NCBI GenBank assembly: GCA_937929945.1
Contig: CALFUK010000026.1
Span: 62,001 to 126,000, forward strand
From: an uncultured Saprospiraceae bacterium
Lineage (GTDB): Bacteria; Bacteroidota; Bacteroidia; Chitinophagales; Saprospiraceae
Reading direction: 5' to 3'
DNA length: 64,000 nucleotides
How positions within the stretch are numbered: the stretch's first letter is position 1; each line of letters opens with the position of its first letter. Both the position numbers and the translations under genes were made by a program. A model generated the notes under the pieces. It did not search any database. It had not been told where the DNA came from and was given only the letters and a program-made list of their open reading frames with translations. Below are positions 1 to 64,000 of the stretch, piece by piece.

Positions 1-1
1 A

Positions 2-1591
2 GCGGATTCATTCTGGGATGGCATCTTACACGATGGAGTCTATGCTTCAGGAGGCACTGGCGAAGGAGCAGGATCATTCAATATGAATCTTTCTGCAGCA
101 ACGAAAGCGCTAATCAAGCCAAGCAGCAGTGACTTAGAGATTAGTTTCTATGAGCCACTCAGTATTGGTAACGGTGTCCATGCGAACAATCCATGGCTAC
201 AAGAAATGTCTGATCCCGTGAATCGGACCACCTGGGGTAACTACTTGGCTGTGCCAGTAAGCTTTAATGGTGTGAATCAGTTTATAGGATTCGAAGGATT
301 AGAAGACGGATCACTTGTGAAGTTGACATTAGGAGATAAGACAATACAAGTACCTGTGATACAGCAGTTTGGTCAGATGCCAGGTACTGTAGCTCTCGCT
401 TTAGGTTATGGTAGGTCAGTAGGAGGATTTGCGACTAAAGGTATCGGAGCCAATGTGAATGACTGCTTGACTAAGTCAGGAGGCTCACCCCAATACTTCT
501 CCAGTAATGTATCTCTGGGTAAGACGGGGCGCAAAGAAGACAGCTTCTCCTGTGTGCAGTACCACCACACTATGGGGGTCACGGATCAAAATAAAGCTGG
601 AGAAACAATTAATGCTGATGAAGCGACACTGGCTCCTGGATACGGTAATATCTTTTCAGGATTCCAAGGTGCATTGGTCGAACGATCAATCATCAGAAAA
701 AGTAACCTAAATCATTTGACTGAGTCAGTCGATGACTTAGTACACGAGAGAGAGCATCATGATGGGCTGAATCAACAGACACTATATCCGTATGATAAGT
801 ATGTAGAAGAGAAGTATGCGGAGGGTCACCATTGGGGACTTCACGTAGATCTTAGCTCATGCATTGGCTGTAGTGCATGTACGATAGCCTGTATGGCGGA
901 GAACAATGTGCCAGTCGTAGGCAAAGATAAAGTAAGCCGTCATCAAGAAATGGCTTGGCTAAGAATAGATAGATACTACTACGGTGACGTAGAGAATCCT
1001 AATACGGTGTATCAACCGATGATGTGCCAGCACTGTGATAATGCTCCATGCGAGAATGTGTGTCCCGTAAATGCGACAAACCACAGTAGTGAAGGTCTGA
1101 ATCAAATGATTTATAATAGATGCATTGGCACGAGATACTGTGCGAATAACTGTCCTTATAAAGTCAGACGATTCAATTGGAATGATTACACCACTGCGGA
1201 TATATTTCCAGCGAATCAGGTAAAAGTAAACGGGGAGGATGTACCATATGGTGCCGATAACCTTACGAGAATGGTCTTGAATCCTGACGTGACAGTCAGA
1301 ACAAGAGGTGTCATGGAGAAGTGTAGTTTCTGCGTACAGCGAATCCAAGAGGGTAAGCTCACTGCTAAGGTAGAAGGCAGAAGGCTGACGGATTCTGATG
1401 TAAAGACTGCGTGTCAGACTGCATGTCCGACTGGAGCCATCACCTTTGGAGATACAAATAATAAGCGATCAGAGGTATATAAGAAGATGATCTCTCCTTT
1501 GACCTATGAAGTGTTAGAAGAAGTGAATGTGCGACCATCGGTCCAGTATTCAATGAAAGTGATTAATAAAGACGAGAATTTCGAAGCGTAG
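2..1591 (+). CDS. actB: Alternative complex III subunit B, C-terminal part (partial at 5' end)
   Basis: Iron-sulfur part of ActB, the large periplasmic electron-transfer subunit of alternative complex III, which oxidises quinol and reduces cytochrome c or the oxidase directly. The frame is open to the window edge, so the molybdopterin-like N-terminal domain lies outside; the ATG at 83 is internal. Four cysteine clusters are visible: CIGCSACTIAC (about 860-892), CQHCDNAPCENVCP (about 1025-1065), CIGTRYCANNCP (about 1121-1156), and CSFC plus CQTACP (about 1321-1430). This is the arrangement for three 4Fe-4S and one 3Fe-4S cluster in the family. It lies 25 bp before actC. Family assignment is firm; the missing N-terminus is inferred. 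Confidence 0.93.
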   Translation, partial: ADSFWDGILHDGVYASGGTGEGAGSFNMNLSAATKALIKPSSSDLEISFYEPLSIGNGVHANNPWLQEMSDPVNRTTWGNYLAVPVSFNGVNQFIGFEGLEDGSLVKLTLGDKTIQVPVIQQFGQMPGTVALALGYGRSVGGFATKGIGANVNDCLTKSGGSPQYFSSNVSLGKTGRKEDSFSCVQYHHTMGVTDQNKAGETINADEATLAPGYGNIFSGFQGALVERSIIRKSNLNHLTESVDDLVHEREHHDGLNQQTLYPYDKYVEEKYAEGHHWGLHVDLSSCIGCSACTIACMAENNVPVVGKDKVSRHQEMAWLRIDRYYYGDVENPNTVYQPMMCQHCDNAPCENVCPVNATNHSSEGLNQMIYNRCIGTRYCANNCPYKVRRFNWNDYTTADIFPANQVKVNGEDVPYGADNLTRMVLNPDVTVRTRGVMEKCSFCVQRIQEGKLTAKVEGRRLTDSDVKTACQTACPTGAITFGDTNNKRSEVYKKMISPLTYEVLEEVNVRPSVQYSMKVINKDENFEA

Positions 1592-1616
1592 TTTCGCTAA
1601 TCATAAATTATAATAA

Positions 1617-3389
1617 ATGAGTGCACCTGTTAGTCCCATTAGGCCACCTCTTATTGAAGGGCATAAAAGCTATCATGATATCACGAATGATCTAGTCAGT
1701 CCGACGGAGAGAGCCCCAGATAAGTCTTGGTTCATTGCCTTCTTGCTTTCGGTGACTGTACTTGGTTTTGGTATATTCTGTATTCTATGGACGATCTGGC
1801 ATGGTATCGGTACCTGGAACCTGAATCGAACCATTGGATGGGGTTGGGATATCACCAATTTTGTTTGGTGGATTGGTATCGGACACGCGGGTACCTTGAT
1901 CTCAGCGATCCTTTTACTCTTTAGACAAAAATGGAGAACAGGGGTAAACCGTGCCGCCGAAGCGATGACCATTTTTGCAGTGATGTGTGCTGGATTATTT
2001 CCACTGATACACATGGGGCGGATCTGGATGGCTATGTTCATCTTTCCGTATCCTAATACGAGAGGGCCCCTATGGCCCAACTTTAATTCACCGCTTCTTT
2101 GGGATGTATTCGCGATTAGTACTTACTTCACGGTATCACTATTATTCTGGTACACAGGCTTAGTGCCAGATTTTGCGACAGTTAGAGACAGAGCGAAAGG
2201 TATCAGAAGAAAAGTGTATAACTTTTTATCTTTTGGTTGGACAGGATCAGCGAAGCATTGGCAGAGATGGGAGGCATTATCATTGGTTTTAGCAGGTATT
2301 GCAACACCATTGGTCCTTTCAGTACACACGATCGTAAGTTTTGATTTCGCGACTTCTGTGATTCCAGGATGGCACACGACGATCTTTCCACCTTACTTCG
2401 TGGCGGGAGCGATCTTTTCAGGATTTGCCATGGTGCAGACCTTGATGATCATCACTAGAAAAATCTTAAATCTTCAAGAGTACATTACGATAGAGCACAT
2501 CGAGTCTATGAATAAGGTCATAGTGGCTACTGGTATGATAGTCGGAGTGGCATATTTGACGGAGTTATTCATTTCTTGGTATTCAGGATACATATATGAG
2601 CAGTTCGCTTTCTTCAATAGAGCTCTTGGCCCATATTACTGGTCCTATTTTGGTATGATGTTCTGTAATGTTGTATCACCGCTCTTCTTCTTTTCCAAGA
2701 AACTCAGACGTAATATTAAGTTCACCTTCTTTATGTCGATTCTGATCAACATTGGAATGTGGTTTGAACGTTTTGTGATTATTGCCACGACATTAGCGAG
2801 AGACTATTTACCATCCAGCTGGAGCTTCTACGTTCCGACTTGGGTAGAGATAGGTATCTACGTAGGTACTTTCGGATTATTCTTCACCTTATATTTATTA
2901 TTTGTGAGAGTAGCTCCTGTAGTAGCTATAGCAGAGGTTAAGTCAATTCTCAAAACAGCTGGTGATCAATACGTGGGCCCTAATGCGATCCACAGCCATC
3001 ACCACGACGATCATGATGATGATCATGGACACAGCGTTCCAGCACATGATGACGATCATAGCTACCAGGAAGCCAATCAGGCAGGAGCGACCAGCACTGC
3101 GACACATGCTGCTGCGACCAAGACGGGAATTATAGAAGATGACTTGACGAAGATAGAGGGCATTGGTCCAAAGATATCTCAGACGCTTAAGGATGCAGGC
3201 ATCTATACATTCGCATCATTACAGCAGTCTAAAGTGGAGGATATCCAAAGAATATTAGACAAGGCAGAAGGTAACTTCATGGGTAATAACCCAGAGTCCT
3301 GGCCAATACAAGCTAAGCTTGCCGCAGAAGGACTGTGGGCAGAGCTCGATCAATTGAAGGATAAATTAGACGGTGGCAGAATAGCCTAA
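1617..3389 (+). CDS. actC: Alternative complex III subunit C (NrfD-like), with His-rich stretch and HhH tail
   Basis: Multi-spanning NrfD/PsrC-family membrane subunit that provides a quinol site in alternative complex III. Roughly ten hydrophobic segments fill residues 38-435. The 590-residue protein is longer than the family core: residues about 459-485 are a His/Asp-rich stretch (HHHDDHDDDHGH), and residues about 503-590 form a separate soluble domain with the helix-hairpin-helix signature LTKIEGIGPKISQTLKDAGI. A similar small domain is known fused to other Bacteroidota proteins, such as some ribosomal L21 proteins; its role here is unknown. It sits between actB and actD with short gaps, in one operon. 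Confidence 0.93.
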   Translation: MSAPVSPIRPPLIEGHKSYHDITNDLVSPTERAPDKSWFIAFLLSVTVLGFGIFCILWTIWHGIGTWNLNRTIGWGWDITNFVWWIGIGHAGTLISAILLLFRQKWRTGVNRAAEAMTIFAVMCAGLFPLIHMGRIWMAMFIFPYPNTRGPLWPNFNSPLLWDVFAISTYFTVSLLFWYTGLVPDFATVRDRAKGIRRKVYNFLSFGWTGSAKHWQRWEALSLVLAGIATPLVLSVHTIVSFDFATSVIPGWHTTIFPPYFVAGAIFSGFAMVQTLMIITRKILNLQEYITIEHIESMNKVIVATGMIVGVAYLTELFISWYSGYIYEQFAFFNRALGPYYWSYFGMMFCNVVSPLFFFSKKLRRNIKFTFFMSILINIGMWFERFVIIATTLARDYLPSSWSFYVPTWVEIGIYVGTFGLFFTLYLLFVRVAPVVAIAEVKSILKTAGDQYVGPNAIHSHHHDDHDDDHGHSVPAHDDDHSYQEANQAGATSTATHAAATKTGIIEDDLTKIEGIGPKISQTLKDAGIYTFASLQQSKVEDIQRILDKAEGNFMGNNPESWPIQAKLAAEGLWAELDQLKDKLDGGRIA

Positions 3390-3400
3390 AAATAAAGTCG

Positions 3401-3919
3401 ATGGGTAAAACGAAAGAAGTCGTATACGGACTGTACTCTGATGAGCAAGACCTGCTCAAAGCAGTGAAAGCCGCTAAGTCTGGACATATGGAAATTCATG
3501 ATGTCTTTTCACCATTTCCAGTACACGGACTGGATCCGATCTTAGGATTAGAGGAGTCCAGATTGCACATTGCTGGTTTTATATATGGCATGATAGGAGC
3601 GCTGACTGCATTCTTGGGGATGACCTGGATATTCACGAAAGACTGGCCTATCATTTTCGGAGGTAAGCCGTACTGGTCAGTACCAGCGTTTATTCCGATT
3701 ACATTCGAGACGATGGTATTATTCGCATCCATTGGTATGGTCGTGACATTCTACATCGTATGTGGATTAGGTCCTGGGGTGACTAATGAGACACTGCACG
3801 ATAGACTGACAGATGACAAGTTTGCTATCGCATTTAATACGCATGATGTGACTGTTGATTCGGCCAAATCATTTTTTAGCCAGACCGGGGCTTCTGACGT
3901 AAATGTTAAAGTACTATAA
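3401..3919 (+). CDS. actD: Alternative complex III subunit D (DUF3341)
   Basis: Small membrane subunit of alternative complex III. The 172-residue length matches the DUF3341 family. Residues 1-50 form a soluble N-terminal domain, followed by two transmembrane helices (about 57-77 and 103-125) and a soluble C-terminal tail. It starts 11 bp after actC, and its TAA stop overlaps the actE start by one base (TAATG at 3917-3921), indicating translational coupling. ActD has no redox cofactor in characterised complexes and is thought to be structural. Confidence 0.92.
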   Translation: MGKTKEVVYGLYSDEQDLLKAVKAAKSGHMEIHDVFSPFPVHGLDPILGLEESRLHIAGFIYGMIGALTAFLGMTWIFTKDWPIIFGGKPYWSVPAFIPITFETMVLFASIGMVVTFYIVCGLGPGVTNETLHDRLTDDKFAIAFNTHDVTVDSAKSFFSQTGASDVNVKVL

Positions 3920-4797
3920 TGAACACATTCAATAAGCTATTTTTTGGATTCTTACTGGTCATGTTTCTGACGCTTCAGTCATGCCAGCAGCCCACTGGGA
4001 ACTCCACAGGATCTGAGTATATGCCGGACATGGCTCACTCCATAGCATACGAGTCTAACTACTACAATTATTACTACAATAATACCTGGGGTAGTCAAGA
4101 TGAGTATTACAAATACGCACAACCTCGTCTACCTGTTGCTGGCACCATTGCTAGAGGAGGCTCTAATCCTGATGCAGATCAGAAGGTTGTCCCTTATTAC
4201 TACGGTAATACAGAGGAGGAGCGGACCAGAGCTACGAATGAATTGATCAAAAGCCCTGTGAAAATCACAGATGCTGGTCTCAAGCAGGGAAAAGAGCTCT
4301 ATAATACATTCTGTGGTATATGTCATGGCGAAAAAGCTGATGGAGCTGGGTACTTAGTCAGAGACGATGGCGGTAAATATCCAGTCCAGCCGGCCATATT
4401 AAATTCAGATGAATTCAAGGCCGCCAGTAATGGAAGATATTATCATGCCATCATGCACGGTAAGAATTTGATGGGAGCATACAAAGGCAAAATCAACTTT
4501 GAAGAAAGGTGGCATGTTATACATTACATCAGATCACTGCACGCGAAGGAAGATGGCAAGGTGTATAATCAATTTGAAAACACCCTAAATTCTTATGATG
4601 AGCCAGCAGGGGAGATCGCCCTTGTATCTCATGATGATATGCATGATGCACATCAAAGCGTAGACCATCACGAAGGAGACCATCACGACGGAGACCACCA
4701 TGATCAAGACCATAGTGACGAATACCATGAGGGTCATGATGATGATCATGGTCACGAAGATCATAAACAAGGAGAATCACACGACAGCGGTCATTAA
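3919..4797 (+). CDS. actE: Alternative complex III subunit E, monohaem cytochrome c lipoprotein
   Basis: Membrane-anchored cytochrome c of alternative complex III that passes electrons on toward the oxidase. The N-terminus is a lipoprotein signal ending in LQSC with lipidated Cys22. The haem motif CGICH is at residues 132-136, with a distal candidate ligand Met in the HGKNLMG region. The last about 55 residues (235-292) are an extreme His/Asp tail (blocks such as HHEGDHHDGDHHDQDH), not part of the usual cytochrome fold and likely to bind divalent metal or protons; this is inference. It overlaps actD by one base and precedes actF by 20 bp. Confidence 0.93.
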   Translation: MNTFNKLFFGFLLVMFLTLQSCQQPTGNSTGSEYMPDMAHSIAYESNYYNYYYNNTWGSQDEYYKYAQPRLPVAGTIARGGSNPDADQKVVPYYYGNTEEERTRATNELIKSPVKITDAGLKQGKELYNTFCGICHGEKADGAGYLVRDDGGKYPVQPAILNSDEFKAASNGRYYHAIMHGKNLMGAYKGKINFEERWHVIHYIRSLHAKEDGKVYNQFENTLNSYDEPAGEIALVSHDDMHDAHQSVDHHEGDHHDGDHHDQDHSDEYHEGHDDDHGHEDHKQGESHDSGH

Positions 4798-4817
4798 ATT
4801 AATAAATACAGAGTAGA

Positions 4818-6101
4818 ATGAACGAATATGTAATGCCTACAAGTCAAAGAACACTCTTCCTCGGAGGTATGGTTCTGGGCATCGTATGCTTAGCTTTATC
4901 TTGGTTTGTCGGGGCGGATGAGTTTCACACCAGATTCTGGACGAACTTATTACACAATACAGTATTCTTTACGGGAATATCCTTCATGGCCCTTTTCTTT
5001 ATATGTGTTTGCATCACTGCTTGGGCAGGATGGTACACTTTATTCAAGAGGATTTGGGAAGCCTTATCTATGTTTATGATCATCGGATTCGTAATCATGG
5101 TGATCATTGGTTTAGGTAATTATTTTGGTTTTCATCACCTCTACCATTGGAATGATGCCGATTCGATCCTAAATGACAAAATCATCAATCATAAATCAAA
5201 ATTCTTAAACAAGAACGTTTATTTCATCGGTGGATTAATTGTCATGGCTGGTTGGTATATATGTGCTATGAAGCTGCGATCATTATCACTCGCTGAAGAT
5301 AGAAATGGTGACGACTCCTACGAGCATCACCATAAGGCAAGAGTATGGGCAGCTGGATTTTTACCATTTGCAGGGTTTAGCAGCGCCTTTATTATTTGGC
5401 AGTGGATCATGTCTTTAGATGCACACTGGTACAGTACGATGTTCGCATGGTATAGTGGAGCCAGTTGGTTTGTATCGATGATCGCTCTGACGATCTTGAT
5501 TATCATCTACATGAAGTCAAGAGGGTATTACGAGCAGATCACTAACGAGCATGTACACGATTTAGGTAAGTTTTTATTTGCCTTTAGTATATTTTGGACC
5601 TACTTATGGTTTTCTCAGTTCATGTTGATCTGGTATGCCAATGTAGGGGAGGAGACAGTCTATTTTAGACACAGAATGGATAATTATCCAGTATTATTTT
5701 ATGGTAACTTATTGATCAACTTTGTGATGCCTTTCTTTGTTCTAATGAGGAACGATACTAAAAGGAAGTTTGGTTCAGTAGGTTTTGTCGCAGCTATCGT
5801 CTTATTTGGTCACTGGTGGGATTATTTCCTCATGATCAAGCCAGGCGCATTGCACACAGCGCATGAATTAGCAGGACATGGACATGGTGGAGATCATGGA
5901 GCAGGAGCACACGCTGGAGAAGCAGTAGAACATGCAGCTCATTTCGTTTCAGGATTTACGCTGCCAGGTTTATTAGAGATCGGAGTATTCATAGGCTTTT
6001 TATCAGGCTTTTTATACTTCGTATATGTGAAGTTATCTCAAGCGCCTCTGGTGCCTGAGAATGATCCGTATTTAGCTGAGAGTATACATCATCACGTTTA
6101 A
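4818..6101 (+). CDS. actF: Alternative complex III subunit F (quinone-binding membrane subunit)
   Basis: Second large membrane subunit of alternative complex III, paralogous to ActC, with about ten transmembrane helices over 427 residues. Helices are clear near residues 13-31, 45-70, 80-100, 133-152, 185-205, 215-235 and toward the C-terminus. Between the last helices, residues about 347-375 hold a His/Gly/Ala-rich loop (HGHGGDHGAGAHAGE). It follows actE by 20 bp and precedes coxB by 16 bp, so the quinol oxidoreductase and the oxidase are probably one transcript, consistent with the supercomplexes known for this pair. Confidence 0.92.
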   Translation: MNEYVMPTSQRTLFLGGMVLGIVCLALSWFVGADEFHTRFWTNLLHNTVFFTGISFMALFFICVCITAWAGWYTLFKRIWEALSMFMIIGFVIMVIIGLGNYFGFHHLYHWNDADSILNDKIINHKSKFLNKNVYFIGGLIVMAGWYICAMKLRSLSLAEDRNGDDSYEHHHKARVWAAGFLPFAGFSSAFIIWQWIMSLDAHWYSTMFAWYSGASWFVSMIALTILIIIYMKSRGYYEQITNEHVHDLGKFLFAFSIFWTYLWFSQFMLIWYANVGEETVYFRHRMDNYPVLFYGNLLINFVMPFFVLMRNDTKRKFGSVGFVAAIVLFGHWWDYFLMIKPGALHTAHELAGHGHGGDHGAGAHAGEAVEHAAHFVSGFTLPGLLEIGVFIGFLSGFLYFVYVKLSQAPLVPENDPYLAESIHHHV

Positions 6102-6117
6102 AAAATTACATTCATAG

Positions 6118-7635
6118 ATGACTACTATTGTAATCATATTAATTTTAATTGTAGCTGCTGTCATCCTATTTCAGATAGGCAAGCTGACAGAGTTAGCTTC
6201 AAAAATCAGAGGCGAAGAAGAAGTGGAGCTGAAGAAAAATGACAGGACAGCATTATACTGCCTGCTTTTCTTAATCGGCTTCATGATATACTGTATCTGG
6301 ACAGGCATCATTTATAAAGATATCGTCCTCTGGTATGGGCCTCACACCTCCGCTTCAGAGCACGGGGGCTTATTGGACAGTCTGTTCAATGTGACAGCCT
6401 TTTGGACAGGTATTGTCTTTGTGTTGACTCACGTCTTATTGTTCTGGTTTGCATTTAAATACAGAAAGAAGAAAGGAGTACACCAAGCTTTCATCACTCA
6501 CAATAATACTTTAGAGTATGTCTGGACAGGTATACCAGCTGTTGTACTCGTCTATTTAGTAGCGAGTGGCCTCGTCGTCTGGAATGAAGTCATGCCTGAT
6601 GTAGACCCCAATGAAGATTATTTAGAAATAGAAGCGACTGGCTATCAATTCGCTTGGGATATCAGATATCCTGGCCCAGACGGTAAATTAGGGACGAAGA
6701 ATTATAAGCTGATTGATTTAGGTTCTAATTCATTAGGAATGGACTTCACCGATGAGAAGACTCATGATGATATAGTGATAGGAACACCTGAGTTTCTTTT
6801 ACCTGTCGGTCAGAAAGTGAGAGTTAGAATTACCTCAAAAGATGTACTTCATAACTTTGACTTGCCTCACTTCAGAGTGAAGATGGATGCTATACCTGGT
6901 ACGCCGACTTACTTCATATTCACGCCTACGATTACCACAGAGGACTATCGCAAGCGGCTCAAAGGCCACCCAGATTGGGAAGTGCCTGCTGATGAAGAAG
7001 AGCCAGATGGCTTGAAGCGATGGGAAGCTTTCGAATACGAATTAGCTTGTGCAGAGCTATGTGGGAAGGGACATTACAGTATGAAGCGTATCCTAAGAGT
7101 CGTCACCCAAAAAGAATACGATCAGTGGTTAGCGAAGCAGCAGTCATTCTACCTGACAAATGTCAGAAATACGGTTAATGATCCCAATGATGCGAGCCTA
7201 CTAAAAATTGAGATTGCGAATAGAGCGGATGAGTTCTTAGCAGCTGTAGATCAGGCCATATCCACTCCAGATGATGTGTCAGATGATCTCATCAACTTAG
7301 AGCATGTATTTTATAATACGGGGTCTGCTGAATTGAAAGAAGTATCAGAGTACGAACTGGACAATGTAGCCAGTGTGCTCAATAAATATAAGCAGGTGAA
7401 TGTAGAGCTGGGTGGGCACACCGATAATACAGGAGCTGCTGATGCGAATCAGGCACTATCTCAGAGCAGAGCTGAGAGTGTGAGAAATTACTTAGTGAAT
7501 AAAGGGATCAGTCCCGAGAGATTAATTGCTGTTGGTTTTGGCCAGAATAATCCGGTCGACACTAACGATACCGACGAAGGAAGACAGAATAATCGACGAA
7601 CAGAAATGAGGATTTTAACAAACAACAATCTCTAA
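6118..7635 (+). CDS. coxB: Cytochrome c oxidase subunit II fused to OmpA-like domain
   Basis: CuA-bearing subunit of an aa3-type oxidase that accepts electrons from cytochrome c. Hydrophobic helices lie near residues 3-20, 45-64, 92-113 and 133-155, giving two more than the usual pair. The cupredoxin domain follows, with the CuA ligands in CAELCGKGHYSM (about residue 311) and the upstream His in HNFDLPHF. From about residue 395 a complete OmpA C-terminal domain is fused (GHTDNTG and NQALSQSRAESV), including the Asp and Arg that hold diaminopimelate in OmpA. The domain is on the periplasmic side, so it may tether the oxidase to peptidoglycan. At 505 residues it is far longer than plain CoxB. 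Confidence 0.95.
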   Translation: MTTIVIILILIVAAVILFQIGKLTELASKIRGEEEVELKKNDRTALYCLLFLIGFMIYCIWTGIIYKDIVLWYGPHTSASEHGGLLDSLFNVTAFWTGIVFVLTHVLLFWFAFKYRKKKGVHQAFITHNNTLEYVWTGIPAVVLVYLVASGLVVWNEVMPDVDPNEDYLEIEATGYQFAWDIRYPGPDGKLGTKNYKLIDLGSNSLGMDFTDEKTHDDIVIGTPEFLLPVGQKVRVRITSKDVLHNFDLPHFRVKMDAIPGTPTYFIFTPTITTEDYRKRLKGHPDWEVPADEEEPDGLKRWEAFEYELACAELCGKGHYSMKRILRVVTQKEYDQWLAKQQSFYLTNVRNTVNDPNDASLLKIEIANRADEFLAAVDQAISTPDDVSDDLINLEHVFYNTGSAELKEVSEYELDNVASVLNKYKQVNVELGGHTDNTGAADANQALSQSRAESVRNYLVNKGISPERLIAVGFGQNNPVDTNDTDEGRQNNRRTEMRILTNNNL

Positions 7636-7645
7636 AATTAAATTA

Positions 7646-9490
7646 ATGTCAGATATCATAACATACGATGAAAAAGTTCTGATAGAGGAAAATGGTTTTG
7701 ACGACCACTTTCACGATCATCACCATGAGGATAAGTATAAGTCTAACTTCATTAGCACTTATATTTTCAGCATGGATCATAAGATGATAGCCCGACAATT
7801 CCTGATTACAGGAATGATATGGGCGATCATTGGTGCTGCTATGTCTATCATATTCAGACTTCAGCTGGGTTTTCCAGACGAAAGCTTAGCATGGCTGAAG
7901 CCGCTGCTCGGTAAGTGGATCACCATTAATGCAGAGACAGGTATTGGATCATTACAGCCTGAGTTCTATTACGCATTAGTTACTATGCATGGTACCATCA
8001 TTGTCTTCTTTGTATTGACAGCAGGACTCAGTGGTACATTTTCTAATTTACTGATTCCACTACAGCTGGGAGCCCGTGATATGGCCTCTCCATTCTTGAA
8101 TATGCTGTCATACTGGTTCTTCTTTTTAGCTAGTGTGATCATGTTCTATTCCTTATTTCTAAGTACTGGCCCATTTTCAGGTGGCTGGACGGCATATCCA
8201 CCGCTCAGTGCACTGCCTCAAGCCTCTATTGGTTCGGGAGCTGGGATGACCTTGTGGACTGTGAGTTTAGTATTGTTTGTCGTGTCAGTTCTCCTTGGAG
8301 GGATTAATTACATTACCACTGTTTTGAATCTTAGGACGAAAGGGATGACCTTTTGGAGAATGCCATTGACTATTTGGGCTTTCTTCGTGACTGCGATCCT
8401 GGGACTTTTATCATTCCCAGTATTAGCATCAGGATTTTTCCTTTTGATGTGTGATAGAGGATTAGGGACGAGTTTTTATTTAAGTGAAATATTTGTGGGC
8501 GGAGCAGCATTAGATTTTGCTGGAGGTAGCCCTGTACTATATCAGCATTTATTCTGGTTCTTAGGACATCCAGAGGTTTATATTATTATCCTGCCAGCGA
8601 TGGGTCTGGTATCTGAGGTCATGGCTGTCCACGCGAGAAAGCCGATTTTTGGATATAAGTTTATGGTCTATTCCATATTGGCCATTGGATTTCTATCATT
8701 TATAGTATGGGCTCACCACATGTTTATGTCAGGGGTGAATCCTTTCATTTCGAATTTCTTTGTGGTGTTCACGCTGATTATCGCGGTACCATCAGCCATT
8801 AAGGTGTTCAACTGGATTGCGACATTATACAAGGGTAATCTGAGGCTCAATACGCCTATGCTTTTCTGTATTGGATTCGTATCCATGTTTATCTCAGGTG
8901 GATTGACAGGTGTATTCTTAGGTAACTCAGCGATTGACATTCAGATGCACGATACATACTTCGTCGTAGCTCACTTTCACATTGTGATGGGTATTGCTGC
9001 TTTCTTTGGTATGTACGCGGGTGTGTATCACTGGTATCCGAGAATGTTTGGCAGATTCATGAATGAGACCATAGGTAAAATTCACTTCTGGGCGACGCTG
9101 ATTGGCGCTTACGCTATATTTTGGCCAATGCACTACTTAGGCCTCGCAGGAGTACCAAGAAGATACTACAGGTTTGATAGTTTTGACGCATTTAGTTCTT
9201 TTTCTTCTATGAATCAGTTCATCACTATCGCAGCTATAGTTGTCTTTTTTGCACAGATCCTGATGGTTATTAACTTCTTCTACAGTATGTACTACGGTAA
9301 GAAGATGACAACGAAGAATCCATGGGGTGCCTCCACATTAGAGTGGACAACTCCGATCAATGCTGGTCATGGCAACTGGGATGGTAATCTTCCTGTGGTA
9401 CACAGATGGCCATATGATTATGGTAAGAATGGTCAGGACTTCATTCCCCAGATAGCCCCCATGGCTGAAGGAGAAGAAGATTCACATTAG
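7646..9490 (+). CDS. coxA: Cytochrome c oxidase subunit I
   Basis: Catalytic subunit of the haem-copper oxidase, binding haem a and the haem a3-CuB centre and pumping protons. Of 614 residues, twelve helices are expected. The active-site motifs are intact: GHPEVY with the cross-linked His-Tyr pair (about residue 307), WAHHMF with the two CuB histidines (about 355), and HDTYFVVAHFHIV with the haem ligands (about 434-447). The Glu in HPEVY and the Lys in AIKVFNW (about 385) point to an A1-type enzyme with D and K channels. The N-terminus carries a short His/Asp run (DDHFHDHHHED, residues 19-29). It starts 11 bp after coxB. Confidence 0.97.
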   Translation: MSDIITYDEKVLIEENGFDDHFHDHHHEDKYKSNFISTYIFSMDHKMIARQFLITGMIWAIIGAAMSIIFRLQLGFPDESLAWLKPLLGKWITINAETGIGSLQPEFYYALVTMHGTIIVFFVLTAGLSGTFSNLLIPLQLGARDMASPFLNMLSYWFFFLASVIMFYSLFLSTGPFSGGWTAYPPLSALPQASIGSGAGMTLWTVSLVLFVVSVLLGGINYITTVLNLRTKGMTFWRMPLTIWAFFVTAILGLLSFPVLASGFFLLMCDRGLGTSFYLSEIFVGGAALDFAGGSPVLYQHLFWFLGHPEVYIIILPAMGLVSEVMAVHARKPIFGYKFMVYSILAIGFLSFIVWAHHMFMSGVNPFISNFFVVFTLIIAVPSAIKVFNWIATLYKGNLRLNTPMLFCIGFVSMFISGGLTGVFLGNSAIDIQMHDTYFVVAHFHIVMGIAAFFGMYAGVYHWYPRMFGRFMNETIGKIHFWATLIGAYAIFWPMHYLGLAGVPRRYYRFDSFDAFSSFSSMNQFITIAAIVVFFAQILMVINFFYSMYYGKKMTTKNPWGASTLEWTTPINAGHGNWDGNLPVVHRWPYDYGKNGQDFIPQIAPMAEGEEDSH

Positions 9491-9516
9491 ACATCATAAT
9501 AGATTAAGTCAAAATA

Positions 9517-10425
9517 TTGAATAAAGAAACGAAGCATATCATCATCGATCAAGATACAGTGAAGACCTATGGTTTTCTTGCTGATCTCAATTTACTTGTT
9601 AAGGGTAGATTGACCGCTATGGTGGTATTCACTTCTGTCATCGCTTACTTGTTGAGCTCTGGCTTTTCAGCGAGCGCTGCGTCAGTCATATTCTTAGCCA
9701 TTGGTGGTTTTTTCATCGCTGGTGCTGCCAATATTTTTAATGAAGTATTGGAGAAAGATTATGACAAACTGATGAAGCGGACCATGAATCGTCCAGTAGC
9801 AGCAGGGAGAATGAGTGTCTCTACAGGTGTGATGATAGCTGGATTTATGGCGCTGATTGGCATGACCATACTGGGTATGTTTAACCCGCTTACAGCCTTT
9901 TTTGGCACGCTTTCCTTAGTCATCTACTCATTCATATACACCCCTTTAAAACGTGTGACTCCCATAGCGGTTACCATAGGTGCTATACCAGGTGCGTTGC
10001 CGTTATTGATTGGTAGTGTGGCCTTTGATGGCTATGTGAGTGAGTTGGCCATTTGGTTGTTTGCGCTTCAGTTCTTGTGGCAGTTTACCCATTTCTGGGC
10101 GATTGGAGTGCTCTCATATGATGAATACCAGAAAGCTGGGTATACTTTTATTCCAGGTGATGGAAGGTCTCCTGCCAAGCGGATCAGATATCAAGCATTG
10201 TTAGCAGCGGCACTTCTTATACCCCTGACAGCTCTGATGGACTATACGATGAATCTTCACCTGCTATCTGCATCCTTGATGTATGTAGCAGCTGCCGGGT
10301 TTATCTTTTACGCGATAGAATTTGTAAGAGACAGAAAAGAGAATAATGCATTGAGCTTGATGTTTTCATCATTAATCTATTTGCCTGTCGTCTTGAGTAT
10401 TTTGTTAATCGATCAATTATTTTAG
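9517..10425 (+). CDS. ctaB: Protohaem IX farnesyltransferase (haem O synthase)
   Basis: UbiA-family membrane prenyltransferase that adds a farnesyl chain to haem B to give haem O, the precursor of haem A used by the neighbouring oxidase. The polyprenyl-diphosphate motif is visible as NEVLEKDYDKLMKRT followed by NRPVAAGRM (about residues 70-95), and about eight or nine helices cover the 302 residues. No in-frame ATG fits; the start is a TTG at 9517. The stop abuts the next ATG with no gap (10425/10426), indicating coupling with the subunit III gene. Also called cyoE in other organisms. Confidence 0.95.
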   Translation: MNKETKHIIIDQDTVKTYGFLADLNLLVKGRLTAMVVFTSVIAYLLSSGFSASAASVIFLAIGGFFIAGAANIFNEVLEKDYDKLMKRTMNRPVAAGRMSVSTGVMIAGFMALIGMTILGMFNPLTAFFGTLSLVIYSFIYTPLKRVTPIAVTIGAIPGALPLLIGSVAFDGYVSELAIWLFALQFLWQFTHFWAIGVLSYDEYQKAGYTFIPGDGRSPAKRIRYQALLAAALLIPLTALMDYTMNLHLLSASLMYVAAAGFIFYAIEFVRDRKENNALSLMFSSLIYLPVVLSILLIDQLF

Positions 10426-11004
10426 ATGGCTTACATGGTATTCAATACTTCTGATAACAGCAGAATCAATCCTCAAAAATTTGCGCTCTGGTCAGCCATG
10501 GCGAGTATCGTAATGATGTTTGCGGCACTATCAAGTGCTTACATTGTCAGGCAGGCTCAGGGCAACTGGCTCGAATTTCAGCTGCCGTCCATGTTTTACG
10601 TCAGCACCATCGTGATCTTACTAAGTAGCTTGACGCTTCATAACTCTTATCGCAGTTTTCTTGCGGGTAAAGAGAAGCAGTACAAGTCTCTTTTGGTGGC
10701 TACTTTTGTCTTAGGCTTAGGATTTATCGTAGCCCAATACTTAGGCTGGCAGAGGCTTTATGCTCTTGGTGTAGATTTGAAAGGAAATCCTTCGGGATCA
10801 TTTATATATGTCATCACATTTCTTCATGTGGCGCACGTCTTAGGTGGTATAGCCTGTTTGATTGTAGCCATGTTTCACGCATTTGCACTCAAATTTAATG
10901 TGACGAAGCGAAGAAAACACAGATTTGAATTAGTGGTACACTACTGGCATTTTGTAGACTTATTATGGGTCTATCTGCTGGTGTTTTTAATGATTAGTAA
11001 ATAA
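10426..11004 (+). CDS. Cytochrome c oxidase subunit III, short form
   Basis: Haem-copper oxidase subunit III family protein of 192 residues with five helices (near 20-40, 55-75, 90-108, 128-148 and 170-190). The family Glu/His patterns are visible in FLHVAHVLGGI and VVHYWHFVDLLWVYLL, the latter being the typical C-terminal signature. It starts immediately after ctaB. It is the five-helix (CyoC-like) version; a second, longer subunit III gene follows directly. Both are probably part of the same oxidase. Confidence 0.92.
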   Translation: MAYMVFNTSDNSRINPQKFALWSAMASIVMMFAALSSAYIVRQAQGNWLEFQLPSMFYVSTIVILLSSLTLHNSYRSFLAGKEKQYKSLLVATFVLGLGFIVAQYLGWQRLYALGVDLKGNPSGSFIYVITFLHVAHVLGGIACLIVAMFHAFALKFNVTKRRKHRFELVVHYWHFVDLLWVYLLVFLMISK

Positions 11005-11026
11005 CAGAGATTATATTTTAATAAAA

Positions 11027-12010
11027 ATGGCTACAGAAACTGCTACCCATCACGACACAGATCAGCATGATCACCACGATCATCATGTTGATATGACTAC
11101 CGCAGATTGGGATGGTGGTGCCCCAGTATTCAAAGCAAGCTACGGCAAGCTGATGATGTGGTACTTCCTTCTATCTGATGCATTTACATTTGCAGGATTT
11201 TTGATTGCGTATGGAGCTCTTAGGTTCAGTATGCCGTCGTGGCCTGTACCTGATTTTGTATTTAGATTATTTCCCTTCGCAGGAGATACGGTTTTACCAC
11301 TGATATTTGTGACCGTCATGACCTTCGTCTTACTATTCAGCTCCTACACTATGGTGAGGGCAGTACAAGAAGGACACCGAGAGAATCAACGAGGAGTGGC
11401 CGCATGGATGTTTCTCACCATCATCGGTGGTGCAGCGTTCCTTGGATGCCAGGCTTGGGAGTGGGCTACGCTGATCGGTAAAGAAAAGATGTCAGTGACC
11501 AAGAATCCCTTCGGTACACACGTCGAATCAGGTGCCTACTTGGATGCGAGTGGGAATCCATCTGACGAAGTCTTCGAGCCAGGGGCTTCTTACCTCATGC
11601 ATCACATTTCACATCATGCACATGGTGATGATCACGGTGGTGACCACGCAGATGATCATGGAGACGCACACGATTATGAAGTCGGCGGCATCTACAAAGA
11701 AGCTGAAGTGGATGATAGAGGTCTGATACATCGGAAGTACGTGGTGACATCGGGCGCAGATAAGGGGGTAGTGAAAATGGAGAGTTATGGGCCCAAGGCT
11801 TTTGGGGCATTGTTCTTTTTTATCACTGGATTTCACGGGTTTCACGTCTTTTCTGGGGTTGTCTTCCTCATTATCATCTTTGTGAATGTGATGAGTGGGC
11901 TGTACGTCGAACGAAAGAATGGCTATGAAATGGTCGAAAAAATAGGCTTGTATTGGCACTTTGTCGATTTGGTTTGGGTGTTTGTTTTCTTAGTATTTTA
12001 TCTATTATAA
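11027..12010 (+). CDS. Cytochrome c oxidase subunit III, long form with His-rich insert
   Basis: Second subunit III family protein, 327 residues. The core helices and the C-terminal signature YWHFVDLVWVFVFLVFYLL are clear. It differs from its 192-residue neighbour by a His/Asp-rich N-terminus (HHDTDQHDHHDHHVD, residues 7-21) and a large loop after the third or fourth helix (residues about 155-265) containing HHISHHAHGDDHGGDHADDH (about 188-207). The loop makes up most of the extra length. A tandem of short and long subunit III is common in Bacteroidota. It lies 22 bp after the short form and 13 bp before the subunit IV gene. Confidence 0.92.
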   Translation: MATETATHHDTDQHDHHDHHVDMTTADWDGGAPVFKASYGKLMMWYFLLSDAFTFAGFLIAYGALRFSMPSWPVPDFVFRLFPFAGDTVLPLIFVTVMTFVLLFSSYTMVRAVQEGHRENQRGVAAWMFLTIIGGAAFLGCQAWEWATLIGKEKMSVTKNPFGTHVESGAYLDASGNPSDEVFEPGASYLMHHISHHAHGDDHGGDHADDHGDAHDYEVGGIYKEAEVDDRGLIHRKYVVTSGADKGVVKMESYGPKAFGALFFFITGFHGFHVFSGVVFLIIIFVNVMSGLYVERKNGYEMVEKIGLYWHFVDLVWVFVFLVFYLL

Positions 12011-12023
12011 TTCAGAATTTATT

Positions 12024-12446
12024 ATGGCACACGATTACGAAAAAAGTAAAAGTATAGCGCTCAAGACCATCTTACTGCTGGCCTTCATAACTGTGATAGA
12101 GGTTATCATAGCTTTAGCTGGTAAGGGATATATCATCAAGGGGTTTCATGCACCAGTTATGTTGATGGGTTTACTGATGATTGCGCTCAGTCTATACAAG
12201 GCAGTTAAGATTATATTCGAGTTCATGCACATGAGTTATGAGGTGCCGGCTTTTGCTAAGTCCGTCCTTCTGCCCATGGGGCTCTTAGTCTGGGCAGTGA
12301 TAGCCTTCATGCAGGAAGGTAGCAGTTGGAAGAAGCGAAGAGAATTCGTCGATGACAAAAACAAGGGCATAGAGCAAATTAAAAAGGATGATTCAGAACA
12401 AACAGGATCATTGATCAAAGAATTAGATGAAAGTGATTTTCATTAG
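12024..12446 (+). CDS. Prokaryotic cytochrome c oxidase subunit IV
   Basis: Small membrane subunit of the oxidase, 140 residues, with three helices (about 14-32, 42-62 and 75-95) and a charged C-terminal tail rich in Lys, Asp and Glu. Matches the prokaryotic COX4 (CoxD/CyoD-like) family by length and by the AFITVIEVIIAL and FMHMSYEVP segments. It is the last gene of the respiratory operon: a strong intrinsic terminator begins 25 bp after the stop. Confidence 0.85.
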   Translation: MAHDYEKSKSIALKTILLLAFITVIEVIIALAGKGYIIKGFHAPVMLMGLLMIALSLYKAVKIIFEFMHMSYEVPAFAKSVLLPMGLLVWAVIAFMQEGSSWKKRREFVDDKNKGIEQIKKDDSEQTGSLIKELDESDFH

Positions 12447-12470
12447 TCTATCACTTAGAAGTATTATAAA

Positions 12471-12502
12471 AGCGGGATATGGTTCATATTCCGCTTTTTT
12501 TA
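12471..12502 (+). terminator. Rho-independent terminator of the act-cox operon
   Basis: Stem AGCGGGATAT (12471-12480), loop GGTTC, stem ATATTCCGCT (12486-12495), with one G-T pair, followed by seven T residues. Placed directly after the oxidase subunit IV gene. Confidence 0.9.
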
Positions 12503-12533
12503 AACCTGTCAGTATAGAATCTGTTATATCATC

Positions 12534-13067
12534 ATGAGGTATTTAGTCGCAGCAGTGGTCGTCGTTATGATATTCGTCCTGCCAGCAGGATCATGGTACT
12601 ATCTATCATCTGGATATAATTATAGAGTCGAACTACAGGAAGAGGTCAAAGTAAAAGAGCCTCTCCAAGATCTATTTTATGGCCTGTCAGAAGATGAATT
12701 TGCTAAGATCAAATCGGCGTGCAATGGACGATTCACAGTCCTACATGTAGCAGGCCATCCATCAAATAGTGAGCAAGAACTATTAGATAGACTGGAAGAT
12801 AAGTATGGTGGGCGCGAGGGCTTTCAGATAAAAGTTCTCGATGAATTGGCTGATGTCCCCAATGCAGTAAAATCAAACTTAAAGAAATATCCGAAAGCGA
12901 GAATACTACTGCTGGACGATGAAGTGAACCTAAGGAACGCTTACACATACAGCACGGAAGATATTAAAAAACTGATAGAGCACTCGGCAGCGATTCTGCC
13001 CATACCGAAGAAGCAAAAAGTATATTTAAAACGAGACTTGGAAAAAGCTGATGGATCAGACGGATAG
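12534..13067 (+). CDS. Membrane-anchored thioredoxin-like protein, Sco-like without CxxxC
   Basis: A 177-residue protein with an N-terminal anchor helix (residues 3-25) and a soluble domain that reads like a thioredoxin/Sco fold: beta strand FTVLHVAGHPS (about 68-78), a helix, and a second strand ARILLLDDEVNLRNAYT (about 122-138). It has one cysteine (SACNGRF) and lacks the CxxxC and distal His of Sco copper chaperones. It starts after the operon terminator and overlaps the DUF420 gene by 17 bp. The position where Bacteroidota often carry a Sco gene suggests a role in oxidase assembly; this is inference from context, and the fold call is tentative. Confidence 0.6.
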   Translation: MRYLVAAVVVVMIFVLPAGSWYYLSSGYNYRVELQEEVKVKEPLQDLFYGLSEDEFAKIKSACNGRFTVLHVAGHPSNSEQELLDRLEDKYGGREGFQIKVLDELADVPNAVKSNLKKYPKARILLLDDEVNLRNAYTYSTEDIKKLIEHSAAILPIPKKQKVYLKRDLEKADGSDG

Positions 13068-13587
13068 TAGATTAAAGAAAATGGACTGGGTGGCTTACGC
13101 TCTATCAGTGGTCGTCATCCTGCTGGTGGTCTTAATGAGACAGCCTGATAAGTTTAATTTTGGGGTTGACTTCAGTTGGCTTCCTGCTTTCTATTCTTCC
13201 TTGAATGCATTAGTAGCCGTCTTCCTCATGTTTGGATTGTACTTTATCAAGCGTAAGGAGATTGCTAAGCACAAGGCGATGATGATCTCGGCCATGGTTC
13301 TATCTACTCTATTTCTCTTGTGCTATGTGCTTTATCACGCGACTACCCCAGAGACTAAATACTGCGGAGAAGGCAGCATCAGGTATTTCTATTTTATCTT
13401 ATTGATTAGTCACATTATCTTAGCGGGTGTCATATTGCCCTTTATTTTGCTGACCTTCAATCGAGGTATTTTGATGCAGATAGCCCGACATAAGAAATTC
13501 GCCCGTTGGGTATTCCCTTTGTGGTTTTACGTAGCGATCACAGGCCCTGTTGTTTATTTGATGTTACGTCCTTGTTATAATCACTGA
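13051..13587 (+). CDS. DUF420 membrane protein (oxidase assembly type)
   Basis: A 178-residue membrane protein with five helices (about 13-29, 43-65, 78-95, 112-135 and 152-172) and conserved histidines in HKAMMISAM, LYHATTP and SHIILAGVILP, typical of DUF420. The family includes CtaM, needed for haem-copper oxidase activity in Firmicutes, and the gene sits just behind the oxidase operon. It overlaps the preceding gene by 17 bp and is followed after 4 bp by the CPMC protein gene. Assembly function is inferred from family and neighbourhood. Confidence 0.85.
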   Translation: MDQTDSRLKKMDWVAYALSVVVILLVVLMRQPDKFNFGVDFSWLPAFYSSLNALVAVFLMFGLYFIKRKEIAKHKAMMISAMVLSTLFLLCYVLYHATTPETKYCGEGSIRYFYFILLISHIILAGVILPFILLTFNRGILMQIARHKKFARWVFPLWFYVAITGPVVYLMLRPCYNH

Positions 13588-13591
13588 TACT

Positions 13592-13870
13592 ATGACTTTA
13601 AAAAAATACGCCTCATTCATTATCGTAAGTATTCTTAGCCTTAGCGGTGCAGTAGCTCAGTGCCCCATGTGCAAGATGGCTGCTGAATCTAATCTGGATC
13701 ATGGTGGTACGGCTGGATTAGGGCTCAACATGGGCATTCTCTTCATGCTGGCTATGCCTTACCTGATCGTAGCCACCTTAGCCTTTGTCTGGTATAAGAA
13801 TCGAAAGGGTGAGGGCGATGTATTACTTGATGAAGCCAATGAGATTTTACTCACAGAAGGCCAGGGATAG
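13592..13870 (+). CDS. Small CPMC membrane protein
   Basis: A 92-residue protein with a signal peptide (residues 1-22, ending AVAQ), then a CPMC motif at residues 24-27 exposed outside the membrane, one transmembrane helix (about 45-66) and a short acidic tail. Such CPMC proteins occur next to DUF420 and oxidase genes in Bacteroidota. The motif could bind copper or act as a thiol pair; no enzyme domain is recognisable. It is the last gene of a three-gene unit after the oxidase operon. Confidence 0.7.
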   Translation: MTLKKYASFIIVSILSLSGAVAQCPMCKMAAESNLDHGGTAGLGLNMGILFMLAMPYLIVATLAFVWYKNRKGEGDVLLDEANEILLTEGQG

Positions 13871-13878
13871 AACAGAAT

Positions 13879-13897
13879 TTATGGACTCACTCCATAA
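13879..13897. terminator. Short perfect hairpin between convergent genes
   Basis: TTATGGA (13879-13885), loop CTCAC, TCCATAA (13891-13897), between the stop codons of the CPMC gene and the convergent isomerase-like gene. The T-tract is poor on both strands, so termination activity is uncertain. Confidence 0.4.
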
Positions 13898-13904
13898 CCG
13901 TCAA

Positions 13905-14819
13905 TTATGAAACATACTGCCGAAGATATAGGTAACTCTGCCGCAGAGATGCGATGCGCCGTTCTGTAGAGACTTCAAAGGCTCGATCCTCTACTTCCAC
14001 ACATACAGCTCCAGTATATCCTGTACTACTCAATGTAGAAAAGAATTGACCCCAGTCCACATCACCCATACCAGGTAGCTTAGGTGTATACCACTCTGCT
14101 GGAGCGGCCATGATGCCTCGTTCGTCCAAATCATGCTTGTCTATACGGACGTCCTTAGCATGGATATGAAATAGCTTATGGGCGAAGTCTCTCATCGGCT
14201 TCAAGTAGTCCATGTGCTGCCAGATCATATGTGATGGATCATAGTTCAATCCGAAATGATCGCTGTCAATACTCTCATACATCCTCCGCCAAATGAGCGG
14301 GGTCGTGGCCAGATTTTTACCACCAGGCCATTCATCTGATCCAAAAATCATAGGACAGTTTTCGATGCCTAATTTTATATTTCTTTCTTCTGCATAGCTG
14401 ATAATATCCCGCCAGACAGCCTCGAATCTCGGCCAGTTATCATCGACTGATTTTTGGTGATCTCTACCGACGAATGTATTGACGACTTCGACATCTAAGA
14501 GGACGGCTGCATCTATGATTTTTTTGATGTGGTCGATATACATGTTGGACGCTTCGACATCATCGACGAGTGGATTAGGGTAATAGCCCAGTCCGCTGAT
14601 GGAGACGTCATACTGCTGTAATAGTCCTTTGATATGGCTGATCCCTGTGTCAGACAGCGCAGTAGCATCGATATGAGTGACACCCGCATAGCGTCTCTCG
14701 GCCTTGCCAGGAGGCCAGCACATCAGTTCTACGCAGTCATAGCCTATGTCTGAGGCGATGGATAAGACTTCTTCTAAACTATGATCAGGGAGGATGGCAG
14801 ATACAAATCCGAGTTGCAT
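13905..14819 (-). CDS. Sugar phosphate isomerase/epimerase family protein (TIM barrel)
   Basis: A 304-residue xylose isomerase-like TIM barrel enzyme of the AP endonuclease 2 superfamily. Metal-site residues expected for the fold are visible: Glu in KLGIENCP (about 153), Asp/His in NYDPSHMIW (about 195), His in HIHAKD (about 218) and the C-terminal Glu in VCVEVED (about 268). The substrate cannot be read from sequence; relatives act on ketoses, inosose or hydroxypyruvate. It stands alone on the minus strand, convergent with the oxidase assembly genes. Confidence 0.85.
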
Positions 14820-14985
14820 ATGAGATGATTACTGACAGTTAATAATACTACACGAAGTGCCTACGGTTCTTTCATTTAAGGCAAGCTATTCCAAGATAGT
14901 CCGTAATGTAAGATTGATAGACATTCCTTTCAAATATAGAATAATTGAAAGTCTATAATAGTGATATTCAAATTATAATCAGTAT

Positions 14986-15028
14986 CGAAAAAACTAAGCC
15001 CTTATCAATTAGATTTGATAAGAGCTTA
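14986..15028 (-). terminator. Rho-independent terminator of the outer-membrane barrel gene
   Basis: Read on the minus strand: stem CTAAGCTCTTATCAA, loop, stem TTGATAAGGGCTTAG with one mismatch, then six T residues (plus-strand arms 14994-15008 and 15014-15028, A-run 14988-14993). It lies about 45 bp beyond the stop of the 15074 gene. Confidence 0.88.
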
Positions 15029-15073
15029 GCCAGTTTGGAACAACATTTTCAGACGATATTAATTTTTAATGTG

Positions 15074-15754
15074 CTATATCTTTTTGCTGATCCCCACTCC
15101 CATATGAATCGTATTTGATTTTACAGATAGGTCGACCAATTGATTCTGAACGATGTCATTCAGGGAGCCCGTATAGCGTAGATTAGCATGTAGATCGATT
15201 TGGTCGCTCAGTGCATAATTCATTCCCACACCTAAATTTGCGCCGATCAGCCATCTTCGATACGCTTGATCTCTGAAATCAATATTGACCTGTGGTAAGT
15301 TCAGATCAACAAGTAAACTGGCCTGTGGCGTAATCTTGCCATTGATGCCTCTGGACACTGATGGCCCCGCTTCTGCGTAATAACTTAGCCGCTGAAGTCC
15401 AAAGCTATATTTGATAAGCAGCGGTACCTCGAGATAGTTCAAGCGCGTAGAGGCTCTTACTCCGATTGGTACATCAATGCCCAATACATTTGTCGTTGTG
15501 GATTCTTCTACTCTAAATCCATTTTGAGTATAGTTCAGTTCAGATAGAATCGACCATCTTTTTGAGAATGCATACTCGCCGTGAATGCCAAGCCGTGGGC
15601 TATTGAAGTATTTAATTTCATCATTGATATCAAGTCCGACACCAGACAGATGAAGTGTGTTAAAATCTACCCCTGTATGAAGACCTGCTTTAAATTGGGC
15701 ATGAACCGAGCAAGCCAGAAGTAGTCCGATGGTGATTTGAAGTATTCTGTTCAT
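15074..15754 (-). CDS. Outer-membrane beta-barrel protein (PorT-like)
   Basis: A 226-residue secreted protein with a signal peptide (residues 1-19, ending SVHA), followed by alternating-hydrophobic strands typical of the eight-stranded OMP_b-brl_2/PorT family (for example YSFGLQRLSYYAEAGPSVSRG and GMNYALSDQIDLHANLRYTG). The C-terminus MGVGISKKI is a typical final strand. No function beyond an outer-membrane barrel can be read. It is monocistronic with its own terminator. Confidence 0.8.
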   Translation of the reverse strand: MNRILQITIGLLLACSVHAQFKAGLHTGVDFNTLHLSGVGLDINDEIKYFNSPRLGIHGEYAFSKRWSILSELNYTQNGFRVEESTTTNVLGIDVPIGVRASTRLNYLEVPLLIKYSFGLQRLSYYAEAGPSVSRGINGKITPQASLLVDLNLPQVNIDFRDQAYRRWLIGANLGVGMNYALSDQIDLHANLRYTGSLNDIVQNQLVDLSVKSNTIHMGVGISKKI

Positions 15755-15992
15755 ATCTATGGTTTTACTATTTCAAGATTTCTACTCAGAGTCCATCTGA
15801 AAATAATCAAGTCTAATATCTACTTAGTCATCTCGATTATCTCAACTTATAGAACCTTTAATATGAGTATTACTTAAGAGTCGATGATCAGTACCTGAAA
15901 GTGTATTACTGAAATGTTAATGCGGGATATGAAGCTTAGGTTTATTTGTGGATACATCAGTTCTGCATCACAATTAAATCAAGAAGAAAGGA

Positions 15993-16391
15993 TCAGCTAT
16001 GTTCTCGCTTAGATTTGATAACGCCTGCAATAAAGAGCGCCCATCCAATAATGAAAAACAAGCCTCCAATCGGTGTAATCGGCCCAACATACTGAATGGC
16101 AGGCCCCATCATGTCTTTAAATGCTAAGACATAGAGCGAACCTGAAAAGCACAGGATACCGATGAAAAAAGAATATATGGCAAAGCTAAAAAGGCGAGAC
16201 TTTAGATCTTTGGAGATCAGCTCAACCAATATGATGCCCAGTCCGTGGTAAAACTGATACTTGACTCCTGTGTCGAATATTTCAGCTGCTCTGGGTCCCA
16301 GCTGATTCTCTATCAGATGTGCACCAAAAGCTCCGGTGATGACTGCTAATAATAGTAGAATACCTCCAATAGTAAGGTGAAATTTATTCAT
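15993..16391 (-). CDS. DUF423 family membrane protein
   Basis: A 132-residue protein with four transmembrane helices and the family signature GAFGAHL near residue 22, followed by FDTGVKYQFYHGLGI. Length and pattern match DUF423 (E. coli YgdD). Its function is unknown. A TATCTTTG promoter element lies 15 bp upstream of the start, giving a very short leader. It is divergent from the crotonase gene. Confidence 0.9.
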   Translation of the reverse strand: MNKFHLTIGGILLLLAVITGAFGAHLIENQLGPRAAEIFDTGVKYQFYHGLGIILVELISKDLKSRLFSFAIYSFFIGILCFSGSLYVLAFKDMMGPAIQYVGPITPIGGLFFIIGWALFIAGVIKSKREHS

Positions 16392-16405
16392 GATGTGATT
16401 TGCAT

Positions 16406-16413
16406 CAAAGATA
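16406..16413 (-). promoter_or_regulatory. Bacteroidota -7 promoter element for DUF423 gene
   Basis: TATCTTTG on the minus strand, matching TAnnTTTG. The expected start of transcription is about 8 nt before the ATG at 16391. No clear -33 TTG is seen. Confidence 0.5.
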
Positions 16414-16588
16414 TAACACGATCGCTCTGTTTCCTATTGTGTGCTCATCATGGCTTATAATGATTGCGATGCTGCTTATTGTTGAACGTCATTCTATCAG
16501 ACAGCAAAGATAGCTTATTGTCAAATATCAATTTTATACCTGGCAATTCTTCCTATATTACCTTGATAAACATCCGTAATCATTCGCT

Positions 16589-17401
16589 ATGAATTTGACA
16601 GCATTCACATTAGAAATCAAGGATCACATTGCCCACATTGTCATCAATCGTCCAGAAAAACGTAATTCATTGCACAAAGAAGCTTGGGATGAGATGAGGT
16701 CTGTCTTTGAGCATTGCAGCCATAATCCAGAGGTGAGAGTGGTGGTGCTGAGTGGGGAGGGCAAGATGTTCTGCGCCGGAATAGATGTGAGCCTGCTGAT
16801 GAATATGACGCAATATGAATCTAAGTGTGAATCTAGAAAAAGAGAAGAATTTAGACATCACTTACTGAAACTGCAGGATGATGTATCATCGCTGGAGAAG
16901 TGTCAAAAGCCTGTCATTGTAGCCGTACATAATGCTTGCATCGGTGGCGCCGTAGACATCATCTCTGCCGCAGACATGCGATTCTGTACGTCTGATGCTT
17001 ATTTTGTGATCAAAGAAGTGGACATGGGTTTGGTAGCTGATATTGGGACCCTGCAGCGTTTACCCAAGTTGATCTCCCAGGGGCTGGTGTCAGAGTTAGC
17101 ATATACAGGTCGCCACATGCATGCCGAAGAGGCCCAGCAGAGTGGCTTAGTCAATAAGGTCTATGAAGACAAAGCTGAAATGATGACGGGTGTAATGGAA
17201 ACAGCCAAGATGATTGCCGCTAAGTCACCTGTCGTCATCAGAGGGACGAAGGAAATGATCAAATACACCAGAGATCACTCTGTGGATGAGTCCTTGCAGA
17301 TGATGTCCGTATGGAATGCGGCATACATCATGTCTGATGACATCAAAGAAGCGATGACAGCTTTCATGGAAAAACGAGCACCCGTATATCAGGAAGGTTA
17401 G
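16589..17401 (+). CDS. Crotonase family protein, dienoyl-CoA isomerase-like
   Basis: A 270-residue enoyl-CoA hydratase/isomerase superfamily enzyme. The oxyanion-hole loops are MFCAGIDVS (about residue 63) and IGGAVDII (about 113). The acidic residues of the delta3,5-delta2,4-dienoyl-CoA isomerase (ECH1) active site appear to be kept: Asp in GGAVDIISAADMR, and Glu and Asp in KEVDMGLVADIGTLQRLP. This supports a role in beta-oxidation of unsaturated fatty acids by moving double bonds. It stands alone between divergent and distant neighbours. A plain enoyl-CoA hydratase is the alternative. Confidence 0.85.
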   Translation: MNLTAFTLEIKDHIAHIVINRPEKRNSLHKEAWDEMRSVFEHCSHNPEVRVVVLSGEGKMFCAGIDVSLLMNMTQYESKCESRKREEFRHHLLKLQDDVSSLEKCQKPVIVAVHNACIGGAVDIISAADMRFCTSDAYFVIKEVDMGLVADIGTLQRLPKLISQGLVSELAYTGRHMHAEEAQQSGLVNKVYEDKAEMMTGVMETAKMIAAKSPVVIRGTKEMIKYTRDHSVDESLQMMSVWNAAYIMSDDIKEAMTAFMEKRAPVYQEG

Positions 17402-17622
17402 ACCTCCCTTTTCGTGATGTACTCGTATACACACTGTACGATTCGGACCGGCATGATCAGAGAAATAAGGATGATATGTGACTTATGTATTTTCATTGTC
17501 AGAAGTTTAGTGAGGTGAAATGATCTGACACTTATTTCCTCTTTGCCATGCAATTCCCAAGCCAAAAAGCATCCCTCATTTTCTTTTTCTTCGAGTATGT
17601 CGTATCGCTACAAAGCTTTTTC

Positions 17623-17630
17623 TATCTTTG
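17623..17630 (+). promoter_or_regulatory. -7 promoter element upstream of pyrG
   Basis: TATCTTTG, matching TAnnTTTG, 59 bp before the pyrG ATG. No clear TTG at -33. Confidence 0.45.
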
Positions 17631-17671
17631 TTTTCCGTAATGAAGCTTTAGCCTTCACTTACTCTTTTTAA

Positions 17672-19856
<2,185 letters not shown>

Positions 19857-19973
19857 TAAAGACCCTATACCATTCTTCCTAAAATCTTTCGTTATTGAAC
19901 TAATATTAGTCACGAATTAGTTAGTGAAGGGATGCTTGATTATACCACCAGTGCTCAGTTTAGTTATTAATTA

Positions 19974-21500
19974 TTGGATCGACTTATCATACATATCATT
20001 TTTTGTTCGGTTTTTAGCCTTTCGGCTGCGGGCCAAGGCATTTTGATCTCTGATCAAGTCGGTAGATTATATGACTTGGATGTAAATACCTGCGAAGTCA
20101 CGAATCAAGTGATTCCTGATGCTGATGTGAAGGATATCAGCTACCTACCTGATGGTAGACTGGTAGGCGTGAGTGCTATAGGAGAACTTTGGGAGATTGA
20201 TCCCATAACTGGTGTCACTTTTTTGATACATCAGTTCGGAGAGCCAATAGGTGGAATATTCAATTCTTTGACGGCTGATGCTGAGGGTAATGTCTACACG
20301 ACGGGTACCGCAGGAGAACTGTTCGCCTATAATGTGAATACTGGAGTAGAGAGGTTTATTGGAGTGTTGCCAGCTGGAGCGACAGGTGATCTGAGTTTTT
20401 TCAATAATGACCTTTATGTGGCTGCAGACATCAATAAAATCTTTAAAGTTGACTTGACGAATCCTCCTCTCAGCGAGTTAATCATAAGTTCAGATCCTGA
20501 TCAGCCCATATTTGGTATTGTGACAAATGTGGAGATCTGCAACATAGCTCAGGTATACGCTATCTCTGGAGGTGATGAGAATGTGGTCTCTATCATTGAT
20601 TTTGAATCCAGAGAATTGGTGAGGAGATGTGTCATTGATTTTTCCATTCCTGGTGACATTAGTGATTTTGAGGTGTTTGGAGGTGCCAGTCTCGGAGAGT
20701 ACCGTGCTTCAGCCGTATTGATGATAGATGATGTGCAGGTAAATAATCCTGACTGCTGTGGAGAACTGGGTAGTATAGATGTCTCCGCCAGCGGAGGGGA
20801 GGGGACGCTCACTTATTCTATCGACAATGGTACTTTTCTACCAGGATCCATGATCGATGGGATAGCAGCTGGAAGGCATACTCTGCAAGCCATGGACGAA
20901 GCTGGCTGTGTGATTCAGGTAGAATTCGAGATTTTGCCAGAGGAGATGATTTCTATGGACCCCTTAGCTTTTGACTTTATTGATATTACTCCAACTGACT
21001 GCTTCGGGGATAATGGAAGAATCCAGGCAGTGATTACGGGCAGTGGCACTCAGGCTACCGGCAGTGGTACCATATTCTTTAATAATGCAGCTTTTGGCAC
21101 CGAGATAGATATAGAAGTGGACGCCGGCAGGTATCAGCTGTCAGCCATAGACGGCGGTACGATCAGAATCGACAGCCTCATCACAGTAGCGTCAGAAGGC
21201 TGTGATATCTACATCCCTAATGTGATCAGTGACAACAGTGTCCAAGGCAATAATAATCGATTCATCATATTCGCTCAGGAGGGTCTGAACCCTACCATAT
21301 TAACCTATCAGATCTTTGATCGATGGGGTAACAAAATGTACGAACGGTTTAATTTAGAGACGACGCAATTCTCCGAGTGGTGGGATGGGACCTGTAATGG
21401 ATCTCCCTGCGAAGAAGATGTCTATTCTTATTATGTGGAGATAGACTTAGGAAGAGGTAATGTGGAGGAGAGGGCTGGGACCGTGCTGTATCTAAAATAG
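19974..21500 (+). CDS. Secreted protein with T9SS type B (CHU_C) sorting domain
   Basis: A 508-residue protein starting at TTG 19974, since a stop lies just upstream in frame and no ATG precedes the signal peptide (residues 1-20, ending AAGQ). Residues about 22-235 resemble a beta-propeller of short repeats (SYLPDGRLVGVS, DAEGNVYTTG, FNNDLYVAAD). Residues about 255-400 are SprB-like repeat segments (GSIDVSASGGEGTLTYSIDNG). The last about 95 residues are the gliding-motility type CHU_C domain (IYIPNVIS, YQIFDRWGNKMYERF, WDGT), which directs T9SS export and surface attachment. It converges on and overlaps the RES toxin gene by 9 bp. Confidence 0.85.
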   Translation: MDRLIIHIIFCSVFSLSAAGQGILISDQVGRLYDLDVNTCEVTNQVIPDADVKDISYLPDGRLVGVSAIGELWEIDPITGVTFLIHQFGEPIGGIFNSLTADAEGNVYTTGTAGELFAYNVNTGVERFIGVLPAGATGDLSFFNNDLYVAADINKIFKVDLTNPPLSELIISSDPDQPIFGIVTNVEICNIAQVYAISGGDENVVSIIDFESRELVRRCVIDFSIPGDISDFEVFGGASLGEYRASAVLMIDDVQVNNPDCCGELGSIDVSASGGEGTLTYSIDNGTFLPGSMIDGIAAGRHTLQAMDEAGCVIQVEFEILPEEMISMDPLAFDFIDITPTDCFGDNGRIQAVITGSGTQATGSGTIFFNNAAFGTEIDIEVDAGRYQLSAIDGGTIRIDSLITVASEGCDIYIPNVISDNSVQGNNNRFIIFAQEGLNPTILTYQIFDRWGNKMYERFNLETTQFSEWWDGTCNGSPCEEDVYSYYVEIDLGRGNVEERAGTVLYLK

Positions 21501-21962
21501 TCGTCGATCGAAATGAAATGGCTCTGACTTGACGATGCGCACCTTTTTAAAATTTTTGTGAAAGGGATTAATTAAGACATTCCATTCGTCCTGGACTACA
21601 GCTGATGGTACTTTCATAGCAAGATATAGGTTCTCATAGATTAGCTGATCACCGATGTGCTTAGTGCTATCCAAGTAGGGGAATGAATTCCAATTAGTTG
21701 GCAGCTCAGTAGCTGTAACGACTTCACTATCTTCTGGGATATCGACTGTCAGCATCCAATACCGAGTCGGCATAGTCGCCGCTGTCACGTGTACCGCGAC
21801 TTCTGCCATAGCCAGTGATCGATTCGTAGCACAATAGATGATCTCTATACCAGCAGTATTCCAGCGACCGCCTCGGTACGCGGCACCTTTACCTGATAAG
21901 TTCTCTTTGTATTTTTCTCTGGTGAGTCTGTAGACGAGCATCTGGCTAAGCGAATATACCAT
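21492..21962 (-). CDS. RES domain toxin
   Basis: A 156-residue RES-domain protein, the toxin half of a RES/Xre module; characterised members degrade NAD+. The signature is present: Arg in YRLTREKY, GGRWNTAGIEIIYCA (about residues 29-43), and the Glu in SLAMAEVAVH (about 52). The conserved Ser near LINPFHKNF is not assigned with certainty. The start overlaps the antitoxin gene by 17 bp, so the two are translated together with the antitoxin first. The stop overlaps the convergent T9SS cargo gene by 9 bp. Confidence 0.9.
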   Translation of the reverse strand: MVYSLSQMLVYRLTREKYKENLSGKGAAYRGGRWNTAGIEIIYCATNRSLAMAEVAVHVTAATMPTRYWMLTVDIPEDSEVVTATELPTNWNSFPYLDSTKHIGDQLIYENLYLAMKVPSAVVQDEWNVLINPFHKNFKKVRIVKSEPFHFDRRLF

Positions 21963-22422
21963 GCTCCAGAGCCGTCAGCTCGGTCATGACTAAATCCTTA
22001 CCGTAGGAGTCTTTCAAAAGATCCAGAGGCTTCATACTGCCTAATGCAAAGGAGGGAGTGTCCAGCCATAATTTGAATCTTGTCATTTCATCAAAGACGG
22101 CTATACCTAAATTCATGACCTCTGCCATTTCTATGATTTTTTCTGATTGTATGGGCTTAAATCGCCTTTTCTCAGTGTGGTATCGCTGCAGTGACTTCAG
22201 TGATATTCCTAAATAGTCTGACCACTCTTGGGTGGAGAAAGGGAGAGCGGATTTTAGCTTATGAAAAAAGGAGTAGGGCAGACCAGCTTGGATGATTTTG
22301 ACGAGTGAAAACTTATCAAGCATGATATTATCCATACTGATCGTATCAGCATTAAGATAGCTACCCGATACCTCCTGAACTATGGAAATAAGCTCTTCTG
22401 TCATGTCATTGTATGTCGGCAT
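21946..22422 (-). CDS. Xre/MbcA/ParS-type antitoxin (DUF2384)
   Basis: A 158-residue antitoxin. An N-terminal helix-turn-helix-like region (QEWSDYLGISLKSLQRYHTE, about residues 65-84) should bind the promoter DNA; the C-terminal DUF2384 domain carries FKLWLDTPSFALGSMKPLDL (about 116-135) and TALEHGIFA, the toxin-binding part. It is transcribed first, followed by the RES toxin. The leader contains a short inverted TGAC/GTCA pair (about 22434-22453) that could be the autoregulatory operator, though weakly supported. Confidence 0.9.
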   Translation of the reverse strand: MPTYNDMTEELISIVQEVSGSYLNADTISMDNIMLDKFSLVKIIQAGLPYSFFHKLKSALPFSTQEWSDYLGISLKSLQRYHTEKRRFKPIQSEKIIEMAEVMNLGIAVFDEMTRFKLWLDTPSFALGSMKPLDLLKDSYGKDLVMTELTALEHGIFA

Positions 22423-22472
22423 AATTCCTCAATTGACCACTAATATACGTCATTTGTCTTGATTTAAAAAAT

Positions 22473-25271
22473 TTATTCCACCACTATTTTCTCTTTTGCC
22501 TCCGTTCCGTTTTTCTTAACTAATAGCTGATAGACTCCTTTAGGTAGGTATAGGATGCCATTGTCTGCGGTGCTTACTTTTTCTTCTGTGCTCAGGTTCT
22601 TTTTATTTTTTTCTTCCATACTCAAATCGTATTTGATGATAGAGTATCCTGCAGGCACTTTTTCACTCCATTGCTTAAGTGTTTGACCTTCTTCCGTTTC
22701 TACTTCTAAGCTTATTTTACCTGCGGATTTGGAATATACACTCAGGCCTATTTCTTGCTTGACGGGCTCTCTGTAGCTGGCGTATATTTTTCCAGCATTG
22801 GGCTTATGCTTCAGTTTTCCGATGCTGAATAATGCGACCTCTTCGTTCTTGATGTCATTGTACTCTCGTAGGGCTGAGATATCTGCCTTGTATATTGATC
22901 TACCATGGGTACCAATCAGCATGTGATTATCCCTGGGATGGATTACGATGTCATGTACAGGGACATGCGGCAGTCCATTCTTCAGTCTTTCAAAATGTTG
23001 TCCCTGGTCAAAGCTAACATAGCTGCCAAAGTCTGTGCCTACATACAATAGATTTTCGTTTTCGGGGTCTTCTTTGATGACGTTGATGGGGTAGTCTGGC
23101 AGTGTCTGGCTGATTGATGTCCATGTCTGTCCATAGTCATCACTGACATAGAGGTAAGGACGGAAGTCATCTGAGCGGTATCCATTGAGTGAAGCATAGA
23201 CTCTGCTTTTCAGATGTGATGATGCCTGCACTCGACTGACCCATCGATCCGCTGGCAGACCTTCGCTGATCAGTGTCCAGCTGTGGCCGCCATCTTGTGT
23301 CACCTGAATGTTGCCATCATCACTGCCAGTGTAGATGAGCCCAAACTGAAGTGGGCTTTCGTGTATGGCAGATAGCGTACCGAATGGTACGTCTCCTTTT
23401 TTTCCTCCTTTGGTTAAGTCATCTGATATGGCATCGAAGTGGTCCCCTTGATCCATTGACCTGAAGAGCTTATTAGCCCCCATGTAGATGATGTCTTGAT
23501 TGTGCTCACTTAGGTGGATAGGTGCCATCCAGTTCCACCTGAGTGGTGCCTCACCTAATTCATGCGTAGGCGTGATTCTTTTTCTTTTGCCGGTCTGACT
23601 GTTGATGCGGAAGTAATTACCAAACTGAAATCCAGTGTAGAATGTCTGATTGTCTCGAGTGTCGATGGCTGTCTGCATGCCGTCTCCTCCCATGACGCGC
23701 TGGTATGGGTATTTACCATTAGAGTGCCAGCCAGAGTTAGCGTTGTAGGTATGTTTGCCCTTCCAGACACCATTGTCTTGCAGGCCTCCGTAGACATTAT
23801 ATGGCTTCTCCATATCGACAGCGATGTGATAGAACTGGCCTACGGACGGCGAGTTACACTTGATCCAGTGCTCACCATCATCATAGCTGATATTTATACC
23901 TCCGTCGTTACCATTGATGATGTGCCCGTCCCTCGCTGGATTGATCCATAGTGCATGATGATCAGAGTGTACATTCTCAGAGCCGATGTACTTAAAGGTT
24001 TGGCCACCATTTTCTGATCTGATGAGGGGCACTCCACCTACGAATACTTCATTCAAATCACTCGGATGGGCACTCACTAAGCCAAAGTAATAGCCATAAG
24101 AATTATATACCCTGTCTAAGTAGTCTTCGTGAGTTTTCTTCCATGTCTCTCCTCCATCATCGCTGGCGTACAGCTCAGCTGCGATCACTGGCGTATCGAA
24201 TAACAGACTGTTAGCGTTCTCGAGATAGCTCGCCAGATCTGCGGGTACCGCCTCTTTATTTTTGATCATGGTTTTGACTGATTCAGCACTGTACTTTTTA
24301 GGGAAGTTATTATCCTTTAGGTAGTCGCTCAGGTCTTCATCAGACAGCTTTTCAAATTCGGATTCACTCATCGTCTTAAAGTCATCCTTCGTTAGGCTGG
24401 TTTGGTCCTTCTTGTCCTCAGGTGGCCTTCTGAAATAATTGTCTAAGAGGGCATAGAGCCTGGTATTGCCATCACTAGATGAGATACTAAGGCCGATTCT
24501 GCCGACACCTTCTCCCTGTGGAAATCCCCCCGAGAGCTTTTTCCACGAGCTGCCTCCATCGACGGACTTATAGATGCCTGACCCTTCTCCTGACTCTACA
24601 AAGTTCCAGGCTCTTCGCTCTCGCTCCCAAGCTGCTGCATAGAGAGTATTTGGATCATTGGGGTCTCTGACCAGGTCTACCACACCGCAGTTATCATGTA
24701 TGTATAGCGTCTTTGTCCAGGTAGTACCTTGATCTGTACTTAGAAAGATGCCTCGCTCTTCATTCGGAGAGTATAGATGGCCCAGTGCGGCTACGATGAT
24801 ATTATTTGAGTCATCAGGATGCACCAAGACTTTGCCTATGTGGTGTGTGTCCTCCAGTCCTTTTTTACTCCAGTTTTTTCCATGATCTTCACTCATGTAC
24901 ATGCCCTTACCTGAGTAAGAAGATCGGCTAGAATTGACCTCTCCAGACCCCAGCCAGATGCGATGATTATCCCAGTCTACATCAAAGTCGCCGATCGTTA
25001 TCACATCTTCATGGTCAAATATGGGTTCGAAGCTGGTGCCATTATTTTCAGTATACCATAAGCCTCCAGAGGCATATGCCACATAGAATTTTGTCGGGTC
25101 TTCTGGATTAACCTCCAGATCACTGACTCTACCACTAAAGATCGTAGGTCCAATATTTTCGAACGGGACATGTTCTACCGGATTGATTCCCGTAGATGTT
25201 GGATTTTCGTTCGTCTGACCGTAGATAAGAGTAGTCAGAAGGATAAAGCTGAGACTGAGAATAAAGCGCAT
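22473..25271 (-). CDS. Large secreted Asp-box beta-propeller protein (sortilin/BNR type)
   Basis: A 932-residue protein with a signal peptide (residues 1-19, LIYGQ). About eleven Asp-box motifs of the form SxDxGxxW are seen, such as SEDHGKNW, STDQGTTW, SVDGGSSW, SDDGGETW, TQDGGHSW and SDDYGQTW, giving two stacked beta-propellers as in sortilin/VPS10 and BNR-repeat proteins. A Lys/Asp/Glu-rich insert lies at about residues 280-345. The final about 90 residues look like a FlgD-type Ig fold ending GVYQLLVKKNGTEAKEKIVV. Related proteins are annotated as glycosyl hydrolases, but no catalytic residues are evident. Substrate unknown. Confidence 0.8.
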   Translation of the reverse strand: MRFILSLSFILLTTLIYGQTNENPTSTGINPVEHVPFENIGPTIFSGRVSDLEVNPEDPTKFYVAYASGGLWYTENNGTSFEPIFDHEDVITIGDFDVDWDNHRIWLGSGEVNSSRSSYSGKGMYMSEDHGKNWSKKGLEDTHHIGKVLVHPDDSNNIIVAALGHLYSPNEERGIFLSTDQGTTWTKTLYIHDNCGVVDLVRDPNDPNTLYAAAWERERRAWNFVESGEGSGIYKSVDGGSSWKKLSGGFPQGEGVGRIGLSISSSDGNTRLYALLDNYFRRPPEDKKDQTSLTKDDFKTMSESEFEKLSDEDLSDYLKDNNFPKKYSAESVKTMIKNKEAVPADLASYLENANSLLFDTPVIAAELYASDDGGETWKKTHEDYLDRVYNSYGYYFGLVSAHPSDLNEVFVGGVPLIRSENGGQTFKYIGSENVHSDHHALWINPARDGHIINGNDGGINISYDDGEHWIKCNSPSVGQFYHIAVDMEKPYNVYGGLQDNGVWKGKHTYNANSGWHSNGKYPYQRVMGGDGMQTAIDTRDNQTFYTGFQFGNYFRINSQTGKRKRITPTHELGEAPLRWNWMAPIHLSEHNQDIIYMGANKLFRSMDQGDHFDAISDDLTKGGKKGDVPFGTLSAIHESPLQFGLIYTGSDDGNIQVTQDGGHSWTLISEGLPADRWVSRVQASSHLKSRVYASLNGYRSDDFRPYLYVSDDYGQTWTSISQTLPDYPINVIKEDPENENLLYVGTDFGSYVSFDQGQHFERLKNGLPHVPVHDIVIHPRDNHMLIGTHGRSIYKADISALREYNDIKNEEVALFSIGKLKHKPNAGKIYASYREPVKQEIGLSVYSKSAGKISLEVETEEGQTLKQWSEKVPAGYSIIKYDLSMEEKNKKNLSTEEKVSTADNGILYLPKGVYQLLVKKNGTEAKEKIVVE

Positions 25272-25383
25272 GTGAAAGGTTTAATAGAATAATATCGATG
25301 TGTAATTTAATTTGAATGTACGATTATGCAGCGATTACTCATAATTATTGTTTGCTCAGGTGTTCACCACTTTCCTTACGTAA

Positions 25384-25413
25384 GAAAGGCCACCTGGTTA
25401 TTGGTGACCTTTC
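25384..25413 (-). terminator. Probable terminator hairpin after the DUF4252 operon
   Basis: GAAAGG-C-CACC (25384-25394), loop of 8, GGTG-A-CCTTTC (25403-25413), with one mismatch. It lies about 85 bp beyond the last minus-strand gene of the sigma factor operon. The T-tract on the minus strand is weak (TTTCTTAC). Confidence 0.45.
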
Positions 25414-25496
25414 ATCGTTTAGCGATGATTACTTGCGTGATCTGCTACTATTTTTTTGAGACTTATTTTAGTAGTCTTAGTCCTCTTCTATTTGGT

Positions 25497-26015
25497 CTAT
25501 GGATTGATCTCTGACCTAAGCTTGTAGTTGAGATCTTTGAATATATTGAGTGGTAGATCTAACTTGAGTCTGAGTACGATAAATTCTTCCTGATCATCGA
25601 TTAAAAAGACCAGTTGTTTGATTTTCTCTTTTTTTTCTACTGCGAATAAGTTCACATTAGTCCCCTTTGATCTGATGCGGAGATACTCATCATAGCCGTC
25701 TTTATTCACCATGGTTTTGATGAGCTCTTGCACGGCGTTCTCAGGGATCGTGTTTCCTTCTTCCATGACGAAGACCCTGATATTTTTCACATGTTCGGAT
25801 AGCTTGACATAGTCCGCCAGGTCTTCGTCGTCCTCCATTTTAGAGGCAAATTTCACTGACCCTTCGAAGAACCATCCGGGTAGTGATAGGGCTGTTGTGT
25901 TTTCATGCTTCAGGTATTTATTGATGAATTTATCGACACTCTTTTGTCCGAAGGAGATGCTGGTGCAAGCTATGATAAGCAGTCCGATTTGGATGATTTT
26001 AGCCAGTCTATTCAT
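25497..26015 (-). CDS. DUF4252 protein, second copy
   Basis: A 172-residue exported protein with a signal peptide (residues 1-23, ending SFG) and the DUF4252 pattern: a start like KSVDKFINKYLKHENTTALSLPGW, a central region with VKNIRVFVMEE, and a beta-rich end (IKQLVFLIDDQEEFIVLRLKLDL). Function unknown; the family sits in Bacteroidota sigma factor operons. It overlaps the first copy by 8 bp and is its paralogue. Confidence 0.85.
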   Translation of the reverse strand: MNRLAKIIQIGLLIIACTSISFGQKSVDKFINKYLKHENTTALSLPGWFFEGSVKFASKMEDDEDLADYVKLSEHVKNIRVFVMEEGNTIPENAVQELIKTMVNKDGYDEYLRIRSKGTNVNLFAVEKKEKIKQLVFLIDDQEEFIVLRLKLDLPLNIFKDLNYKLRSEINP

Positions 26016-26529
26016 GGTCTAGTTTTTCGAGTTTATCTACATGCTTGATGTCCATACTCTTCGCTAGTCTGCCAATGGTCTTGAGGTCTATATCACCGAC
26101 GAAGCTCATGAGGACAAACTCATCTCCACCGACCAGCAGCAGGAGTTCCTGTACTATATTGCCATTGTCAGTATCCTTGACCAAGAACTTGACATTATCG
26201 CCTTCTGATCTGACAGTCATGAGCTCTTCGTATTCATTGGTGTTGATCATGCTGATGGCTTCTTTGTAGAGAGCGGCACTGTTTATTTCAGATGTCAGGA
26301 TTTTAAGGCCTTTCAGATTGGCTATCATATCCGTGATCTCTTGATCTATTTTTTCATCAGCGCCTTCAGCTACCTTGGAAAACATGCTGAACATCTTAGG
26401 ACTGACGTAGACCATGGTGAATCTGTCGTCATCCTTGTACTTAGAGAAATACTTATCGATAGCGTCTGCTTGTCCGAAGCAGGCGCTGGCCCCTATGAGG
26501 ATGATAATGATGATGCCTATATATTTCAT
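26008..26529 (-). CDS. DUF4252 protein, first copy
   Basis: A 173-residue exported protein with a signal peptide (residues 1-19, ACFGQ; Cys17 precedes the cleavage, so a lipoprotein is possible). It carries the DUF4252 pattern AIDKYFSKYKDDDRFTMVYV, LKGLKILTSE and VQELLLLVGGDEFVLMSFVG. It follows the anti-sigma-like gene by about 60 bp and overlaps the second DUF4252 gene. Role unknown; probably a cell-envelope protein under the operon's own sigma factor. Confidence 0.85.
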   Translation of the reverse strand: MKYIGIIIIILIGASACFGQADAIDKYFSKYKDDDRFTMVYVSPKMFSMFSKVAEGADEKIDQEITDMIANLKGLKILTSEINSAALYKEAISMINTNEYEELMTVRSEGDNVKFLVKDTDNGNIVQELLLLVGGDEFVLMSFVGDIDLKTIGRLAKSMDIKHVDKLEKLDHE

Positions 26530-26589
26530 TTTACTTTTTTTTAATTTTAGAAATGTGTGTAGTCGAATATGTGCGCGCGCGATATTTAG

Positions 26590-27102
26590 TTATTGATTGA
26601 TTTTATTGATAGCTCTGCTGATGGGTAGCATAGGACTGGTGACTTCCTCTTCAGTCTGATTGATTTTAGTTTTCAAAAATGACAGGGCCTCCATAGTGAT
26701 AGCGTAGGCTTCGTCAAGATCTTCGTGCTCATGCAGCTCAGTATATTTACCAACATATTGGCTGCTCCTGGAAGTGAGCTGCTGGTCGCTTAGATTGAGA
26801 AAAAGGCCATAACTCGCCATGAGAAAGATGATCGCCGCTGCGTATTTCATCAGGGGTCTTATCCTGACTATGATGCCTTGCTTATTCTCGTATGCCGCTA
26901 CGATTTCTTCTGATAGGGTGACACGATCATTGAGTCTGAGCTGAGTTGATTGGCTGTAGTGCAGGAATATCTCTTGATATGCTCTATGCGCTTCATCGAT
27001 TTGGCTCCCATGAAAATATTCTTTCAGTAGTTTTTCATCTTCTATGCTCGTCTCAGCATCCCAGTACTTTTCGAGTAGCTGATCTATTAGTACCTTATTC
27101 AT
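26590..27102 (-). CDS. Putative anti-sigma factor, membrane protein
   Basis: A 170-residue protein with a cytoplasmic N-terminal part (residues 1-85, including LLEKYWDAETSIEDEKLLKEYF, the zinc-free anti-sigma-like start common in Bacteroidota), one transmembrane helix (about 86-105) and a short outer part. It overlaps the ECF sigma factor gene by 8 bp, the usual arrangement of sigma and its inhibitor. The role is inferred from size, topology and neighbourhood. Confidence 0.7.
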   Translation of the reverse strand: MNKVLIDQLLEKYWDAETSIEDEKLLKEYFHGSQIDEAHRAYQEIFLHYSQSTQLRLNDRVTLSEEIVAAYENKQGIIVRIRPLMKYAAAIIFLMASYGLFLNLSDQQLTSRSSQYVGKYTELHEHEDLDEAYAITMEALSFLKTKINQTEEEVTSPMLPISRAINKINQ

Positions 27103-27598
27103 AATCTTTTCTGTTAATTTTTTTCTTGAGATGATGGCGCGCTCTATGCAGATGCACCTTCACCTGATCATTGGTATATCCAGTGATGTCGCTGATTTCT
27201 CGATAAGAGTATCCTTCTATGTCTCTCAGTTGGATCACTGTCTTTTGTTTGTCTGATAGTTCATTGATGATTGATTCTATTCGGCCCAGATTATCTTTGG
27301 ATTGCACCTGTTCATAAGGAGATCTACCCGAGTCTTTGATGAAGTGAAAATCTTCAATATCATTCGTTCTGAATTTTCTTTTTCTCGTCTTATCAATCGA
27401 TAGGTTTCTCGCCAAGGTCATGCACCAGGCTTCTTTATTATCAATGGTCTTAAAATGCTCTTTTTTCTTCCATAGTTTGATCAGGAGTTCTTGCACTACG
27501 TCCTCAGCTTCCATCACATCTCCTACGATTCTTAATGCATATCGATAGAGTTTATCTTTAAATGGATTGATAGTTAGTATAATTTCTTTCATTTGCAT
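27095..27598 (-). CDS. ECF RNA polymerase sigma factor
   Basis: A 167-residue sigma-70 family factor. Region 2 is visible (NPFKDKLYRYALRIVGDVMEAEDVVQELLIKLW in the first 45 residues) and region 4 with its helix-turn-helix (IQLRDIEGYSYREISDITGY, about 122-141, then QVKVHLHRARHHLKKK). Region 3 is absent, as in the extracytoplasmic group. First gene of a four-gene minus-strand operon: sigma, anti-sigma-like, two DUF4252. It is divergent from the LptF/G gene. Confidence 0.95.
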   Translation of the reverse strand: MQMKEIILTINPFKDKLYRYALRIVGDVMEAEDVVQELLIKLWKKKEHFKTIDNKEAWCMTLARNLSIDKTRKRKFRTNDIEDFHFIKDSGRSPYEQVQSKDNLGRIESIINELSDKQKTVIQLRDIEGYSYREISDITGYTNDQVKVHLHRARHHLKKKINRKDYE

Positions 27599-27710
27599 TA
27601 CAGTAAAGAGACGGTCTCGTCGTTATTAATGTTACAGCGTAGGCTGGGTTTTATATTTTTTTCAAAATACTTGATACCATACAAGGTGGCTACAGGCCTC
27701 TTAACGTGCA

Positions 27711-29270
27711 ATGATATTCGATAAACGCATAGATAATTTTGTCGCAAGGTCGTACATAGTGCCCTATGTATTCTCTTTTTTGATTGCTCAGTTTGTACTG
27801 GTCATGCAGTTCTTGTGGCAGTACATCGATGATATTACTGGTAAGGGCATCGGTACCCTAGAGATTTTGGAGGTGGTGTTTTACTTTTCCTTGACGCTCA
27901 CGCCTAAGTCTATTCCCATTACCATCTTATTATCCTCGGTCTTTGTTTTTGGGAATATGTCCGAACGCTTTGAGCTGACCAGTCTGAAGTCAGCGGGGAT
28001 TTCATTTTTTAGGATTGCCAGAGTCGGCATTTTTTTAGCTGTTCTCACGGCCTTTCTTTCGATCGTAGCCAGTAATCTGCTCGTGCCAAAGGCTAATTTC
28101 ATTTTCTATAAGAAGTTTGATGCCATCCGAAAGCAGAAGCCGGCCTTAGTCATAGAGCAGGGCATCTTCAATGAAGATTTTACTGGATATAAGATTTACG
28201 TGACGGAAAAAGATGAGTCAGGACGTCATATCTCTAATGTATACATCTATGATCAGACCGAAGCGGAGATAGGCAGAAATAACCTGATTACGGCTAAGCA
28301 GGGCACCATGAGCGTCACGGATGATGGCCAATACTTTATCATGAAGCTTTCTGATGGTGAGCACTATCAAGAGATCAAAGAGAAACCCAAAGCCATAGCC
28401 GAAAGTGGTAAGCAATACCCTTATTCACGCACCAGATTTAAGTCATGGGAGAAGCGGTTTGACATGAGCGAGTTTGCCCTGAATGAAAATAATAACCTAT
28501 CCACCCGTAGGACTTTTGATTTATTGAATACCCCCCAGTTATTGACCTCCATTGATTCAGTCGACCGAGAGATTAATATATTGAGTGGGAGTAATGTCCA
28601 CGACTTTAATAAGTTGATCAACATAGAAACCTTTCAAAAACTCGAGGACATCAATGGACCAGCGGAAATCAGTAGCTTCAATTCTGCCCTGGCACGAGGG
28701 ATGTCAAAAGCAAAGGAAAAAACCTCCGTGGAGTACGTTGATAATTTGAAAAAACAAAAGCATTACAACTACATCGTGTCTAATTTCCAACTGGCTGACA
28801 TTGATATGGACACAGTATCATCATTCTATCAGACCCTTAGCTTAAAAGAACGCAAGGGCGTGATTAACTCCGCTACGACGAAAGCCAACCACCTGAAAAA
28901 TCAGCTCAACGGGACCGACTCTAAACTTAAGAACATCAACATCAAAAAAACGTGGTATACCTATAAGCTCAATCTACAGTACAGCTGGGCAGCGATTTGC
29001 ATCTTATTTTTATTCATTGGGGCCCCTTTTGGATCCATCATCAAGAAAGGGGGATTTGGATTCCCACTATTGATGGCCATTATTTTCTTTATGAGTTTCA
29101 TTATCCTGAATATCATGGGGGAGAAGCTCATGCGGGCGGACACATTAGGTCCTTACATGGCTGCGTGGCTGCCTAATGTGGTGTTACTTCCATTCGCCGT
29201 AGTATTTACCTTGAAAGCGATCAATGATTCTGATTTGAGTTTGGATAGCTTCTTTAGCAAGTTTACTTAG
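27711..29270 (+). CDS. LptF/LptG family permease
   Basis: A 519-residue YjgP/YjgQ family protein, the membrane part of the LptBFG transporter that extracts lipopolysaccharide from the inner membrane. Three N-terminal helices (about 15-37, 55-75 and 97-118), a periplasmic jellyroll region, a long charged and partly coiled insert (about 245-400), and three C-terminal helices (about 420-510) are visible. Whether it is F or G cannot be decided. The 3' end overlaps convergent xseB by 8 bp. Confidence 0.92.
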   Translation: MIFDKRIDNFVARSYIVPYVFSFLIAQFVLVMQFLWQYIDDITGKGIGTLEILEVVFYFSLTLTPKSIPITILLSSVFVFGNMSERFELTSLKSAGISFFRIARVGIFLAVLTAFLSIVASNLLVPKANFIFYKKFDAIRKQKPALVIEQGIFNEDFTGYKIYVTEKDESGRHISNVYIYDQTEAEIGRNNLITAKQGTMSVTDDGQYFIMKLSDGEHYQEIKEKPKAIAESGKQYPYSRTRFKSWEKRFDMSEFALNENNNLSTRRTFDLLNTPQLLTSIDSVDREINILSGSNVHDFNKLINIETFQKLEDINGPAEISSFNSALARGMSKAKEKTSVEYVDNLKKQKHYNYIVSNFQLADIDMDTVSSFYQTLSLKERKGVINSATTKANHLKNQLNGTDSKLKNINIKKTWYTYKLNLQYSWAAICILFLFIGAPFGSIIKKGGFGFPLLMAIIFFMSFIILNIMGEKLMRADTLGPYMAAWLPNVVLLPFAVVFTLKAINDSDLSLDSFFSKFT

Positions 29271-29463
29271 CTTCATCATCTTCACTTAGTGCAGATTCGA
29301 TATCTGACTCGACTTCGCGCAGTTTGGTTTTGCAGGCCTTCAGCAGTTCCTTAGCTCTTTTTAGTTTGACAGATAGGTCTTCTATACTGGCGTCAGGTGA
29401 CTGGATGTCGGTCAGGATTTTTTCCAGTTCCGCCACTGATTTGTCGTAATTGAATTTTGCCAT
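29263..29463 (-). CDS. xseB: Exodeoxyribonuclease VII small subunit
   Basis: A 66-residue helical protein with the family pattern YDKSVAELEKILTDIQSPDASIEDLSVKLKRA in short form, forming the small subunits of exonuclease VII, which degrades single-stranded DNA in repair. It begins 1 bp after the xseA stop, so the two are translationally coupled. Its end overlaps lptF/G by 8 bp in the opposite direction. Confidence 0.93.
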   Translation of the reverse strand: MAKFNYDKSVAELEKILTDIQSPDASIEDLSVKLKRAKELLKACKTKLREVESDIESALSEDDEAK

Positions 29464-29464
29464 A

Positions 29465-30697
29465 CTATTTCTTTTTTATTGGATTAGCATTGATGTCTCC
29501 ATCCAGTAGAGACACAGTGATGCTGTCTTTATAGTCTATTTCGGTGGTAGAGGAGATGTACTTATCATGTTGCTTGATCATAGCAAAGCCTCGCTTTAGT
29601 ACATTCACAGGGTCTAAGAGATGGATGGACTGCTTTATGTTTTCTAATTTGACATGATTGTGTTGGATCAGCTGGGTCGTCGTATTAGCGATGGCTTGCT
29701 GCATTGATTCCAGACGATGTGCAGCTTGAGTCAGCATGATTCGAGTGGTGGAGTTTAGATCTGATTCTATCTGATGCAGTGAGAATTCTTGTTCCTTGAG
29801 GATTCCTTTGGTGCTTTGTATGATTGCATACTCCAGTTCTAATAGGCTTGATTCCCATGCTACATTGTGCTCTACTAAAAAGTCAGCTACAGCAGTAGGC
29901 GTTTTAATGGAGCTGTGTGCTACCAGATCAGCGACGGTATTATCGATCTGATGTCCGATGCCTGTGAGTACAGGTAGGGTAGAGCGTGCGATCATCTTGC
30001 CGATATCGTAATCGTCAAATGCTGATAGATCCAGTTTGGAGCCGCCACCTCTGACAATGACGATACAGTCAAAACGTGAATCTTGGTTAGCAGCCTGGAT
30101 TGCCCTGGTCACTTCGGCTTTGGCCTTGTGGCCTTGTACCGTAGCGGGAAATAAGGTCAGTTGATAGGCATAGCCATAGCGATTTTGCTCGATCTGCTTG
30201 CAGAAATCTAAGTAGCCTGCCGCGGTAGCGGAGCTGATGACTGCTATGTGCTGGATGACTGATGGTAGTGCGATTCTTTCATTGAGCCCAGTGAGACCTT
30301 CATTCTCCAGCTGCTCTATGATGGCCTGTCTGCGCAGTTCGATCTGCCCTAAAGTGTATTTGGGATCAATGTCTTCTATGACCAGCTTTAGCCCATAGCG
30401 CTCATTGAAGTCTATTTTGACTTTGAGTCTGACCTCTGTGCCAGTATCCAGAAGGGAGTGAACCAGCTTGCCGAGTTTTTTCTGGAGAAAGAGAAAGGTC
30501 TTGTACCAGATCACCGCATTAGAGTGCGCTATGATTTTTTCACCGTCTTCTTCTTTTTGGATGAGGCTGATGTAGTACTGCCCGTTTTTCTCATTGGCTT
30601 GAGAAATCTCAGCGTGTACCCATATGGCTTCACTAAAGTTGAGAGCGATGACTCTCTTAATATATTCGTTGAGGTCGTAGAGTGAATACGAATCCAA
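29465..30697 (-). CDS. xseA: Exodeoxyribonuclease VII large subunit
   Basis: A 410-residue catalytic subunit of exonuclease VII. Residues 1-100 are the OB fold (LYDLNEYIKRVIALNF, IWVHAEISQ); the core contains IAVISSATAAGYLDF, the nuclease-core signature DCIVIVRGGGSKLDLSAFDD (about 212-231), and PVLTGIGHQIDNTVADL (about 247). The helical C-terminal stalk is shorter than in E. coli. The start is TTG at 30697, 3 bp after the sucC stop; the N-terminal family match begins there and no ATG fits. Operon sucC-xseA-xseB. Confidence 0.95.
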   Translation of the reverse strand: MDSYSLYDLNEYIKRVIALNFSEAIWVHAEISQANEKNGQYYISLIQKEEDGEKIIAHSNAVIWYKTFLFLQKKLGKLVHSLLDTGTEVRLKVKIDFNERYGLKLVIEDIDPKYTLGQIELRRQAIIEQLENEGLTGLNERIALPSVIQHIAVISSATAAGYLDFCKQIEQNRYGYAYQLTLFPATVQGHKAKAEVTRAIQAANQDSRFDCIVIVRGGGSKLDLSAFDDYDIGKMIARSTLPVLTGIGHQIDNTVADLVAHSSIKTPTAVADFLVEHNVAWESSLLELEYAIIQSTKGILKEQEFSLHQIESDLNSTTRIMLTQAAHRLESMQQAIANTTTQLIQHNHVKLENIKQSIHLLDPVNVLKRGFAMIKQHDKYISSTTEIDYKDSITVSLLDGDINANPIKKK

Positions 30698-30700
30698 AGA

Positions 30701-31903
30701 CTACTGAATCACCTTTTTGACTAAATCAGCAGCTTCCTGTAGCAGGATGGCAGAATGGACTTCGAGGCCACTCTCATCAATGATCTTCTTGGCGATGTCC
30801 GCATTCGTACCTTGCAGCCTGACAATGATGGGGACCTGTATGTTACCCATGTTTTTGTAAGCATCCACGATACCATTGGCGACTCTGTCACAACGTACGA
30901 TTCCACCAAATATATTGACCAGTATGGCTTTTACATTCGGATCTCTCAGAATGATCCTGAAGGCCTTCTCCACTCTTGCTGCATCAGCTGTGCCACCTAC
31001 ATCGAGGAAGTTAGCTGGTGAGCCTCCAGAGAGCTTGATGATGTCCATGGTAGCCATCGCGAGTCCAGCACCATTGACCATACAGCCTACATTACCGTCA
31101 AGATTGACGAAGTTAAGGCCAAAGCTCTTCGCTTCTACCTCTGTGGGGTCTTCTTCGTCTGTGTCTCTTTGTGCTTCTAAGTCTGGATGTCTGTAGAGAG
31201 CATTTTCATCTAGAGATACTTTACAGTCCACGGCGATCACCTTGTCTTCGCCAGTCACCATACATGGATTGATCTCGAAGAGTGAGGCATCAGCTCCGAT
31301 GAATGCAGCGTAGAGATTCTTGATGAATTTCATCATTTCTTTCTGAGCACCTTTTGACAAGTTTAGGTTGAAGGCTATTTTTCTGAGTTGGTATCCTTGG
31401 ATGCCGAGACTCGGGTCGATGTGTTCTTTATGCACTAAGTGAGGCGTATTTTCTGCCACTTCTTCGATGTTCATTCCTCCTTCTGTGGAGTAGATGATCA
31501 CATTTTTCTTCTCATCTCTGTCCAGCATGATGGACACGTACAGCTCGTTACAATCTTCAAAATTTGGCACGTACGAGTCTTCAGCGATCAGGACTTTTTT
31601 GACCAGTTTACCTTCTCCTTCCAGTCCGCCTGGAGTCTGCGGAGTCTTCAGCATCATGCCTAAGATATTACCCGCGTGTTCTTTTAGTCCATCCAGGTTT
31701 TTGGCTATTTTGACTCCTCCACCTTTACCTCTACCTCCGGCATGAATCTGAGCTTTGACGACTGCGATGTCTGATCCAGACTCTTCTTTGACTTTATGAT
31801 AAGCGGCAATGGCTTCATCTAAGCTTTCTGCTACATGCCCTTTCTGAATGGCTACTCCGTAAGACGCTAATAAGTCTTTTCCTTGGTATTCGTGAAGATT
31901 CAT
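30701..31903 (-). CDS. sucC: Succinyl-CoA ligase beta subunit
   Basis: Couples succinyl-CoA cleavage to ADP or GDP phosphorylation in the citric acid cycle. The 400 residues show the ATP-grasp start MNLHEYQGKDLLASYGV, the glycine-rich VKAQIHAGGRGKGGGVK (about 49-65), the Mg site FEINPCMVTGE, and the C-terminal CoA-ligase domain (NGAGLAMATMDIIKLSGG, FGGIVRCDRVA). The partner alpha subunit gene is not in the window. It heads the minus-strand unit with xseA and xseB. Confidence 0.97.
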   Translation of the reverse strand: MNLHEYQGKDLLASYGVAIQKGHVAESLDEAIAAYHKVKEESGSDIAVVKAQIHAGGRGKGGGVKIAKNLDGLKEHAGNILGMMLKTPQTPGGLEGEGKLVKKVLIAEDSYVPNFEDCNELYVSIMLDRDEKKNVIIYSTEGGMNIEEVAENTPHLVHKEHIDPSLGIQGYQLRKIAFNLNLSKGAQKEMMKFIKNLYAAFIGADASLFEINPCMVTGEDKVIAVDCKVSLDENALYRHPDLEAQRDTDEEDPTEVEAKSFGLNFVNLDGNVGCMVNGAGLAMATMDIIKLSGGSPANFLDVGGTADAARVEKAFRIILRDPNVKAILVNIFGGIVRCDRVANGIVDAYKNMGNIQVPIIVRLQGTNADIAKKIIDESGLEVHSAILLQEAADLVKKVIQ

Positions 31904-32006
31904 TTGTTTATAATTTTTAAGACTGAATGGCTATGAGCATAAGGCTTTGAATTCTATCTTGATCGGTTGCTAAGATGATCAGCTCACAGTCACTTCATGT
32001 TTTCGT

Positions 32007-33521
32007 TTAATTGTTTATGATGACTTTTCGGTTTATTGATCCCATTTCGGTGGTCAAAGATAACATATATATACCCGATGATAGGTCATTTATGGGTATA
32101 GATATTTCATTATTCCCAATTGAGATAGCCTCCTGAGACTGCAGGATTCTCTGACCTTTTTGATTGTATAGCTGCAGTGATCCATTAAGTTTTTCTGTTG
32201 AGTCGAATGCGATTCTGAGTGATTGACCTAAGTATACAGGGTTAGGACTGAGTAATATTTCTGTGGAGAAGAGTGGATCCTCTGTCGCGGTAGTCATGTC
32301 ATTGGTCTTCAAGATATTGGTGGTCTTACCAGCACAAGCTGATGACTCATTGAATGGGGTCACTGACCAGGTATAGGTCCGATTAGGACTCAGCTCTGTC
32401 ATATATATGGCTGTATCCTGAGTGATAATGGCTATTTCATCTTGGCCGCCTTTGATTAAAATGGAGTAGTTGGTAGCATTTTCTGATGATGACCATTTTA
32501 GTTCTACGCCATTATAAAATTCTGTGGTGGTATTATTACCAGGGGCTATTAGTGCGACTTTCTCTGTGACTTCACTGGTATTAGGGACATAGCCTGTGCG
32601 GAGATATGATTTGAGCGAAGAGTTATAGTCTGCCATCATAATGTTGTTTTGCTGTGGAGAGAATTCATATGGTCCGCAGCCTAAGAAGTAGGACATGTAG
32701 TTATTTTGCGCTGGCGCGATCGTATCCCCATTCCGATCCGTCACATCCAGATCGAATGTAGGGCAGCGGCTGTCCCAGGTCAGTCCGAAGTTATAATCTG
32801 GTGGTGTGTCGCACACCATATCACCCGCAGACTCACAGTTACTTTTATCTACCAGCTCTATCTGTATACCATTGATGACTCTGATCAGTACGGGATTTCC
32901 ATGGCGTGACTGCTCCCACGGTTCTGATTCCCACCCGACATGGGGGTGACTCAGTGAGAAATAGTGTCCTATCTCATGAGCAAGCGTATTTTCTCCATTA
33001 CCGATTTGGCTTTTTCTGATGACGATCCAATCATTCTGAATCGAGTAGAATCCTAAGACTGTCCCGTTTTCTATGTTTCCACGATCTGCATTCTGGGTCA
33101 CGAAGATATTGAGGGCATTGGGGCCTTCATCTCGAGCCTCTCTGATCATTCTGGCCACACCTGTAGCGGCAGTTGGACTTTCGAATACATTGGTATTATT
33201 GAGCTGGTTAAAGCCAGAATCTATGTAAAATACAAAGCCAGAATCTTCAAATTCTACATTCAGAGTGCAAAGCTGATTTAAAATATCAGCCACTTCGATC
33301 CTGCCTGAACCATCAGTCTCCGCCGCTAAGTGAAATTTTACGGGGACATAAATGGTTTCTCTTGGAAATGCTCGACCAGATTGGAGTGCTGCTTTGTTAG
33401 CTATGAGCCTTTGTCTGAGTTCATGATGATCATCTACGCAGTTGGCTCCAGCATAATCCACTTTCTGGCCCTGGAGAGTGCTGAGAAATCCTAAGAAAAG
33501 AACGGTAAAAACAAATCTCAT
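32007..33521 (-). CDS. Secreted M43-type zinc metalloprotease with T9SS sorting domain
   Basis: Exported pappalysin-like protease, 504 residues from the ATG at 33521, where the signal peptide MRFVFTVLFLGFLSTLQGQ begins; the open frame runs 34 codons further upstream but that stretch is not conserved-looking. The zinc motif is TLAHEIGHYFSLSHPH (HExxHxxxxxH), and a Met-turn follows in NNYMSYFLGC. After it comes an Fn3-like domain (about residues 325-420) and a type A T9SS sorting domain (ILLSPNPV to GSINRKVII). Divergent from mdh. Confidence 0.88.
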   Translation of the reverse strand: MRFVFTVLFLGFLSTLQGQKVDYAGANCVDDHHELRQRLIANKAALQSGRAFPRETIYVPVKFHLAAETDGSGRIEVADILNQLCTLNVEFEDSGFVFYIDSGFNQLNNTNVFESPTAATGVARMIREARDEGPNALNIFVTQNADRGNIENGTVLGFYSIQNDWIVIRKSQIGNGENTLAHEIGHYFSLSHPHVGWESEPWEQSRHGNPVLIRVINGIQIELVDKSNCESAGDMVCDTPPDYNFGLTWDSRCPTFDLDVTDRNGDTIAPAQNNYMSYFLGCGPYEFSPQQNNIMMADYNSSLKSYLRTGYVPNTSEVTEKVALIAPGNNTTTEFYNGVELKWSSSENATNYSILIKGGQDEIAIITQDTAIYMTELSPNRTYTWSVTPFNESSACAGKTTNILKTNDMTTATEDPLFSTEILLSPNPVYLGQSLRIAFDSTEKLNGSLQLYNQKGQRILQSQEAISIGNNEISIPINDLSSGIYMLSLTTEMGSINRKVIINN

Positions 33522-33618
33522 AGGATAGAAAATTTTGTTGATGCAATAGTAACAAAAAATTGTTAGGCCATGTTGCATCACTTGCACAACATTAACCATA
33601 TGAATCCTTAAAATATCA

Positions 33619-33626
33619 TACATTTG
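33619..33626 (+). promoter_or_regulatory. -7 promoter element upstream of mdh
   Basis: TACATTTG followed by CGG, matching TAnnTTTG, 46 bp before the mdh ATG. No TTG at the expected -33 distance. Confidence 0.45.
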
Positions 33627-33672
33627 CGGCGTAAATTACAAATCATTTTAAAATCGAAAATTTATAAATCGG

Positions 33673-34611
33673 ATGAGTAAAGTTTCTGTCATTGGAGCGG
33701 GTAATGTCGGCGCCACTGTAGCTAATGTATTAGCACATAAAGATATCGTTAGAGAAGTTGTCATGTTGGACATACGAGGTGATTTTGCCAAAGGTAAAGC
33801 ACTCGATAGCTGGCAACAGGCCTCTATCGATCACTACAGCACCCGACTTAAGGGCACTGAAGACTACGCAGATACAGCTGGGTCAGACATCGTCGTGATT
33901 ACTGCTGGAATCCCGCGTAAGCCTGGTATGAGTCGAGACGACCTCATCTCTACTAATGCTAAGATCGTATCATCCGTCGTAGCGTCTATCCTGAAGTACT
34001 CAGAAGACCCTATTTTTATCATCATCTCTAATCCATTAGATGTGATGACCTATGCTGCTCACAAGATTTCAGGGTTACCGACGAATAAGGTATTCGGAAT
34101 GGCGGGCATCCTGGATACAGCGAGGTACAGAGCCTTCTTGGCGACTGAACTGAGCGTATCCCCTAAAGATATCCAAGCAGTCCTCATGGGTGGTCATGGC
34201 GATACCATGGTGCCTCTACCAAGATATACGACAGTCGCTGGTATCCCAGTCACAGAACTGATTGCCGCTGACGTACTTGACGCCATCGTAGAAAGAACGA
34301 AGAAAGGTGGCGGAGAACTAGTCAAACTAATGGGTACATCCGCATGGTATGCGCCAGGTGCCGCAGGTGCTCAGATGGTCGAAGCTATTGTTAAGGACGA
34401 AGACAGAATCTTCCCTTGCTGCGTCAAATTAGAAGGTCAGTACGGCATAGACGGCGTATACCTCGGAGTACCAGTAAAACTGGGTACAGGTGGTATCAAG
34501 CAAGTTTATGAATTACAATTAAACCAAGATGAATTAGACTTGTTAAATACATCAGCAGGTCACGTCAAAGCGGTCATGGACACGTTCGATGGCATGAATC
34601 TGGCCTCTTAA
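33673..34611 (+). CDS. mdh: Malate dehydrogenase
   Basis: Oxidises malate to oxaloacetate with NAD+ in the citric acid cycle. 312 residues of the LDH-like type, with the NAD motif VIGAGNVGATVAN (residues 5-17), the acidic residue after strand 2 (MLDIRGDFAKGKALD), the substrate Arg in GIPRKPGMSRDDL, ISNPLDVMTY, and the catalytic His in LMGGHGDTMVP (about 176). It is followed after 11 bp by a redox protein gene. Confidence 0.96.
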   Translation: MSKVSVIGAGNVGATVANVLAHKDIVREVVMLDIRGDFAKGKALDSWQQASIDHYSTRLKGTEDYADTAGSDIVVITAGIPRKPGMSRDDLISTNAKIVSSVVASILKYSEDPIFIIISNPLDVMTYAAHKISGLPTNKVFGMAGILDTARYRAFLATELSVSPKDIQAVLMGGHGDTMVPLPRYTTVAGIPVTELIAADVLDAIVERTKKGGGELVKLMGTSAWYAPGAAGAQMVEAIVKDEDRIFPCCVKLEGQYGIDGVYLGVPVKLGTGGIKQVYELQLNQDELDLLNTSAGHVKAVMDTFDGMNLAS

Positions 34612-34622
34612 ATTTAGATTTA

Positions 34623-35147
34623 TTGGATAAAACGACAGAAATACTTTCTACGACATACACCTCAAGTGGTGCTTCATTGAATGATCTCTCAATGGAGCAC
34701 CCCCTGTTGGTGGTCTTCCTCAGGCACTTTGGCTGTGTATTCTGTAAGGAGGCTCTGAGCGATCTTTCTAAGAAGAATGCTTCTCTTGATCTGAAAGGGA
34801 TTAAGCTGGTATTCGCGCATATGTCAGATCATGAGACTGCTACAGAGTACTTTAAGCAATATAATTTCAGTAGTTATCATGATATAGCTGATCCCGACTG
34901 CGAGGTTTATGAGAAATTCGGATTGACAAAAGGTAGTTTTGGACAGCTTTTTGGGCTCACAGTGATGATCAGAGGTGTACAGGCTAATCTTCAAGGTAAT
35001 GCCTGGTCGCTGAAGCAGATTGGAGATGGCTTCCAGATGCCTGGTATATTTCTTATTAACCAAGGCAAAATCGAAGAATCTTTCATCCATGATAAAGTCT
35101 CCGATAAGCCTGACTATGATAATCTGATCTCCTGCTGCGCTGCCTAA
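34623..35147 (+). CDS. Peroxiredoxin-like (SelL-related) redox protein
   Basis: A 174-residue thioredoxin-fold protein of the AhpC/TSA-2 (SelL/PRXL2-like) group. The active-site motif is RHFGCVFCKEAL (about residues 37-48), with a CxxC pair where SelL selenoproteins carry UxxU. KGSFGQLFG and QMPGIFLINQGKI complete the fold, and the C-terminus ends in SCCAA. The start is a TTG at 34623 (no ATG available), 11 bp after mdh. A reductase or peroxidase role is inferred from the family. Confidence 0.82.
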   Translation: MDKTTEILSTTYTSSGASLNDLSMEHPLLVVFLRHFGCVFCKEALSDLSKKNASLDLKGIKLVFAHMSDHETATEYFKQYNFSSYHDIADPDCEVYEKFGLTKGSFGQLFGLTVMIRGVQANLQGNAWSLKQIGDGFQMPGIFLINQGKIEESFIHDKVSDKPDYDNLISCCAA

Positions 35148-35210
35148 GCGCTAACATTTCTCTAACGCTCTATTAGCAATTTTGCCCTTTTATATAGCGT
35201 TTACTATACC

Positions 35211-36083
35211 ATGAGACGCATCATCTTATCCACGCTTGGCTTCATCTTGTCTATGATCGCATTAGCAGCCCAGCTAAACTTTAGTGCCGACGAAGCCCAT
35301 CTCGCCTTTTACGCTGATGTTTTGGTCAATGCTGATGCAGCTCAGCACAGAGTGAAAGCCAATGAGATCTTCTATCAAGACATAAAAGAAACGCTTCAAA
35401 AAGAAGGCTCTTTCGAACACGATTTTGCCAGCCTCAAGTGGATTTCCTTCCAAACTCCTGCAGATAGTACATTTCGACTCATCTCATGGCAGCTGAAGTC
35501 CGCTGATGATGAATTTAGTTATTTTGGATTTTACCAAGATGCGGATCAGCTCATAGAGTTAGAATCCTCTGTGGAATACAGTAAGAATCTGTCGTATCAG
35601 GAGCTTAGTGCAGAGCAATGGTATGGGAGACTCATCTATGATATGGTCCCATTCGAAGATGAGAGAGGAGCCTACTATATGATCTTTGGCTTCAGGCAGC
35701 TTGATCAATTTAACAAGACAAAGGTCATCGATATCTTGCGCGTCGATGATGCTCAGCTGAGCTTTGGCGCAGCCATATTCGATGACGGGGCCCAAGATAA
35801 GGCCAAGAATCGATTAGCATTCCTGTACTCGGCGGATGCGGTGCTCAATGTCGACTACAATCCAGGACTGAAGATGCTGGTCTATGACCACTTAGTGCAG
35901 CGTATGGGGCGTATACCTGGGCAAGGGCCTACATATCTTCCAGATGGCTCCTATGAAGCTTATAAGTTGGAGGCAGGGGAGTGGGTCTACGTAGAGCAGC
36001 TTTACAATGATATTATTGAGAAGCCTAATACATCAACTCGAAGAGCGAAGGTGGATATACTGGGTAGGCCGAAGAAGAATTGA
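35211..36083 (+). CDS. Secreted hypothetical protein
   Basis: A 290-residue protein with a signal peptide (residues 1-20, ending LAAQ). The rest is soluble and aromatic-rich, with a long alternating pattern (FASLKWISFQTPADSTFRLISW, YMIFGFRQLDQF) and a basic C-terminal tail (RAKVDILGRPKKN). Looks like a conserved Bacteroidota secreted protein without named domain. It starts 63 bp after the SelL-like gene and is convergent with the sirtuin gene. No function is proposed. Confidence 0.75.
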   Translation: MRRIILSTLGFILSMIALAAQLNFSADEAHLAFYADVLVNADAAQHRVKANEIFYQDIKETLQKEGSFEHDFASLKWISFQTPADSTFRLISWQLKSADDEFSYFGFYQDADQLIELESSVEYSKNLSYQELSAEQWYGRLIYDMVPFEDERGAYYMIFGFRQLDQFNKTKVIDILRVDDAQLSFGAAIFDDGAQDKAKNRLAFLYSADAVLNVDYNPGLKMLVYDHLVQRMGRIPGQGPTYLPDGSYEAYKLEAGEWVYVEQLYNDIIEKPNTSTRRAKVDILGRPKKN

Positions 36084-36185
36084 GTTTGAGCTATCCCTTG
36101 ATGCAGAGATGATTTGCCTGCATTACGACAGACTCAGTGAAAGTAGTAATCCTCTAGCTTAAAATTAGTCTCCTAAAGTACTGCC

Positions 36186-36878
36186 TCAACCCTCCAATAA
36201 ATCCAGCAGTGCCATCACCCCCTCCGTAGCCGTCAGCTCCAATACCGTCACATGTGCCGCTCGCTTCAGTTCATAACTCAGCTGTGGCTTAGGATCAATA
36301 TAATAGATCTTAGCATCTGGTCTGGCATAGCCGACTAGCCCAGCAGCGGGGTAGACCTGCATGGAGGTACCGATGATCACGACGATGTCAGCCGTGGTGA
36401 CTTCCTGTGCGGCACGCTCCAGCTCTGGCACCATCTCCCCAAACCATACAATGTGAGGCCTGAGCTGCTGACCATCCTCCGCTTTATCTTCTGCGCTCAG
36501 ATCACCAGGCCAATCGTAGATCAGACTCTCATCTGCCACACTTCTGACCTTATTCAGCTCTCCGTGGAGGTGGATGATGCGGGAGCTACCTGCGCGCTCA
36601 TGCAGGTCATCTACATTCTGGGTGATGATCACCACATCATGATTAGCTTCTAGTCGTACCAGGTCTAGGTGTCCTTGGTTAGGCTCCACTTCTTGGAGCT
36701 GCTTGCGCCGCTCATTGTAGAAGCGGAGGACGAGCTCTTGGTCATCAGCCCAGCCCTGTGGTGAGGCGACTGACATGACATCGTGATTCTCCCAGAGGCC
36801 ATTATGATCTCTGAATGTCTTGATTCCACTTTCGGCGCTCATGCCTGCTCCGGTCAGTACTGCTATCTTTTTTAGCAT
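36186..36878 (-). CDS. cobB: Sirtuin, class III NAD-dependent deacylase (CobB-like)
   Basis: A 230-residue Sir2-family enzyme that removes acyl groups from lysine using NAD+. Motifs: LTGAGMSAESGIKTFRDHNGLW (starting about residue 8, NAD site), TQNVDDLHERAG, and catalytic His in HLHGEL. The FYNERR stretch (about residue 53) supplies the Tyr and Arg that give class III enzymes their preference for succinyl or malonyl lysine. The four zinc cysteines of most sirtuins are absent. It overlaps the NAD(P)HX repair gene by 7 bp. Confidence 0.9.
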   Translation of the reverse strand: MLKKIAVLTGAGMSAESGIKTFRDHNGLWENHDVMSVASPQGWADDQELVLRFYNERRKQLQEVEPNQGHLDLVRLEANHDVVIITQNVDDLHERAGSSRIIHLHGELNKVRSVADESLIYDWPGDLSAEDKAEDGQQLRPHIVWFGEMVPELERAAQEVTTADIVVIIGTSMQVYPAAGLVGYARPDAKIYYIDPKPQLSYELKRAAHVTVLELTATEGVMALLDLLEG

Positions 36879-38407
36879 AGATGTTCGTTGATTGCTTGGG
36901 GTATAAAGGTAATGATATCCTCAGCGCTCATGCCATATTCACCTAAGGATTTCGCCGCTAAATCTCCTGCATGGCCATGCAGGTGTACGGCTAACAGGCA
37001 GGACTCCTCTGGGGTGTATCCTTGAGCTAAGAATGAGCAGAGCATGCCTGTGAGTATATCGCCACTGCCGGCTTTAGCCATCCCAGGGTTGCCAGTATTA
37101 TTGAATATGCAGCGATTATTGGGACAGATGATGGCTGTGTGGGCGCCTTTGATGCAGATGTAGATCTGGTGCAGCATCGCTATTTTCAGTGCGGTATCGA
37201 TTCTTTGCTGGTGGGTCTTGTGTTCGCCAAACAGTCGATCGAATTCTTTTAGATGAGGGGTCAGGATCGAGTGGGGCGGGAGCTGATCTAATTTTTGTGT
37301 TTTTGATTTCTGCTCCGTATTGAAAAACTTGAGTTTGGCTAATATGTTTAAAGCATCAGCGTCTAGCACGACTGCTTGCTTCCATTTTCCAAGAAAATCG
37401 ACTAAGCCGATTCTACTGAGCCTCGTTTGGCCCATGCCACATCCTATGCCATAGTGATAATCGGTTTTAGCTTTGATCCTATACCAAGCATTGGCAGCAT
37501 TATTTGATTTCTGGACGATAATTGCCGAAGGATGTAGCATATGCAAGATGCTATTGTAGTCATAGTGGCTCTGATAGTAGACATAGCCGCACCCGGCAGA
37601 TTCTGCTGACTTACCTGCTAGTGCTATGGCTCCAATCATACCTGAGTGGCCACCGACTAAGCAGGCCTTACCATGGCTTCCCTTATGGGAGAACTTTTCT
37701 TTGGGCTGCAAGATGGCTGTTATATCTGCAGCTTCTATCAGGTGGTACTTAGAGCTGTGTGTATCTATCGCTGCTGCATCCAAATCTATATTCACAATCT
37801 CACATGAACTCAGGGCGATCTGGCTCTCCGGCATCATGAAAGATAGCTTTGGTAGCTCAAAAGAGATGACATGATTGGCTCTGATGCAGTTTACGTTATC
37901 TCGATGTTCGTCAGCAAAGTAGCCTGACGGGATATCGATGGAAATGATGTGATCCGCATCTTCATTGATTTTTTCTAGTAGAGTAGCCCAGTAGCCAGTC
38001 ACTGGCCGATTGAGTCCACTACCGAATATACCGTCAATGACCAGGCCGTTACGTTTTTCCACATCTTGCTCCTTGTAGATCTCTTGGATTTCAGCGGTAG
38101 CATACGCTTGTAGCCGTTTTAGATTGGTATCGCAGTCAGCTGATCTGCCAGTACCAATCATGCAAAGATATACGCGGTTCTTTATGCCCTTATCCAGCAA
38201 GATGCGACTCACAGCTAAGGCGTCACCTCCATTATTACCTGGCCCAGCGAATATGCTAATGGCTAAGTGCTGATATGAGCTCCAGTTGATGGCATTCACA
38301 AAGGCATAAGCAGCTCTTTCCATAAGTTTATGCGATGGTATTCGCTGAGCAGCTATGGTCGCTGCATCCACTTCTTTTATTTGCTCACTGAGTAGTATTT
38401 TCTTCAT
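36872..38407 (-). CDS. nnr: Bifunctional NAD(P)HX epimerase/dehydratase
   Basis: Repairs hydrated NADH and NADPH. The N-terminal epimerase domain (residues 1 to about 215) contains FAGPGNNGGDALAVSRIL (about 55) and DGIFGSGLNRPV; the C-terminal ADP-dependent dehydratase domain has GGHSGMIGAIALAG (about 252), SILTPHLKEFDRLFG, and the catalytic GNPGMAKAGSGDILTGML (about 440). The 511 residues match the fused YjeF form. The stop overlaps the sirtuin start by 7 bp, so the two NAD-related enzymes are likely co-translated. Confidence 0.95.
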   Translation of the reverse strand: MKKILLSEQIKEVDAATIAAQRIPSHKLMERAAYAFVNAINWSSYQHLAISIFAGPGNNGGDALAVSRILLDKGIKNRVYLCMIGTGRSADCDTNLKRLQAYATAEIQEIYKEQDVEKRNGLVIDGIFGSGLNRPVTGYWATLLEKINEDADHIISIDIPSGYFADEHRDNVNCIRANHVISFELPKLSFMMPESQIALSSCEIVNIDLDAAAIDTHSSKYHLIEAADITAILQPKEKFSHKGSHGKACLVGGHSGMIGAIALAGKSAESAGCGYVYYQSHYDYNSILHMLHPSAIIVQKSNNAANAWYRIKAKTDYHYGIGCGMGQTRLSRIGLVDFLGKWKQAVVLDADALNILAKLKFFNTEQKSKTQKLDQLPPHSILTPHLKEFDRLFGEHKTHQQRIDTALKIAMLHQIYICIKGAHTAIICPNNRCIFNNTGNPGMAKAGSGDILTGMLCSFLAQGYTPEESCLLAVHLHGHAGDLAAKSLGEYGMSAEDIITFIPQAINEHLC

Positions 38408-38518
38408 GCTATAGGAGACATTTCACTTTTATTCATATGTCAATCTGGAGTCTAAGCCGTGATTGGTGATTGAGTTTTTAGTACAGTTTTTGCAATATAC
38501 TAATTCGTTCATAACTAA

Positions 38519-38552
38519 TTGATAGTCAATTAATTAAACTATTGACAGTCAA
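38519..38552. promoter_or_regulatory. Pair of palindromic operator-like sites upstream of the porP gene
   Basis: Two copies of ATTGAYAGTCAAT: TTGATAGTCAA at 38519-38529 and TTGACAGTCAA at 38542-38552, starts 23 bp apart, about two helical turns. The second is a perfect 13-bp palindrome around a central A including flanks. It lies 20-53 bp upstream of the ATG at 38572 and may bind a dimeric regulator; no known consensus is claimed. Confidence 0.5.
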
Positions 38553-38571
38553 TTGCAAATACATTATTACA

Positions 38572-39618
38572 ATGTCTAATGTAAATTCAGTTTTAGCAAA
38601 ATTTACTCTTAGGACTATCATTTTGGTCTTATTAGCGAAATTTATATTTGTTAATATTTCTCAAGCTCAGGACATACATTACTCACAGTTTTACAATCCT
38701 GTACTGATACTTAATCCAGCTAAGACAGGTATTTTTAATGGTGACGATCGCTTCTTGCTGAGTTATCGAGACCAGTGGAGTTCTGTACCCGTGCCTTGGC
38801 GTACGTTTACAGCCAGTTATGACAAGAAGTTTTACCCCTCGCGGTCTGATAAGCACTTCTTTGCTGGAGGGCTCAGCTTTAATTACGATCGACAAGGAGA
38901 TTCTAACCTCAGCCTGAGCAATTTGAATCTATTCGGCTCTTACACCAAAATACTCAACAAGAGAAATTTACTCACTATCGGATTGGGCTTAGGCATTGCG
39001 ACGAGGGCTTTTGATACGGCGAATCTGGTGTGGGATAGTCAATGGAATGGCACCACCTTTGATTCCAGCCTGCCATCCTTAGAGCGTTTTGATGCAGAGC
39101 GAGTCAATTTCTTGGAGAATACCGTCGGAATCAATTACCGATGGCAGAAGAATAAGCGGACTAAGTTTGACATCGGTCTCGGTGTCTACCACCTCTTAGA
39201 GCCAGGAGTCGGATTCTATGATGATGAGGATATCACACTGCCGCGACGCTATAACCTGTCGGGGATATTCAGCGGTAAGCTGACTAATCGTCTGGATCTG
39301 CAGCTGCAGGCCCTAGGACAGCTACAAGATGAATATGATGAACTCTTAGTCGGCGGACTGCTGAAGCTTTACGTAAACCAAAACCGAGGAAAAGAGACTG
39401 AGCTGCACGTAGGAATAGGGTACAGGACTTCTGGGTCCTTCTTTCCGACGGCTGCTTTAAAGTATAAGGAGAGATATTATTTCTCGATTAATTTCGAAAG
39501 AGACATATCAGAATTTGACTGGGCTACTAATGGTAGTGCCGGATTCGAGGCTCACTTCAGATACATCATCCATAAGGTGAAGCCTCTCGAACAGTTTAAG
39601 ATTTGCCCCATATACTAA
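38572..39618 (+). CDS. PorP/SprF family outer-membrane protein
   Basis: A T9SS-associated outer-membrane barrel of about 348 residues from the ATG at 38572; a TTG ten codons upstream lies inside a palindromic site and is unlikely. The signal peptide ends at ISQAQ, followed by the family start DIHYSQFYNPVLILNPAKTGIF and then NPAKTG/YRDQW patterns typical of PorP/SprF. It works with CHU_C-bearing surface proteins such as the giant adhesin encoded two genes later. Operon with the PorE-like gene 30 bp downstream. Confidence 0.92.
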   Translation: MSNVNSVLAKFTLRTIILVLLAKFIFVNISQAQDIHYSQFYNPVLILNPAKTGIFNGDDRFLLSYRDQWSSVPVPWRTFTASYDKKFYPSRSDKHFFAGGLSFNYDRQGDSNLSLSNLNLFGSYTKILNKRNLLTIGLGLGIATRAFDTANLVWDSQWNGTTFDSSLPSLERFDAERVNFLENTVGINYRWQKNKRTKFDIGLGVYHLLEPGVGFYDDEDITLPRRYNLSGIFSGKLTNRLDLQLQALGQLQDEYDELLVGGLLKLYVNQNRGKETELHVGIGYRTSGSFFPTAALKYKERYYFSINFERDISEFDWATNGSAGFEAHFRYIIHKVKPLEQFKICPIY

Positions 39619-39648
39619 TCTGATTTTTTTGATTGCCCAAAGAAGATT

Positions 39649-42081
39649 ATGAACCGATATTATTTAATTATACCATTTCTGCTCGCTTATCTGAGTGTAG
39701 CCTTTGGTCAGACCAAAGAAGCTTACCTCAAGGAGGCCGCGGAGAAATACGCTGAGCAGGACTACTATAGTGCGCTATCGTACAATTTAGAGGCCTACGA
39801 ATTCGACACCACGGATTTTGAAGTGATCCATGATGTAGCGGAGTCAGCGCGCCTTTTTAATGCGTATGCTCTCGCTGAGAAATTCTATGAGAAGTCCATA
39901 GACCTCGATGCGGAGAATAAGTACCCTACGGATAGCTATTGGCTAGCCGATGCACAGCAGCAGCTGGGTAAATACGCTGACGCCAGGACTCAGTATAATA
40001 TCTTCATCTCAGAATATGAGGAAATAGATCCATACTTCACCGCCAGGGCACAGAAAGAAATTAAGGCTTGTGATTGGGCGATCGATTTAGAAGATAATCC
40101 TCGCACGTATATGACTGTCAATCGATTGGGCGATGGCATCAATACGCAATATTCAGAATTTGGAGCCGTCAAATCTGAAGCTGGACTGTACTATACATCT
40201 CTTAGGTTCAGAGAGATGGATCCAGAACAGAGACCCGCCAGACTGATATCTAAAATACTATTTTCTGCAGATGAGCTCGAAGCTGATACCCTCAATTCTG
40301 AGTTGAATAAGGATAACCTATTCACGGCGCATTCTACCTTTAATAGAGCTGGTGATAAACTGTACTTCACCCTGTGCGAGTACGTTGATGGTGCTGATAT
40401 CAGGTGTGACTTGTTCCAGAGCGAGGTCACGGGGGAGAACACATTCTCTCTTCCGACTAAGCTGGCAGACCCGATTAATGATCCATCATTTACGACGACT
40501 CAGCCTTCCTTCGCTTATAATGAAGTGACAGGACAGGAGAGACTCTACTTCGTGTCAGATCGCGAAGGAGGAAAAGGAAAACTAGACATCTGGTATGTGG
40601 ATATCTCTATGAGTGGTGACTTCTCACTGCCCATGAATGTTCCTAATATCAACACCAATGAAAATGATATCACACCATATTACGACAGCAGCACTAGGTC
40701 TTTATACTTCAGTAGTGAAGGGTACAGATCGCTCGGAGGCTATGATGTGTATAAGACGAAAGAGACGGAGGGCTTATTCGGAGAGGTAGACCACATGGGC
40801 GCACCAGTCAACAGCAGCTATGACGATGTCTATTACTCCACAGATGGCAGCGGAGAGACAGCATACTTCTCTTCTAATCGGTACGGCTCGAGCTTCATCG
40901 ATATACCTCAAGAAGCCTGTTGTTTTGATATTTATAAAGTCGATATTGAAGACGTAGCTCTCAGTCTTAATGCAAAGTCATTCGAGGCTGAGTCAATGGA
41001 CTCACTCACGGGTGTCACCGTGAAGCTATACGACGCTGAGACAGGCGAACTCATCAGCGAAGTCAGGACTGACAATGGTGTAGATCACCAGTTTGATCTG
41101 GAGCCTGATCGAGACTACATGATTGTGGGCGAGAAGATGAACTACAAGTCAGATACCATCTTGCTGAATACCAGAGGCATGTACACGACCGAAGATATTG
41201 AGCGACGATTATTCTTAGAGTTAGAGCAAGTCTGCTTAGACTTAGCCACATTCAATGAGACGACAGGTGACGGCTTAGATGGAGCCACGGTCACGATCAC
41301 TGATCTATCTGATCCTAATGCGGAAGACATTGTCATAACTAACACTGACAGTAATCGGACAGTCATCAAGCTGGATCCCAATAAATCGTACCGAGTCGAG
41401 GTCAAGAAGGATGGCTACGAGCCCCAGACCTTTATCATTGATGAGAATACGGCACGTGATGGCGGCATCATCAGTCGTAAGATCTTTATGAAGAAGCGTG
41501 ACCTGAATATTTTCTTACCAGCCTTACTCTACTTTGACAATGATCGGCCTGACCGTAAGACAATGCGCGTCACGACCGAGAAAACGTATACAGAGACTTA
41601 TAATCCATACGTATCTCGAAAGGAATATTTCTTACAGCGTACAGGAAGAGGACTGAATGGCTCCGACAAGGATAATGAAATCCAGCGAATGGATGACTTC
41701 TTTGAGTATGATGTGAAAGGTGGCTATGCGAAGCTGAATATGTTCTTAGAGCAGGTCAGCCAGAAGCTCCAAGAAGGCATAGAATTCGAAATACTGATCA
41801 AGGGCCATGCCAGTCCGCTCGCGCCAAGCAGCTACAATCAGAATCTATCGAAGCGTAGAATAAATAGTGTGAAAAACGAATTGAGCAAATACCAAGGTGG
41901 CGTACTCTTACCCTATATGGATGCTGGCAAACTGAGAATCACCGATGCATCCTATGGCGAAGAATTGGCCCCTACGGGTATAGATGACAAAGCGAGTAAT
42001 CAGACGAAGTCAATTTTCAGTGTGGATGCTTCGAAAGAGCGCCGCGTGGAAATTATTAAAATAAAATCAAGCTCAAACTAA
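39649..42081 (+). CDS. PorE-like OmpA family protein (TPR, propeller, CRD, OmpA)
   Basis: An 810-residue protein with a signal peptide (residues 1-20), TPR-like repeats (about 20-135), a PD40-type beta-propeller (about 150-445; YFVSDREGGKGKLDIWYVD, LYFSSEGYRSLGGYDVYKT), two carboxypeptidase regulatory-like segments (about 455-630) and an OmpA C-terminal domain (about 640-800; IKGHASPLAP, NLSKRRINSVKNEL). This order is that of the T9SS protein PorE, which links the secretion machine to peptidoglycan. It sits between the PorP/SprF gene and the giant adhesin. Confidence 0.9.
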   Translation: MNRYYLIIPFLLAYLSVAFGQTKEAYLKEAAEKYAEQDYYSALSYNLEAYEFDTTDFEVIHDVAESARLFNAYALAEKFYEKSIDLDAENKYPTDSYWLADAQQQLGKYADARTQYNIFISEYEEIDPYFTARAQKEIKACDWAIDLEDNPRTYMTVNRLGDGINTQYSEFGAVKSEAGLYYTSLRFREMDPEQRPARLISKILFSADELEADTLNSELNKDNLFTAHSTFNRAGDKLYFTLCEYVDGADIRCDLFQSEVTGENTFSLPTKLADPINDPSFTTTQPSFAYNEVTGQERLYFVSDREGGKGKLDIWYVDISMSGDFSLPMNVPNINTNENDITPYYDSSTRSLYFSSEGYRSLGGYDVYKTKETEGLFGEVDHMGAPVNSSYDDVYYSTDGSGETAYFSSNRYGSSFIDIPQEACCFDIYKVDIEDVALSLNAKSFEAESMDSLTGVTVKLYDAETGELISEVRTDNGVDHQFDLEPDRDYMIVGEKMNYKSDTILLNTRGMYTTEDIERRLFLELEQVCLDLATFNETTGDGLDGATVTITDLSDPNAEDIVITNTDSNRTVIKLDPNKSYRVEVKKDGYEPQTFIIDENTARDGGIISRKIFMKKRDLNIFLPALLYFDNDRPDRKTMRVTTEKTYTETYNPYVSRKEYFLQRTGRGLNGSDKDNEIQRMDDFFEYDVKGGYAKLNMFLEQVSQKLQEGIEFEILIKGHASPLAPSSYNQNLSKRRINSVKNELSKYQGGVLLPYMDAGKLRITDASYGEELAPTGIDDKASNQTKSIFSVDASKERRVEIIKIKSSSN

Positions 42082-42091
42082 GAAGATACAG

Positions 42092-45000
42092 ATGGAATAT
42101 TTAACAAAGAATAGGAGCTTATTTCCAGGGATCATCTCTAAGCTGCTACTGTTGGCAGCCGTCATCTTATCGACGCCGATGATCATGAGCGCCACCCACA
42201 TCGTAGGGGGTAGCATATCGTACACTTGCCTTGGCAATGATCAGTACGAAGTGACATTAGTCGTGAGAAGAGACTGCCTACTAGGTGCTGATAATGCACC
42301 ATTTGACAATCCTGCTTCTGTCGGTATATTTGGAGCAGATGGACAGCTACTTACGAGTCTCGGCACTGATGGAGAGCTTCGCTTGCCATTTAGAGGAGAC
42401 GAAGTCCTGAGTAATGAGATAGAGCAGATCTGCTTTGCGAATCAGGTTTCAATCTGTGTACACAGTACTGAATACTCTGCGATAGTCAAGCTACCCAATA
42501 GCGGCGAAAGCTATACGTTGGCTTATCAGCGCTGCTGCCGTAACTCCTCACTGAATAATGTGGTAAGTCCACTTGAGACAGGGATGACACTCTTTACAGA
42601 GTTGACCCCAGTTTCCATGGATTTATGTAACAGCAGTCCTGTATTTAATCTGCGACCAGATATATTCGTCTGCGTCGGAGAGCCCTTGAACTTTGATGGC
42701 TCCGCTACTGATGCCGATGGTGATCGCTTAGTCTATAAGATTTGTACGCCATTTGCTGGAGCGACCAGAGAAGATCCAAGACCACAGCCTCCAGTTGGCC
42801 CGCCTTATAGTAATGTAGAATGGGTGCAAGGATTTGGCTTAGAGAATTTATTAGGAGGCCAGCCGCTTGCACAAGACCAAGCAGGCGCCCTCATCAATGG
42901 TGTTCCAGGATTCATAGGCCAATACCTCGTCGGGCTATGTGTCGAAGAATATAGAGATGGTGTCTTACTTTCCGTAAGTCACAGAGAGTTTCAATATAAT
43001 GTCGTGAACTGTAATGATGAAATAGTCGCCGACTTTACCATCAGCCAAAGTGACTGCGGATTAGAGAATGTTCAGTTTATGAATACCAGCCAATCTACAG
43101 ATGAGTATACGTGGTTCTTTGATTATCCATCAGAGGATCCGGCCTTCATCAGTCACGAAGAGTCACCTACCTTCTCCTACACGGAGGCGGGGACTTACAC
43201 TGTCAGATTAGTCGCTGAAAACACGGATGTGAATTGTGAATCCATCAAGGAGCAACATGTGACCATCATAGACGGTACGACGACTCAACCCTTCAGTACC
43301 ACGGTCTTATCATGCTCGGGCGATCAGGTCACTGTGAGACTGACTGACGAGACTCAGATCGAGACCTCAGATCGATCATGGACCGTATCTGTCAATGGAA
43401 ATGAGATCACAGGCTCGTCTCAGAACATAGAGTTTCAAGCTGCCACGACTGATGTCATATCAGCACAGCTGACCATCCAGGGATCTACAGGATGTCAGAT
43501 CGATGTGGAGCAAGAGATCAATATCAACTACGAAGATGCAGTCAATTATCAAGTTAACTTTAATCGTTGTAATGATCGCTCTGTCGAATTAGAATTCACA
43601 GATGATACGGCGCTGATCGGAGGATTAGTCCCTGCTGAAGTGCAGTGGTCCTTTATGAAAGATGGTCAGGCACCAGTGACGGCTACAGGCATCAGCACTA
43701 CCCAATCTTTCTTTGAGAATGACGTGATCTTAGTCACTCAGACAGTCACTTATACGAACGGATGCCAGGCCAGTCAGCAGCAATTACTGGATTTGGACCT
43801 AAGGAAATTAGTGTCATTTGAGACCGATCTCATCCGGTGCTATGCGGGAAGACGTAACATGGCCAGAGTCGCCTTTATCTCTAAAGGAGAATCACTACCG
43901 ATCGATAATCCGGCGAGTCACTGGGAATGGACTGTGGTCAATGGCAGTGAGGAGTTTAGCTTTTCAGGTGATCAGACCATAGAGTTAGACTTAGACTTTA
44001 CTGATCCTGTGTGGGTTGGACTGACGACCAGCTTCACCAATGGATGCTCAGCATATACAGAAAGAAATATCAACCTGAATGAACTGCTACAGGCAGATGT
44101 GACCATCATGTCCACTTACACACCCGAGAGCTGTGAAGGAGAGGAGGTGACGGTGATATTTAGCAATGAGACACCACAGATCGATGACTGGGTATCCACC
44201 ATCATTCAGAAAGCATGGCGGATCACATCAGCCAGAGGAGAGTTTACTGACGAAGGCAATCAGATCAGCTACACTGGCCGAAGAGGCGAAAGAATACAAG
44301 TCAGCTATCTTTTCGTAGGGACTAATGGATGCCAATTTGAGCAGCTGCTAGATTTCACGCTTGATCCATTTGCAAAGGATGGTCCTAATAATTTTGTCTA
44401 TGAGGTATTGAACTGCAATAATGGTACGGTGGATATTCGACTGGTAGATACCAGTGCTGCCGAAGTTACCACTTGGTTTATTAAGGTGAATGGCGAAGAA
44501 ACCATCCGCACTGGCACACCATTGGACATTACATTTGATGAAGATGATGTGGTGCGGGTCAGTCTGGAGGGCTTCTCAGAAGCAGTCTGCGAAGATCCTA
44601 ATCGAGGTAACGTTGTTACTAACCCCGATGACAACATCGAATACCGAATCGACTACTTGGACTGCCCACTCGGTCAGGTCCAACTCCAGTTTGTCGATGC
44701 GACTCCAGAGATAGGTGGACTGACTAAAGGAGAGGTGAGCTGGGTATTCCAGACATCCAGTGGCGCGACAAGCTCCGCTACTGGCAATTCCACCGTTCAG
44801 ACATTTAATGAAAATGATGAACTGATCATCATGCAGAGTATCGCCTATGACAGGGGATGTGCTGGGACATTGATTGATACCATTGATCTGGACTTTGCGA
44901 CATTCCTCACTTATGATGCTGATCTGGTCAGCTGTGATGGGCCTAATCTTTTCACAGTCACGCTAGATGCAAATACCAATGATCTGCCACCTTCTGATGC

Positions 45001-48000
45001 TAATGCTCAGTTGTTCTGGTTTATCACTAATGGAGATAACATCGTTAATTCTGATGGCCCACAGGTCACGGCGCAGTTTGATTTTAGCCAGCCGATAGAA
45101 GTAGACTTAGCAGTCAGCTATCGCAATCGATGCTCCTACACACTTACAGACAGACTCAGCTTTGATGATGTCTTCGGAGATAGCATAGAGGCAGAGGATG
45201 ATGTAGAGATCATGACCACACCGACCATGTGTGCTGGAGATAACATCACCACTTCGATATCTAATCGGACGACTATCGTGCTGGGAGGAGAGGCCACAGT
45301 GGTCAGTAGATCATGGATGATTTCGGGAGATGGTATAGATGGAGTCATCACAGATCAGTCCACAGAGGTCATCATAGAAGGAATGGCTGGAGATGTCATC
45401 GATATTAAGTTAGACTTAGTCCTGGGTAATGGATGTGAGCTGACTCTTGAAGAAAGATATACGATTAGAGCTGTAGACTTCACGCTTGCTGATGACTTCC
45501 CTGATGGAGACAATGCTGGAACAGGAGACGGCAATGATGGTGGTACTGGCGGCGAAGACGGTGATGGCACTGGAGATGGAACAGGCAGCGGTGACTTAGA
45601 TGGCAGCGGAGACAATAATGACTTAGATAATGGTGGGAATACCATCATCATCTGTGATGGGATGCCCCGACCACTGGTGGATGATGCTGACCCTGATGCC
45701 ACTTATGATTGGAATCCGACGGATGGTTTGACCTTTCCGGATGGAGATATGTCTCAGCCCTTAGCACTTCCCGATGGTCCTACGACTTATATCGTGACAG
45801 TGACGAATGGTGACTGCGTCACGATCGACAGCATCCGAGTGATCCCATTCGAAGATGTGGTGATCACAATAGGTGTCACACCCACAGATGGTGGCAACGG
45901 TAACTCTGGAGATAATGGTAACTCTGGAGGAGATGGAGATAATAATAACAATGGAGGAAATGGAAGCGATGGAGGCGACGGTAACAATAATGGCGACACT
46001 GGAAATGATATTTGCAATGGCAATCTGACACTGACTGCCAGTGGAGGCTCAGGGCTATATGAGTGGTCTCTCGATCCCTCATTCGCTGAGCTCATCGGGA
46101 CAGGCCCCAGTATCGATATCATGCAGGAGGCTGCAGAGCAGACTTATTATGTTCGGTCATTGATTACGGATGATTGCTACAGTTCTGCGTTTTCGATTGT
46201 GGTCACTCTGGAAGGAGGTGCTGCCTCTAATTTTGATACAGATATTCTCTCATGTGAAGGAGAACAGGCCAATGTCAGACTGACGGACCGATCTGGATCG
46301 ACTACCACGAGTTGGGTGTTGACCATTAATGGTATAGACGAAGTAAGAACGGGCTCACCTTTAGATTTAAGCTTAGACAGGGATGATGTACTCTTTGCTA
46401 AGATCGATACTGATGAGGCAAGTGTATGTCCAGGTACTGATGGCAAGACTGTCGTCATCAATCCAGATGAACTCTTGGATTTCAGGATTGACTACATCGA
46501 CTGTCCTCTTGGACGAGTAGAGGTACAGTTTGTAGATGTCAGTCCAGCCTTGGGCGGAGAGACACCAGTGCAGATAGACTGGGTCTTCCAGCCACAATAT
46601 GGGAGTACGACTAGCGCTACTGGTAACTCTACAGTGCAGTCATTTATAGAAGAAGACATCATCATTGTGATGATGTCAGCTCAGTATGCGAATGGATGTA
46701 CGGCTACCTTAATCAGAGAAGTAGATTTAGATTTTGCTACACTATTAGACTTTACAGCTGACTTAGTGAGCTGTGATGGTCCGAATCTATTTACTGTAGA
46801 TTTTACGGCTTTGACTGATGATATTCCATCGAGTGACTCTCCTGTAGAGTTATCATGGTTTATCACGAATGGCGACAATATCGTCAACGCAGGAGGACTC
46901 ACCACACAGGCACAGCTGGACTTTAATCTACCCATCGAAGTCAACCTGGCAGTGCAGTACAATGGCAAATGCATCTACACCCTGACCAGACCACTGAGCT
47001 TTGACGACGTCTTTGGAGATGGGATAGAAGCGGATGACGATGTAGATATCATCATCCAGCCGACAGCATGTGATGGAGAAAACATTACGACATCGATCTC
47101 TAATAAGACGACGATCGTCTTAGATGGGGATGCGACGGTCACCAGCCGCAGCTGGATGATCTCAGGAGATGGAATAGATGGCATTATCACTGATCAGTCC
47201 ACAGAGGTGATCATAGAAGGTACAGAAGGCGATGTGATAGAAATCAAATTAGATTTGGTACTCAGTAATGGATGCCAGCTTACCATAAGAAAAACACACA
47301 TCATCAGAGGTGTCGACATCGTACTGGCAGATGATTTCCCAGATGATGGGGACAGTGATGGCGATGGAAATGGTAACGGAGATGGTAGTGGAGACGGTGA
47401 CGGATCTAATGGTGATACTGGTAATGGAGATGGTAGCGGTAATGTAGGTAACAACGATTTGGATAACGGGTCTAACACCATAGTGATTTGTGATGGCGTG
47501 CCCAGACCACTGGTCGAGAATCCTGATCCTGATGCCACCTACGAGTGGAGCCCGACTGATGGGCTAAACTTTCCTGATGGCGACACATCCAATCCGCTGG
47601 CGCTTCCGGATGGAGCGACGACCTATGTCGTGACAGTCACTAATGGCAGCTGTGTCACCATAGACAGCATCCGAGTGATACCAATCGAAGATGTCGTGGT
47701 TGTCATAGATGTATCACCTACAGATGGTACTGATGGCAATGGAAACAATGGTGGTAATGGAGACAATGGAAATAATGGTGGCAATGGAGATGATGGAAGT
47801 AATGGAGACAATGGAAGCAATGGTGGTAATGGGGACAATGGAAATAACGGAGGCGATGGAAATAATGGCGGTGATGGTTCTGATGGCAATAACGACGGGA
47901 ATGGAAACTCTAATGACATTTGCAATGGGAATATTACGCTTACAGCCAGTGGAGGATCAGGCATATATGAGTGGTCTTTAGATCCATCATTCGGTGAGCT

Positions 48001-51000
48001 GATTGGTACAGGTGTCAGCATTGATGTAATCCAAGACGAATCAGTACAGACATATTATGTAAGGTCCCTCATCTATGAAGGCTGCTACAGTTCGACCTTC
48101 TCTACCGAAGTATCTTTAGATGGAGGTGCGGGATCTAACTTTAATACAGATATTCTCAGCTGTGATGGCGACCAGGTAACTATAAGGCTGACAAATCGAT
48201 CAGGAGATGCCAATACAGCATGGGTACTCATCATCAATGGACAAGAAGAAACAAGGACTGGCTCTCCCTTAGACATAGTTCTATCGAGAGCTGACATGCT
48301 CTTTGCCCGCATTGATACAGACGAAGCCAGTGTCTGTCCGAACGGCAATGGTAAGGATGTCATCACTAACCCTGATGATAACTTAGAGTACAATATAGAA
48401 TACTTAGACTGCCCTGCAGGACAGGTCCAATTGGAGTTTTCTGATGTCAGTCCGCTACTAGCTGGACAGGGACCACAAAGCATCGACTGGGTATTTCAGA
48501 GCTCTACTGGTACGACGACCAGCGCGACTGGCGCTAATACGACGCAAACATTTGCGGAAGATGATATTGTCACAGTCATGATGACTGCCCAGTATGCTAA
48601 TGGTTGTAACGCTACACTCATAGAAGAAGTCGATTTAGACTTTGGCCAACTATTGGATTTTGATGCTGATCTGGTCAGCTGTGATGATGAGAATTTATTC
48701 ACAGTAGATCTCTCGGCATTGACGGATGAGATTCCATCCAGTGATTCACCCATCGAGCTGTCATGGTCTATTCAGAACGGGACTAATGTCATCATAGCTG
48801 AAGGGATGACTGCGAGAGCACAGCTTGATTTTGATCAGCCCATCGAGGTCAGCCTATCAGTGAGATACAATGGAAGATGCGAATACACACTGACAAAACT
48901 TCTCACCTTTGATGATGTCTTTGGAGATGGTATAGATGCCGATGATGATGTGGACATTACGATCACACCGACCTCATGCGAGGGAGAAGACATTACCGTA
49001 TCCATCACGAATCGGACCACCCTGGTCTTAGATGGTGATGCTAATGTAGTCAGCAAAAATTGGATGATTACGACCATGGGTGGTGGCGGTATTGTAGCGC
49101 CTACTCAGATGAATAGCTGCAGTGACTCCGATCTGACATCCATCGTGGGTCAGCGGGTGAATGGGCTTCCTGGAGAGACCGTATGCGTCCCATTCAATGG
49201 ATTTAATTTTGCGGGGATCACCAGCATTCAGACAGCTTTCCGCTGGGATCCAAGCCTGATCAGGTATGCGAGTATCCGTGGTCTGGCTCTGGAAAATGTT
49301 GATGTTAATGAGGCTTTCACAGCCGATGGCGAGCTGAGATTTGTCTGGCTGATTGGCCTTGGGGCCCCAGCTGTGACCGTGGATGATAATACAGAACTCT
49401 TTGAAATATGCTACGACATAGTAGGCGATGTCGGACAGGAAGCTTCAGTCACGATGACGTCATTCGCTAATCTAGATGTGGAAGTATCCAATGACAATGT
49501 AGAAATCATCGATGTCTGTATGCAGCCAGCTACAGTTGGCCTCGGTCAAGAGACGACGACTTCTGGTGGCACAGTGATCATGGGAGAAGGAGATGAGATC
49601 AGCTTCACTGGTCAAGAAGGAGAGATGGTGGATATCAAATTGACCCTCGAATTAGATAACGGATGTGTGCTGGTCCTTAGAGAGACCTACACCGTAGAAA
49701 AAGTAGACATAGACCTCTTCGATGAAGTGCCATCGGCTGGAGATACAGCTGGAGACGGAAATGAAGGCGGACCGGATGATAATAATGGAGATGGTTCTGG
49801 TGGTAATGATGGCAATAACTCAGGTGGTAATAACGGGATGAATGGAGATGGGACAGGCTTAACTGATGAAGAACTCAGTACTGGTGGTGTGAATGATGGT
49901 GATGACCTCTCAGGTAATACGATCATCCTTTGTCCAGGCGAATCTAAGCCACTAATCGCTAATCCCAATCCAGACTACACTTATGAGTGGAGCCCCGTGG
50001 ATGGATTGACTTTTGATGGTGATGATCGGTCTAATCCGCTCGCGTCACCAGCATCGCAGACGACCTATCGGGTCACAGTGACTAATGGTGACTGTGTCGC
50101 TGATGCCGAGATCACAGTCATACCGATTAACGACTATCAAATACCGATTTTTGGCACGACTACGATATGTGGTGAGCAAGCTGTGATACTGCAAGTACCT
50201 GAGGTAGATGGTGCGCGTACGGAGTGGTCCACTGACGCGGACTTTGCGTCTATCCTCTCCGTAGGGCCTGTATTAGAGACGACCCAAAGTGGCAGTCAGA
50301 CATATTATGTCAGACAATTGTTTGGAGCCGGATGTATATCACCTGTGCAGTCCGTGACGGTAGAGCAGCTCAGCATCGTTATCGATGGTGTCACGATCGA
50401 TCCAGTGACGAATCAGCCCACAGTGGCTTCTTGTACTGGAGCTACGACCACCCTGTCAGCGACGACTAATGGTAATCCAAGTGATATAGAATGGATCAAT
50501 GCCGCTACTGGTGAAATCATTGGCAGAGGCATGACCTTAGATGTCAATCCCGAAGACGTAGAGAATATCATAGCCAGAATATCAGGAGCCAATGACTGTG
50601 TTCGTATGACAGATGAGACAGCCTTCGTGCCCTATGATCTGAATGATGATATTTCGCTGGAAGATAGTAATGTGCCTGGTGTGGTCTGTGCTGGACAGGA
50701 CACTCAGCTTTCGATCAGTATGGAGACGAGCTCTGCTTTGGCCTTCATCTGGTCACCTGAGAGCTGTATCGTCTCTGGAGGCAGAAGTGCGACGCCAGTG
50801 ATCAATCTTACAGCGAATAAAGATCTGATACTGACCATCACCAATCTGGATAATGGCTGTACGGATGATCTTGTTTTCCCCATCGCCATTTCGGAAGATT
50901 TGGATTTTGAAGTGATGGGAGACAGAGCGCTTTGTGATGAGAATGTATTACTCACAGCGACGGATGTCCCAGGAGCTACAGTGGAGTGGTCCACAGATCC

Positions 51001-52174
51001 TGACTTTAATAACATCATAGCAGAGGGGAGTGAGCTGAGTACCGCCCAAGATCAGCCTACGATGACTTACTATGTGAGGCAGGCCGTAGCAGGTGGATGC
51101 TTCTCTGAGGTACAAGCCATCGAAGTGATGCGGACCATGATCATGATCGACGGTCTGGACGAAATGAATAACACGCTGGCATTCTGTGATCCTGCAGTGA
51201 TGACCATCACGGCTACAAGTACAGTCGGTGCAGAAAATATCATGTGGTTCGATGCGGCTACGGATGAGCTCATTGCGACGGGCTCACCTATCGAGGTGAA
51301 CCCCAATGAAATCAGTCTCATCTACGCTATCGTAGAAGGAGACAGCGGCTGCCAGGTGAGGACTGAGAATATCATGTTGACACCATTTGACCTGTCTGCT
51401 ATCATAGACTTAAATATCGGAGAAGAAGGGGGCATACCGAATGGCATCTGTGCTGGTGAGGATACTCAGATCAATATCACGAATACCACAGGAGACAGTC
51501 TCATATATGAGTGGGGGCCGCCCGAAGTCATCGTCTCAGGAGCGAATACCACTTCACCAGTGATCAACGCCTCTGCTGACACTGAGCTCACCTTGAGGGT
51601 ATTAGATCCGGCTACTGGCTGTGAGTCTACCATCAATGTGTCACTGCCAGTCGCTGATCTGGAGTCAGAGCTATTTGCAGATCCCAGTGCTGAAATTTTC
51701 TTAGGGAGTGATGTCACCCTGATACCAGAGACTAATGCCAGCAATCCGACCTTCGAATGGAGTACGGGTGAAACGACAGAAACCATCACTGTGGAGCCTA
51801 CGGAGGATACAGAATACAGTGTCACCATTACGGATGAGAATGGCTGTTCTGTGGTGGAGACGATACTGATTACAGTCATGACTGACTGCAGCGCCAGCGG
51901 GATCTATCTGCCCAATGCCTTCACGCCTAATGGCGATGGTAACAATGATGTCCTCTTTGTCAGAAGTAATTCGCTGAGAGAATTGGAGCTCATCATTTAT
52001 GATCGATGGGGGAGAGAGGTCTTTCAGACCACTTCATTAGAAGTAGGGTGGAATGGCCAGTGGCAGAACACAGGAGAAAGATTAGCGCCAGATGCTTATG
52101 GATATCATCTGAAAGCGGTTTGTTTTACAGGCGAAGAATATGACGCCAAGGGTAACGTTTCTATACTCAGATAA
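42092..52174 (+). CDS. Giant multi-domain T9SS adhesin with CHU_C domain
   Basis: A 3360-residue surface protein. Order: signal peptide (1-33, ending MSATHIV), N-terminal domain (about 34-305), PKD-like domain (310-394), four related composite modules starting about residues 398, 766, 1379 and 2013, each with Cys-containing Ig-like units, then Gly/Asp/Asn-rich linkers (in modules 2-4), a cohesin-like domain (about 2340-2483), two copies of a shorter module (about 2686-3186), and a CHU_C sorting domain (about 3268-3360; YLPNAFTPNGDGNNDVLFV, YDRWGREVFQT). SprB-like role in adhesion or gliding is inferred. Last gene of the PorP-PorE operon. Confidence 0.9.
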   Translation: MEYLTKNRSLFPGIISKLLLLAAVILSTPMIMSATHIVGGSISYTCLGNDQYEVTLVVRRDCLLGADNAPFDNPASVGIFGADGQLLTSLGTDGELRLPFRGDEVLSNEIEQICFANQVSICVHSTEYSAIVKLPNSGESYTLAYQRCCRNSSLNNVVSPLETGMTLFTELTPVSMDLCNSSPVFNLRPDIFVCVGEPLNFDGSATDADGDRLVYKICTPFAGATREDPRPQPPVGPPYSNVEWVQGFGLENLLGGQPLAQDQAGALINGVPGFIGQYLVGLCVEEYRDGVLLSVSHREFQYNVVNCNDEIVADFTISQSDCGLENVQFMNTSQSTDEYTWFFDYPSEDPAFISHEESPTFSYTEAGTYTVRLVAENTDVNCESIKEQHVTIIDGTTTQPFSTTVLSCSGDQVTVRLTDETQIETSDRSWTVSVNGNEITGSSQNIEFQAATTDVISAQLTIQGSTGCQIDVEQEININYEDAVNYQVNFNRCNDRSVELEFTDDTALIGGLVPAEVQWSFMKDGQAPVTATGISTTQSFFENDVILVTQTVTYTNGCQASQQQLLDLDLRKLVSFETDLIRCYAGRRNMARVAFISKGESLPIDNPASHWEWTVVNGSEEFSFSGDQTIELDLDFTDPVWVGLTTSFTNGCSAYTERNINLNELLQADVTIMSTYTPESCEGEEVTVIFSNETPQIDDWVSTIIQKAWRITSARGEFTDEGNQISYTGRRGERIQVSYLFVGTNGCQFEQLLDFTLDPFAKDGPNNFVYEVLNCNNGTVDIRLVDTSAAEVTTWFIKVNGEETIRTGTPLDITFDEDDVVRVSLEGFSEAVCEDPNRGNVVTNPDDNIEYRIDYLDCPLGQVQLQFVDATPEIGGLTKGEVSWVFQTSSGATSSATGNSTVQTFNENDELIIMQSIAYDRGCAGTLIDTIDLDFATFLTYDADLVSCDGPNLFTVTLDANTNDLPPSDANAQLFWFITNGDNIVNSDGPQVTAQFDFSQPIEVDLAVSYRNRCSYTLTDRLSFDDVFGDSIEAEDDVEIMTTPTMCAGDNITTSISNRTTIVLGGEATVVSRSWMISGDGIDGVITDQSTEVIIEGMAGDVIDIKLDLVLGNGCELTLEERYTIRAVDFTLADDFPDGDNAGTGDGNDGGTGGEDGDGTGDGTGSGDLDGSGDNNDLDNGGNTIIICDGMPRPLVDDADPDATYDWNPTDGLTFPDGDMSQPLALPDGPTTYIVTVTNGDCVTIDSIRVIPFEDVVITIGVTPTDGGNGNSGDNGNSGGDGDNNNNGGNGSDGGDGNNNGDTGNDICNGNLTLTASGGSGLYEWSLDPSFAELIGTGPSIDIMQEAAEQTYYVRSLITDDCYSSAFSIVVTLEGGAASNFDTDILSCEGEQANVRLTDRSGSTTTSWVLTINGIDEVRTGSPLDLSLDRDDVLFAKIDTDEASVCPGTDGKTVVINPDELLDFRIDYIDCPLGRVEVQFVDVSPALGGETPVQIDWVFQPQYGSTTSATGNSTVQSFIEEDIIIVMMSAQYANGCTATLIREVDLDFATLLDFTADLVSCDGPNLFTVDFTALTDDIPSSDSPVELSWFITNGDNIVNAGGLTTQAQLDFNLPIEVNLAVQYNGKCIYTLTRPLSFDDVFGDGIEADDDVDIIIQPTACDGENITTSISNKTTIVLDGDATVTSRSWMISGDGIDGIITDQSTEVIIEGTEGDVIEIKLDLVLSNGCQLTIRKTHIIRGVDIVLADDFPDDGDSDGDGNGNGDGSGDGDGSNGDTGNGDGSGNVGNNDLDNGSNTIVICDGVPRPLVENPDPDATYEWSPTDGLNFPDGDTSNPLALPDGATTYVVTVTNGSCVTIDSIRVIPIEDVVVVIDVSPTDGTDGNGNNGGNGDNGNNGGNGDDGSNGDNGSNGGNGDNGNNGGDGNNGGDGSDGNNDGNGNSNDICNGNITLTASGGSGIYEWSLDPSFGELIGTGVSIDVIQDESVQTYYVRSLIYEGCYSSTFSTEVSLDGGAGSNFNTDILSCDGDQVTIRLTNRSGDANTAWVLIINGQEETRTGSPLDIVLSRADMLFARIDTDEASVCPNGNGKDVITNPDDNLEYNIEYLDCPAGQVQLEFSDVSPLLAGQGPQSIDWVFQSSTGTTTSATGANTTQTFAEDDIVTVMMTAQYANGCNATLIEEVDLDFGQLLDFDADLVSCDDENLFTVDLSALTDEIPSSDSPIELSWSIQNGTNVIIAEGMTARAQLDFDQPIEVSLSVRYNGRCEYTLTKLLTFDDVFGDGIDADDDVDITITPTSCEGEDITVSITNRTTLVLDGDANVVSKNWMITTMGGGGIVAPTQMNSCSDSDLTSIVGQRVNGLPGETVCVPFNGFNFAGITSIQTAFRWDPSLIRYASIRGLALENVDVNEAFTADGELRFVWLIGLGAPAVTVDDNTELFEICYDIVGDVGQEASVTMTSFANLDVEVSNDNVEIIDVCMQPATVGLGQETTTSGGTVIMGEGDEISFTGQEGEMVDIKLTLELDNGCVLVLRETYTVEKVDIDLFDEVPSAGDTAGDGNEGGPDDNNGDGSGGNDGNNSGGNNGMNGDGTGLTDEELSTGGVNDGDDLSGNTIILCPGESKPLIANPNPDYTYEWSPVDGLTFDGDDRSNPLASPASQTTYRVTVTNGDCVADAEITVIPINDYQIPIFGTTTICGEQAVILQVPEVDGARTEWSTDADFASILSVGPVLETTQSGSQTYYVRQLFGAGCISPVQSVTVEQLSIVIDGVTIDPVTNQPTVASCTGATTTLSATTNGNPSDIEWINAATGEIIGRGMTLDVNPEDVENIIARISGANDCVRMTDETAFVPYDLNDDISLEDSNVPGVVCAGQDTQLSISMETSSALAFIWSPESCIVSGGRSATPVINLTANKDLILTITNLDNGCTDDLVFPIAISEDLDFEVMGDRALCDENVLLTATDVPGATVEWSTDPDFNNIIAEGSELSTAQDQPTMTYYVRQAVAGGCFSEVQAIEVMRTMIMIDGLDEMNNTLAFCDPAVMTITATSTVGAENIMWFDAATDELIATGSPIEVNPNEISLIYAIVEGDSGCQVRTENIMLTPFDLSAIIDLNIGEEGGIPNGICAGEDTQINITNTTGDSLIYEWGPPEVIVSGANTTSPVINASADTELTLRVLDPATGCESTINVSLPVADLESELFADPSAEIFLGSDVTLIPETNASNPTFEWSTGETTETITVEPTEDTEYSVTITDENGCSVVETILITVMTDCSASGIYLPNAFTPNGDGNNDVLFVRSNSLRELELIIYDRWGREVFQTTSLEVGWNGQWQNTGERLAPDAYGYHLKAVCFTGEEYDAKGNVSILR
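43285..50290 (+). repeat. Four tandem composite repeat modules within the adhesin gene
   Basis: Modules begin near 43285, 44386, 46225 and 48131. The last three share strings such as NGDNIVN, FDDVFGD, SRSWMISGDGIDG and DATYEWSPTDGL; the first is more divergent and shorter, lacking the glycine-rich linker. Periods are about 1.84 and 1.91 kb for the later copies. Nucleotide identity is lower than protein identity, so the duplications are old or under selection on protein. Confidence 0.85.
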
Positions 52175-52360
52175 CACTTGTAAGTGAATTGTTGGAATCA
52201 GAAAAACAATAATTCCTGTGTTTGAAGGGTGACATTTTATTAGGGGATGTCACTTACTTATACGTCTTATAAGAGAAGAGTGTCGGCCACGGTCTGCTAA
52301 TGTGTGGACCAGTCATGACCCATATTTGATTTGTTCACCTTTTTAAAAAATGCGAGAATT
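52175..52360. other. Non-coding stretch with several short inverted repeats
   Basis: Holds no gene over the first 186 bp. Inverted repeats seen: GTGACAT (52229-52235) with ATGTCAC (52247-52253), loop 11, and CTTATA/TATAAG around 52254-52271. None is followed by a clear T-tract. It may be part of the adhesin 3' UTR or the leader of the small ORF that follows. Confidence 0.5.
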
Positions 52361-52447
52361 ATGATCCTATTTTCAGTATCCATGCTGATTCTCATCATGT
52401 ACGGTGAGACAGCGCTAAGAGACAAATCAGCAAACCGATTTAATTAA
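52361..52447 (+). CDS. Candidate 28-residue membrane peptide
   Basis: ATG to TAA ORF of 28 codons encoding a hydrophobic start (MILFSVSMLILIMYG) and a charged tail (LRDKSANRFN). Six bp after the stop lies a strong terminator, so the ORF is placed like a real gene end. No homologue is recognised and the ORF could be chance; the position is the main evidence. Confidence 0.35.
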   Translation: MILFSVSMLILIMYGETALRDKSANRFN

Positions 52448-52453
52448 CACCAA

Positions 52454-52478
52454 GGGACCAGAGATGGTCCCTTTTTTT
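52454..52478 (+). terminator. Strong rho-independent terminator
   Basis: GGGACCA (52454-52460), loop GAGA, TGGTCCC (52465-52471), then seven T residues. It ends the unit containing the 28-codon ORF and possibly the adhesin operon. Confidence 0.92.
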
Positions 52479-52743
52479 ATGGATGGCTGCCACGTTTAGC
52501 TAAAAAAGGTTATTTAGAATCAGCTCTATGCTTAGGTTCAAGCAAGATGGGATCTGATAAGTCCTCGTCGGTTGGTGATTTTGGAAATTCAACTACTTTT
52601 TCTGGAGATATGTACCCTTTTCAATAGCCAGGGACCTGCAAATCTGAAGATGTAATGCAAAAGCTTACTCTTTTATCAGGAGCCTTAGGTAAGAAAAACT
52701 GGGTTAATTCTGGGCCAGAATTTGGAATGAGCTAATTCAATTA
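52479..52743. other. Gene-free stretch before yajC
   Basis: No ORF with recognisable product. A 27-codon frame from the ATG near 52550 has no hydrophobic or domain signal. Nothing else stands out. Confidence 0.5.
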
Positions 52744-53085
52744 CTACGTCGTGGATTGCGGCACTTCATCTCCTTTTCTGTAGGCCTCTGTCATCTCTCT
52801 GGATACAGCTCCTTTCACAACTTTCACGAAGGTCTTCTGGTCTAGCTGTAGTGTCACGTCTCTGTCCTCTATCTTGCTGATTCTGCCGATGATGCCACTG
52901 GCTGTCACGATTTCATCACCTTTGCCCAGTTCATCTATGAAGGCTGTCTGCTGCTTCGCTTTCTTAGCTTGGGGGCGGATGAAAAAGAAATAGAACACCA
53001 CCAAGATCATTAAAAATGGAAGTAACTGAAAGATCATATCAGGTGAAGCTCCTGACTGTAGACTAATGATTGAATGTAGCATCAT
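52744..53085 (-). CDS. yajC: Preprotein translocase subunit YajC
   Basis: A 113-residue Sec accessory protein of the SecDF-YajC complex. One transmembrane helix (about 18-38, FLMILVVFYFFFIRPQ) is followed by the soluble domain with QQTAFIDELGKGDEIVTASGIIGRI. It overlaps the DUF1573 gene by 4 bp (ATGA), the usual Bacteroidota pair. Confidence 0.96.
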   Translation of the reverse strand: MMLHSIISLQSGASPDMIFQLLPFLMILVVFYFFFIRPQAKKAKQQTAFIDELGKGDEIVTASGIIGRISKIEDRDVTLQLDQKTFVKVVKGAVSREMTEAYRKGDEVPQSTT

Positions 53086-53555
53086 GATTCGTTTTTTCTC
53101 TTGATTTTCAAGGTATATAGGTGTGGAAAATGGGTGGTCCTCACATAGAGATTTTTCGTTTCACCCGCCTTCCAAGCACGTGGATCAAAGGTAACATTTA
53201 GCTGCGCTGATTCTGCTGGATTGACAAAAATTATTTGACCCATCGGATGGAAGCATGCGCAATAGGAGTGGTAATTCAAGATAGTACTGATCTCCGTCCC
53301 CTCGTTATAGACTGTGAATTCATGACTCAGCCGCTTTTGTCCTTTGCGCAGATCAAAGACAAAACTATCCACTGGTATCTTGAGTAACTGCACTGTATCA
53401 CTCGCCAATGGCTGCGATTTCTTAAGCATGAGATTTTCATAGTTTTCTCCTGCAAGGGAGACCATGAACGGGTCCAGGTCTTTTTTTTGCTCTCCCGTTT
53501 CTGCTCCGCAAGCCAGTAAGCCAAAAGTTAGTGCGATAAGAATCCTCAAATACAT
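53082..53555 (-). CDS. DUF1573 lipoprotein
   Basis: A 157-residue protein with a lipoprotein signal (LLAC, Cys16) and a DUF1573/HYDIN-like beta-sandwich (FDLRKGQKRLSHEFTVYNEG, YCACFHPMG). Typically found before yajC; function unknown. The promoter element sits so close to the ATG that the mRNA is probably leaderless. Overlaps yajC by 4 bp. Confidence 0.88.
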   Translation of the reverse strand: MYLRILIALTFGLLACGAETGEQKKDLDPFMVSLAGENYENLMLKKSQPLASDTVQLLKIPVDSFVFDLRKGQKRLSHEFTVYNEGTEISTILNYHSYCACFHPMGQIIFVNPAESAQLNVTFDPRAWKAGETKNLYVRTTHFPHLYTLKIKRKNES

Positions 53556-53560
53556 TCACG

Positions 53561-53568
53561 CAAATGTA
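53561..53568 (-). promoter_or_regulatory. -7 element for DUF1573-yajC, probably leaderless
   Basis: TACATTTG on the minus strand with only five bases (CGTGA) between it and the ATG, so transcription should begin at or next to the start codon. No clear -33 TTG at standard spacing. Confidence 0.5.
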
Positions 53569-53650
53569 TAACATATAACAAAAAGTAAATACTGAATTTA
53601 GTAAGATGGATAGAGCTGGAAATTAGAAGCCAGTTTCACGATGAAGCCCA

Positions 53651-53715
53651 CTCATAACTCGTAACTCAAACGCTCATAACTTGTTTTTCTCTCATAACTC
53701 AAAATCTCATAACTC
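53651..53715. repeat. Short direct repeats CTCATAACT before aroK
   Basis: Four copies at about 53651, 53673, 53691 and 53706, plus a partial GTAACTC at 53661. Unequal spacing of 22, 18 and 15 bp. They lie 19-83 bp before the aroK ATG. Confidence 0.7.
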
Positions 53716-53733
53716 ATTCCATATCTTCACCTC

Positions 53734-54270
53734 ATGATCATCACACTCATAGGGTTCATGGGCTCAGGCAAGTCTTCCATTGGAAGAGAGCTGGCCGATA
53801 TCCTGCACTGGAACTGTATAGACCTCGACTACTACATCGAAGACATGGAGCGCCGGTCCATCACTGATATATTTGCAGAGGGTGGGGAAGCGGCTTTTAG
53901 AGCAGTGGAGACGAAGTATCTCAAGGAGTTGATAGACAGACATCATCATCTTGTCTTGCCTTTGGGTGGTGGCGCAGCCTGCCAAGAGCAAAACTGGGAG
54001 CTGCTCCAGCAGTCGACCTCAGTCTATTTGTACCGCTCCAATGAAGAATTATTCCAAAGGCTGAATGCCCGCAAGGAGAAGCGACCGCTCATCGCCAGTC
54101 TGGATGATGAGGAGCTGAGGACATTCATCACAGCTAAGATGGAGGTGAGACATCCCTACTATTCGAGAGCTCAATACCGCGTCCACGTCCAGCCTTCTAA
54201 GACTAAGACGGCCAAAGAGATCAGTCAATACATCATAAAATCGAACACTGACTCCGAAACAGAGTCTTAG
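53734..54270 (+). CDS. aroK: Shikimate kinase
   Basis: A 178-residue kinase phosphorylating shikimate with ATP in aromatic amino-acid synthesis. Walker A GFMGSGKSSIG (residues 7-17), the shikimate-binding DLDYYIE (about 32-38), Arg in EAAFRAVET, GGGAA (about 78), and the lid Arg in KEKRPLIA (about 112) are all in place. The start at 53734 gives the conserved MIITLIGFMGSG. The TspO-like gene follows after 23 bp. Confidence 0.95.
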   Translation: MIITLIGFMGSGKSSIGRELADILHWNCIDLDYYIEDMERRSITDIFAEGGEAAFRAVETKYLKELIDRHHHLVLPLGGGAACQEQNWELLQQSTSVYLYRSNEELFQRLNARKEKRPLIASLDDEELRTFITAKMEVRHPYYSRAQYRVHVQPSKTKTAKEISQYIIKSNTDSETES

Positions 54271-54293
54271 GAACCTAACTTAATACAAAGACT

Positions 54294-55058
54294 ATGGACG
54301 GAAGAAAATCAACAATCGCAGCCATCGCATCTATGATCGTCATGATCATCTTATACGCACTCACGGCTTTAGGCTACATGGGGGACAATCCTGTGGGCAG
54401 AGGTGGTAATTATGAGGAGCCACTGATTGTGCCAGCTGGCTACGCTTTCTCCATTTGGTCGATTATATACTTAGGCCTGATCGTATTTCCATTTTATCAG
54501 TGGTATAAGAAGTCGGATCATCCCTCATGGACCAGAATCAAATGGCTGTACTCCATCAATGTGATCCTGAATGGTTTGTGGTTGGTCGCCGCATCTTACG
54601 ATTATTTGGTGATTTCCGTGGGCATCATTATATCCATGCTGGCAACCCTATACATGATTAATAAGGCTCTGATATCAATCGAAAGAGAAGGAGCTCCGAT
54701 CAATTACTGGCTAGAGCGTTTGGTCTTCAGCCTTTACTTTGCATGGATTACCTTAGCCACAGTGCTGAATGTATCCTCAGCTTTGACCTTCTACCAGTGG
54801 GATGGCTTCGGGATCTCGGATGTCACATGGACATCGATCATGATTCCTGTCGCAGCGCTGGTGGCTTCCCTCGTTTTCTTCACTTACCGAGATAAGGCCT
54901 ATGCGTCGGTGGTGGTGTGGGCCTTTGTTGCCTTAGCTGTGAAGCATTTTGAGCAATATCCGATCATTGGCTATTTGGCTATTGGCGTGGTTGTCTTGTT
55001 TGCAGTATACATTCTCACGCACTTGGGTAAGGGTAGAGCAAAGGTGCTTAGTTCGTAA
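54294..55058 (+). CDS. TspO/MBR-like tryptophan-rich membrane protein
   Basis: A 254-residue membrane protein with about seven or eight helices. The GYAFSIWSIIYLGL and NGLWLVAASYDYL strings are typical of the long TspO/MBR relatives (about 250 residues, versus about 160 for TspO). Ligand and role unknown; related proteins bind tetrapyrroles. Likely co-transcribed with aroK. Confidence 0.8.
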   Translation: MDGRKSTIAAIASMIVMIILYALTALGYMGDNPVGRGGNYEEPLIVPAGYAFSIWSIIYLGLIVFPFYQWYKKSDHPSWTRIKWLYSINVILNGLWLVAASYDYLVISVGIIISMLATLYMINKALISIEREGAPINYWLERLVFSLYFAWITLATVLNVSSALTFYQWDGFGISDVTWTSIMIPVAALVASLVFFTYRDKAYASVVVWAFVALAVKHFEQYPIIGYLAIGVVVLFAVYILTHLGKGRAKVLSS

Positions 55059-55091
55059 TGCCAAGTCAGATCCACAAGTAGTCCACTCTGA

Positions 55092-56678
55092 TCAATTAGA
55101 CATCTCTTCCGTCAATAGCTTCACCGCTTCATAAGGCTGAATCATATGACCAGTCTTATACGGCTCTAAGGTTTGCTTACCAGTAGCATGTAGGATTCTG
55201 AATGCCTCTGCTACATCCATCTCTGGCTTGATACTCTTTAAGATGCTGACCAGTCCAGCTACATATGGCGCAGCCATGGAGGTGCCAGAATACACCTTGT
55301 ACTCATTATTCGGATAGGTGGAGAAGATGTCTTTACCTGGTGCCGACACGCCGTATTTAATGTGCTGGAGAGTATTAGAGAATACAGTCCGCTTAAGGTT
55401 TTGATCAACAGCAGCTACGGTGATCACTCCCTCACTGTTAGCTGGACTATACTGAGCAGCATTCTTTCCAGCATTACCCGCTGCTATGACCACGATGACA
55501 TTGTTACGCAGTGCATACTGTACAGCCTCGGTATAAGCTTTCTCTCTGGTTTCAGAGCTCTTGCCGCCAAGCGACATTGATATGACGTCTGCTCCAGCAT
55601 CTACAGCTTTGATCATCCCATCGATAATCATCTTCTGTGTCCCAAAGCCAAATCCTGACAGCACCTTGATGCTGCTGACTTCTACGAAGCGCTCATCGGG
55701 TGCCGCTGAGCTTACGCCGACTTTATTGTTAGAAGTAGCAGCGGCTATACCGGCGCAGTGGGTCCCATGACCTACTTCGTCTTTACTACCATTGTCATCA
55801 TACTTGACATATTGCTTCTTCAGGTCTTCATGCTCACCATCCACACCCGTATCCAGTATGAAGAGCTTGGTCTTTTTGCGAGGCTTGATCTTCTGGTCTT
55901 TGATGTAGTTATAGTATTCGTTCATCTGGAGGGGAGCATATTCCCACTTTTGAGCATTGAGGGGATCATTCACGACGTACTTGCTGATGGGAGGTGCTAT
56001 GACATCTGACTGGGAGTCCATAAGTGGGTCCAGCTGAAGTTTTTCATTGTATTCCAGCCATTCTACAGCGCGGTGAGCTCTGAGTTTTTGAACTATCGTA
56101 GCTCGATCAGCATCATAGGATGAGGGTATATCTATACTGTAGTAATCATCCAAATCTGTTGCCTCGGCATCTGTAGGGGAGAAGGACCTAGTGATCTTGA
56201 GTTGGTATTTTTCTTGGATGGACCTGATATCACTGATCTGGAAACCTGGCAGTATTTCAACTAATAGTTCGCTGTCAGGATCTACATTAGTCTGCTCAGA
56301 GCTACCATAACTGACTTCAGGCCATTGTTCTGATGTGTTACTAAGATGGGCGAGGTGCTGTTTCTTTTCTTCTTTGAGGTATTCATAAATCAGGGGCATG
56401 GAGGACCCAAAGAAGACTAGAAAGGCAAGTGCGATGAATTTGTTGTCCTTCACCAGCATGAAAAAATAAGAAGTACCGCCCAATATAAAGATGTCTCTGA
56501 TCAAATGGCTGATGGAAGCATTGCCCATCACGACAGATTGGACACAGATGCCAACGTAGATAAAGAGACACAGGTAGAATACACTTGTGACGATGTGGGA
56601 AAAAATGCCTTTCTGAAACACCTGCCAGAGGCAAAGCGTGAACAGGGTAGCCAGATAAGATATAATGTAAATGTCCAT
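55092..56678 (-). CDS. Membrane-anchored subtilisin-like serine protease
   Basis: A 528-residue protein. Residues 1-105 have four transmembrane helices (about 4-22, 28-50, 57-77 and 80-102) in place of a signal peptide. A linker/propeptide-like region (about 106-255) precedes the S8 catalytic domain with Asp in FILDTGVDGEHEDL (about 276), His in GHGTHCAGIAAA (about 304), and Ser in YSGTSMAAPYVAGLV (about 467). All three catalytic residues are kept. Such polytopic anchoring is unusual for subtilases. Substrate unknown. Confidence 0.9.
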   Translation of the reverse strand: MDIYIISYLATLFTLCLWQVFQKGIFSHIVTSVFYLCLFIYVGICVQSVVMGNASISHLIRDIFILGGTSYFFMLVKDNKFIALAFLVFFGSSMPLIYEYLKEEKKQHLAHLSNTSEQWPEVSYGSSEQTNVDPDSELLVEILPGFQISDIRSIQEKYQLKITRSFSPTDAEATDLDDYYSIDIPSSYDADRATIVQKLRAHRAVEWLEYNEKLQLDPLMDSQSDVIAPPISKYVVNDPLNAQKWEYAPLQMNEYYNYIKDQKIKPRKKTKLFILDTGVDGEHEDLKKQYVKYDDNGSKDEVGHGTHCAGIAAATSNNKVGVSSAAPDERFVEVSSIKVLSGFGFGTQKMIIDGMIKAVDAGADVISMSLGGKSSETREKAYTEAVQYALRNNVIVVIAAGNAGKNAAQYSPANSEGVITVAAVDQNLKRTVFSNTLQHIKYGVSAPGKDIFSTYPNNEYKVYSGTSMAAPYVAGLVSILKSIKPEMDVAEAFRILHATGKQTLEPYKTGHMIQPYEAVKLLTEEMSN

Positions 56679-56935
56679 AATCTATTAACTTGAATTAGGC
56701 TCTGCTTAGTTCATCATGCAGCGGATATGTAAGCTAAATCAGGCACAACTAAGAAACAATATATTTCGACTAATACCAAAATGCAGGCGATGGGCTCCTC
56801 ACAACGAACAATTTTCTCCATGTGAAGTAAGGGTTTTCACTGATAGAAACTACGGTGTATACCATGGTACTCGAACTATTAGATCAGTGTACTTTGAGAG
56901 AGAGTTTATTGATTCATCAGTCTAAACCTTGAGAT
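56679..56935. other. Intergenic region, no convincing gene
   Basis: About 257 bp between the divergent subtilase and secreted protein genes. A 69-codon frame at 56716-56925 has no family-like features and is probably chance. Promoters for both genes should lie here, but no TAnnTTTG match was found. Confidence 0.5.
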
Positions 56936-57493
56936 ATGTTACAGCATTTGATTATCACCTGCTTTTTGTTGCCGCTGGCTTCTATCGGTGCCCCTCATTC
57001 CTCGATGACCATCGGTGCCCATTTGGATTTTAATGAGCTGATGTCTCAAAGTGATCTCGTAGTATTAGCCGAGGCAGTCACTACTGAATCTGTGCAGCAT
57101 GGAAACATCTTAGCTCAAGTCCAATATTTTGAGATAAAAGAGACCATCAAAGGTGTAAGTCCCCAAGTCATCAGCCTACAAACACATGCACTCTACCAAG
57201 GTGATGTGGTACAGGAAATGATCAAACCAACACTCTTCAAACAAAACGGCTCGTATCTTTTGTTCTTGCCCAACGCTTCAGGGACTTACGACTTAGATCA
57301 AATCACCGTATTGGAAGAAATAGATCATCAGGGCGATAACTACTTTACCATGATAAGCTCAGAAGGAGAGGCGCAGGAGACTACTGCTGACTTCGCTCGA
57401 TTTGACAAAGAATCATTGCTGAATGCGATCGGCTCCTTCTTGTATCATGAAGTTGCCATCTTACCCTCAGAAATTATGGCTGAGGCCGAATAA
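56936..57493 (+). CDS. Secreted hypothetical protein
   Basis: A 185-residue protein with a signal peptide (residues 1-17, ending ASIGA). The body fits a common secreted pattern: SQSDLVVLAEAVTTES, a long beta region ending in FEIKETIKG, and GSYLLFLPNASGTY. Such proteins with a leaking 'status/flux' pattern are widespread but unnamed; no function is inferred. Its own stop is about 170 bp before trxB. Confidence 0.65.
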   Translation: MLQHLIITCFLLPLASIGAPHSSMTIGAHLDFNELMSQSDLVVLAEAVTTESVQHGNILAQVQYFEIKETIKGVSPQVISLQTHALYQGDVVQEMIKPTLFKQNGSYLLFLPNASGTYDLDQITVLEEIDHQGDNYFTMISSEGEAQETTADFARFDKESLLNAIGSFLYHEVAILPSEIMAEAE

Positions 57494-57536
57494 CACTGAT
57501 GCTCTTGCAGATTTAACCTTAGGGTTTTGAAAAATT

Positions 57537-57605
57537 AAAGTCATAGTTGTGTAATCACGCGAACTGTTAGTGCTTTGACAAAAGCGCTAAATATCCTATG
57601 ACTTT
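57537..57605. promoter_or_regulatory. Nested inverted repeats upstream of the trxB promoter
   Basis: An outer 10-bp repeat, AAAGTCATAG (57537-57546) and CTATGACTTT (57596-57605), flanks an inner hairpin TTAGTGCTTT (57567-57576), loop GACA, AAAGCGCTAA (57581-57590). The outer right arm ends 3 bp before the -33 TTG. Confidence 0.5.
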
Positions 57606-57608
57606 TGA

Positions 57609-57640
57609 TTGACATGTATGATGAAAGAAAACTACCTTTG
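57609..57640 (+). promoter_or_regulatory. trxB promoter
   Basis: TTG at 57609-57611 and TACCTTTG at 57633-57640, 21 bp apart, matching the Bacteroidota TTG-N19ish-TAnnTTTG consensus. 23 bp upstream of the ATG. Confidence 0.7.
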
Positions 57641-57663
57641 CATCTTTAAAAACAGAGAATAGT

Positions 57664-58605
57664 ATGTCAGAATCAGAAGTTAAAAAATGTGTCATCATCG
57701 GATCAGGACCTGCAGGCTATACTGCAGCTATATATGCAGCACGGGCAGGACTGGAGCCAGAACTATATACTGGCCCAGAGCCAGGAGGTCAGCTCACCAT
57801 CACCACAGAGGTAGAGAATTATCCAGGTTATCCTGACGGAGTGCAGGGACCAGAGATGATGGAAATGTTCAGAAAGCAGGCCGAAAGGTTCGACACTAAG
57901 GTGCACTATGAGCTTATTAAAAAAGTTGACTTCACAGGACCAATACACAAGCTTTGGACCGAAAGTGATCAAGAGATACATGCACACACTGTCGTCATAT
58001 CCACAGGAGCCAGCGCGAAGTGGCTGGGTCTCCCATCAGAGCAAAAGCTGATGAATAAAGGGGTGTCAGCCTGTGCCGTATGTGATGGTTTCTTCTTCAA
58101 GGGGCAGGAGGTAGCGGTCGTCGGTGGCGGTGATACTGCTGCTGAAGAAGCGAGCTACTTAGCCAAGCTGTGCCCTAAGGTCCACATGCTGGTCAGACGA
58201 GATGAGATGCGTGCCTCCAAGATTATGCAAGCCCGTGTAGAGAGCATGGAAAACATTCAAATTCACTGGAATACGCAGACGGAGGAAATATTAGGTGAAG
58301 ATGAAGTGACAGGCGTGAGAGTTAAGAATCGGATCTCGGGTGATGTATCTGAGATACCTGTTTCAGGTTTTTTCGTAGCGATCGGTCACAAACCTAATAC
58401 TGACATTTTCAAAGATTGGCTGCCTATGGATGAGAGCGGATATCTTATGCCACACCCTGGCACTAGTAAGACGGAGCTTGACGGTGTATTCGTCAGTGGT
58501 GATGCAGCTGACAAGGTCTACCGACAGGCAGTCACAGCTGCGGGGACTGGGTGCATGGCAGCCTTAGATGCTGAGCGTTATTTGGTGGAAAAAGGCATAG
58601 CCTAA
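57664..58605 (+). CDS. trxB: Thioredoxin reductase
   Basis: A 313-residue NADPH-dependent flavoenzyme keeping thioredoxin reduced. FAD motif VIIGSGPAGYTAAIYAARAG (about 9-28), redox pair in SACAVCDGF (about 136-144), NADPH motif VVGGGDTAAEEASYLA (about 155-170) and the C-terminal FAD segment GVFVSGDAADKVYRQAVTAA. Length normal for the class. Confidence 0.97.
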   Translation: MSESEVKKCVIIGSGPAGYTAAIYAARAGLEPELYTGPEPGGQLTITTEVENYPGYPDGVQGPEMMEMFRKQAERFDTKVHYELIKKVDFTGPIHKLWTESDQEIHAHTVVISTGASAKWLGLPSEQKLMNKGVSACAVCDGFFFKGQEVAVVGGGDTAAEEASYLAKLCPKVHMLVRRDEMRASKIMQARVESMENIQIHWNTQTEEILGEDEVTGVRVKNRISGDVSEIPVSGFFVAIGHKPNTDIFKDWLPMDESGYLMPHPGTSKTELDGVFVSGDAADKVYRQAVTAAGTGCMAALDAERYLVEKGIA

Positions 58606-58636
58606 GCATCATTAAACAGCGCAGTCATGGAGGTTT

Positions 58637-58664
58637 TTGAGATAATTGATTTATTATATCTTTG
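58637..58664 (+). promoter_or_regulatory. fbaA promoter
   Basis: TTG at 58637-58639 and TATCTTTG at 58657-58664, 17 bp apart. 35 bp before the ATG. Confidence 0.6.
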
Positions 58665-58699
58665 TCTGTCTTGACATAATGCTAAAAACATAACGAAAT

Positions 58700-59779
58700 A
58701 TGACGACATCAACCAAATTTAGACCTGGAGTTCTGCATGGACAGGAAGTTACAGATCTTTTTGATTACGCTAATGACAACAACTTCGCCATACCAGCGGT
58801 GAATGTCGTTGGGTCGAATACCATCAATGCTTGTCTGGAGACGGCAAGAGACGTAAACTCTCCGATTATTATCCAGTTTTCTAATGGAGGCTGTGCCTTC
58901 ACTGCTGGTAAAGGCTTGTCTAATGAAGGCCAGTCAGCTGCCATTCTTGGTGGGGTATCGGGAGCGCAACACGTACATGCTATGGCAGAGGCCTACGGTG
59001 TGTCTGTCGTCTTACACACAGACCACTGCGCCAAGAAGTTGTTGCCATGGATTGATGGCCTGCTTGATGCGGGAGAGAGATATCATGAGAAGCATGGCCA
59101 GCCTCTCTATAGCTCACACATGCTTGATCTATCAGAAGAGCCAATAGAGGAAAATATAGATACTTGTAAAAAATACCTGCAGCGCATGGATCCGCTGGGG
59201 ATGACCATTGAGATAGAGCTAGGCGTGACTGGAGGAGAAGAAGACGGTGTGGACAATACTGATGTGGATAATGACCTCCTGTATACTCAGCCTTCGGAAG
59301 TGGATTATGCCTATGGTGAGTTAAAGAAGATCAGTGACCGATTTACAGTGGCTGCTGCCTTCGGAAATGTTCACGGGGTGTATAAGCCAGGAAATGTAGA
59401 GCTGACACCCATCATACTGAAAAATTGCCAGGACTTTATTAAAGAGAAATACGGTTTGGATTCTGCTCATCCCGTGAATTTTGTCTTTCATGGCGGCTCA
59501 GGCTCATCCAGAGAAGAGATAAGAGAAGCCATTGAATACGGAGCGATTAAAATGAATATTGATACTGACCTGCAGTGGGCATTTTGGGATGGAGTGAAGG
59601 ACTATCACAATGCTAACACTGAATACATGATGACACAGCTGGGAAATCCAGATGGTCCTGATAAGCCAAATAAGAAGTACTACGATCCGAGAAAGTGGTT
59701 GAGAGAAGGTGAAAAATCATTTGCGAAAAGACTGACGATCGCCTTTGAAGATTTGAACTGCGTGAATCGTAATAAGTAG
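58700..59779 (+). CDS. fbaA: Class II fructose-bisphosphate aldolase
   Basis: Zinc-dependent glycolytic enzyme splitting fructose 1,6-bisphosphate. The zinc-site pattern VVLHTDHCAKKLLPW (about 97-111), EIELGVTGGEEDGVDN (about 174-189), AFGNVHGVYKPG with zinc His, and the substrate FHGGSGSSREEI (about 263-274) with NIDTDLQWAFW show the full active site. 359 residues, as in the FbaA group. A terminator follows about 27 bp after the stop. Confidence 0.97.
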   Translation: MTTSTKFRPGVLHGQEVTDLFDYANDNNFAIPAVNVVGSNTINACLETARDVNSPIIIQFSNGGCAFTAGKGLSNEGQSAAILGGVSGAQHVHAMAEAYGVSVVLHTDHCAKKLLPWIDGLLDAGERYHEKHGQPLYSSHMLDLSEEPIEENIDTCKKYLQRMDPLGMTIEIELGVTGGEEDGVDNTDVDNDLLYTQPSEVDYAYGELKKISDRFTVAAAFGNVHGVYKPGNVELTPIILKNCQDFIKEKYGLDSAHPVNFVFHGGSGSSREEIREAIEYGAIKMNIDTDLQWAFWDGVKDYHNANTEYMMTQLGNPDGPDKPNKKYYDPRKWLREGEKSFAKRLTIAFEDLNCVNRNK

Positions 59780-59805
59780 AAACGAAACAGTTAGAAGAAA
59801 GAATT

Positions 59806-59842
59806 ATATACCCCGATGAAGAAATTTGTTGGGGTATTTTTT
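59806..59842 (+). terminator. Rho-independent terminator after fbaA
   Basis: ATACCCC (59808-59814), 16-nt loop, GGGGTAT (59831-59837), then a run of six T residues counting the last stem base. Confidence 0.85.
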
Positions 59843-59963
59843 GTTTGGAGAGGTGCTGTATGTTTATTAGTATGACCCATCTGACAAGAATCCCTGGCCT
59901 ACTTACGAGTATGTACTACTTGAAATACTTAATTCTCAAATATAGACTAACCTACTGAGTAAA

Positions 59964-60695
59964 ATGATTAGTTCATTCCCGTCTTCGATTATATCCTCTC
60001 TGAAATACTATGTGTACATCTACAGCCATCCTGATACGAATGAGGTATTCTATGTCGGTAAGGGTAAGGGGAATCGAGTATTTGCTCATTTGGATGATCA
60101 CTCAGAATCTGAAAAAGCGAGTATCATCAGAGCGCTTCGTACACATGGCAAAGAACCTAAAATAGAAATCCTCATACATGGCCTGGACCGAGAGGAGAGT
60201 GCCCTTAAAGTAGAAGCCGCCGTCATCGATCTATTGGGGAGAGACAACATTACAAACGTGCAGAAAGGCTACCGTAGCAGTACATATGGCAGGCTAAACA
60301 TCAGACAGATCATATCATTATATCAGAGGTCACCCGTGGAAGTGAGCCACAAAGGAATTGCGATCAGGATTAACAAGCAATACTATCCGACAATTAGTGC
60401 TGCAGAGTTATATGATGTGACCAGAAGCTGTTGGAGGATCAAGTTAAATCGAGCTCAGAATGCAGAATATGCTTTTGCAGTTTACGACGGAATTATCTAC
60501 GAGGTATATCAAATTTTGGCTTGGTACCCAGGAGGATATACATTCAATAGCCGCTTATCGAATTTAGATCCTACCAGAAAAGAATTCATTGGTAATATCG
60601 CACCTGATGCGATAAGAGCTCAGTATCTCTATAAATCGATTAGTCATTATTTTAAAAGGGGTAACGCGAATCCTGTATTTTATTTTCACATTTAA
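59964..60695 (+). CDS. GIY-YIG nuclease domain protein, LEM-3-like
   Basis: A 243-residue protein. Residues about 14-105 resemble the GIY-YIG domain of the LEM-3/ANKLE1 type: YYVYIYSHPDTNEVFYVGKG with KGNRVFAHLDDH, then Glu in ALKVEAAVIDLLG. The C-terminal part (about 115-243) is a second globular domain with GIAIRINKQYYPTISAAELY and EYAFAVYDGIIYEVYQILAW, not named with confidence. Possibly DNA-acting; function is not shown. Stands alone after the aldolase terminator. Confidence 0.7.
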   Translation: MISSFPSSIISSLKYYVYIYSHPDTNEVFYVGKGKGNRVFAHLDDHSESEKASIIRALRTHGKEPKIEILIHGLDREESALKVEAAVIDLLGRDNITNVQKGYRSSTYGRLNIRQIISLYQRSPVEVSHKGIAIRINKQYYPTISAAELYDVTRSCWRIKLNRAQNAEYAFAVYDGIIYEVYQILAWYPGGYTFNSRLSNLDPTRKEFIGNIAPDAIRAQYLYKSISHYFKRGNANPVFYFHI

Positions 60696-60768
60696 TCTTT
60701 TGATCTTGCTACAATGGGCCGATGTCTTCCATACTTGGTGTGAGACGCATTAACAAAGACCCTGAATG

Positions 60769-61770
60769 TCAAATCGTCATCCTCGCCTGTGGTGATGCAT
60801 CCAAGCCCACAAATTCTTCCTTCAAAAATTTGTACTTAGCAGCTATGGCAATCATCGCCGCATTGTCAGTGCAGTATTGGAATTGAGGAATGTAAGTATT
60901 CCAGCCGAGCTCGGCTCCAGTCACTTCGATTAGATTTCGCAGTCCAGAATTAGCTGATACGCCTCCGGCAATGGCTATTTCAGTTATGCCTGTCTGTGCA
61001 GCAGCTTGCTTTAGCTTATTCACTAAGATAGTGCAGATCCTATCCTGGATGGAGGCACAGATGTCATGCAGGTTATCTTTTATGAAGTCTGAGTTTACTT
61101 TTTGTTGATCGCGGAGGAAGTAGAGGATGCCCGTCTTCAGGCCGCTGAAGCTGAAGTCCAGCCCAGCTATATCTGGCTCCGTAAAGCTGAATTTTGGCTG
61201 ACCCAGCTTAGCATATTTATCGATGAGTGGACCAGCAGGATAGTCTAGCTGTAACATCTTACCAGACTTATCAAATGCTTCTCCTGCAGCATCATCCAGC
61301 GTCTGACCGATGACCTTCATGTCATGATGAGACTCTATGAGGACGATCTGCGTATGGCCGCCAGACACAGTCAGGCATAGAAAGGGGAACGCTGGTGCGG
61401 GTTCATCGATGAAGTGTGCTAATACATGCGCCTGCATGTGGTTCACTTCGATCATAGGTATATCCAGACTCAGGGCTAATGATTTGGCGAAGCTCACGCC
61501 CACAATCAGGCTACCTAGTAGCCCTGGTCCTCTGGTGAAGGCTATAGCGTCTACATCTTCTTGACGGATCCCCGCCTTGGCATATGCTTGGTCTAGCAGA
61601 GGTACGATATGGAGTAAGTGCTGTCTGGATGCGACCTCAGGTACGATTCCACCATATTCTTTATGGATAGACTGAGATGCAACTAAATTGCACAGTATTG
61701 CATCTTCTTTCAAGATGGCAATAGATGTATCATCGCATGAGGACTCGATGGCAAGTATTGTAGGATTCAA
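60769..61770 (-). CDS. tsaD: tRNA N6-threonylcarbamoyladenosine synthase subunit TsaD
   Basis: Transfers the threonylcarbamoyl group to A37 of ANN-decoding tRNAs with TsaB and TsaE. 333 residues from the TTG at 61770, which precedes the conserved ILAIESSCDDTS; the frame continues 27 codons upstream but the longer version is atypical. Metal-binding EVNHMQAHVLAHF, the LTVSGGHTQIVLI segment, GEAFDKSGKMLQLDYPAGP and AIAGGVSANSGLR are present. Divergent from the 61869 gene. Confidence 0.93.
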   Translation of the reverse strand: MNPTILAIESSCDDTSIAILKEDAILCNLVASQSIHKEYGGIVPEVASRQHLLHIVPLLDQAYAKAGIRQEDVDAIAFTRGPGLLGSLIVGVSFAKSLALSLDIPMIEVNHMQAHVLAHFIDEPAPAFPFLCLTVSGGHTQIVLIESHHDMKVIGQTLDDAAGEAFDKSGKMLQLDYPAGPLIDKYAKLGQPKFSFTEPDIAGLDFSFSGLKTGILYFLRDQQKVNSDFIKDNLHDICASIQDRICTILVNKLKQAAAQTGITEIAIAGGVSANSGLRNLIEVTGAELGWNTYIPQFQYCTDNAAMIAIAAKYKFLKEEFVGLDASPQARMTI

Positions 61771-61868
61771 GATGATTTTGATTTTAGTTGCATTTTGAAT
61801 TATTCGAGGGTCACAATTTCGGTGAAAATTAGTAATATTGTACATATTCAAAAACTTAGAGAAACAAA

Positions 61869-62453
61869 ATGAAGTATATTATCAATCTTATTCTCTTAGC
61901 TGCGATCGTTGTGGCGGGGTATTTACTGTATAGTGGTATTAATGAGCCAATCGCTTTTAATGCGCAAAAAGAATCAAGGAAAAACGCCGTAGCGGACAGA
62001 TTAATCGAAATCCGGGAGAGCCAGGAGATATACAGAGCGATTACAGGGGAGTTCGCACATAATTTTGATACCCTAATTCAGGTGCTAAAGACTGACTCCA
62101 TCCCATTTGTGCAGGTGTTCGAAGATCCAGATGACCCAACTAATGAAGATAAATATGTCTATAAGACGCTATATTCTAATGCCTTAGACTCTGTCAATGC
62201 TATGGGAATCAAACTTGACTCTCTGAAGTATGTCCCATTCGCCAAAAGTGGTGTTACGTTCGACTTCTATGGAGATACCATGACTTACCAGAAGACGATT
62301 GTGTCTGTTACAGAGGTAGGGACTCGATGGAAAAATTTTATGGGTAAATACGCTGATCCGAGATTCAGAAAATACGATCAATCATATGACCCAGAGAGAA
62401 TGATCAAATTCGGCGACAAAAATTCTCCTAACTTATCAGGTAACTGGGAATAG
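61869..62453 (+). CDS. Membrane-anchored hypothetical protein
   Basis: A 194-residue protein with one N-terminal helix (about 3-22) and a soluble outer part: a helical stretch KNAVADRLIEIRESQEIYRAITG in two pieces (about 40-61), then an acidic loop (EDPDDPTNEDKY) and a beta-rich end. The helix-then-domain layout with ESQEIYRAITGEFAHNFDTL resembles pseudopilin-like Bacteroidota hypotheticals. Function unknown; 17 bp before the DUF3822 gene. Confidence 0.75.
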   Translation: MKYIINLILLAAIVVAGYLLYSGINEPIAFNAQKESRKNAVADRLIEIRESQEIYRAITGEFAHNFDTLIQVLKTDSIPFVQVFEDPDDPTNEDKYVYKTLYSNALDSVNAMGIKLDSLKYVPFAKSGVTFDFYGDTMTYQKTIVSVTEVGTRWKNFMGKYADPRFRKYDQSYDPERMIKFGDKNSPNLSGNWE

Positions 62454-62470
62454 ATGTAAGTATCTCCTAC

Positions 62471-63244
62471 ATGGCAACAGAAAAAAAACAAGAGGCTTCT
62501 CTTCAGTGTATCATTGAAGAGAAGTTTTTTTATTTCGGGGTATTCAATGCGAATCAAGAATTGATCGAGTCTGATCATCTGGACATCAGTCAGGGCGGAG
62601 ATCTATTCCAGAATCCATATTTGATCACAGCTTATATGGATCAAAAGTTGGCCGCATTTGAGTTTACTCAGGTTCAGTTTGGGATCATCAGCCAGCACTT
62701 TTCTCTTGTCCCTAAGGCGGTTGAGATGACACAAGCTGCGCACTGGCTGATTCCAACTACAGAAGAGGGTGCAGCGCTTTACCAGGACGAATTAGAGCAT
62801 CTTAATGTACTCTATCATGCGCCTAAGACCCTGATAGATGCCTTGTATAGTAAATATGCCGGGGCATCTCTGCAACATATAGTATCTGTCAATATCAAAA
62901 ACAATCAAGGTAGATCAGGCGTATTCTCCTTTAGAATCAATGGCTTTCAGTTAGTGCAAGTGAATGATAAGCGAGGCAATCTGCAGTACAGTAACATATT
63001 CAAGAGTAAGTCAGTGAATAGCAGTCTCTACTTTAGTCTCTTACCCTATCACATGCATCAGCTGGATAGAGAAAGTGCGACGCTCTACCTCAATACGAAG
63101 AGTGACGCCATACTGAATGAAAAGCTAAGTAAATACGTGAGGCATATAGAATACTTAGGTCTTGACACCATACTTGGACATCAAAGTGAGCTTACCGCTG
63201 ATCAGCTTTTTCAATTGCGAAACTTAGCCCTATGCGGATCGTAG
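62471..63244 (+). CDS. DUF3822 family protein
   Basis: A 257-residue protein of the DUF3822 family, an actin/ASKHA-like fold group of unknown role regularly found next to rsmD in Bacteroidota. Visible patterns are FFYFGVFNANQELIES near the start and HIEYLGLDTILGHQSELTA near the end. It overlaps rsmD by 13 bp. Confidence 0.85.
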   Translation: MATEKKQEASLQCIIEEKFFYFGVFNANQELIESDHLDISQGGDLFQNPYLITAYMDQKLAAFEFTQVQFGIISQHFSLVPKAVEMTQAAHWLIPTTEEGAALYQDELEHLNVLYHAPKTLIDALYSKYAGASLQHIVSVNIKNNQGRSGVFSFRINGFQLVQVNDKRGNLQYSNIFKSKSVNSSLYFSLLPYHMHQLDRESATLYLNTKSDAILNEKLSKYVRHIEYLGLDTILGHQSELTADQLFQLRNLALCGS

Positions 63245-63780
63245 GAGGAGAGTTAAGGGGACGTAAGTTTCTACCTCCAGCTAAAAACTGGCCGACTAGA
63301 CCCACGACTGATTTTGCAAAGGAGGGCCTTTATAATATCTTACAAAACAGGATTGACTGGGAGGACACCAAGATGCTTGACCTCTTCGGCGGTACAGGCA
63401 GTCACAGCTATGAGGCGATATCAAGAGGTTGTCTCGATGTCACCTATGTAGATCAGTTCAGAGCCGCAGTCACTTTCGCTAAGACGACAGCAGAGCAATT
63501 CAAAATCGATGATCGAATGACTATCGTCCAAATGGATGTAGTCAAATTCGTGAAATATCAAAAACTGAAGTTCGATTATATTTTTGCAGGACCTCCGTAT
63601 CCACTTGAATGGTTGGATAAAATACCCAAAATGATCTTTGATCAAGAGCTATTAGCTGCTGATGGCCTCTTCGTCTTGGAGCATAGCCCGGTTCATGACT
63701 TTAAGCAATTTCCCAATTACAAAGAAGAGCGGAAATATGGTACAGCCATTTTTAGCTTTTTTCAATACGCTACTACTTAG
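63232..63780 (+). CDS. rsmD: 16S rRNA (guanine966-N2)-methyltransferase RsmD
   Basis: A 182-residue SAM-dependent methyltransferase acting on G966 in 16S rRNA. Start MRIVGGELRGRKFLPP, PTTDFAKEGLYNIL, and SAM motif I MLDLFGGTGSHSYEA (about 47-61) match the family. Motif IV reads IFAGPPYPL (about 122-130) where the family has DPPY, so the key acidic residue is Gly here. It overlaps the DUF3822 gene by 13 bp. Confidence 0.9.
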   Translation: MRIVGGELRGRKFLPPAKNWPTRPTTDFAKEGLYNILQNRIDWEDTKMLDLFGGTGSHSYEAISRGCLDVTYVDQFRAAVTFAKTTAEQFKIDDRMTIVQMDVVKFVKYQKLKFDYIFAGPPYPLEWLDKIPKMIFDQELLAADGLFVLEHSPVHDFKQFPNYKEERKYGTAIFSFFQYATT

Positions 63781-63815
63781 ATTCGATGCAACTTAGATTC
63801 GGAGCGACTGCAGAG

Positions 63816-64000
63816 CTAAAATTCGTAGCACCCTAACTTAGATTTTGACCTCTTAGATCCATTGGAGTTATGCGTCTGCCAGAAAGGGAAGAGACTCAGC
63901 TTTAGATAAAAATCACTGCCTCTGAAATCCTGATTCAATAGGACAGAACTCAGTTGCTCAGACCCTAAGGTTAGGAATCCAAATCTGGCAGCCAGACCCA
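63816..64000 (-). CDS. 3' end of an outer-membrane protein gene (partial)
   Basis: Minus-strand frame open to the window edge, stop at 63816-63818. The about 61 visible residues read like the C-terminus of a Bacteroidota outer-membrane barrel of the DUF5723 type (GLAARFGFLTLGSEQLSSVL, then GSDFYLKLSLFPFW) ending in a basic Ser/Lys tail. Too short for certainty. Convergent with rsmD. Confidence 0.5.
   Translation of the reverse strand, partial: GLAARFGFLTLGSEQLSSVLLNQDFRGSDFYLKLSLFPFWQTHNSNGSKRSKSKLGCYEF

Follow-up and report, generated by a model that had tools for sequence, protein, structure and literature searches.

The window, a 64,000-nucleotide stretch of DNA from an uncultured bacterium whose nearest relatives are Saprospiraceae, opens with a single operon on the + strand, in which the genes of an alternative complex III (ACIII) and those of an aa3-type cytochrome c oxidase follow one another in the order actB (end), actC–F, coxB, coxA, cyoE, two coxC-type genes and coxD. 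The 3′ part of actB (positions 2–1591) enters from before the window in a frame open from base 2 and encodes Fer4 domains. It is followed by the NrfD-like actC (1617–3389; PF03916, E 1.6e-22), actD (3401–3919), actE (3919–4797), which encodes the ACIII mono-haem lipoprotein, and actF (4818–6101). Both ActD and ActF have a homologue at the same position in all complete operons compared, ActF matching no Pfam family above threshold. ActE gives cytochrome c Pfam matches only, and the Pfam search finds no OmpA domain in the window's own copy, whereas ActE of certain relatives carries one. On the 3′ side of coxB, coxA (oxidase subunit I, 7646–9490; TIGR02891, E 5.7e-181) starts 10 bases beyond the coxB stop, and further downstream (10426–12446) the open reading frames of the two coxC-type genes and of the coxD-type gene are arranged as in relatives.

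Several subunits of the operon carry additional segments. ActC has a C-terminal helix-hairpin-helix extension (PF14520, E 1.5e-6), a DNA-binding-type fold located at residues 508–546 of this integral membrane subunit and preceded by a His-rich linker. Long ActC frames of 598–617 aa in L049, L058, L064, L125, L137 and L146 point to the same extension in some relatives. Additionally, His/Asp-rich low-complexity tails or inserts (HHEGDHHDGDHHD...) occur at the ActE C-terminus (4580–4797) and in ActF and CoxC2, as well as in relatives, and possibly bind metal.

Domain architecture of CoxB

The coxB gene (6118–7635, + strand) is a single ATG-to-stop frame of 505 aa encoding cytochrome c oxidase subunit II continued by an OmpA domain, with Pfam matches to COX2_TM, COX2 and OmpA. 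Four predicted membrane helices occupy residues 2–158 (6121–6591) and are placed at 2–31, 33–70, 81–114 and 130–158 in the AlphaFold2 model, with the COX2_TM match (PF02790) at residues 86–148 scoring 32.3 bits against a cut-off of 22.8. The periplasmic CuA domain spans residues 169–349 (6622–7164) and matches COX2 (PF00116) over residues 171–262 with 40.8 bits against a cut-off of 22. All CuA ligands, H245, C311, E313, C315, H319 and M322, are present and are invariant among 50 fused homologues, and the pattern C...C...H..M recurs in 203 of 203 operons. CoxB, which has extra N-terminal helices, scores 135.4 bits against TIGR02866 (E 1.8e-39), below the NCBIfam cut-off of 147.7, which is a naming threshold and not a defining feature. 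A partly helical linker (residues 350–392, 7165–7293; helix 363–382 in the model) leads into an OmpA-type, predicted peptidoglycan-binding domain at residues 393–500 (7294–7617). The Pfam core of this domain (residues 398–493, 7309–7596) covers profile positions 1–98 of the 98 in PF00691, with E 3.3e-25 and 88.7 bits against a cut-off of 27.2. The initial annotation had described CoxB as running on past its CuA domain into a full OmpA domain, and the complete profile within one uninterrupted frame bears this out.

In the AlphaFold2 model of CoxB, built with 50 homologues (mean pLDDT 81.7), the four membrane helices and the CuA domain are followed by a helical linker and an OmpA fold. In structure comparison, residues 68–345 resemble Paracoccus subunit II (7atn_B, Z 15.1), while residues 377–500 match the C-terminal domain of Capnocytophaga OmpA (5wtp_C) with Z 18.4 and rmsd 1.8 over 117 residues. 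Because it lies C-terminal to the periplasm-facing CuA domain, the OmpA domain is placed in the periplasm. Across the operons with this fusion, the spacer between the last CuA ligand (Met) and the start of the OmpA domain measures 64–94 residues (median 69), a length that should let the domain reach the wall.

A joining of two genes through a sequencing or assembly error, which the initial annotation had raised against its own reading, is refuted and retains practically no probability. Specifically, the window frame has no stop near 7290, and the search for the same fusion among CoxB homologues, also proposed there, finds it in 89 distinct operons from independent assemblies, with the isolate genome of Portibacter marinus among the carriers.

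Conservation of the predicted wall-binding site

The OmpA domain of CoxB retains the two residues predicted to bind diaminopimelate (DAP), namely Asp436 in the motif HTDNTG (7423–7425) and Arg451 in LSQSRAES (7468–7470), both of which had been pointed out in the initial annotation. These residues are D and R, respectively, in 89/89 OmpA domains borne by CoxB and in 24/24 borne by ActE, and are thus kept in 113/113 OmpA domains fused to either subunit. The same pair also occurs in seven other OmpA domains of the window's genome, which served as controls. In Acinetobacter baumannii OmpA, diaminopimelate is contacted by Asp271 and Arg286 (PMC5974059), and D436 and R451 of CoxB match this pair by motif and by spacing, the two residues standing 15 apart in both proteins. 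On the ligand side, MurE of the window's genome contains the motif DNPR. This is the motif of MurE enzymes that add meso-DAP, so that a DAP ligand should exist in the host wall, which is predicted from this motif to be of the DAP type.

Some OmpA-like domains and folds dock proteins instead of the wall, and the CoxB domain could by analogy hold some other partner in the periplasm or outer membrane, such as an electron carrier or an outer-membrane protein. The invariance of both DAP-site residues across all 113 fused domains, as in the control domains of the genome, argues against such a role, which we regard as improbable.

Sequence identity is distributed unevenly along CoxB. Between congeners, the OmpA domain is 79–81% identical, against 74–81% for the rest of CoxB, and the linker is 52–64% identical; across all CoxB comparisons, linker identity amounts to 38–64% versus 53–81% for the flanking domains. 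Relative to the more distant L203, identity reaches 59% in the OmpA domain, 68% in the CuA domain and 53% in the membrane part. A conserved OmpA domain joined through a variable linker is the pattern of a functional domain carried on a spacer.

Alternation between CoxB and ActE as carrier

A CoxB match is found in 140 of 150 genomes of the family; in about 100 of these 140 the frame is long enough to hold the fusion, and almost all of the long frames examined bear the OmpA domain. The exception is a Saprospiraceae clade (L043, L155, L156, L157 and L177) with a different C-terminal CoxB extension of 110–150 residues, for which Pfam gives no match in the two members scanned; in L157, this non-OmpA extension occurs together with an OmpA domain on ActE. 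One genome of the same genus (G002) holds two complete ACIII–cox operons, L198 and L049/L224, both with the OmpA domain on CoxB.

Both genes are complete in 203 distinct operons. Among these, the OmpA domain resides on CoxB in 89, on ActE in 24, on both in 0 and on neither in 90, proportions that are not prevalences since the loci were sampled non-randomly and partly picked by CoxB frame length. Within the order (168 operons), the corresponding counts are 89, 24, 0 and 55, with 12.7 operons expected by chance to carry both; this mutual exclusivity is strong in the raw counts and not significant after correction for relatedness, which leaves only 5–10 independent contrasts. Sampling of other orders of the class yielded 35 operons, none with an OmpA domain on CoxB or ActE. 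The ActE-borne domains belong to L038–L042, L079, L086, L093–L095, L129–L134, L142, L144, L146, L152, L154 and L157, together with L081 and L096, two of the 24 that are read across runs of N (assembly gaps); in L040, a run of N covers the haem motif. Across all 203 operons, the OmpA profile matches no gene besides coxB and actE, except in L081 and L096, where the match belongs to the actE–OmpA gene split by a run of N. Some linkers between the haem motif and the OmpA domain of ActE (L079, L086, L040 and L096) extend to as many as 247 residues and are rich in His/Asp or Ala/Lys/Glu repeats, resembling periplasm-spanning spacers.

The CoxA tree, which covers 107 operons, needs 22 changes of carrier state; even if only well-supported branches are counted, the CoxB label changes at least 10 times and the ActE label at least 5 times, with gains and losses pooled. 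In the tree of OmpA domains, the CoxB domains of families f8, f18 and f19 cluster with L285, a separate f19 OmpA protein (100% support), unlike those of Saprospiraceae. A single origin of the CoxB-borne domain is weakly rejected by this tree and by the AU test of a single clade (p 0.047), in a domain that is short and leaves many forks weak. Several separate acquisitions of the domain are therefore likely, as judged from these phylogenies. L285 (genome G054) measures 444 aa and has a single predicted membrane segment. Its OmpA domain is most closely related to the one on CoxB in these three families, which makes it a possible donor.

The patchy occurrence and the many relatives without the domain would also suit a selectively neutral segment, gained by recombination and kept by chance. 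This explanation is very unlikely, given a domain that between congeners is conserved like the rest of CoxB, whose predicted binding residues are intact across a diverse family and which has apparently been gained several times on the same complex. A wall tether would be dispensable, because both fusions are absent from many Saprospiraceae (23/116 operons) and from most of the order's other families.

A putative wall tether for the ACIII–aa3 supercomplex

We propose, with a probability of roughly two in three, that CoxB binds the DAP of peptidoglycan through its C-terminal OmpA domain and thereby anchors the aa3 oxidase, together with the ACIII–aa3 supercomplex that the operon encodes, to the cell wall. 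Anchoring of the oxidase had been put forward in the initial annotation, and the anatomy of CoxB, the periplasmic side, the conserved predicted binding residues and the predicted meso-DAP wall all fit it, while the binding itself is what we infer. The domain would grip diaminopimelate at the end of its spacer, and ACIII and the aa3 oxidase would form a supercomplex in this organism. ACIII has been isolated together with its oxidase, aa3 in Flavobacterium johnsoniae, and also in Rhodothermus marinus (PMC8552683), the former being a species in which ACIII genetics are established. Anchoring either one of CoxB and ActE would therefore hold the whole assembly. The carrier could change between the two for the same reason, and the best reading of the alternation is that it matters little which periplasmic subunit bears the domain. 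The more cautious suggestion of the initial annotation, that ACIII too is perhaps anchored, accordingly gains support, since related operons whose CoxB is without the domain often have it on ActE. That the carrier switches between two subunits belonging to one supercomplex is also an indirect sign that, in these bacteria, ACIII and the oxidase function as one unit.

Extended to the order as a whole, this proposal would mean that in one order of Bacteroidota the ACIII–aa3 complex was tied to the wall several times independently, through the same kind of domain on either of two periplasmic subunits, to which we give slightly better than even odds. If true, wall-tethered respiration would be a trait under selection, whichever subunit is the carrier. 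The usual picture has respiratory complexes drift within the membrane. Anchoring the terminal oxidase, or the complex that partners it, to the wall would instead fix their position, and the presumed benefit would lie in holding or orienting the complex, possibly also in fixing the membrane–wall distance. How electron transfer relates to cell-wall organisation would become directly testable, with close relatives providing natural comparisons with and without the domain.

The main rival accepts binding to the wall and assigns the domain to envelope architecture, with an abundant respiratory complex acting as an extra inner-membrane anchor that sets membrane–wall spacing and has no respiratory effect. 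Any abundant periplasm-facing inner-membrane protein would serve this purpose, which fits the exchange of carrier between CoxB and ActE, and the window's genome encodes about 20 further OmpA-domain proteins, so that wall anchoring would be common in these cells. Within these operons, however, the domain appears only on two subunits of one supercomplex, and does so repeatedly, which leaves this explanation unlikely, though less so than the other alternatives.

Relative to known systems, the ACIII–aa3 of F. johnsoniae and the ACIII–caa3 of R. marinus share with the window's operon the succession of actB–F and cox genes, a CuA-type CoxB and a mono-haem lipoprotein ActE, and the OmpA domain distinguishes the window's CoxB from those of the 35 operons of other orders. 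CoxB combines four predicted helices, a CuA domain and then a periplasmic OmpA-type domain on a subunit of an inner-membrane complex. In this respect it parallels MotB/MotS and the type VI proteins TssL/TagL, which are among the best structural matches of its OmpA domain and are likewise inner-membrane proteins anchored to the wall through a C-terminal OmpA-type domain; these, however, belong to force-generating or secretion machines and not to an electron-transfer complex. The C-terminal domains of Pal and OmpA (5wtp, 3td3 and 4g4v) share the fold and the Asp/Arg pair, but belong to outer-membrane proteins, whereas CoxB is part of an inner-membrane oxidase.

A precedent is the photosystem I chain PsaB of PDB entry 7f4v (7f4v_aB), whose source organism we take to be Gloeobacter. 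It is a core subunit of an energy-converting complex with a C-terminal OmpA-type domain at residues 754–866 of 872, and differs in being photosynthetic, cyanobacterial and confined to a single subunit, whereas the CoxB/ActE case is respiratory with two possible carriers. The open literature searched, which excludes subscription papers, contains no description of an OmpA fusion on a respiratory oxidase or ACIII, and nothing on the wall domain of Gloeobacter PsaB. Wall-tethered respiration had initially been called a new organising principle, which is too strong, as PsaB, MotB/MotS and TssL/TagL already have OmpA-type domains. Fusion to an energy-converting complex is thus known from PsaB, and what appears new, within the literature searched, is its recurrent, carrier-switching occurrence on a respiratory complex.

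The caa3-type CoxB with a fused cytochrome c likewise bears an additional periplasmic domain, but there the extra domain carries electrons, whereas the OmpA domain is a non-redox, predicted wall-binding fold. The unusually long CoxB frames read in other orders of the class (L158, L161, L163 and L168) were rejected as candidate OmpA fusions. No ACIII genes are recognised near coxB in these loci, and their CoxB proteins are caa3-like with the cytochrome c at the N-terminus.
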